Assembly: GCA_029778105.1 (NCBI GenBank)
Contig: JAKOQZ010000054.1
Coordinates: 1 to 34,080 of the forward strand
Reading direction: 5' to 3'
Source of the DNA: Pseudomonadota bacterium
GTDB lineage: Bacteria; Pseudomonadota; Alphaproteobacteria; Micropepsales; Micropepsaceae
Length of the DNA: 34,080 nucleotides
In this document: positions 1-34,080 of the stretch, piece after piece
Layout of the letters: each line of letters begins with the position of its first letter
Position numbering within the stretch: the stretch's first letter is position 1
The notes under the pieces: model-generated
The model's database searches: none
What the model saw: the letters and a program-made list of their open reading frames with translations, nothing else
Told to the model about the DNA's origin: nothing
Translations under genes and position numbers: made by a program

Positions 1-2
1 CC

Positions 3-563
3 AATGGCTACCTGCATCACCAGTTTCTCTCCTCCAATTCCAACCAGCGCACCGACGAATACGGCGGCTCCGTGGAAAACCGCATCCGCTTCACGACTGA
101 GACCGTCGCGGCGGTTTCTGCCGCCATCGGGGCCGATCGCACCGGCATCCGCATCTCGCCCGGCCACATGTTCAACGACATCGCCGACGCGAACCCCACC
201 GAAACCCATGCCGCGCTGCTGGATGCCATCGACACGGGCGCGCTCGCCTATGTCCATTTGATGCTGCCCGATTCCTTCGCGCCCCAGCTCAACAATGCCG
301 GCGACGTCGGAACGCTCGTCAGCGCGATCCGCGCCCACACCAAGGGCAACCTCATCGCCGCCGGCGGCTACACGAAAGAGAAGGCCGAGGCGGCACTCAG
401 CAGCGGACAGCTCCAGGCCGTCGTCTTCGGCCGCCCCTTCATCGCCAATCCCGATCTGGTGGCCCGCCTGAAAAACAACTGGCCCCTGGCAGAGGCGAAC
501 CCCGACCTCTTCTACACCCCCGGCGCGCAAGGCTATTCCGACTACCCCGCCTACAAGCCCTGA
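3..563 (+). CDS. NADH:flavin oxidoreductase / Old Yellow Enzyme family (C-terminal part, 5' truncated by window)
   Basis: Frame open from window edge: NGYLHHQFLSSNSNQRTDEYGGSVENRIRF...AAGGYTKEKAEAAL...VVFGRPFIANPDLVARL; typical OYE motifs (HQFLS..N.RTDEYGGS.ENR, GRPFIANPDL). Confidence 0.95.
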   Translation, partial: NGYLHHQFLSSNSNQRTDEYGGSVENRIRFTTETVAAVSAAIGADRTGIRISPGHMFNDIADANPTETHAALLDAIDTGALAYVHLMLPDSFAPQLNNAGDVGTLVSAIRAHTKGNLIAAGGYTKEKAEAALSSGQLQAVVFGRPFIANPDLVARLKNNWPLAEANPDLFYTPGAQGYSDYPAYKP

Positions 564-574
564 CGCCCCGTGAT

Positions 575-596
575 CTTCCCCCGTTTACGGGGGAAG
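575..596. repeat. G/C-rich hairpin of the intergenic REP-like type (CTTCCCCCGT-TT-ACGGGGGAAG)
   Basis: Perfect 10-bp inverted repeat just after the OYE stop; similar CTTCCCCC...GGGGGAAG element recurs at 23862-23882. Confidence 0.7.
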
Positions 597-676
597 CACC
601 CTGCTAAGCCAGGGGAAGGGGGCAGCCATCGCCGCACTGCATCCGCGCCCACCACTACGCCGCGCATGGTTCCCCT

Positions 677-697
677 TCCCCGCTTCGCAAGCGGGGA
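677..697. repeat. Hairpin TCCCCGCTT-CGC-AAGCGGGGA in the intergenic region
   Basis: Perfect 9-bp inverted repeat with 3-nt loop. Confidence 0.6.
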
Positions 698-869
698 TCA
701 AAAGATCCAATACCGGATATAATTCCTATATAGGGTCCGCCCGCGCGCCCGTCAAGCCCGGCATAAGAAAATATTCCGCGCTGCTCCGGCGCACGGGTTC
801 CATCCGCATTCCCACTTCCCTTTCTCAGGCGAAAGCCCCATGTGAACCCATCGCCATTGATCGGATTCC

Positions 870-2117
870 ATGAACCCCGCTCCTGAAAACCCCAATCCCC
901 ATCCGGGAATGGGCTTCCGCGCCTTCGTCGCCCTCATCGCGCTGCTGATGGCGGTGAATGCGCTCGCCATCGATTCCATGCTGCCCGCGCTCCCGGCCAT
1001 CGGCGCGGCGCTGGGCGTCGTCGCGGAAAACGACCGTCAGTGGATCATCACCGCCTATCTTCTCGGCTTCGGCGTCGCCCAGCTCGCCTATGGCCCGCTG
1101 TCCGACCGCTACGGACGCCGCCCGGTGCTTCTCTTCGGCCTTGGCGTGTTCGTCGTCTTCTCCGTGGTCGCGGCCTTCGCCACCAGTTTCGAGCAGCTGC
1201 TTTTCGCCCGCGTCATGCAGGGCATCGGCTCGGCGGTCAGCCGCGTCCTCACCGTCTCGATCGTGCGCGACTGTTATTCCGGGCGGCGCATGGCGCGCGT
1301 CATGTCGCTCACCTTCATCGTCTTCCTCACCGTGCCTGTTCTCGCGCCATCGGTGGGGCAGGGCATCTTGGCTCTAGCGCCCTGGCCCTGGATTTTCGGC
1401 GTTCTGGCGATTTTCGGGGGCGTCATGGCGCTGTGGGCGGCCTGGAAGCTGCCCGAGACCATGCACCCCGAAGACCGCCGTCCGCTCAGCCTGTCGGCCA
1501 TCGCCACCGCCGTCAGGTTCACCCTCACGCGGCGCATGGCGGTCGGCTATATGATCGCCTCGGCCTGCGCCATCGGCGGGCTGTTCGGCTTCATCACCTC
1601 CGCGCAGCAGGTTTTCGTCGACGTCTTCCACGAGGAAGACCTGTTTCCCGCGATTTTCGCGCTCATCGCCATCTTCATGGGCCTGTCCTCCTGGCTCAAC
1701 GCCTCCATCGTCGAGCGTCTGGGCACCCGGCGCGTCTCGCACACCGCTCTCATCGGCTACATCTTTTTCGCCGGCACCCACGCCCTGGTCGCCTGGACCG
1801 GGCACGAGACGCTGACCAGCTTCATCGTGCTGCAGGCCTCGATGATGTTTTGTTTCGGCCTCGTCGGCTCCAATTTCGGCGCCATGGCGATGGAGCCGCT
1901 CGGCCATGTCGCCGGCACCGCCTCCTCGGTCCAGGGCTTCTTCACCACCATTTCCGGGGCGCTCATCGGCTTTTTCATCGGCCAGCACTTCGACGGCACC
2001 GTCGTGCCCCTGACCCTCGGCTTCGCGCTCTGCGGCATCTCGGCGCTGATCGTGGTGCTCGTCACCGAACGCGGCCGGCTTTTCCACCCCACGCGTCCCG
2101 CCGCGCCCCCACGCTGA
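870..2117 (+). CDS. MFS multidrug transporter, Bcr/CflA family
   Basis: 415-aa polytopic ORF; MFS motif A-like GPLSDRYGRRPVLLFGL, plus RVMQGIGSAVSRVLTVSIVRDCYSG typical of Bcr/CflA. Confidence 0.9.
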   Translation: MNPAPENPNPHPGMGFRAFVALIALLMAVNALAIDSMLPALPAIGAALGVVAENDRQWIITAYLLGFGVAQLAYGPLSDRYGRRPVLLFGLGVFVVFSVVAAFATSFEQLLFARVMQGIGSAVSRVLTVSIVRDCYSGRRMARVMSLTFIVFLTVPVLAPSVGQGILALAPWPWIFGVLAIFGGVMALWAAWKLPETMHPEDRRPLSLSAIATAVRFTLTRRMAVGYMIASACAIGGLFGFITSAQQVFVDVFHEEDLFPAIFALIAIFMGLSSWLNASIVERLGTRRVSHTALIGYIFFAGTHALVAWTGHETLTSFIVLQASMMFCFGLVGSNFGAMAMEPLGHVAGTASSVQGFFTTISGALIGFFIGQHFDGTVVPLTLGFALCGISALIVVLVTERGRLFHPTRPAAPPR

Positions 2118-2407
2118 CCGGCACGCCGACACGCCCCGGAAACTGGCGTTGTCGCAGCTCGCGACTGCCCGCATCGCCTGTCTGGCCGGGGGGCGCTGAA
2201 CGCCCGGGAATCCGCATTTCCCAGGCGGCCGGCACCGTCGTCGTGACAAAATCGCAACAACCGCAGTGCAAGAATGCTCTGCGTAGTCGGCACGTTGGGA
2301 ACCGACCCCCGCGCATGCTAATTAGTTGAGGAAGTCGGATCGGGGCGCGTCCGTCCGCCTGACGTCTATTCGATTACGGCCGATGCGGCCGGATTTAAGA
2401 GGATCAA

Positions 2408-3391
2408 ATGAAGCTCAAGAATATCATGCTGGCTGGCGCCGCTGCGGTCGCCCTGACCGGCATCGCTGCCGCCGACACGCCGGATGGCGTCTATCTGGGT
2501 CTCGCCGGCGGCGCGAACTGGGTCGAAGACGATTTCTTCTTCGGCAAGTTCGACATGCAGACCGGCTACTATGTCGGCGGCACGGTCGGCTACAAGTTCG
2601 ACTTCAACCTGCGCACCGAGTTCGAACTCGGCTACCGCAGCAACGACTACGACTTCTTCCGCGGCAAGTCGGGCGAAGTCACGTCGCTGTCGACGATGGT
2701 GAACGTGCTCTATGACTTCGACATCGGCGAAGGCATGGCTCTCTCGCTCGGCGGCGGCCTCGGCCTCGCCCGCATCGGCGCGGAAGACGATTTCGGCTTC
2801 GCCGACGGTCGCGACTTCGTGTTCGCCTATCAGGGCATCGCCGAGTTCGAAGCCATGGTCGACGACAATGTCGGCATCTTCGTCGGCTACAACTACTTCG
2901 TCGCCGATAACGTCGATATGGATTTCGCGAACGGCGGCTCTTTCGGCACCGATTACACCGCCCACACGGCGAAGATCGGCGTGAAGTATCACTTCTATGA
3001 AGCCCCGGTCGTCGCGCCGGAGCCCCCGCCGCCGCCGCCGCCGGTGGCCGCCAAGACGTTCATCGTCTTCTTCAACTTCGACAAGTCGGATCTGACCCCG
3101 GAAGCCCAGGCCGTCGTGGCCGAGGCCGCCGCCGCCTTCAAGTCGACCGGCTCGGTCTCCATCGCCGTCGTCGGCCACACCGACACCGTCGGCTCGGCCG
3201 CCTACAACCTGCCGCTGTCGCAGCGCCGCGCTGCCTCGGTGAAGGCCGGCCTGGTCGCCAACGGCGTCCCGGGCGACGTGATCTCGACCGACGGCAAGGG
3301 CTTCTCCGAGCCGCTGGTCGCCACCGGCCCCGGCGTCAAGGAACCCCAGAACCGCCGCGCCACCATCGACCTGACCGGCTCGGGCATGTAA
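2408..3391 (+). CDS. OmpA-family outer-membrane protein (N-terminal beta-barrel, Pro linker, C-terminal OmpA domain)
   Basis: Signal peptide MKLKNIMLAGAAAVALTGIAAA; barrel-like alternating strands; PEPPPPPPPVAAK linker; FFNFDKSDLTPEAQAVV...GHTDTVGSAAYNLPLSQRRAASVKAGL OmpA C-terminal motif. Confidence 0.95.
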   Translation: MKLKNIMLAGAAAVALTGIAAADTPDGVYLGLAGGANWVEDDFFFGKFDMQTGYYVGGTVGYKFDFNLRTEFELGYRSNDYDFFRGKSGEVTSLSTMVNVLYDFDIGEGMALSLGGGLGLARIGAEDDFGFADGRDFVFAYQGIAEFEAMVDDNVGIFVGYNYFVADNVDMDFANGGSFGTDYTAHTAKIGVKYHFYEAPVVAPEPPPPPPPVAAKTFIVFFNFDKSDLTPEAQAVVAEAAAAFKSTGSVSIAVVGHTDTVGSAAYNLPLSQRRAASVKAGLVANGVPGDVISTDGKGFSEPLVATGPGVKEPQNRRATIDLTGSGM

Positions 3392-3415
3392 TCGACCGAA
3401 CCCGGTTGAAACGCG

Positions 3416-3445
3416 AAGGGCCGCCCATCGGGCGGCCCTTTTGCT
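3416..3445 (+). terminator. Rho-independent terminator after OmpA-family gene
   Basis: GGGCCGCCC-ATC-GGGCGGCCC followed by TTTTGCTTT. Confidence 0.85.
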
Positions 3446-3446
3446 T

Positions 3447-3800
3447 TCAGCCCTGCTGCGCCAGCCACACGGCTGCAAGCGCCGTCGCCTCCGGCACGTG
3501 CCAGCCGTCCAGAACCACGAATGCGCCGTGCAATGCGTCGCTTGCGACGGCCTCGTCATAGCTCCCGCCGTTCAGCTTGGCTTTCAGTTTGGCCTCCACA
3601 TCGCCCAGCTCCTGAAGCGCCGGCGCCTGCCCCAGCGCCTTCAGCGCCACGGCATCCTCGCGCTTCGCCAGCGCCTGCAGCGGGTCTTCCGGCCACAGCC
3701 GCACGGCCGCGACGCCGGCGAGCGCCAGCCCCATCGCGCCGAACGTGCGGCGGGTGATGCGGGCCGAGCGGCGCTGCCCCTCGTTCATGCCGTCCCTCAT
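3447..3800 (-). CDS. Small protein with Tat-like signal, translationally coupled to GMC oxidoreductase
   Basis: MRDGMNEGQRRSARITRRTFGAMGLALAGVAAV...: RRTF twin-arginine motif plus hydrophobic stretch; ATG overlaps the GMC stop (ATGA at 3797-3800). The longer ORF in the track extends back into the GMC gene. Confidence 0.7.
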   Translation of the reverse strand: MRDGMNEGQRRSARITRRTFGAMGLALAGVAAVRLWPEDPLQALAKREDAVALKALGQAPALQELGDVEAKLKAKLNGGSYDEAVASDALHGAFVVLDGWHVPEATALAAVWLAQQG

Positions 3801-5311
3801 GCCCGCGCCTCGCGCTTCAGCGTTTCGGCGAGGCGCAACGCCAGCGCCACCAGCGTCAGCGTCGGATTGGCCGCGCCGGGCGTCGTGTAGAGCGAGGAAC
3901 CCGCGATCCACAGATTGGCCATCCCGTGCACGCGCGCATCGCCATCGCACACCGATGTCGCGGCGTCCGCGCCCATGCGCGTCGTGCCCATATTATGATG
4001 GCCCCAGTTGGTCTCGGCCGGCCAGCGCTCGCGCGCATCCGGCGCGATCCGCACCATCCCGGCGCCGCTGGCGCTGAGCGCCCGCCCCAGATCGGCGAGG
4101 TTGGCAAGATAGTCTTCCAGATCCCGGTCGTTCAGCTTCCAGTCGACTTTCAACCGCCGCACGCCATGGCGATCGCGGGCGTCCGTCAGCGTCACCCGGC
4201 TCTCGGGATCGGGCCGCGTCTCCAGTCCGGCATTCAGCATGTGCACGCGCGGCGTCCAGCCGGGCTTGCCCAGCGCCGCCAGCGCGCTCGCGGTCTCCGA
4301 CTGCCCGAACCAGCGCGTCTCCCAGCGATCGAACGCGCCGTTGCTGAACGACGGACCGCCCGGTTCGATGGTCGCAAGGCACGAGAGCCGCCCCTTGGCG
4401 CGGCGATAGTCGTCGCGCGGCTGAAAGGCGAGACGATAGCGCCGCCCGCCCGCCGGGATGTCGTTCGTCGCGAAGACGTCGCCGGCTTCCGGGCCGAACG
4501 ACAGCACCGCCGCATAGCCGATGAGAATGGGATGGTCCGCGAAATAGCGGCCCACCTGCCCCGTCGCATTGCCAAGCCCGCCCGCCACCTGGGCGTCGGC
4601 GTTCAGCAGCATCTGCGCGTTGGAAAGGCCGCCGCACGCCAGCACCGCATGGCGGACGCTCATGCTCAGCGGCTTGCCCCCGTCGCGCGCAATCGTCAGC
4701 GCCGTCACGCTCTTGGCGTCGTCGCTGACGCGGATATCGCTCACCGTCGCGTTCAGGAAGCAGCGCGTGTCGCTCTTGTCGATGAGGTCGCGATAGACCT
4801 CGCCCATCCGGATCGGCGGCGAGAATTCGAACAGAACCGGCTCGATATCGCTGCTGCGCGGGATGGGCAGCTTCACGCCCGCCAGCGCCGCGACGCCTTC
4901 GCTGTCGTCGTAACGCGCCGGCCCCAGATGCAGCACCTCCTGCGCGCGCCTGTAGAACGGCTCCAGCTCGCTCTTGGTGATCGGCCAGCCCGACAGCTTC
5001 ACGAAGTCGCGCGGCTCGAAATCGACGGCGTCCAGCTCGCGGCACCAGCCGCCCCAATGCCCGGTCGTGCCGCCGAAATAGCGCAGCCTCACGCTCTCGG
5101 GCGTCGCATAGGTCTGCGGCCCCAGTTCCCCCGCCGCGAGGTCCTGCGCCTCTTCCGACCATTCCAGGCCGCCGGATTCCAGCAGCGCGACGTTCAGCCC
5201 CGCGCCTTCCAGCGCGATGGCGAGGCTCAATCCCGCCGCGCCCGCGCCGACAATGGCGATGTCGGCGTCCAGCTTTTCGTCGTCAGGCAGTGACCGCGCA
5301 TCGATGAACAT
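3797..5311 (-). CDS. GMC-family FAD-dependent oxidoreductase
   Basis: ADIAIVGAGAAGLSLAIALEGAGLNVALLESGG FAD-binding motif; FGGTTGHWGGW; C-terminal HHNMGTTRMG...LWIAGSSLYTTPGAANPTLTLVALALRLAE GMC C-terminal motif. Confidence 0.95.
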   Translation of the reverse strand: MFIDARSLPDDEKLDADIAIVGAGAAGLSLAIALEGAGLNVALLESGGLEWSEEAQDLAAGELGPQTYATPESVRLRYFGGTTGHWGGWCRELDAVDFEPRDFVKLSGWPITKSELEPFYRRAQEVLHLGPARYDDSEGVAALAGVKLPIPRSSDIEPVLFEFSPPIRMGEVYRDLIDKSDTRCFLNATVSDIRVSDDAKSVTALTIARDGGKPLSMSVRHAVLACGGLSNAQMLLNADAQVAGGLGNATGQVGRYFADHPILIGYAAVLSFGPEAGDVFATNDIPAGGRRYRLAFQPRDDYRRAKGRLSCLATIEPGGPSFSNGAFDRWETRWFGQSETASALAALGKPGWTPRVHMLNAGLETRPDPESRVTLTDARDRHGVRRLKVDWKLNDRDLEDYLANLADLGRALSASGAGMVRIAPDARERWPAETNWGHHNMGTTRMGADAATSVCDGDARVHGMANLWIAGSSLYTTPGAANPTLTLVALALRLAETLKREARA

Positions 5312-5352
5312 GGCTCCACCTTCACGAAGGCGGCGCGCATGTCAAAGCCGCA

Positions 5353-6012
5353 TCAGGCGGCTTCGACCCCGGTGCCGATCTGGCAGGCGACGCCCGTGCC
5401 GCCGAGGCCGCAATAGCCGCCCGGGTTCTTGTCCAGATACTGCTGGTGATAATCCTCGGCGTAGTAGAAATCGCCGAGCGGCAGGATTTCGGTGGTGATC
5501 GCGTCGAAGCCCTTGGCCCTCAGCGCGGCGTCATAGGCCGCGCGCGCGGCTTCCGCCTCCGCCTTCTGCGCCTCGTTCGCGACATAGATGCCCGAGCGGT
5601 ACTGCGTCCCGATATCGCCGCCCTGACGCATGCCCTGCGTCGGATCGTGATTCTCGAAGAACACCTTCAGCAGCTGACCATAGGAAATCTGCCTGGGGTC
5701 GAACGCCACCAGCACGACCTCGTTATGGCCGGTGCCGCCGGTGCAGACCTCCTCATAGGTCGGGTTCGGGGTGTAGCCGGCGCTGTAGCCGACGGCGGTC
5801 GAATAGACGCCGGGCTGCTGCCAGAACTTGCGCTCGGCGCCCCAGAAACAGCCGAGGCCGAACACGGCGGTCTCGATGCCGGCGGGCCAGGGGCCTTTCA
5901 AGGGATGGCCAAGGACGGTGTGAGCGTCGGCGACACGCATCTGGCGGTCGGTGCGGCCGGGCAGCGCCTCGCCGGGGGCGGGCATTTCAAGCTTCTTGCG
6001 CTTGGCGAACAT
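5353..6012 (-). CDS. msrA: Peptide-methionine (S)-S-oxide reductase MsrA
   Basis: [52 protein letters not shown]...[23 protein letters not shown]; canonical GCFWG catalytic motif. Confidence 0.97.
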
Positions 6013-6110
6013 GGGAGACCCTCTCTGACGGGTGTTTCGCTGTCCAATGTGGCGATGACGGCCGGCAAATTCCAGCCGCTGGAAGCCGTTGCGGCCGGGC
6101 CGACGGAAGT

Positions 6111-6123
6111 GATATAATGTAAC
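6111..6123. promoter_or_regulatory. Candidate Zur box overlapping a perfect -10 TATAAT (6113-6118)
   Basis: Reverse strand GTTACATTATATC matches alphaproteobacterial Zur-box core GTTATANTATAAC at all but two fixed positions; located 2 bp before an ATG that opens a zinc-transport operon. Confidence 0.55.
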
Positions 6124-6125
6124 AT

Positions 6126-6278
6126 ATGACGCATCAGCATCGTCACCTGCCCCACCATCACGCGGAACCGCCGCGTTTTTCGCTGCTGCGCACCAGCGCG
6201 GGCGTCCGCTTGGCCATCGCCGCCGCCGGCGCGGCGGTGCTGTGGCTGGCGGTCGGACTGGCTCTGGGCTGGATCTGA
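6126..6278 (+). CDS. Histidine-rich single-TM microprotein (50 aa) at the head of the zinc transport operon
   Basis: Own translation (not in supplied track): [50 protein letters not shown]; stop at 6276-6278, 3 nt before the next ATG (6282). Confidence 0.6.
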
Positions 6279-6281
6279 GCC

Positions 6282-7031
6282 ATGGGCGCGGCCGTCAGAC
6301 TGGACAACGTGACCTTCGGCTATCGCCGTCACCCGGCGGTGCACCACATCAGCGGCACGTTCGAGCCCGGCTCGCTGACCGCCATCGCCGGGCCGAACGG
6401 GGCGGGCAAATCGACGCTGCTGAAAGGCATCGCGGGCGAGATGCGGCCGTTATCGGGCGAGATCGCCCTCAGCGGCACCACCCGCCGCGACATCGCCTAT
6501 CTGCCCCAGATCGGCGAGATCGAGCGCGGCTTTCCCATCTCGGTGCTCGACATGGTGGCGATGGGCGGATGGCGCGAGGCGGGCCTTTTCGGCCGCATCG
6601 GCCCCGACGTGCTGAAGCGCGCCGAGGCGGCCATCGCCAGCGTCGGCCTTTCGGGGTTCGAAAGCCGCCCGGTGGGCACGCTTTCCGGCGGTCAGGTCCA
6701 GCGCGCGCTGTTCGCGCGCGTGCTGGTGCAGGACGCCCGGCTGATCCTGCTGGACGAGCCCTTCGCCGCCATCGACAGCCGCACCACCGCAGATCTCTTC
6801 GCCGTGCTCGCCCGCTGGCAGGGCGAGGGACGCACGGTGATCGCCGTGCTGCACGACCACGACGCGGTGCGCGAACATTTCCCCTCCACGCTGCTGCTGG
6901 CGCGCGAATGCATCGCCTGGGGGCCGACGGGAGAAGCGCTGCGCCCCGAGCATCTGCTGACCGCGCGGCGCATGTGCGAGGCGTTCCACGACGATGCGCC
7001 GGTGTGCCACGCGGATGAGGGCCACGCCTGA
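6282..7031 (+). CDS. znuC: Metal (zinc-type) ABC transporter ATP-binding protein, ZnuC/AztA-like
   Basis: Walker [12 protein letters not shown], signature [15 protein letters not shown], Walker [13 protein letters not shown]; partner permease ZnuB-like; C-terminal His/Cys tail ([18 protein letters not shown]). Confidence 0.85.
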
Positions 7032-7891
7032 TGGACTGGCTGCTGGGACCTTTCGCCGACCCTGCGATGGCGCGCGCCCTCGCCGCCTGCGTGGCGCTGG
7101 CGTTCGGCGGCGCGCCCATCGGCGTCTTTCTGGTGCTGCGGCGGACCAGCCTGATCGGCGACGCGCTGAGCCACGCCATTCTGCCGGGCGTCGCCATCGC
7201 CTTCGTCTTCGCGGGGTTCTCGATCCTCTGGATGACGGTGGGCGGCCTGCTGGCGGGGATGGCGGTCGCGATTCTGTCGGCCGCCGCCTCGCGCGTCACC
7301 GCGCTGCGCGAAGACGCCAGCCTCGCGGCGTTCTTCATCATCTCGCTGGCGCTGGGGACGCTGCTGGTCGCGACCTTCGGCACCGACGAGGAGCTGCTGC
7401 ACATCCTGTTCGGGCAGGTTCTGGCCATGAAGAACGAGGCGCTGCTGACCGTCGCCGGCGTCGCGACGCTGACGATGGCCGCCCTCGCCCTGCTTTACCG
7501 GCCGCTGGTGCTGGAATGCTTCGACCCCGGCTTCCTGCGGGGCGCGGGGGCCACCGGGGCGCTGGTGCATTTCGCCTTTCTCTCGCTGGTCGTGCTCAAT
7601 CTCGTCAGCGGGTTCCAGGCGCTGGGGACGCTGATGGCCGTGGGGCTGATGATGCTGCCGGCCATCGCCGCGCGTTTCTGGGCCGACTCGGCGGGCGGAC
7701 AGATCGCGGTCGCCGTAGGGCTGACCATTGCGGCCGGCTTCCTGGGGCTGATTGTCTCGCACCACGCCGGCACCCCGCCCGAAACGACCATCGTGCTGAC
7801 GGCGGGGGCGTTCTATCTCGGTTCGCTGATCGCCGGCCCGCGCGGCGGCATCGCCAGCCGCATCGTCCAGCTGCGTCACCTGGAAGCCTGA
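7031..7891 (+). CDS. znuB: Metal ABC transporter permease, ZnuB/AztB-like
   Basis: LRRTSLIGDALSHAILPGVAIAF is the ABC-3 metal permease signature; multiple TM; 1-nt overlap with the preceding gene. Confidence 0.88.
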   Translation: MDWLLGPFADPAMARALAACVALAFGGAPIGVFLVLRRTSLIGDALSHAILPGVAIAFVFAGFSILWMTVGGLLAGMAVAILSAAASRVTALREDASLAAFFIISLALGTLLVATFGTDEELLHILFGQVLAMKNEALLTVAGVATLTMAALALLYRPLVLECFDPGFLRGAGATGALVHFAFLSLVVLNLVSGFQALGTLMAVGLMMLPAIAARFWADSAGGQIAVAVGLTIAAGFLGLIVSHHAGTPPETTIVLTAGAFYLGSLIAGPRGGIASRIVQLRHLEA

Positions 7892-7955
7892 CCGGCCAAG
7901 GCTTGCCGTGGCAGGCCGCCGACCTTAAGTCAGCGGTCCGCGAAAGGACCCGTCC

Positions 7956-8924
7956 ATGACCTCCACCGCCACCCCCGTCACCGTGCTGACCGGCTATCTC
8001 GGCGCCGGCAAGACGACGCTGCTGAACCGCATCCTCACCGAGCAGCACGGCAAGAAATACGCCGTCATCGTCAACGAGTTCGGCGAGATCGGCATCGACA
8101 ATGACCTCATCGTCGACGCCGACGAGGAAGTCTTCGAGATGAACAACGGCTGCATCTGCTGCACCGTGCGTGGCGACCTGATCCGCATCCTCTCCAATTT
8201 GATGAAGCGCAAGGGCAAGTTCGATGCGATCCTGGTGGAGACGACGGGTCTCGCCGACCCCTCGCCCGTCGCCCAGACCTTCTTCGTCGACGAGGACGTG
8301 CGCGCGAAGACGAAACTCGACGCCATCGTCACCGTGGTCGACGCCCGCCACATCGAGCAGACGCTGGCAGAGGCCAAGGAAGCCCGCGAGCAGATCGCCT
8401 TCGCCGACGTCATCCTGCTGAACAAGACCGACCTGGCCGACGAGGCGGCGCTCGACCGCGTGGAAGGCGTCATCCGCCGCATCAACCCGCTGGCGGTCAT
8501 CCACCGCACGCAGAACTCGGGCGTCGACCTCACCGAGATCCTCGATCGCGGCGCCTTCGATCTCGACCGCATCCTCAAGATCGAGCCGCACTTCCTCGAT
8601 GGCCATCACCATCACGACCACAACGACGACATCCAGTCCTTCTCGTTCGAGACCACCAAGCCCATGAACGGCGAGGCGCTGACCCACTGGCTGCAGATGA
8701 CCCTGCAGACCAAGGGGCAGGACATCCTGCGCTCCAAGGGCATCTTCGACATCAAGGGCGAGACCAAGCGCTTCGTCTTCCAGGGCGTCCACATGCTGAT
8801 GGACGGCGATTTGACCGGCCCCTGGAAAGACGGCGAGGCCCGCCGCAGCCGCATGGTGTTCATCGGCCGCAATCTGGATCAGGATGAGCTGAAGCGCGGC
8901 TTCGAGTCCTGCATCGCCGCATAA
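7956..8924 (+). CDS. COG0523/CobW-family zinc-related GTPase (metallochaperone type)
   Basis: [20 protein letters not shown]-loop, [13 protein letters not shown] (GCxC metal site), NKTDL, His-rich stretch [11 protein letters not shown], CobW C-terminal domain. Confidence 0.93.
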
Positions 8925-8943
8925 GCGGGCAAAGGGGGGCACC

Positions 8944-9375
8944 ATGAGTTCCGTCGTCACCGGCGCGATCATCGGCGCGTCGATCGGTCTGATCTACAGC
9001 GGCTATATCCTGCTGAGCGCGGGCAAGAAAAAGGGCGACAAATACCTGAAGGAGATGACGCGGCGCGTCACGCCGCTGGAGGCGCCGATGCCGCCCGCTG
9101 CCGTCTTCGCCGCGCTGAGGAACGGCATCATCGATCACCCCGCCACGCTGGAGGCCGCAGATGAGGCCGCCACGCGGCTGGTCTTCACCGACAAGGCTTC
9201 GATGACGACGTTCGGCTTCTTCTATCCCATCCACATCACGCCCTCCGCGCAGGGCGCGCATCTCGACATCGGCATCGTCAGCCGCGGCAACCAGTGGGGG
9301 CCGCTGGTGACCAAGGCGCACAGAATTTTCGTGGAAGGCGTTTGCAGAACGCTTGGCCTGCCCGAACCGTCATGA
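8944..9375 (+). CDS. Hypothetical protein with N-terminal TM segment
   Basis: 143-aa ORF starting MSSVVTGAIIGASIGLIYSGYILLSAGKKKGDKYLKEM; follows the GTPase by 19 nt and overlaps the next gene by ATGA. Confidence 0.75.
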   Translation: MSSVVTGAIIGASIGLIYSGYILLSAGKKKGDKYLKEMTRRVTPLEAPMPPAAVFAALRNGIIDHPATLEAADEAATRLVFTDKASMTTFGFFYPIHITPSAQGAHLDIGIVSRGNQWGPLVTKAHRIFVEGVCRTLGLPEPS

Positions 9376-10367
9376 GCTCAGCCGCCGCGCCTGCGCATTT
9401 CCTCAGCACCGATGCCTTCGTCACCGCCGCGCAGTTCAGCGGCGGCCTGGCGGCGCTGGCGCTCGGCGACGGTTCGGTGCGGCTCGTCGCCGCCGACGGC
9501 GCGGAGATATCCGTCGCCGCGCATGACGGCTCGGCGATGGCGCTCGCCGCCACTGCCGACGGCTTCGTCTCGACCGGCGATGACGGCCGCGTCGTCGCCA
9601 TCGCCGCAAACGGCGACACGCGCGAGCTGTTCCGCGCCAAGGGCAAGTGGATCGAGCATGTCGCCTTCAGCGCCGCCTCCGGCGCGCTCGCCTTCGCGGG
9701 CGGCAAGGAGGCCTTCGTCATCCTGAAGCCGGGCGCGGAGCCCCGCCGCCTCGCCCACACGTCCAGCGTGATGGGCCTCGCCTTCGACCCCAAGGGCAAG
9801 CGCCTCGTCACCGCGCATTATAACGGCGTCAGCCTGTGGTGGCCCGGCGCGGAGGCCCCCAGCGCGACCTTCTTGGAATGGAAGGGCTCGCATACCGGCG
9901 TGGTGTGGCACCCGGGCGGCGATTTCATCGTCACCTCCATGCAGGAGAACGCGCTGCACGGCTGGCGCCTCTCCGACAAACAGCACATGCGCATGGCCGG
10001 CTATCCCGCCAAGCCGAAAAGTCTCGCCTTCTTCGCCAAGGGCAAATGGCTCGCAACCTCCGGCGCAGAGTCCGTCGTCTGCTGGCCCTTCGACGGCAAG
10101 GGCCCGATGGGCAAGAGCGCCCGCGAAGTCGGGCCGACGGGCTCGATCTGCACCGTGCTGGCGCCCCACCCCTCGCGCGACCTGATCGCCTCCGGCCACG
10201 CCGACGGCTCGATCTGGATCACGAGGTTCGAAACCGACCAGACAGCCAATGTCCGCGCCCCTGCGGGCGAAGCCGTCAGCGCCCTCGCCTGGCGCGACGA
10301 CGGCCACCGCCTCGCCTTCGGCTGCGAAGACGGCGCGGCAGGTGTGCTGAACTTTGAGCCGGCTTGA
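9372..10367 (+). CDS. WD40-repeat beta-propeller protein (cytoplasmic)
   Basis: Repeated blades e.g. VMGLAFDPKGKRLVTAHYNGVSLWWP, TGVVWHPGGDFIVTSMQENALHGWRL, VSALAWRDDGHRLAFGCEDGAAGVL; ATG at 9372 overlaps upstream stop (ATGA); no signal peptide. Track ORF start (9294) is upstream of the likely start. Confidence 0.88.
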   Translation: MSSAAAPAHFLSTDAFVTAAQFSGGLAALALGDGSVRLVAADGAEISVAAHDGSAMALAATADGFVSTGDDGRVVAIAANGDTRELFRAKGKWIEHVAFSAASGALAFAGGKEAFVILKPGAEPRRLAHTSSVMGLAFDPKGKRLVTAHYNGVSLWWPGAEAPSATFLEWKGSHTGVVWHPGGDFIVTSMQENALHGWRLSDKQHMRMAGYPAKPKSLAFFAKGKWLATSGAESVVCWPFDGKGPMGKSAREVGPTGSICTVLAPHPSRDLIASGHADGSIWITRFETDQTANVRAPAGEAVSALAWRDDGHRLAFGCEDGAAGVLNFEPA

Positions 10368-10387
10368 AACTGATCCGTTAGTTTCAA
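10364..10387. repeat. Hairpin at the end of the zinc/WD40 operon, possible terminator
   Basis: TTGAAACT-GATCCGTT-AGTTTCAA, perfect 8-bp arms, contains the WD40 stop codon; no strong T-tract. Confidence 0.5.
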
Positions 10388-10416
10388 CTTAACTGCGGCT
10401 TATCCATGCTAGTTGG

Positions 10417-10914
10417 ATGCGCCTCACATGGAAAAGACGAAACTTCGCTTTGCGGGTGGTGCTCTACTTCCTGACCATCACAGTCTTCTGTGCTTTGGTG
10501 CAACAGATCACAGGTCTTGGAATACGAGGTATTCGAGGGAAAGCCGTACTCGCAGTCGTCGCGTTAATCACGCTTTTCGCCCTGTGGTCAATACGTCGTA
10601 AGGCGCGCGCCGGGCTTCTGCGGGTCGGAGGGTTGTATCTCCGGTTTGCGATTGTGGTTGTCATCGGCGCGCTTGCGACGAGCGTTCTATTCTGGACTCT
10701 GTATGCGACCGTTTGGGCTGGTGAGTTCGACCCCAGAGCCATCTTCTGGGGCTTCGTCGCCGCCACCAAGTCAGCAGCAGTCGTCATCCCAGCAGCACTC
10801 GTGTTGTCTCTGGTTCTGGCTACGCTCACCCGGACGATCCTACTGACGTGGGCTATGCTTGATCCTGATCCGTCGACATCGAAGGTGTCGCCCCCGGCCC
10901 CGCCCGAACCGTAA
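10417..10914 (+). CDS. Hypothetical multi-TM membrane protein in AT-richer segment
   Basis: 165-aa ORF with about four hydrophobic segments (VVLYFLTITVFCALV, AVLAVVALITLFALW, FAIVVVIGALATSVLFWTLYATVWA, VVIPAALVLSLVLATL); C-terminus overlaps the convergent HxlR gene. Confidence 0.65.
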   Translation: MRLTWKRRNFALRVVLYFLTITVFCALVQQITGLGIRGIRGKAVLAVVALITLFALWSIRRKARAGLLRVGGLYLRFAIVVVIGALATSVLFWTLYATVWAGEFDPRAIFWGFVAATKSAAVVIPAALVLSLVLATLTRTILLTWAMLDPDPSTSKVSPPAPPEP

Positions 10915-11335
10915 CCGCGCGCGCGCTCAGCGGTGCGGCGCAGTGCGAGCACACCATCACCGGATCGAAATCATGCCCGCACGTCTTGTGCGTATGCAGC
11001 AGCGGACGGCCCTTGCGCGTGACGCGGTGGGTATCGCCCCAATGCACGATCGCCATGATGACGGGATGCAGCGCGCGCCCAGCCGCGGTCAGGCGGTCCT
11101 CGTAACGCAGCGGCCTCTCCTCATCCGCGCACTTCGCCAGGATGCCCTCGGCCACCAGCTTTTTCAGCCGGTCGGCAAGGATCGGTCGCGTCACGCCGAT
11201 CCGCGTCTGGAAATCGTCGAACCGGCGTACGCCCAGGAAACAGTCGCGCAGGATCAGCAGCGTCCAGCGGGCGCCGATCACGCTCACCGTCCGCGCCACC
11301 GAACACGCTTCGCCTCCGATCTCGTCCCACCGCAT
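10853..11335 (-). CDS. HxlR-family winged-helix transcriptional regulator with C-terminal Cys/His cluster
   Basis: CSVARTVSVIGARWTLLILRDCFLGVRRFDDFQTRIGVTRPILADRLKKLVAEGIL HxlR domain; TCGHDFDPVMVCSHCAAPL zinc-ribbon-like tail. Confidence 0.93.
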   Translation of the reverse strand: MRWDEIGGEACSVARTVSVIGARWTLLILRDCFLGVRRFDDFQTRIGVTRPILADRLKKLVAEGILAKCADEERPLRYEDRLTAAGRALHPVIMAIVHWGDTHRVTRKGRPLLHTHKTCGHDFDPVMVCSHCAAPLSARAVTVRAGPGATPSMSTDQDQA

Positions 11336-11356
11336 CCGCGCGTCCTCTTGTCAGCC

Positions 11357-11406
11357 CCCACACCCTATGTCAGTTTTGTTTTAGAACTCAATAAGAGCGG
11401 TGTGGG
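11357..11406. promoter_or_regulatory. Divergent HxlR/SDR promoter region with inverted repeat CCCACACC...GGTGTGGG
   Basis: 8-bp perfect arms at 11357-11364 and 11399-11406 enclosing the AT-rich segment AGTTTTGTTTTAGAACT (11372-11388), itself partly symmetric. Confidence 0.4.
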
Positions 11407-11409
11407 AGT

Positions 11410-12153
11410 ATGAAAGCCAGGAACGCCACCGTCGCCGTCGTCGGCGCAGGCGATTACATCGGCGCCGCCATCGCCAAGCGCTTCGCGTCCGAGGGCTATC
11501 TCGTGGTCGCCGGACGGCGGAACGGCGACAAGCTCCAGCCCCTGAAAGCTGAAATCGAATCCGCCGGGGGCCGTCTTGAGGCCCGCACGCTGGATGCCCG
11601 CAGCGAAGAAGCGATCACCGCATTCCTGAACGACGCCGAAGCCCTCGCGCCCCTCGATGCCGTCATCTTCAACGTCGGCGCGAATGTCCGCTTTCCGCTG
11701 CTGGAGACGACCGAGCGCGTCTATCGCAAAGTGTGGGAAATGGCGGCCTATGCCGGCTTCCTCACCGGGCGCGAGGCCGCCCGCCTGATGCTGCCGCGTG
11801 GGCGTGGCTCTCTCTTCTTCACCGGCGCCACCGCCTCGATGCGCGGCGCCAGCGGCTATGCCGCCTTCGCCGCCGCCAAGTTCGCCCTGCGCGGCACGGC
11901 GCAGGCCATGGCGCGCGAGCTGGGCCCCAAGGGCATCCATGTCGCCCATCTCGTCATCGATGCCGGCGTCGACACCGCCTTCGTGCGCGGCCGCATCGCC
12001 GATGCGCGCGGTCAGGAAGCCGCCGACAATCTACCGAAGGATGTTCTCATGGAGCCAACCTCCATCGCGGAGGCCTACTGGCAATTGCATGTCCAGACGC
12101 GCGACGGCTGGACGCACGAACTCGATCTGCGCCCCTACGGCGAAACCTGGTGA
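11410..12153 (+). CDS. SDR-family NAD(P)-dependent oxidoreductase
   Basis: TVAVVGAGDYIGAAIAKRFASEGYLVVAGRR Rossmann start, NVGANVRF, SGYAAFAAAKFALRGTAQAMARELGPKGIHVAHL. Confidence 0.93.
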   Translation: MKARNATVAVVGAGDYIGAAIAKRFASEGYLVVAGRRNGDKLQPLKAEIESAGGRLEARTLDARSEEAITAFLNDAEALAPLDAVIFNVGANVRFPLLETTERVYRKVWEMAAYAGFLTGREAARLMLPRGRGSLFFTGATASMRGASGYAAFAAAKFALRGTAQAMARELGPKGIHVAHLVIDAGVDTAFVRGRIADARGQEAADNLPKDVLMEPTSIAEAYWQLHVQTRDGWTHELDLRPYGETW

Positions 12154-12158
12154 TCCGC

Positions 12159-12806
12159 ATGACCCTCGATCTGCAGTTCCACTTCGATTTCGGCAGCCCC
12201 AACGCCTATTTCGTCCACCGCGTCATCCCGGATATCGAGATGCGCACCGGCGCGCATTTCGCCTATGTGCCGGTGTTGCTGGGCGGCATCTTCAAGGCGA
12301 CGGGAAACCAGGCCCCGATGATCGCCTTCGCCGGCATCCGCAACAAGCTCGACTATCAGTCGCTGGAAATCCGCCGCTTCATCCAGCGCTATGGCACCGA
12401 TGCCTTCCGCATGAATACGCATTTCCCCGTCAACACGCTGCAGATCATGCGCGCCGCCGTCGCCGCCGAAGAGGAAGGCGTCCTGCCGCACTATGTCGAA
12501 ACCGTCTTCCAGGCGATGTGGGAGAAGTCGCTGAAGATGGACGATCCCGCCGTCATCGCCGCGACGTTGAACGAGGCCGGCCTCGACGCCGAAAAGCTCA
12601 TCGCGCTCAGCCAGACGCCCGAGATCAAGGCGAAACTCGCCGCCAACACCGAAGCGACCGTCGCGCGCGGCACATTCGGCATCCCCACGATTTTCGTGAA
12701 CGACGAGATCTATTTCGGCAAGGATACGGTGCGCGACGTGGAGGAAGAGATCGTGCGCGTGCAGCAGGCCGAGGCCGAACGCGCCCCGGTGCGCGAGTTT
12801 CCCTAA
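12159..12806 (+). CDS. DsbA-family / 2-hydroxychromene-2-carboxylate isomerase-like (kappa-GST fold) protein
   Basis: LQFHFDFGSPNAYFVHRVIPDIEMRTGAHFAYVPVLLGGIFKATGNQAP ... RGTFGIPTIFVNDEIYFGKD; typical HCCA isomerase motifs. Alternative GTG start at 12150. Confidence 0.88.
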   Translation: MTLDLQFHFDFGSPNAYFVHRVIPDIEMRTGAHFAYVPVLLGGIFKATGNQAPMIAFAGIRNKLDYQSLEIRRFIQRYGTDAFRMNTHFPVNTLQIMRAAVAAEEEGVLPHYVETVFQAMWEKSLKMDDPAVIAATLNEAGLDAEKLIALSQTPEIKAKLAANTEATVARGTFGIPTIFVNDEIYFGKDTVRDVEEEIVRVQQAEAERAPVREFP

Positions 12807-13309
12807 CGCCCGCCTTCGCGGATTCCCCGCGCCCGCATCAGATCGCCGAGACGCTGCCCGTTCAGGCGGCAGGTCGCGATGATGCGGTCATACGACCGGC
12901 ATTGCCCCGCCCGCCGCGCCCCTTCGCACGGGGTGCAATCCACCGTTTCGCCATAGGCGATCGCGCGCAGCGCGTCCTTCGCTTCGGGCCCGCCCTCCTG
13001 GTTCCATTCCGGCGCGTTGAAATCGCCGAGCCGGATTTCCTCGCCGCTCCGCAGGATCAGCCCGTCACCGTCGACGACGCTGGCGACCCGGGCGGTGATG
13101 ACGGGCGGAAATTCCGCCCCGGCGGAGCGCGTGGCGGACTGCGATGCGGGCGCTGCGGCCTCAAGATCGCGGGCCACGCGCGGCAGGGTCTGCCACACCA
13201 GCGCGAGAAACCCGATGCCGAGCAGCAGCAAGATCGGCCGCCACGGACTGGAGCGGCGCCGGGCGAATATCGCCGATCGTCGGACAAAACGGGTGCGCGG
13301 CATGGCCAT
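12803..13309 (-). CDS. Membrane-anchored thermonuclease (SNase-like) family protein
   Basis: TM segment RPILLLLGIGFLALVWQTL then VASVVDGDGLILRSGEEIRLGDFNAPEWNQEGGPEAKDAL...YDRIIATCRLNGQRLGDLMRARG, SNase-like. Confidence 0.8.
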   Translation of the reverse strand: MAMPRTRFVRRSAIFARRRSSPWRPILLLLGIGFLALVWQTLPRVARDLEAAAPASQSATRSAGAEFPPVITARVASVVDGDGLILRSGEEIRLGDFNAPEWNQEGGPEAKDALRAIAYGETVDCTPCEGARRAGQCRSYDRIIATCRLNGQRLGDLMRARGIREGGR

Positions 13310-13400
13310 GCCGCCAGCCTGACCCGGAGGGGTAAACGAAAACCTGCCGGCCGGCGCGGAACCTAGGCCGTCGCGCGCGCCGCCGGGAGCGCGGCGGGCT

Positions 13401-13892
13401 TTAGAGCCCGCCTTCCTTCAGCACGCCGCTCAGCGTCAGCGATTCCGCCTTGCCGGGCCAGAAAACGAAATCCGAGACGCGCCAGCCGTCGGCCGTCTTG
13501 ACCATCAGCACGTCGGTTTCCGAAGCCTGACCCATATTCGACGTGCCGACCCGCACCGTCGCGGCCTCCGGCTTGCTGTCGGTCACCTTCACCGACAACA
13601 GCTTGAGATCCTTGTAGTCCTGGCCGTCGACCAGAAAGTCCCAGTCGATCACCGGCTCTTCGCTGCTCTCTGCCTTTTTCAGCCGCGCGGCGAGTTCGGG
13701 CGTCGCATATTTGCCGGCGTGGGTCAGCACGTCGGGCATGTCGTCCATGGCGCCGGTCGCGTCGGCCTTGTTCAGGGCGTCGAAATAGGTCTGGTACATC
13801 TCGGTGACGACCGCGTCGGGCCCGCGTGTATCGGCCGCGAAGGCCACGCCCATCAGGCCGATAAAAGCCAGAAATCCTGCAAGAAACCGCAC
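13401..13892 (-). CDS. Exported protein, DUF3828-like
   Basis: Signal peptide MRFLAGFLAFIGLMGVAFAA; YFDALNKAD...VIDWDFLVDGQDYKDLKLLSVKVTD...VLMVKTADGWRVSDFVF. Confidence 0.7.
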   Translation of the reverse strand: MRFLAGFLAFIGLMGVAFAADTRGPDAVVTEMYQTYFDALNKADATGAMDDMPDVLTHAGKYATPELAARLKKAESSEEPVIDWDFLVDGQDYKDLKLLSVKVTDSKPEAATVRVGTSNMGQASETDVLMVKTADGWRVSDFVFWPGKAESLTLSGVLKEGGL

Positions 13893-14025
13893 GGGACACT
13901 CTCCTCAGATTGCGCCGGCACCATGATCCCGGAACGCGGCCAAGACAATCGCCGCCCCTACGGAAAGCGCAAGAACTTGTTCCGTGCCACGCCTTCGGGT
14001 GAGTATGGCCCAGGGGGAAACGCAC

Positions 14026-14637
14026 ATGATGAAACTTTATCACTGCGTCGGCGCGCGCTCGCTGCGGGCCGTCTGGATGCTGGAGGAAATGGGGCTCGAC
14101 TACGAACTGGTCGTCCTGCCCTTTCCGCCCCGGGTCTTCATGAAGGAGTATCTGGCGGTCAATCCGCTGGGCACCATCCCCTATCTGATCGACGGCGAAA
14201 CGCGGATGACGGAATCGTCGGGCATCTGCCACTATCTCGGCACGAGCTATGGCGACGGCGCACTGGTGGTGAAGCCGGGCGAGGCCGATTACGGCGCCTA
14301 TCTCAACTGGCTCTTCTATTCCGACGCCACCGCCACCTTCCCGCAGACGCTGGTGCTGCGCTACACCCAGCTCGAACCGGAAGAGCGCCGCCAGCCGCAG
14401 GTCGCCGAAGACTACGGCAAGTGGTTCAAGGGCCGCCTCAAGCTCATCGACGCGCAGCTGGAAAAGACCGACTACCTCGCCGCAGGCCGCTTCACCGCCG
14501 CCGACATCGCCGTCGGCTACGCGCTCTATCTCGCCAAACGCCTGGGGCTCGACGATGAGCTGAAGCCCCAGACCCGTGCCTGGTACGACCGCATCACCGC
14601 GCGCGACGCCTTCAGGCGCGCCGACGCGCGGCGTTAG
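14026..14637 (+). CDS. Glutathione S-transferase family protein
   Basis: MMKLYHCVGARSLRAVWMLEEMGLDYELVVLPF...NPLGTIPYLIDGETRMTESSGICHYL; thioredoxin-fold GST N-domain. Confidence 0.93.
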   Translation: MMKLYHCVGARSLRAVWMLEEMGLDYELVVLPFPPRVFMKEYLAVNPLGTIPYLIDGETRMTESSGICHYLGTSYGDGALVVKPGEADYGAYLNWLFYSDATATFPQTLVLRYTQLEPEERRQPQVAEDYGKWFKGRLKLIDAQLEKTDYLAAGRFTAADIAVGYALYLAKRLGLDDELKPQTRAWYDRITARDAFRRADARR

Positions 14638-14640
14638 CGC

Positions 14641-15387
14641 TTACGAAGCAGGCTTCTTGAACTTGTAGACGAACTGGTCCGTGTGCCCGCGGACCTTCTC
14701 GTCGAACACGTTCAGCGTGTGGTCGTCGGCGGGGTTGGCCAGCGCCACGCTTTCGCTGTCGAACACGAACCCGGCCGCCTCGACCTCGCGCTTCACGATC
14801 GCCGGATCGATGCGATGCAGCGACTCCGCCACATCGACGGGCGCCCCTTCGGCCGCGCGATGATCCACGACGATGTAGTAGCCGCCGGGCTTCAGCATAT
14901 CGAAGACCTGCTTGTTGAACGCCAGCGTATCGACGTCGCCGAAGCCCTTGGTGTGCAGGTCGTGATAGTTCTGCGAGGTCCACACGATATCGGCGTCGCG
15001 GATCGACGTCGTCGCCAGCATCGGCTCGATGACGGCCAGCACGTTGCGATGCTGGATCGCGATCGCTTCGGCGTTCTTGCCCAGATCGTACTTGTCCTTC
15101 AGCTCGGCCGGCACCCAGGCATAGACCTTGCCCTCATCGCCCACGACATCCGCGAACAGACGCGTGAAGTAACCGCCGCCCGGCACCCAGTCGACCACCG
15201 CCATGCCAGGCTTCACATCGGCGAAGGCGAGCAGGACGGCGGGCTTACGGGCAGCGTCGCGCGCGACATCGTCGGGCGGCCGCGTCGTGTCGGCAATGGC
15301 GGCGGCGACCGGATCGGCCGGCGCTTGTGCGAACACGGGTGCGGCCAGGACGCTGGCGGCGACCAGGGCGGCGGCAAGGCGTTTCAT
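14641..15387 (-). CDS. Exported class I SAM-dependent methyltransferase-like protein
   Basis: Signal peptide MKRLAAALVAASVLAAPVFAQ; FADVKPGMAVVDWVPGGGYFTRLFADVVG (SAM motif I-like), LKPGGYYIVVDH. Start moved from 15468 to 15387. Confidence 0.85.
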   Translation of the reverse strand: MKRLAAALVAASVLAAPVFAQAPADPVAAAIADTTRPPDDVARDAARKPAVLLAFADVKPGMAVVDWVPGGGYFTRLFADVVGDEGKVYAWVPAELKDKYDLGKNAEAIAIQHRNVLAVIEPMLATTSIRDADIVWTSQNYHDLHTKGFGDVDTLAFNKQVFDMLKPGGYYIVVDHRAAEGAPVDVAESLHRIDPAIVKREVEAAGFVFDSESVALANPADDHTLNVFDEKVRGHTDQFVYKFKKPAS

Positions 15388-15397
15388 GGCGTCTCTC

Positions 15398-16648
15398 CTA
15401 TTCGGCGGCGTTCTGGGCGCCGGACACCTGCGCCTTGGCGACGCTGGCCCGGACCACGGGAATCTCATGATCCTCTAGCGGCTTCATCCACGGCTTGCGC
15501 TTCAAGGCTGCGTGAATGAACGGCTCAAGCTCCGCCGCCTTCTTTGCGTCGCGCTCGGCGCGGCCGGCCTTGAACTGCGGCATCACCTCGGCGGCGAACA
15601 GTTCCAGCGACTGGCAGATATGCTCATGTTTGTTGCGGCCCGCTTGCTGCATGAAGATCACCTGATCGACGCCCGCCGCCTCGAACGCGCTCAGATGCGC
15701 CTTCATGTCGTCCGGCGTGCCGATGCCGCTGGCATTGCGCTCGGCATGGGCGAGTGCGTCGATGATCTCCTGCGTGCGCGTCCCCCGCTTCGCCAGGTAC
15801 TCGCCCCACAGATTGGTGCGGCCCGGCACCGTGTCGTGCGCCACCAGCGCATTCAGCGCATAGCCGAAGAACTCGAACCCCTCATGCCCGCGCCGCACCG
15901 CTTCCGCGCGGTCGTGATGCAGCGAGAAGTTCGACACCATCGCGATATTGGCGTTCACGCTGTGCCCCAGCGGCACGCACTCTTCGCTCTTGATGATGCC
16001 GTAATAGATGTCGGCCCACGCCTTGGCCTCGTCCGGGTTGACGAACGAGAAGGCCAGCGCGCCCAGCCCGTTCCTCGCCGCCACCTTGATCGTGTCGCGA
16101 TTGGTGCAGGCCATCCACATCGGCGGATGGGGCGTCTGCACCGGCTTGGGCACGACATTGCGGCAGGGCATCGAGAAATATTTGCCTTCGAAGCCGGGAT
16201 AGGGGTCCAGCACCAGCATGTTGGCGATCTGCTCGCCGGCCTCCAGCGCCATGGCGCGCTTTTCCCGGGCCGGAATGGCGAAGCCGCCCAGCTCCAGCCG
16301 CGTCGCGCCCTCGCCGATGCCGAAATCGACCCGCCCCCGGCTGATGATGTCCAGCGTCGCGATGCCTTCCGCGGTGCGCGCCGGATGATTGTAGTTGGGG
16401 ATCACCTGCCGGATGCCGTGGCCGAGGCGGATGGTTTTCGTCCGCGAGGCGGCGGCGGCGAGAAACACCTCCGGCGCGGACGAGTGCGAATACTCATCGA
16501 GGAAATGGTGCTCCACCTCCCACGCATGGTCGAACCCTAGCCTGTCGGCCAGCTCCACCTGATCCAGCGCCTCATGGAAGAGGCGCGCCTCATCGCCCGG
16601 AAGCCAGGGTTTGGGCAGCTGAAGCTCGTAGAAGACGCCGAAGCGCAT
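15398..16648 (-). CDS. LLM-class flavin-dependent oxidoreductase (bacterial luciferase-like)
   Basis: LADRLGFDHAWEVEHHFLDEYSHSSAPEVFLAAAASRTKTIRLGHGI; typical LLM monooxygenase. Confidence 0.93.
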   Translation of the reverse strand: MRFGVFYELQLPKPWLPGDEARLFHEALDQVELADRLGFDHAWEVEHHFLDEYSHSSAPEVFLAAAASRTKTIRLGHGIRQVIPNYNHPARTAEGIATLDIISRGRVDFGIGEGATRLELGGFAIPAREKRAMALEAGEQIANMLVLDPYPGFEGKYFSMPCRNVVPKPVQTPHPPMWMACTNRDTIKVAARNGLGALAFSFVNPDEAKAWADIYYGIIKSEECVPLGHSVNANIAMVSNFSLHHDRAEAVRRGHEGFEFFGYALNALVAHDTVPGRTNLWGEYLAKRGTRTQEIIDALAHAERNASGIGTPDDMKAHLSAFEAAGVDQVIFMQQAGRNKHEHICQSLELFAAEVMPQFKAGRAERDAKKAAELEPFIHAALKRKPWMKPLEDHEIPVVRASVAKAQVSGAQNAAE

Positions 16649-16699
16649 GGGATTTCCTCACCTGTCTTATGTCGTTGCGCACAGCCTATACGCCCCGGC

Positions 16700-16735
16700 C
16701 CAAAAGAAAACGGCGGCCGGTGAGGGCCGCCGTTT
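16700..16735 (-). terminator. Rho-independent terminator of the thiolase gene
   Basis: AAACGGCGGCC (16708-16718) / GGCCGCCGTTT (16725-16735), followed on the minus strand by TTTTCTTTTG. Confidence 0.85.
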
Positions 16736-16756
16736 CCTGTTGCGGGTGCAAAGCGC

Positions 16757-17935
16757 CTAGTTCAGCGCTTCCACGATCGTCACGTTGGCCAGGCCGCCGC
16801 CTTCGCACATGGTCTGCAGACCATAGCGCTTGCCGCGCTTCCTCAGCGCATTGATCAGCGTCGACATCAGCTTGGTGCCCGAGCCGCCCAGCGGATGGCC
16901 GAGCGCGATGGCGCCGCCATTGACGTTCAGCCTTTCAGGGTCCGCGCCCGTCGCCTGCAGCCAGGCGAGCGGAACGGAGGCGAAAGCCTCGTTCACCTCA
17001 TAGAGGTCGATGTCGCCGATCTTCATGCCGGCGCGATCGAGCGCGCGCAGCGTCGCCGGGATCGGGGCCTCCAGCATGATCACAGGATCGGCGCCGATCA
17101 CGGTCATGTGGTGGACGCGGGCCAGCGGCTTCACGCCCAGCGCCTTCAGGCCCTTCTCGTTCACCACCATCACGCCCGACGCGCCGTCGGTGATCTGGCT
17201 CGACGTGGCGGCCGTCAGACGGCCATCTTCGGCGTTGATCAGCTTCACGCCTTTCATCGCCTCAAGGCTGGCGTTGAAGCGGATGCCTTCGTCCACCGTG
17301 TGCATCGCCTTGTTGCCGTCGGCGTCGGTGATCTCCACCGGCACGATCTCGCCGTCGAACGCGCCGCTTTCGGTCGCTTCGCGCGCCTTGCGGTGGCTGT
17401 GATAGCCGAACTCGTCCAGCACGTCCTTCGACAGGCCATAGTTCTTGGCGATCATCTCCGCGCCGTCGAACTGGCTGAAATTGATGCCGGGATAGCGCGC
17501 TTCCATGTTCGGGCTCTTGTAGAAGCCGAAGCCGTTCTTGGCGGGCAGCGCCGCCGCGAGCCCCATCGGCACGCGCGTCATGCTTTCAACGCCCGAGGCG
17601 ATCACCACGTCCATCGCGCCCGACATCACGGCCTGCGCCGCGAAATGCAGCGCCTGCTGCGACGAGCCGCACTGGCGGTCGACGCTGGTCGCCGGCACGC
17701 TTTCCGGCAGCTTGGAGGCGAGCACCGCGTTGCGCGCGACGTTCACCGCCTGCTCGCCGGCCTGCCCGACGCAGCCCATGATCACGTCGTCGATCAGCGC
17801 CGGATCGACGCCCGTGCGGTCGACCAGGGCGTTCAGCACCGCAGCGCCCAGATCGACCGGGTGCCAGTCTTTCAGACGGCCGCCCTTGCGGCCGCCGGCC
17901 GTGCGCGCGATGGCGACGATATAGGCTTCACTCAT
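16757..17935 (-). CDS. Acetyl-CoA C-acetyltransferase (thiolase)
   Basis: VDRQCGSSQQALHFAAQAVMSGAMDVVIASGVESMTRVPMG; NVNGGAIALGHPLGGSGTKLMSTLI; TMCEGGGLANVTIVE. Confidence 0.96.
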   Translation of the reverse strand: MSEAYIVAIARTAGGRKGGRLKDWHPVDLGAAVLNALVDRTGVDPALIDDVIMGCVGQAGEQAVNVARNAVLASKLPESVPATSVDRQCGSSQQALHFAAQAVMSGAMDVVIASGVESMTRVPMGLAAALPAKNGFGFYKSPNMEARYPGINFSQFDGAEMIAKNYGLSKDVLDEFGYHSHRKAREATESGAFDGEIVPVEITDADGNKAMHTVDEGIRFNASLEAMKGVKLINAEDGRLTAATSSQITDGASGVMVVNEKGLKALGVKPLARVHHMTVIGADPVIMLEAPIPATLRALDRAGMKIGDIDLYEVNEAFASVPLAWLQATGADPERLNVNGGAIALGHPLGGSGTKLMSTLINALRKRGKRYGLQTMCEGGGLANVTIVEALN

Positions 17936-18063
17936 GGTTGCTCTCCTCAGGTTTTTGAACCGGCTTTAGAGATCCGCACCCTAAATAGTGCAGATACACG
18001 CAAATAACCAGGATCGCGCACCATAAGCGGCTGACGCAACGTCAGCGCAAGCTGCCCACTCCG

Positions 18064-18426
18064 TCAGGCATCGGTCTCGCATTTGATGCCGTCCGCACGT
18101 TCCAGCCGCAGTTTGCCCTCGCGCACAGCCGCCGAGGGCATCCGCATGCTGTCCCGCCAGGGCATGCCCGGAGCCTCGACATAAGCGAATTTGATCGACA
18201 CGGAGGCGACCCAGGTGAAGCCGTTCTGCTCATCGGCAGGCGACAGCTTTTCCTCCATCACCTTCACTTCGCCGAGCTTGATGTCGGCCAGACGCATCTG
18301 GGTTTTCATCCCGGGCACCCAGCAGTTTTCCACCAGTTCCTCGACCTTCGACGCGTTGCCGCCCCCGCACCCGGCCAGCACGGACATCGCCGCACCCAGG
18401 ATCGCCGTCTTCGTGATGATTTGCAT
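18064..18426 (-). CDS. Putative lipoprotein
   Basis: MQIITKTAILGAAMSVLAGCGGG: lipobox LAGC. The upstream extension in the track is a translation of the tRNA. Confidence 0.7.
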   Translation of the reverse strand: MQIITKTAILGAAMSVLAGCGGGNASKVEELVENCWVPGMKTQMRLADIKLGEVKVMEEKLSPADEQNGFTWVASVSIKFAYVEAPGMPWRDSMRMPSAAVREGKLRLERADGIKCETDA

Positions 18427-18494
18427 GGATGTCCCCCAAGGTTTCGTCGGGAGAAGGCTAAGGATGCACCCGCCCGCCCGCAAGAAACTTGAAG

Positions 18495-18578
18495 TGGTGC
18501 CCCTGGCCGGACTTGAACCAGCACGCCTTGCGGCAACGGATTTTGAGTCCGCCGCGTCTACCATTCCACCACAGGGGC
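18495..18578 (-). tRNA. tRNA-Leu(CAA)
   Basis: Minus strand GCCCCTGTGGTGGAATGGTAGACGCGGCGGACTCAAAATCCGTTGCCGCAAGGCGTGCTGGTTCAAGTCCGGCCAGGGGCACCA: acceptor GCCCCTG/CAGGGGC, anticodon loop CTCAAAA (CAA), class II variable arm, encoded CCA. Confidence 0.95.
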
Positions 18579-18665
18579 ACTGAAGCGGGCTATCGGCGCT
18601 GGGTGTAGAGGAGCCTACGCGCGCCCGTCAATCGGCGGGATCGGCCGGCGCGCCGGCCCGCCCGG

Positions 18666-19094
18666 TCACACGACGCTGAGCTTTACCTCGATATTGCCGC
18701 GGGTGGCGTTGGAATAGGGGCAGACCTGATGAGCGGCCTCGACCAGTTTCTCGGCCGCCTCCCGCTCCATGCCCGGAATATGCACCTTCAGCTCGGCCTC
18801 GATGCCGAAGCCGTGGCTGATCGGGCCGATCCCGACCGAGGCGTCGATCGAGATATCCGGCGGCACGGTGATCTTCTGCGCCCGGGCGACCGCCTTGATC
18901 GCGCCGATGAAGCACGCCGAATAGCCGGCGGCGAACAGCGACTCCGGATTGGTTCCCTCGCCCTTTCCGCCCATCTCCTTCGGCGGGTCCAGTTTCACGT
19001 CCAGATGGCCGTCGGCGGCGACAGACTTGCCGTCGCGCCCGCCGGTGGAGGTCGCGTGGGCGGTGTAGAGAACCTTGTCGAGCTTATTGACCAT
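18666..19094 (-). CDS. ohr: Organic hydroperoxide resistance protein (Ohr/OsmC family)
   Basis: [60 protein letters not shown]...[14 protein letters not shown]; both Ohr cysteine motifs. Confidence 0.95.
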
Positions 19095-19182
19095 TTTGGG
19101 CGTCTCCCTTGGTTTAGGGCTTGGACATTGGCGCTTGCCGGGGGCTTTGCAAGCTGGCCCGCAAAGGCGCATATCCCCGCCC

Positions 19183-19698
19183 ATGACCGTTCGCCAGAGA
19201 TTGCGCCTCGTGTCCCTCGCCCTTGCGGCGGCCCCGGCCGCCATGCTGGGCTTTGTCTATTACGCGCAATATGTGATGGGGCTGCTGCCCTGCATCCTGT
19301 GCCTCTATCAGCGCCCGCCCCATTTTGTGGCCGCTGCGGCGGCTTTGCTCGCCCTCGCCTTTGTCGGCGGCCCCAGGGGCGTTTCCCGCGCTTTTCTGGG
19401 CCTCGCCGGGGCGGCGTTCCTGATCGGGGCCGGTATTGCGGCCTTTCATGCCGGGGTGGAGTGGAAATTCTGGCCCGGTCTGGCGGAATGCGGCGGTTCC
19501 GTTGACCCGATTGCAACCAACATCGGCGATCTTGTGTCCGGCATGGAGACGGCAAAGATCGTCCGGTGCGACGAACCGGCGTGGGTGTTTATGGGTCTGT
19601 CGATGGCTGGCTGGAACGCCATCATCTCGTCCCTCCTCGCCGCGATCGCCTTCTGGGGTATGGTGCAGGGTCAACTCAAGGGACGCTTCCGCGCATGA
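19183..19698 (+). CDS. dsbB: Disulfide bond formation protein B
   Basis: [19 protein letters not shown] (CxxC with four TM) and second cysteine pair (ECGG...VRCDEPAW). Confidence 0.88.
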
Positions 19699-20288
19699 GC
19701 GCTGATGCAGCCGTCAAACGGCGACGCCAGCCGCCCCGCCCGGGGCGCAAGGCGAAGCCGGGCGCAACGCCCGCCGATGTCGCTGCGATGATCCGGGTGG
19801 ATCACGCGGGCGAATACGGCGCCGTGCGCATCTATGCCGGCCAGCTGGCCGTGCTGGGCGTCAGCCCGGCGACGGCCCGCTCGGCCGAGCTGGTGCGCCA
19901 CATGGCGGCCCAGGAAGACCACCATCTCGAAACCTTCGACCGCCTGCTCAGCCAGCGCGACGTACGCCCGACGGCCTTGGCGCCGGTCTGGCACGCCGCC
20001 GGATTTGCGCTGGGGGCGGTGACCGCGCTCATGGGTGAAAAGGCCGCCATGGCCTGCACCGAGGCGGTCGAGGAGGTGATCGACGATCACTATGCCCGCC
20101 AGCAGGACAAGCTGAAGGGGCGCGACCCCGAGCTTGAAGACGTCGTTGCCCGTTTCCGTGCCGAGGAAATCGAACATCGCGATACGGCGCGGGCGGAGGG
20201 GGCCAAAGAGGCTCCCGCTTATCCCATCCTCACAGGCCTGGTTAAGGCCGGCTGCCGCCTCGCGATAAGGCTCAGCGAGAGGATCTGA
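19695..20288 (+). CDS. coq7: Demethoxyubiquinone hydroxylase Coq7 family
   Basis: MIRVDHAGEYGAVRIYAGQL, AAQEDHHLETF, CTEAVEEVIDDHY, FRAEEIEHRDTA diiron ligands; overlaps dsbB by ATGA. Confidence 0.95.
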   Translation: MSADAAVKRRRQPPRPGRKAKPGATPADVAAMIRVDHAGEYGAVRIYAGQLAVLGVSPATARSAELVRHMAAQEDHHLETFDRLLSQRDVRPTALAPVWHAAGFALGAVTALMGEKAAMACTEAVEEVIDDHYARQQDKLKGRDPELEDVVARFRAEEIEHRDTARAEGAKEAPAYPILTGLVKAGCRLAIRLSERI

Positions 20289-20938
20289 TGGCTGCCCTAT
20301 CAATGCAGGCCCGGCGGCGCGAAGCCTTCGCGCCTCGCAAGGCCGCGCGCGCCGAGCTTGGGCCTCTCGCCCAGCTCCTCACCGACGCCTTCATGGACGA
20401 TCCCGTCCTGCAATGGACGCTGCGCGAGGGCCGCGCCTTCCCCACCGCGCTGCGCCGCTATTTCGATTTCGCGCTCGCCGAACAATGCGTGGCCAGCGAT
20501 CTCATGTACGTCTCCGGCGCCGACATGCGCGCCACCGCCATCTGGCTGCCGCCATCCGATCTCGGCGTTCTCGCCACCCCGCCGCGCGAGATGCTGCGCC
20601 TCATTCCCAAATTCCTGCCCATCCTTGGCATTTCGCGCCTGCACCGCGCCATGTCGCTCGCCATGGCGATGGATGCCGAACATCCGCACGAGCCCCACTG
20701 GTATCTCTATTTCCTCGGCGTGCCGCCCGCCGAACAGGGCAAGGGTCTCGGCTCGGCGATGATGGAGGCGACGCTCCCCATGGTCGATGCCGAGCGCCTG
20801 CCCGCCTATCTCGACAATTCCAACGCGCGCAACATTCCGCTCTACGAACGCTACGGCTTCCGCGTGATCAGCGAATACCGCGCCCGCGAAGACGCCCCGC
20901 CCATCTGGGGCATGTGGCGCGATGCGCGCTTGATCTGA
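20288..20938 (+). CDS. GNAT-family N-acetyltransferase (copy 1)
   Basis: LADAF-type N-terminus LTDAFMDDPVLQWTL; HWYLYFLGVPPAEQGKGLGSAMMEATLPMVDAERLPAYLDNSNARNIPLYERYGFRVISEY; 1-nt overlap with coq7 (TGATG). Confidence 0.92.
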   Translation: MAALSMQARRREAFAPRKAARAELGPLAQLLTDAFMDDPVLQWTLREGRAFPTALRRYFDFALAEQCVASDLMYVSGADMRATAIWLPPSDLGVLATPPREMLRLIPKFLPILGISRLHRAMSLAMAMDAEHPHEPHWYLYFLGVPPAEQGKGLGSAMMEATLPMVDAERLPAYLDNSNARNIPLYERYGFRVISEYRAREDAPPIWGMWRDARLI

Positions 20939-20966
20939 AGGGGGGCGGCGCGGCTAAGTCTGGCCC

Positions 20967-21617
20967 ATGGACCCCGAACAGGCCGCCAGAGCCCGCACCC
21001 TCGCCGCCGCGCCGATCAAGGCCGGCGCCGCCGACATCCCCCGCCTGAAGGCGCTCCTCGCCGACGCCTTCCGCGACGATCCCTGCCTGCAATGGACCTT
21101 CAGGTCCGGGGCGGGCTTTCTGCCGGCGCTCGGGAAATATTTCGACTTCGCGCTCGCCAGCCAGTGCCTCCAGCACGACGCGATGTTCATGAGCGCCGAC
21201 GGCAACGCCGCCGCCGTGTGGCTGCCGCCCGCGGGCCTCAAGGCGCTCTCGCTGCCGCCGACGCAGATGCTGCGCATGCTGCCGCGCCTCATCTCGATGA
21301 CCGGCTTGGCGCGCATGACCCGCGCCATCGCAACCGGCGATGCGATGGAAAAGCACCATCCGCCGCAGCCGCCGCACTGGTACCTCTTCTTCATCGGCGT
21401 GCCCTCGCATGCGCGTGGGTTGGGCCTTGGCTCGTCCATGCTGGAGGCGACGCTCAAACACGTCGACGCCGAGGCGATGCCCGCCTATCTCGACAACTCG
21501 AATCCGAAGAACACCCGCCTCTACGAGCGCCACGGCTTCCGCGTGGTCAGCGAATACCGCGCCCGCAAGGACGCCCCGCCATTCTGGGGCATGTGGCGCG
21601 ATGCGGTGAAAAACTAG
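20967..21617 (+). CDS. GNAT-family N-acetyltransferase (copy 2, tandem paralogue)
   Basis: LLADAFRDDPCLQWTFRSG...HWYLFFIGVPSHARGLGLGSSMLEATLKHVDAEAMPAYLDNSNPKNTRLYERHGFRVVSEYRARKDAPPFWGMWRDA; collinear with copy 1. Confidence 0.92.
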   Translation: MDPEQAARARTLAAAPIKAGAADIPRLKALLADAFRDDPCLQWTFRSGAGFLPALGKYFDFALASQCLQHDAMFMSADGNAAAVWLPPAGLKALSLPPTQMLRMLPRLISMTGLARMTRAIATGDAMEKHHPPQPPHWYLFFIGVPSHARGLGLGSSMLEATLKHVDAEAMPAYLDNSNPKNTRLYERHGFRVVSEYRARKDAPPFWGMWRDAVKN

Positions 21618-21644
21618 CGCCTGCCAACACTCACCAACCCCGAT

Positions 21645-21675
21645 CTGTCATACCGGCCTTGAGCCGGGATGACAG
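21645..21675 (+). terminator. Long hairpin downstream of the GNAT pair
   Basis: CTGTCATACCGGC-CTTGA-GCCGGGATGACAG: 13-bp arms with one mismatch; also looks like a dispersed alphaproteobacterial GTCAT..CCGG element. Confidence 0.55.
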
Positions 21676-21676
21676 C

Positions 21677-21710
21677 TCAAAAGAAAAGACCGGCGGAATC
21701 ACCGCCGGCC
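21677..21710 (-). terminator. Rho-independent terminator of the VOC gene
   Basis: Minus strand CCGGCGG-TGATT-CCGCCGG followed by TCTTTTCTTTTG. Confidence 0.75.
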
Positions 21711-21773
21711 CGATCTCATCCCCTCGTCATGGTGAGGCGCCGCGCGAAGCAGGCCTCGAACCATGCACGCGCC

Positions 21774-22151
21774 TCACGCCATCCGGTGCATCGCGCAGAT
21801 CTTGTTGCCGTCGGGGTCGCGCAGATAGGCGAGATACAGTTTGCCCGCCGCACCCGCGCGCACGCCCGGCGGCTCTTCGATGGCGGTACCGCCGGCTTCG
21901 ACGCCCGCCTTGTGCCAGGCGTCGGCCTGCTCGGGCGAAGCCGCCGCAAAGCCGATCGTGCCGCCATTGGCGAACGTCGCCGGCTTGCCGTCGATGGGCT
22001 TCGACACCGAGAACACGCCCGTCTTTGAGATGTAGAAAATGCGGTGGCCGTCGACGATGGCCGGGCCGATGCCCAGCGTGCCGAGCAGCTTGTCGTAGAA
22101 CACCTTGGCCTTATCGAGATCGTTGGTCCCGATCATGATGTGCGAAAACAT
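21774..22151 (-). CDS. VOC-family (glyoxalase/bleomycin-resistance fold) protein
   Basis: MFSHIMIGTNDLDKAKVFYDKLLGTLGIGPAI...YLAYLRDPDGNKICAMHR. Confidence 0.93.
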   Translation of the reverse strand: MFSHIMIGTNDLDKAKVFYDKLLGTLGIGPAIVDGHRIFYISKTGVFSVSKPIDGKPATFANGGTIGFAAASPEQADAWHKAGVEAGGTAIEEPPGVRAGAAGKLYLAYLRDPDGNKICAMHRMA

Positions 22152-22217
22152 CTGAACTTCTCCCTCCCGGCTGCGCCGGCGTTTTGATGCCGGGTGTATA
22201 GCCGGAAAGAGGCTCAG

Positions 22218-22231
22218 GGCTCCAGTTCGCT
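22218..22231. repeat. Left direct repeat GGCTCCAGTTCGCT (remnant of HNH gene 3' end)
   Basis: Identical to 23141-23154; reverse strand AGC GAA CTG GAG CCC TGA encodes SELEP-stop. Confidence 0.75.
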
Positions 22232-22371
22232 AGCATGAGGCAACCAGGAGGAATTCTACGCCTCAGCCAGTTGTCGCAGACGTCCCTCTTGCATGAATAG
22301 AATTCTTTGCCAAAAACGACATGCAGACCGGCGACAAATCGGATCAGTTCCAAATGCTTGGGAGTGACAAA

Positions 22372-23136
22372 ATGGTTTCGATGAGAATCTCTCTAGCAGT
22401 CGTCACGTGCTTAGTAAGCCTTCCGGCCGCCGGTTGCGGCAAGCAGCAAGATGCGGCGATACCCGCAGACTCAATAATTGTTAAGCGCCAAGATTTGGAC
22501 TTGCTCCGCGCAGATCAGGCAGTGTTTCTCGCTCTCAAACAATCGCTCTCTGCGTGCGTTGAAGCCGAGCCCAAGACTGTGGAGTGCTTTGTCTCCGTAG
22601 TGCAAGGCTCAGGAATTGCGGTCGCAACCGCAGCAAACGTGTCTGAAGAACCGCTCCCTGCTGCGCCCGCCGAACCCACGGCGACCCCCACGGTGCCTCC
22701 AGAGCCGACGCCGCCGCCTAGTGCTTGGGTTTACAGCGAGACCAAAGATGAAATGAGCGGCAAGACCACGAAGCTCGCTTGCGTCCTGTCCACGACTGAA
22801 GTCAGTTTCGACTTCCCTTACGGCTCGCAATACGCGCGCCTGTGCCTTCGCGACCACCCGAAGTACGGAAAAGATGTCTATGTCGTATTCGACAAGGCGC
22901 AGTTTCTTTGCGGCTACGATGGATGCCGAGCGCGCGTCAAATTCGGCGAGAAGTCGCCGGTTACGTTCACCGGCAACGACGCCGCCGATCATTCCACGAA
23001 CATACTGTTCTTATCGCCATTCAACAAATTTTTCGCCGGCGTCAAATCGGCTGAAACGACCTTAATCGAAGCGCAATTTTATCAGGAGGGCGAGCGCCAG
23101 ATAAAATTTCCAACGGCCGGTCTTGTTTGGAAGTGA
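22372..23136 (+). CDS. Putative lipoprotein with Pro/Thr-rich linker and C-terminal globular domain, in a compositionally atypical segment
   Basis: MVSMRISLAVVTCLVSLPAAGCGKQ lipobox; APAEPTATPTVPPEPTPPPSAWVY linker; GGAG RBS before 22372. Noticeably AT-richer than flanks. Confidence 0.75.
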   Translation: MVSMRISLAVVTCLVSLPAAGCGKQQDAAIPADSIIVKRQDLDLLRADQAVFLALKQSLSACVEAEPKTVECFVSVVQGSGIAVATAANVSEEPLPAAPAEPTATPTVPPEPTPPPSAWVYSETKDEMSGKTTKLACVLSTTEVSFDFPYGSQYARLCLRDHPKYGKDVYVVFDKAQFLCGYDGCRARVKFGEKSPVTFTGNDAADHSTNILFLSPFNKFFAGVKSAETTLIEAQFYQEGERQIKFPTAGLVWK

Positions 23137-23712
23137 CTACGGCTCCAGTTCGCTGTCCCAGTAGAGATAGTCGCGCCAGCTTTCGTGAAGATAGTTCGGC
23201 GGGAAGGCGCGGCCGTTCTTCTGCAGGTCCTGGATCGACGGGCGCACCGGCTTGTGCGCCGGCCACATGCCGCATTGATGCGTCAGCCGCCCGCCCTTCA
23301 AAAGGTTACAGGGCGAGCAGGCCGCGACGATGTTCTCCCATGTCGTGCGCCCGCCGCGCGACCGCGGCACCACATGGTCGAAGGTCAGATCGCGCTTGTC
23401 GCCGCAATACTGGCACTGGAAGCGGTCGCGCAGAAACACGTTGAACCGCGTGAAGGCGGGGGTGCGCGCCGGCTTCACATACTCCTTCAGGCACACGACC
23501 GAGGGCAGCTGGAAATCCATGCCCGGCGAGCGCACGAAGCGGTCGTAATGGCTGACGATGGTCACGCGGTCCAGGAACACGGCCTTCACCGTGTCCTGCC
23601 AGGACCAAAGCGACAGAGGGAAGTAGGAGAGCGGCCGATAATCGGCGTTCAGGACAAGAGCGGGACACGCGTCGGGCGCGCGCTCAGCGGCGTGCACGAC
23701 ACGCCTCTTCAA
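23137..23712 (-). CDS. HNH endonuclease family protein
   Basis: RFQCQYCGDKRDLTFDHVVPRSRGGRTTWENIVAACSPCNLLKGGR: HNH with CxxC pairs. Confidence 0.95.
   Translation of the reverse strand: MKRRVVHAAERAPDACPALVLNADYRPLSYFPLSLWSWQDTVKAVFLDRVTIVSHYDRFVRSPGMDFQLPSVVCLKEYVKPARTPAFTRFNVFLRDRFQCQYCGDKRDLTFDHVVPRSRGGRTTWENIVAACSPCNLLKGGRLTHQCGMWPAHKPVRPSIQDLQKNGRAFPPNYLHESWRDYLYWDSELEP
23141..23154. repeat. Right direct repeat GGCTCCAGTTCGCT (3' end of HNH gene)
   Basis: Identical to 22218-22231; forms codons SELEP of the HNH protein. Confidence 0.75.
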
Positions 23713-23861
23713 GGATCAACTGGGGATGCCGCGCGCTGACGAAAACCGTAAGTCCCGTGATTCGAGTTCCCGACTGAAATTACTCTACACCCCATGACGC
23801 CCGTGTGAAGGCTGCGGAAAAACCGTCTCGATCCTGAAGCGCCGGTGCGTCTCATCTTGGG

Positions 23862-23912
23862 CCTTCCCCCATCGGGGGAAGGTGTCCGAAGGACGGAAGG
23901 GGGCAGACAGGA
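23862..23912. repeat. REP-like intergenic element (CCTTCCCCC-ATC-GGGGGAAGG then GTCC-GAA-GGAC, GGAAGGGGGC)
   Basis: Perfect 9-bp hairpin followed by a second small hairpin; related to the element near 575-630. Confidence 0.7.
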
Positions 23913-23921
23913 TAAAGCGCC

Positions 23922-24605
23922 CTACCCCGCCACGCCCTCCGCCAGCGCCCCGTCGAACGCATCCTTCAGAAACCCGATGCCCAGATGCAGGCCCTCAGGA
24001 TCGATCGAGTGCCCCACCCCGCGCGAGACATGCCAGCGCACCGGCAGGCCCGTCGCGCCGATCGTGTTCACCGCTTCCTGCAGGCGCGTGACCGGCACCA
24101 TGGGATCGGCGTCGCCATGCACCAGCGCGATGGGCGGGCGCACCGTCATCTCGGCGGCCAGCCGCTCCGGCGCCACCAGCGCGCCGGAATAGCCGAGGAT
24201 CGCCGCCGGCTGCACTTTGCGCCTGAGGCCCACATGCAGCGACATCATCGTGCCCTGGCTGAACCCCACCAGCGCAAGCCGCGAGCCGTCGAGGCCGAGC
24301 TTTTCCAGTTCCTGGTCGATGAAGGCGTCGAGGATCGGCGCCGCGCTGTCCGCGCCGGCCGCCAGCAGCGCCGGATCGAGCCGCGTGATGCCGAACCACT
24401 GATAGCCGAAGGGCTGCCCCGGCACGCGCTCGGGCGCGTTGGGCGAAACGAACGCCGCCGTCGGCATCGCCTTCTGGAAATAGGGCGCGAGCCCGATCAG
24501 ATCGTCGCCGTTCGCGCCATAGCCATGGACGAACACGACGAGGCGGTCGGCTTTCGCGCCGTTGGCGGGCGGCACACGGGGGCCGTCGAGGTGCTGAATG
24601 CTCAT
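23922..24605 (-). CDS. Phospholipase/carboxylesterase (alpha/beta hydrolase)
   Basis: VVFVHGYGANGDDLIGLAPYF...LALVGFSQGTMMSLHVGLRR...ALVHGDADPMVPV...GVGHSID catalytic triad motifs. Confidence 0.93.
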   Translation of the reverse strand: MSIQHLDGPRVPPANGAKADRLVVFVHGYGANGDDLIGLAPYFQKAMPTAAFVSPNAPERVPGQPFGYQWFGITRLDPALLAAGADSAAPILDAFIDQELEKLGLDGSRLALVGFSQGTMMSLHVGLRRKVQPAAILGYSGALVAPERLAAEMTVRPPIALVHGDADPMVPVTRLQEAVNTIGATGLPVRWHVSRGVGHSIDPEGLHLGIGFLKDAFDGALAEGVAG

Positions 24606-24633
24606 GAGCGCGAGTTTAGGCGGACAGGCCCGC

Positions 24634-25029
24634 CTAAGACCAGAGCCCGAGGATCGCCCCCATCAGCGTGTATTGCAGCGCCGGATAGGTCGCCTCGACC
24701 GAAATGAGCGCCATGGAGTCCTGGGCGAACAACCCGTTCATCTTGATCGAACCGGCCACCACCAGAAAGCCGATGACCGCGCCCCAGATCGCGCCGTTCG
24801 TCACGCCGGGCGAAGGCCCCAGCAGCGCCGACAGCACGAACGCCCCGACGATGGACGATCCCACCGCCGCCAGCATCGGCAGCCACACCGGATAGCGGAA
24901 CGGGCCGTCCTTGGTCAGCTTGTGCTCGCGCATCCAGAGCGTGCCGAACAGCGCAGAATACCAGATGCCGCCCAGAACGAACCCCGCCAGCCCGGCGACG
25001 CCGCCGCCGATCCAATTGATCTCGGGCAT
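24634..25029 (-). CDS. DUF1761-like membrane protein
   Basis: INWIGGGVAGLAGFVLGGIWYSALFGTLWMREHKLTKD, four TM; resembles DUF1761. Confidence 0.8.
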   Translation of the reverse strand: MPEINWIGGGVAGLAGFVLGGIWYSALFGTLWMREHKLTKDGPFRYPVWLPMLAAVGSSIVGAFVLSALLGPSPGVTNGAIWGAVIGFLVVAGSIKMNGLFAQDSMALISVEATYPALQYTLMGAILGLWS

Positions 25030-25055
25030 ATCCCCCTCCTAGCTTGGGCGCGCCG

Positions 25056-25886
25056 ATGATCGTCACCCGCTTCGCCCCCTCGCCCACAGGCTACCTCCAC
25101 GAAGGCCACGCCTTCTCCGCGCTCTTTGCCGCAGCGGCATCCGGGCCGGGCGGCCGTTTCCTGCTGCGCATCGAAGACATCGACACCACGCGCTGCCGCC
25201 CGGAATTCGAGACCGCGATCTACCAGGATCTCGCCTGGCTCGGCCTCACATGGGAAACCCCGGTCCGCCGCCAGTCCGAACACTTCGCCGCGTACGGCGC
25301 GGCGCTGCACCAACTTCGCGCCCGCAGCCTCGTCTATCCGTGCTTCTGCACGCGCAAGGAGATCGCCGCCGAAATCGCGCTCAGCGCCGGCGCCCCCCAA
25401 GGCCCCGACGGCCCGCTCTATCCCGGCACCTGCCGCGGCCTTGATGAGGCTCAGCGCGCCGCACGCATCGCGCGGGGCGATGCTTATGCCCTGCGTCTCG
25501 ACATGGCGCGCGCTGCGTCAGAGGCGGGTGCGCTGACGCTGGTGGAAAGCGGCCGCCGCTTCGCCGCGACGCCCGGAATTTTCGGCGATGTCGTGCTGGC
25601 CCGCAAGGAAACCCCCGCCTCCTATCACCTCGCCGTCACGCTGGACGATGCGCTGCAGGGCGTCACGCTGGTGACGCGCGGCGAAGATCTGCGCCCCGCC
25701 GCGCATCTCCACCGCCTGCTGCAGGCCCTGCTCGGCCTGCCCGAGCCCGAATGGCGGCACCACGCTTTGCTCACCGACGCCGCCGGCAAGCGCCTCGCCA
25801 AGCGCGACAACGCCCCGCCTCTCAGAGACTTGAGAGCGCGCGGCATTTCGCCCGCTGACCTGCGCGCCCGGCTGGGCTTTGCTTGA
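25056..25886 (+). CDS. gluQ: Glutamyl-Q tRNA(Asp) synthetase (GluQRS)
   Basis: MIVTRFAPSPTGYLHEGHAFSALFA...GRFLLRIEDIDTTRCRPEF...LTDAAGKRLAKRDNAPPLRDLRARG; truncated GluRS-like length. Confidence 0.95.
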   Translation: MIVTRFAPSPTGYLHEGHAFSALFAAAASGPGGRFLLRIEDIDTTRCRPEFETAIYQDLAWLGLTWETPVRRQSEHFAAYGAALHQLRARSLVYPCFCTRKEIAAEIALSAGAPQGPDGPLYPGTCRGLDEAQRAARIARGDAYALRLDMARAASEAGALTLVESGRRFAATPGIFGDVVLARKETPASYHLAVTLDDALQGVTLVTRGEDLRPAAHLHRLLQALLGLPEPEWRHHALLTDAAGKRLAKRDNAPPLRDLRARGISPADLRARLGFA

Positions 25887-25906
25887 GCTGAACAGGGAGA
25901 GACCCC

Positions 25907-26374
25907 ATGCGCCGCTTCATCGCCTCCGCCGCCACCGCCCTTGCGCTCGCCGGATATGCCCTCGCCGGCCCGAACGAAGACGCCTTGATGGCCGCCGACC
26001 TCGCCTTCAACGACATGGCGCAGAAGGACGGCGTCGCCGAAGCCTTCGCCGCCTATGCCGCGCCCGATGCGCGCATGTTCCGCGGCGAGGAAAAGATCGT
26101 CAGCGGCCCCGCCGAAATCCGCGAACTCATGGCCGCGCAATACGATCACGGCGGCTCGCTCACCTGGGCGCCGAAAGAGGCCGTGTCATCGGCCGACGGC
26201 ACGCTCGGCTTCACGCATGGCCGCTGGACCTACACCACGCCCGCAGATGCCGAGGGCAAGACGCTGACGCTGCACGGCAGCTATGTTTCGGTGTGGTCGA
26301 AACAACCCGACGGCGCCTACAAATTCTCGCTCGACATCGGCAACCCCGACCGCCCGCAGGAAGGCGCGGAATAA
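25907..26374 (+). CDS. Exported DUF4440/NTF2-like protein
   Basis: Signal MRRFIASAATALALAGYALA; AADLAFNDMAQKDGVAEAFAAYAAPDARMFRGEEKIVSGPAEIRELMA...YVSVWSKQPDGAYKFSLDIGNP. Confidence 0.85.
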   Translation: MRRFIASAATALALAGYALAGPNEDALMAADLAFNDMAQKDGVAEAFAAYAAPDARMFRGEEKIVSGPAEIRELMAAQYDHGGSLTWAPKEAVSSADGTLGFTHGRWTYTTPADAEGKTLTLHGSYVSVWSKQPDGAYKFSLDIGNPDRPQEGAE

Positions 26375-26395
26375 CCGGCGCGCGCCGTCCGGGTC

Positions 26396-28366
26396 TCAGG
26401 CCGCCTTGTCGCCCGTCGCCGCGTCCACCACGCCGACGATGCCGCGCATGATGCCGGTCAGCTCGAAATCCTTGGGCGTATAGACCGCCGCGATGCCCGC
26501 CGCTTTCAGCCGCACGGCGTCTTCCGGCGGAATGATGCCGCCCGCGATCACGGGAACGCTCAAGCCCCGCTTCTTCAATTCGTCCATCACCGCCTCGGCC
26601 AGCGCGACATGGCTGCCCGACAGAATGGAGAGGCCCACCACATGCGCGCCGGTCTTCGCCGCCTGATCGGCGATTTCGGCGGGCGTGAAGCGGATGCCGT
26701 CATAGATCGCCTCCATGCCCACTTCGCGCGCGCGGGTCGCGATCTGCTCCGCGCCGTTGGAATGGCCGTCGAGCCCGGGCTTGGCGACCAGAAACGTCAG
26801 CGGCCGCCCCAGCTTCGCCGATAATTGCGCCACCTCGTCGCGCACCGCGACGATGCCGGGATCGTTCGAAAGACGCGCCACCTTCGCCAGCCCCGTCGGT
26901 CCCCGATACTGCCCGAACACCTTGCGCAGCGCGTCGGCCCATTCGCCCGTCGTGATGCCCGCCTTGGCGCAGGCGATGGAGGGCGGCATGATATTCGCGC
27001 CCGACCGCGCCGCCGCTTCCAGCTCGGCCAGCGCCGCCGCCGCAGCTTTCGGATCGCGCGCCGCACGCCAGGCTTTCAGCCGCGCGACCTGATCCTCCTC
27101 GACCCCGGCCTCCACCGTCATAATGGCATCGACGCCTTCGCCCAGCGGCGAGGGCGCCGTCTCGCGATAGGCGTTGACGCCCACTACCTTGATGTCGCCG
27201 GCCTCGATCGCCGCCACGCGCGCCGCGTTCGCCGCGACCAGCTGTTCCTTCATATAGACGATGGCGTCTTCGGTCGCCGCGCCGCCCATGCCTTCGATGC
27301 GCGTCAGCTCGGCCATGATCTCGGCCTTCATCGTGGCGACTTTCGCCTCGATCACATGGCTGCCGTCGAAGATGTCGTCGAACTCCAGAATATCGGTCTC
27401 GAACGCCGCGATCTGCTGCAGCCTGAGCGACCATTGCTGGTCCCACGGGCGCGGCAGGCCCATCGCCTCGTTCCACGCAGGCAGCTGCACGGCGCGGGCG
27501 CGCGCCTTCTTCGACAGCGTCACGCCCAGCATGCCGAAGAGGATGCGATAGACATTGTTCTCCGGCTGCGGCTCGGTCAGGCCCAGCGAGTTCACCTGCA
27601 CGCCATAGCGGAAGAGCTTCTGCTTGGGGTCGGTCACGCCATACCGGTTCGTGCACAGCTCGTCCCACAGCTCGCCCATCGCGCGCAGCTTGCAGATCTC
27701 TGTGATGAACTTCACGCCCGCATTCACGAAGAACGAGATGCGCCCGACGCCCTGGTGGAACTGGTCAGGTGAGATCGACGGATCGGCCTGTAGCGCGTTC
27801 AGCACGCTCGTCGCCGTCGCCAGCGCGAACGCCGCTTCCTCTACCGGCCCGGCGCCCGCTTCCTGCAGGTGGTACGAGCACACATTCATCGGATTCCATT
27901 TCGGCAGCTCGCCGGTCGTCCACCCGATCATGTCGGTGATGAGCCTGAGCGAGGGCTTGGGCGGAAAGATATACGTGCCGCGCGAGAGATACTCCTTGAT
28001 GAGATCGTTCTGCGTCGTGCCCTGCAGCGCCGCCCGCGGCGCGCCCTGCTCGTCGGCGGCGGCCACATACAGCGCCAGCAGCCAGGGCGCCGTCGCGTTG
28101 ATCGTCATCGAGGTATTCATCTGCGCGATGGGGATCTGGTCGAACAGCGCCCGCATGTCGCCCAGATGCGAAACCGGCACGCCGACCTTGCCGACCTCGC
28201 CCTTCGCCAGCACGTGGTCGCTGTCGTAGCCGGTCTGCGTCGGCAGATCGAAAGCGATGGAAAGCCCCGTCTGCCCCTTCGCCAGATTGCCGCGATAGAG
28301 CGCGTTCGACTTCGCCGCCGTCGAGTGGCCAGCATAGGTCCGGAAAATCCAGGGTTTGTCAGCCAT
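26396..28366 (-). CDS. ecm: Ethylmalonyl-CoA mutase (methylmalonyl-CoA mutase family, B12-dependent)
   Basis: MADKPWIFRTYAGHSTAAKSNALYRGNLAKGQTGLSIAFDLPTQTGYDSDH; B12-binding domain KPGLDGHSNGAEQIATRAREVGMEAIYDGIRFTPAEI (GLDGHS variant). Start moved from 28492 to 28366. Confidence 0.9.
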   Translation of the reverse strand: MADKPWIFRTYAGHSTAAKSNALYRGNLAKGQTGLSIAFDLPTQTGYDSDHVLAKGEVGKVGVPVSHLGDMRALFDQIPIAQMNTSMTINATAPWLLALYVAAADEQGAPRAALQGTTQNDLIKEYLSRGTYIFPPKPSLRLITDMIGWTTGELPKWNPMNVCSYHLQEAGAGPVEEAAFALATATSVLNALQADPSISPDQFHQGVGRISFFVNAGVKFITEICKLRAMGELWDELCTNRYGVTDPKQKLFRYGVQVNSLGLTEPQPENNVYRILFGMLGVTLSKKARARAVQLPAWNEAMGLPRPWDQQWSLRLQQIAAFETDILEFDDIFDGSHVIEAKVATMKAEIMAELTRIEGMGGAATEDAIVYMKEQLVAANAARVAAIEAGDIKVVGVNAYRETAPSPLGEGVDAIMTVEAGVEEDQVARLKAWRAARDPKAAAAALAELEAAARSGANIMPPSIACAKAGITTGEWADALRKVFGQYRGPTGLAKVARLSNDPGIVAVRDEVAQLSAKLGRPLTFLVAKPGLDGHSNGAEQIATRAREVGMEAIYDGIRFTPAEIADQAAKTGAHVVGLSILSGSHVALAEAVMDELKKRGLSVPVIAGGIIPPEDAVRLKAAGIAAVYTPKDFELTGIMRGIVGVVDAATGDKAA

Positions 28367-28514
28367 ACGCGCGCCTCTTCGCCGGGCGAGAGGCCCGGTC
28401 TTGTTGCGGCGCAGCATGCTGGTTCGGCAGATTGTGATCAAGAGCGCCGTGAATGGGCCAGAATATTTCCAACCCCGCCGTTGCGCCGTCATGCGGGCGC
28501 GCTAGAACGCATCC

Positions 28515-29309
28515 ATGCAAAATCCTTCATCCCGCAAGCGCCCCTTCCAGGGCGTCCGCAACTTCCGTGATTTCGGCGGCTATGCCGGCGCCGGCGGCCG
28601 TCCGATGGCGAAAGGCCGTTTTTTCCGCTCCGCCCATCACGCGCTCGCCAGCGACGCCGATCTTGAGGCTATGGCGGCGCTCGGCATCGACGCCATCGTC
28701 GACCTGCGGCGGCCGGAAGAGCGCTCGCGCTTTCCCTCGCGCCGCTGGCCGGGCTTCAGCGCGGCGGTGATCGAGAACCACGACGACGACGAAGGCGCCG
28801 GCCCCCATAGCTGGCACGGCTTCATGGCCGATTGGGACCTTTCCGCCGAAGGCATGCGCGCCTATCACCTCGGCTATTACGAACGGGCGCCCTCGCTGCC
28901 GCGTATCCACGATCTCTATAGCCGCTATTTCCGCCAGATCGCCGACAGCCAGGGCCCCATCGTCGTCCACTGCGCAGCGGGCAAAGACCGCACCGGCATC
29001 ATCTGCGCCCTCACCCACACGCTCGCCGGCGTCCACCGCGACGACATGATCGCCGACTTCCTTCTGACCAACGATCCGGCGGTCTTCGACGTCCACGCCC
29101 CGCTCTGGCAGGAGGAGATCGCGAAGGAACGCGGCCGCGCGCCCAGCATGGAGACGATGCACGTCGCGATGGGCGTCCATGAATCCTATCTGGAGCGCGC
29201 CTTCCAGGTGATCGACGAAACCTATGGCGGCGTCGACGCCTATCTGGAACGCGTGCTGGGCATCGACACCGCGCTGCGCGACCGGCTGGAGCGCAGGCTG
29301 TTCGACTGA
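28515..29309 (+). CDS. Tyrosine-protein phosphatase (PTP/DSP-like, Y_phosphatase3 type)
   Basis: FRDFGGYAGAGGRPMAKGRFFRSAHHALASDADL; P-loop VHCAAGKDRTGIICAL. Confidence 0.93.
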   Translation: MQNPSSRKRPFQGVRNFRDFGGYAGAGGRPMAKGRFFRSAHHALASDADLEAMAALGIDAIVDLRRPEERSRFPSRRWPGFSAAVIENHDDDEGAGPHSWHGFMADWDLSAEGMRAYHLGYYERAPSLPRIHDLYSRYFRQIADSQGPIVVHCAAGKDRTGIICALTHTLAGVHRDDMIADFLLTNDPAVFDVHAPLWQEEIAKERGRAPSMETMHVAMGVHESYLERAFQVIDETYGGVDAYLERVLGIDTALRDRLERRLFD

Positions 29310-29316
29310 AGGCGCG

Positions 29317-29730
29317 CTATTTCTTGCAATAGACCGACAACGTGCCGTAGCTCGAGGAAGTGCTGTAGGTCAGCGAACCATCCGCCTGCGGCAGGCCGGC
29401 GACCATGAACTGCTCGCTTGCGCCCTGCTTCATGGCGGTTCCCGTCGCGATCACGCCGCCTTCGGCTTCCTTCCAGGTTCCGCCATTCACCGTGAACGGC
29501 ACCGAAAACCCTGCCGACGCCGCGTCGTAAGTGCCCGTCGCGCTGAAACCGCCTTCAGCCGTCAGCGTCATCGCAAACGTGTAGAGCCATAGATCGTAAT
29601 TGGCCCCGCCGGGCAGCGGTTGATTGCCCATCTTGCACTGCCATGTGCCGACGAATTGCTCGGCGGCGGCATGTGCGGCAGGCGTGGCGAGGCTCAGCGC
29701 AGACAGCGCCATGGCAGACAAAACACGCAT
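29317..29730 (-). CDS. Exported small hypothetical protein
   Basis: Signal MRVLSAMALSALSLATPAAHAAAEQF; VGTWQCKMGNQPLPGGANYDLWLYTFAMTLTAEGGFSATGTYD. Confidence 0.75.
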   Translation of the reverse strand: MRVLSAMALSALSLATPAAHAAAEQFVGTWQCKMGNQPLPGGANYDLWLYTFAMTLTAEGGFSATGTYDAASAGFSVPFTVNGGTWKEAEGGVIATGTAMKQGASEQFMVAGLPQADGSLTYSTSSSYGTLSVYCKK

Positions 29731-29742
29731 CAATATATCCTT

Positions 29743-29768
29743 CCAGACTGGCCCCCCAGACTGGCCCC
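29743..29768. repeat. Perfect 13-bp tandem duplication CCAGACTGGCCCC x2
   Basis: CCAGACTGGCCCC at 29743-29755 and 29756-29768 in the divergent intergenic region. Confidence 0.9.
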
Positions 29769-29863
29769 TGTCTCATCTTGGGCGGATGCACTCCGTCCTG
29801 TCCAGCGCCATTGACGCCGCAGGCCGCGCAGTTGAGGGTTCCAGGCCTCGGGGGAAACGGCTC

Positions 29864-30781
29864 ATGAAACCTTGGCTCAAATGGGCGCTGCGCATCGTCG
29901 CGGCGCTGAGCGTCATCGGTGCTGCCGGCTATTGGTGGCTGCTGATCGAAAGCGGCAGCCCGCCGGGCAGATATCGCATCGATCTCGCCGCGGTGCGGGC
30001 TCGCGCTACCTCCATTCCGGGCGAAGCGCCGCGCGAAGCCCGGGTCGAGACCATCGGCGAGGCCGCCTTTCCGTCGGTCGCGGTGACCGCAGGCGATGGC
30101 TGGTCGCCGATCCCGATGACGTTCTTCGCCTATGAGCTCGTGTTCGCGGACGGAATCGGCATCGTCGATACCGGCATGGACAAAGCCGACGCGGCGGCGA
30201 TGAACGCCACCAGTTTCGACGACGACGCCTTCAAGCGCCTCACCGACGCGATGATCACCGCGAAATTCGTGGTCGTCACGCACGAGCATCAGGACCATAT
30301 CGGCGGGCTGATCAAGCACCCGCAGATCAAGGCCGTGCTCGCCCACACCATCCTCAACCCGCAACAGGCGCGCGATGTCGGCGGCATGATGACCGCCATC
30401 ACCTGGCCGGCGGGCGCACTCGATGGCTACAAGCCCACCGACTACGACCCCTATCTGGCCATCGCCCCGGGCGTCGTGCTGATCCGCGCGCCGGGCCATA
30501 CCGAAGGCAGCCAGATGGTCTATGTCCGTCTCGCCTCGGGTAAGGAGATTCTCTTTATCGGCGATGTCGCCTGGAAGCGCCGCAATATCGACGAGGTACG
30601 CGAGCGCGCACGGCTCATCACATGGCTGATGAACGAAGACCGCAGCGCCGTGCTCGACGAACTCGCCGTGCTCAAGCGGCTCGCCGCCGAAAATCCCGAT
30701 CTCGCCATCGTGCCGGGCCATGACGGCGCAGCGGTCGGCGCGCTTGTCGCATCGGGGGTTCTGGCGGCCGGATTCCGCTGA
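29864..30781 (+). CDS. Metallo-beta-lactamase-fold hydrolase, membrane-anchored
   Basis: N-terminal TM; VVVTHEHQDHIGGL (HxHxDH variant HEHQDH), RAPGHTEGSQMVYV, GDVAW, VPGHDG. Start at 29864, not 29624. Confidence 0.92.
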   Translation: MKPWLKWALRIVAALSVIGAAGYWWLLIESGSPPGRYRIDLAAVRARATSIPGEAPREARVETIGEAAFPSVAVTAGDGWSPIPMTFFAYELVFADGIGIVDTGMDKADAAAMNATSFDDDAFKRLTDAMITAKFVVVTHEHQDHIGGLIKHPQIKAVLAHTILNPQQARDVGGMMTAITWPAGALDGYKPTDYDPYLAIAPGVVLIRAPGHTEGSQMVYVRLASGKEILFIGDVAWKRRNIDEVRERARLITWLMNEDRSAVLDELAVLKRLAAENPDLAIVPGHDGAAVGALVASGVLAAGFR

Positions 30782-30859
30782 AGTCACGTTTAAGCGGGCC
30801 CGGTTTCGCCCACCTCAAGCGCGTGGCAGGATGGCGCCAGGATCACCGGAGCCCCGCCC

Positions 30860-31756
30860 ATGCGCCTTCTGCCTCTCGCCGCCTTCGCCGTCAGCCTCGC
30901 CGGCTTCGCGCTCGCCGACAGCCCGCCGATGCCCTCCGGCCCCGAGGCCAAGTGGCGGGCCGAGATCGAAGAGGCGAACGAGGCCTATGCCAAGCGCCCG
31001 ACCGCGATCCTCAAGATCGACGACGCGATCTATCTCAAGCCCGGCGAGACCGCCTATCTCATGGAATCGGACGGCGTCTATCGCTGGTCGCTCAGCGCCC
31101 CGGCCAATCTCGTGCCGTCGGTCACCGCCGGCGTCGATCTGAAATCCGCCGTCTTCAAGGCCAACAGCAAGGAGGCCGATCTCGCGGCGGAAGGCGTCTC
31201 GCCCTATGCGCTCAGCGACACCACGCGCGTCAGCGCGGGCATCGCGCAGATCGAACCGGGCAAGGACGGCATGCGCGTCGCGATCTACAACGACGCCAAT
31301 CCCGGCGCCGCCGCTTTCACCGGGCTCGACTACTACCCCTACGACCCCTCCTTCGTTGTCGAGGCGGCATTCGAACCCGCCGCCAAGGCCGAGCCCAAGG
31401 TCTTCCAGACCTCGCGCGGCTGGTACAAGCAGTTCTACTATGTGGGCGACGCCGTCTTCGCGCTGAAGGGCGTGGATGTGCGCCTGCCCATGTATGCCGG
31501 CAGCGACAAGGCGGAAGAGATCGACAGCCTCGCCGCCTTCATCATGGACGACACCACGGGCAAGGAAACCTACGGCGTCGGCCGCTCTATCGACGTGGAA
31601 ATCGAAAAAGGCGCGCTGCCCGCCAAGGTCACGCTCGACTTCAACTATCTCTACAATCCCAACTGCGCCCGCTCCGAGCACTATAACTGCCCGGTCGCGG
31701 TCGACCGTGTCGGCCTCGCCATCACGGCGGGCGAGAAAAAGCCCGCCGGCCACTGA
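30860..31756 (+). CDS. Exported DUF1684-family protein
   Basis: Signal MRLLPLAAFAVSLAGFALA; DFNYLYNPNCARSEHYNCPVAVDRVGLAITAGEK, DUF1684-type C-terminus. Confidence 0.85.
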   Translation: MRLLPLAAFAVSLAGFALADSPPMPSGPEAKWRAEIEEANEAYAKRPTAILKIDDAIYLKPGETAYLMESDGVYRWSLSAPANLVPSVTAGVDLKSAVFKANSKEADLAAEGVSPYALSDTTRVSAGIAQIEPGKDGMRVAIYNDANPGAAAFTGLDYYPYDPSFVVEAAFEPAAKAEPKVFQTSRGWYKQFYYVGDAVFALKGVDVRLPMYAGSDKAEEIDSLAAFIMDDTTGKETYGVGRSIDVEIEKGALPAKVTLDFNYLYNPNCARSEHYNCPVAVDRVGLAITAGEKKPAGH

Positions 31757-31842
31757 CCGCCTCAAGCTGAAATCCTGGCCGCCGGCTCCGGCGCTGTGAC
31801 GATTGTCGCAGCGCTGCGGGCGGGCGCTTGCGTGCGCCCTAT

Positions 31843-31869
31843 TTTCGTGTTAGTCGCACTAACATGAAA
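31843..31869. promoter_or_regulatory. Palindromic operator candidate overlapping TetR start codon
   Basis: TTTC-G-TGTTAGT-CGC-ACTAACA-T-GAAA: GTTAGT/ACTAAC perfect arms (31849-31863), extended symmetry to 27 bp with one mismatch pair; contains the ATG at 31864. Confidence 0.7.
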
Positions 31870-32493
31870 TCGAAGCCGCACAGATCGCCGCCTTCCACGC
31901 GCCGCTACAAACAGGGCGCGCGGGCCGAGGCCGCCGAAGAAACCCACCGCCGCATCCTCGATACCTTCCTGGCGCTGGCGCGCGTGAAATGGCTGGAAGA
32001 CATCACCCTCGCCGAGATCGCCGCCGAAGCCGGCGTCACGGTGCAGACCGTCATCCGCCGCTTCGGCGGCAAGGACGGCCTCATCGCCGCCTTCCCCCAG
32101 ACCATCGGCGTCGAGATCGAGGCCCGACGCGCCGCCGGCGCCGCCTCGCACGCCACCGCCATCGCGGCGCTGGTCGAGGACTACGAGCTCACCGGCGACT
32201 TCCTCATCCGCATGCTGGCGCAGGAGCCGCGTTACGAGGCGCTCGGCCCGATGCTCGATGTCGGCCGCGCGCATCACCGCGCCACCACCCAGACCGCATT
32301 CGGCGACGTGCTGTCCCGCCTCAGGGGCGCGGCGCGCGAACGCCATCTCAGATCGCTGATCGCGATGACGGACGTCTATGTCTGGCAGCTTTTCCGCCGC
32401 GACATGGAAATGGATCAGAAGTCGGTCACAGCGCTCATTCTCGAAACCGTCAACAAACTGAACGCCGCCGTCACGGGGACGTCGGCAAACTGA
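31864..32493 (+). CDS. TetR/AcrR-family transcriptional regulator
   Basis: EETHRRILDTFLALARVKWLEDITLAEIAAEAGVTVQTVIRRFGGKDGLIAAF N-terminal HTH. Confidence 0.93.
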   Translation: MKSKPHRSPPSTRRYKQGARAEAAEETHRRILDTFLALARVKWLEDITLAEIAAEAGVTVQTVIRRFGGKDGLIAAFPQTIGVEIEARRAAGAASHATAIAALVEDYELTGDFLIRMLAQEPRYEALGPMLDVGRAHHRATTQTAFGDVLSRLRGAARERHLRSLIAMTDVYVWQLFRRDMEMDQKSVTALILETVNKLNAAVTGTSAN

Positions 32494-32504
32494 AGGAGAG
32501 CGTC

Positions 32505-33812
32505 ATGTCGGCGCGCGGACTGAACATTCTTTTCACCACCTGGGACGGCGGCGGCGTCGTGCCGCCGACGATCGAGGCCGCCAAGCGGCTGATGGCGCGC
32601 GGCCACAGCGCCCGCATCATGGGCGACGAAACCCTGCGGTTCGCCGTCGAGCGCGCCGGCATCGCGTTCACGCCCTGGCGCGAGGCGCCGCAGCGCCGCG
32701 ACACCTCGCGCGAGAACGATCCGCTGCAGGACTGGCTCTATGACGGCCCGATGGGCGGCGTCATGCGGATGCGCGACGTGATCATGTCGGGCGGCGCGCT
32801 CGCCTTCGCGCGCGATACCGCCGCCGAACTCGACCGCCAGGCCTACAACGTCGTCGTCAGCTGCGAGATGGTGCTCGGCGCGATGATCGCCGCCGAGGCG
32901 CGCGGCGTGCCGCTCGTGGCGTTCGCCGCCAATTTGCCGATGATGCCGGTTCCCGGTATCCCGCCCTTCGGCCCGGGCCTCACGCCGGCGACGTCCGAGG
33001 CCGAACGCATCATGCACGCCGAAATCGCCGAGGCCGGCCGCGCGATGTTCAACGAGGGCCTTCCGGCGCTCAACGCGGCGCGCGCCGCGATGGGCCTTGC
33101 GCCCCTCGCCGATCTGATGGCCCAGATCGGCGCGGCCGACCGCTTTCTCGCCGCGAGCAGCGAGGCCTTCGATTTTCCCGCCGCCGAACTTCCCGAAGGC
33201 CTGGTCTATGTCGGCCCGATGGCGGGCGCGCCGGTCGATGCCGGCGGCTGGGTCTCGCCCTTTCCGGCTCAGGACATCCGCCCGCTCGTGCTGGTCTCGT
33301 TCTCGACGACCTACCAGAAGCCGCAGGGCCAGATCGCCAATATCGTCGCGGCGCTCGGCCGCCTGCCGGTGCGCGGGCTGGTGACCCTGGGCCCGGCCCT
33401 GCACGACGCTGCGTTCCAGGCACCGGACAATGTGAAGATCCTCGCCGAAGCCCCCCATGACGTCGTCATGGCCGAGGCCGGGCTCGTCATTACCCATGCC
33501 GGCCACGGCACGGTGATCCGCGCCCTCACGCATGGCGCCCCGCTCATCTGCCTGCCGATGGGCCGCGACCAGAACGACAACGCGGCGCGCGTCGATTGGC
33601 ACGGCGCAGGCATCCGGCTCGATCCGGCGGCGACGCCTGACGCCATCGAGGCCGCAATCCGCCGGATCTTCGCCGAGCCCGGCTATCGCAAGCAGGCGCG
33701 GCGGCTGCGCGACGCCATCGCCCGCGACATCGCCGCCTCGCCCTTTGTGGCCGAGGTCGAGGCGGTGGCCGCGCGCCCGCGGACAAGGGCCGATCTGGCC
33801 CCGGCGGCCTGA
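32505..33812 (+). CDS. UDP-glycosyltransferase-like (GT1/MGT, YjiC-type) protein
   Basis: LNILFTTWDGGGVVPPTIEAAKRLMARGHSARIMGD; C-terminal VMAEAGLVITHAGHGTVIRALTHGAPLICLPMGRDQNDNAARVDWHGAGIRL GT1 donor-binding motif. Confidence 0.92.
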   Translation: MSARGLNILFTTWDGGGVVPPTIEAAKRLMARGHSARIMGDETLRFAVERAGIAFTPWREAPQRRDTSRENDPLQDWLYDGPMGGVMRMRDVIMSGGALAFARDTAAELDRQAYNVVVSCEMVLGAMIAAEARGVPLVAFAANLPMMPVPGIPPFGPGLTPATSEAERIMHAEIAEAGRAMFNEGLPALNAARAAMGLAPLADLMAQIGAADRFLAASSEAFDFPAAELPEGLVYVGPMAGAPVDAGGWVSPFPAQDIRPLVLVSFSTTYQKPQGQIANIVAALGRLPVRGLVTLGPALHDAAFQAPDNVKILAEAPHDVVMAEAGLVITHAGHGTVIRALTHGAPLICLPMGRDQNDNAARVDWHGAGIRLDPAATPDAIEAAIRRIFAEPGYRKQARRLRDAIARDIAASPFVAEVEAVAARPRTRADLAPAA

Positions 33813-33836
33813 CGCCTCCCCGCGGATGGCCCGCCG

Positions 33837-33873
33837 GGCGGGAGAGGTGCTAAGCCTCTCCCGCCTTTCTTTT
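33837..33873 (+). terminator. Rho-independent terminator of the TetR-glycosyltransferase operon
   Basis: GGCGGGAGAGG-TGCTAAG-CCTCTCCCGCC followed by TTTCTTTT; perfect 11-bp stem. Confidence 0.92.
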
Positions 33874-33901
33874 CGGGCCGCCATTGATCGGGAAAGCCGC
33901 C

Positions 33902-34080
33902 ATGCCGCGTTTCGCGCCGTCGACCCATCTGGAAACCCACGAGGTCACCAACCAGCCCGGCGACTTCGCGCCGCGCAACCTGTTCACGACCGATCTGGCG
34001 CTCGTCGAAGGCGTCGCGCGCTATGCCGGCGACTGGCTGACCGGGCGCGCCGCCGCGCTCGGGGCCGAGGCGGGCTCGGA
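33902..34080 (+). CDS. aidB: AidB-like acyl-CoA dehydrogenase, N-terminal part (3' truncated by window)
   Basis: MPRFAPSTHLETHEVTNQPGDFAPRNLFTTDLALVEGVARYAGDWL resembles the AidB N-terminus (T.xVxNQPxxxxxxNL...D.AL.E.V). Confidence 0.65.
   Translation, partial: MPRFAPSTHLETHEVTNQPGDFAPRNLFTTDLALVEGVARYAGDWLTGRAAALGAEAGS

Follow-up and report, generated by a model that had tools for sequence, protein, structure and literature searches.

Tyrosine recombinases insert genomic islands and prophages at gene 3' ends, and in the classical att layout the coding end at this place is regenerated and accompanied by a short direct repeat. Casposons also insert at gene ends, where they leave target duplications of about 14 bp. 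In the minimal mobile element of Neisseria, an interval flanked by conserved neighbours holds a different single gene from one related genome to the next. Insertion with long target duplication has been described for restriction-modification genes of H. pylori (Nobusato et al. 2000, as related in PMC1643837, PMC3031569 and PMC4978471). Capture of foreign DNA by one-sided homology (homology-facilitated illegitimate recombination, HFIR) has been recorded in E. coli during conjugation, where most events of this type duplicate part of the anchor gene (PMC3240628); in transformable species, recipient DNA is mostly deleted and the junction shows a microhomology of 3-10 bp (PMC3240628 and references therein). 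The same kind of route has been used to explain the displaced 3' ends in the T6SS immunity arrays of V. cholerae (PMC5361080).

The locus analysed here lies within a stretch of 34,080 nucleotides, referred to as the window, of a 3.17-Mb alphaproteobacterial draft genome in 291 contigs (G000). Its features are collected in Table 1. For comparison, we used 96 genomes of the family, the same set being returned by family-level and order-level searches; the finding itself is limited to one draft genome per species.

Table 1. Features of the window discussed in the text, with the basis for each assignment.
Feature	Position	Strand	Basis
WD40-like gene without insert; the G004 ortholog bears the second case	9369..10367	+	ortholog comparison
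VOC/glyoxalase-like gene, neighbour of hnh in the empty layout	21774..22151	-	Pfam Glyoxalase 1.1e-8; G004 layout
Probable displaced hnh terminus AGC GAA CTG GAG CCC TGA (SELEP-stop)	22214..22231	-	sequence pattern
Distal copy of the 14-bp repeat, probable displaced original hnh end	22218..22231	-	exact match; SELEP-stop together with 22214-22217
AT-rich insert, 909 bp without the repeat copies; no integrase, transposase or terminal inverted repeats	22232..23140	.	composition; repeat scan
254-aa lipoprotein-like gene, convergent to hnh, stops abutting	22372..23136	+	ORF; homologs; lipobox-like LPAAGC
Conserved C-terminal domain, predicted beta-rich, IalB-like fold	22705..23133	+	alignment A3; AF2 pLDDT 90.1; Foldseek 3dtd
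HNH endonuclease gene (hnh, host), intact, end SELEP CCG TAG	23137..23712	-	Pfam HNH 9.4e-15
Proximal copy of the 14-bp repeat, inside the intact hnh end	23141..23154	-	exact match

The end of hnh and the segment behind it

The first-pass annotation had described a 14-bp direct repeat, GGCTCCAGTTCGCT, around an AT-richer segment of about 0.9 kb with one lipoprotein ORF, and had read an hnh C-terminus out of both copies. The repeat is indeed exact at both places, with no third exact copy in the window; the sole copy with one mismatch, at 4959, lies within a GMC-oxidoreductase-like ORF, where it encodes an internal 'SELEP'. Read on the minus strand, the right copy belongs to the end of hnh itself, AGC GAA CTG GAG CCG TAG, and the left copy to AGC GAA CTG GAG CCC TGA, both giving SELEP followed by an in-frame stop. 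Beyond the 14 bp, the two copies diverge on either side.

Exact 14-bp direct repeats with a spacing of 300-2500 bp are not rare in the DNA of relatives, where they occur about 3.4 times per 34 kb, and the repeat alone is therefore weak evidence; what is remarkable is its coincidence with a gene end. That frequency, and the fragmentation of the draft into 291 contigs, would fit a chance repeat or an assembly artefact. However, an in-frame end with its stop in both copies is unique among the 96 genomes: two neighbouring sites with the search pattern for a SELEP-stop gene end, AGYGARYTSGARCCNTRR, occur in the window's genome only (1/96), and a second copy of hnh's own end, with at most one mismatch, was found in none of 80 HNH loci of relatives, over up to 18 kb of downstream DNA. 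Also against chance or artefact are the native spacer length, the extreme composition and the second, independent case, for which a natural empty site exists (all given below), and we regard this explanation as very improbable.

By its composition, the segment between the copies is foreign. Its GC content is 0.548, for a genome mean of 0.668 (sd 0.024, 791 sampled windows), and the comparison of GC and k-mers suggested in the first-pass annotation shows that none of the 791 windows has so low a GC content or departs as far in its trinucleotides. The same is seen in GC3, with 0.63 for the insert ORF versus 0.86 for HNH and 0.88 for VOC. The segment holds a single lipoprotein-like ORF, with a further in-frame ATG upstream of the listed start (22321/22372-23136), whose stop abuts that of the intact hnh. 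As had been noticed from the letters alone, integrase and transposase genes are absent from it, and the repeat scan revealed no inverted pair at its ends.

An hnh ortholog was found in 91 of the 96 family genomes. The VOC-HNH junction, which had been proposed as the place to look for an empty site, shows the layout without insert and with an unduplicated target in the congener G004, where hnh and VOC are 65 nt apart, versus 62 nt from the displaced stop to VOC here. The displaced copy ends in CCC TGA G, as found also in the congener G001; the intact hnh ends in CCG TAG. Given this near-native spacer and this ending, the distal copy is most simply read as the old hnh terminus. Together with the foreign composition and the second case, these observations give good support to the reading first proposed, namely, an insertion at the hnh 3' end that left hnh intact with a regenerated end and displaced the original terminus. 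Without the insert, the empty site would read ...CTGGGAC AGCGAACTGGAGCC CTGAGCCTC...

Judged from the layouts in congeners, the DNA behind hnh is fluid in gene content within the genus: the interval holds the lipoprotein gene in G000, a 148-aa secreted ORF in G002 and G003, nothing in G004 and unrelated DNA in G001. The 148-aa ORF lies in the hnh-VOC interval of G002 (L002, 2110-2553) and behind hnh in G003 (L004), with 56% identity between the two, and has no other occurrence in the 96 family genomes. The idea that different cargo genes might be lodged between hnh and a SELEP-stop remnant elsewhere found no counterpart among the 96 genomes, and the hnh end was rejected as a general attachment hotspot, there being no second end near hnh in the other family genomes. 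Elsewhere in the window, tandem paralogous genes for GNAT acetyltransferases are located at 20288-20938 and 20967-21617.

The cargo protein has no Pfam or NCBIfam match above cut-off. Homolog searches showed that its C-terminal domain of about 140 aa is shared with Pseudomonas, Trinickia, Bacteroidota, Plesiocystis, Pseudomonas phages and several plasmids, the family thus being present in temperate phages and plasmids as well. The domain follows the pattern WxY...DxM...FPY...GQF...IEAxFYQxG (window 22705-23133, L121-L137), and its N-terminal context is variable: across phyla and in Pseudomonas phages, it is attached to a lipoprotein signal, a zinc ribbon or a membrane segment. In several homolog-bearing genomes the gene is AT-rich relative to its surroundings. 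Since the structural model is confident (pLDDT 90) and the best solved neighbours are chains of Bartonella henselae IalB (invasion-associated locus B; Foldseek 3dtd, E 4e-3, prob 1.00, TM 0.54, rmsd 5.5), the domain is likely an IalB-like exported domain, and the cargo would represent an unnamed, patchily distributed family of predicted IalB-like exported proteins.

The lipoprotein gene as an intrinsically mobile cassette was discarded, as its 17 relatives in genome contigs come without gene-end repeats. A 17-bp repeat in Rufibacter (L134) was likewise set aside as a comparable case, since it adjoins REP-like palindromes. In the same locus of Rufibacter sp. XAAS-G3-1, beside the homolog of the lipoprotein domain, a putative two-gene module resembling an Xre/RES toxin-antitoxin pair was recognised by eye (about 2167-3560), between two intergenic repeats of about 69 bp that are 91% identical. 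A short AT-rich ORF for a putative GIY-YIG endonuclease, also assigned by eye, lies in G091 (L058, 3964-4410), flanked on both sides by a REP-like palindromic repeat.

A second locus and the scans for further ones

A blind, gene-independent scan for direct repeats of at least 13 bp, placed 350-2500 bp apart and enclosing DNA whose GC is at least 0.08 below that of the flanks, returned only two loci from 1.015 Mb of the genus, namely, hnh in G000 and a WD40-like gene in G004. Applied to 1.156 Mb from other genera and from lipoprotein loci, it gave no gene-end case. A scan for displaced gene ends, covering 2.17 Mb, produced 25 hits versus 4 in reversed controls; once tandem paralogues, shadow frames and repeated elements were removed (for example L037, L083, L146, L149, L165, L174, L178 and L179), the hnh and WD40 cases were left. 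Any estimate of frequency is based on about 1.0 Mb of genus DNA.

The G004 locus (L040, contig C8), which came up in the repeat scan of relatives, carries a 31-bp repeat with one mismatch, at 9961-9991 and 10658-10688. Both copies encode the end of the WD40-like gene, VLNFEPANV and the stop, and between them is an AT-rich segment of 666 bp (GC 0.587 vs 0.690) with one ORF of 187/193 aa, convergent to the host gene and predicted to be exported from its signal-peptide-like start. A natural empty site is provided by the complete genome of G003 (L167, about 5625-5665), in which the stop codons of the WD40-like gene and of its HxlR-like neighbour overlap (CCTAGG) and no DNA intervenes. The distal 31-bp copy has CCG, as in G003, and the proximal copy has CCC. 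On these comparisons, the locus is an independent second case of the same architecture. Since a sister species bears the same scar at another gene, this may be a way in which single genes are acquired repeatedly without an integrase.

With both loci at hand, a target-site duplication left by a DNA transposon, a miniature transposon or a casposon-like element is strongly disfavoured, to the point of being hardly credible. The size of the duplication and its position at a gene end do resemble casposons; however, terminal inverted repeats, a transposase and Cas1 are lacking, and the duplication differs in length between the cases, 14 versus 31 bp.

Integration by a site-specific recombinase acting in trans deserves more room. 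According to this alternative, the insert would be a tiny non-autonomous element, or the remnant of a decayed island or prophage, mobilised by a tyrosine-type recombinase, the 14-bp repeat would be the att core, and the element would carry the copy of the gene end. In its favour are the direct repeat and the restored coding end at the 3' terminus of a gene, the 3' location of both cases, and the presence of the cargo family in temperate phages and plasmids. Both repeats contain GTTCGC at an equal offset from their proximal edge, a weak point, for there are two cases and the match could be chance. Against this, neither insert has an integrase, and with 909 and 666 bp each holds a single gene; the hnh end, which is empty in relatives, is never reused in the 96 genomes; the 14- and 31-bp repeats share no evident common core; and a search of the junction patterns against IMG/VR viral contigs gave no match. 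We consider it somewhat unlikely. An hnh-like end is present in four viral contigs.

Routes of acquisition

The first-pass annotation had suggested mobilisation in trans or by an undescribed route. The premise that the segment holds no recombinase stands, but nothing marks the segment as a mobile element by itself, and a recombinase may be dispensable, because one-sided-homology capture, which is a described process, gives the same scar. We give an even chance to the reading that hnh acquired a foreign single-gene segment at its 3' end, with a short target duplication of variable length, by such an HFIR-like route, the likeliest one. Incoming DNA would have carried an hnh end followed by the lipoprotein gene in convergent orientation; a crossover of this donor DNA would have occurred inside the resident hnh, and its other end would have been joined illegitimately just within the resident hnh end. 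The hnh retained by the cell would be complete and would end in the donor-type CCG TAG; of the old gene, the final codons and the stop (CCC TGA) would be left past the insert as SELEP-stop. Since the donor would bring its own copy of the host gene, a working end would be supplied automatically and the old one stranded, which fits both cases.

The unequal duplication lengths (14 vs 31) and the lack of a recombinase and of inverted repeats are points for this HFIR-like route. On the other side, a donor layout, in which the lipoprotein gene lies natively beside hnh with no displaced end, was seen in 0 of the 96 genomes; neither hnh nor the WD40-like gene shows a divergent donor tract; and there are two cases only. 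Moreover, short duplications at gene ends in both cases would be disfavoured if the junction fell at random in the anchor gene.

The lack of a donor tract in hnh would be accommodated by template switching or end joining, by which hnh takes up foreign DNA, through copying or ligation, while it is being replicated or while a break is being repaired, with synthesis restarting 14 nt upstream (31 nt in G004). The donor then needs no homology to the host gene, and variable duplications arise with neither a recombinase nor inverted repeats. However, the hnh case requires that the insert supply an in-frame stop right after CC, which would happen by chance in 3 of 64 instances, and the fact that the duplications span the gene end in both cases is left unexplained. 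This makes such an origin rather improbable in our view.

It is tempting to speculate about a broader alternative, namely, a recurrent and undescribed route in this genus by which AT-rich genes for exported proteins are placed, one at a time, exactly at the 3' termini of chromosomal genes, in convergent orientation and with the host's last codons and stop regenerated. This could be brought about by a recombinase that acts in trans and recognises the ends of genes, or by one-sided recombination biased towards them. We offer it tentatively and hold it to be unlikely.

Comparison with known systems

The arrival of single accessory genes without a mobile element is seldom visible. Here, displaced last codons and a stop form a scar that marks the insertion point, its direction and the original end. 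Since this scar can be searched for automatically, as a copy of a gene end past an AT-rich single gene, the 'orphan gene gained by unknown means' would become a class of events that can be counted, and sister strains could then tell recombination from site-specific integration.

The two loci resemble, each in part, several of the systems with which we opened. First, they share with islands and prophages of tyrosine recombinases the location at a gene end, the regenerated coding end and the short direct repeat, but they differ in having no integrase, a size below 1 kb, a single gene, and a site that is not reused in relatives. Second, gene content behind hnh differs among related genomes as in the minimal mobile element, whose two-sided homology exchange, however, predicts no displaced copy of a gene end. 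Third, one-sided homology of the HFIR type would give the structure observed, and most of the E. coli events duplicate part of the anchor gene (PMC3240628). In transformable species, by contrast, such events mostly delete recipient DNA and show 3-10 bp of microhomology. Fourth, as in the T6SS immunity arrays, incoming DNA anchored in a conserved gene would push the resident 3' part downstream as a remnant; in those arrays this concerns whole immunity genes or large pieces of effectors (PMC5361080), whereas here 4-9 codons and a stop are displaced, behind a housekeeping-type gene.

Finally, both loci compare closely with insertion with long or variable target duplication, as far as the accounts cited above portray it. 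As there, they have no recombinase or transposase of their own, they are flanked by direct target duplications of variable length (14 bp; 31 bp with one mismatch), and the insertion is recognised from a relative whose empty site is unduplicated. For the WD40-like gene this relative is G003, and for hnh, as far as the layout goes, it is G004. Each insert has one ORF. In contrast to the H. pylori cases as presented in those accounts, the cargo is a gene for an exported protein rather than for restriction-modification, and the duplications are short and fall on host coding ends, so that the host C-terminus is kept. On sequence grounds, the two loci may thus be regarded as a variant of insertion with long target duplication that differs in its cargo, in the short length of the duplication and in its position at a coding end.
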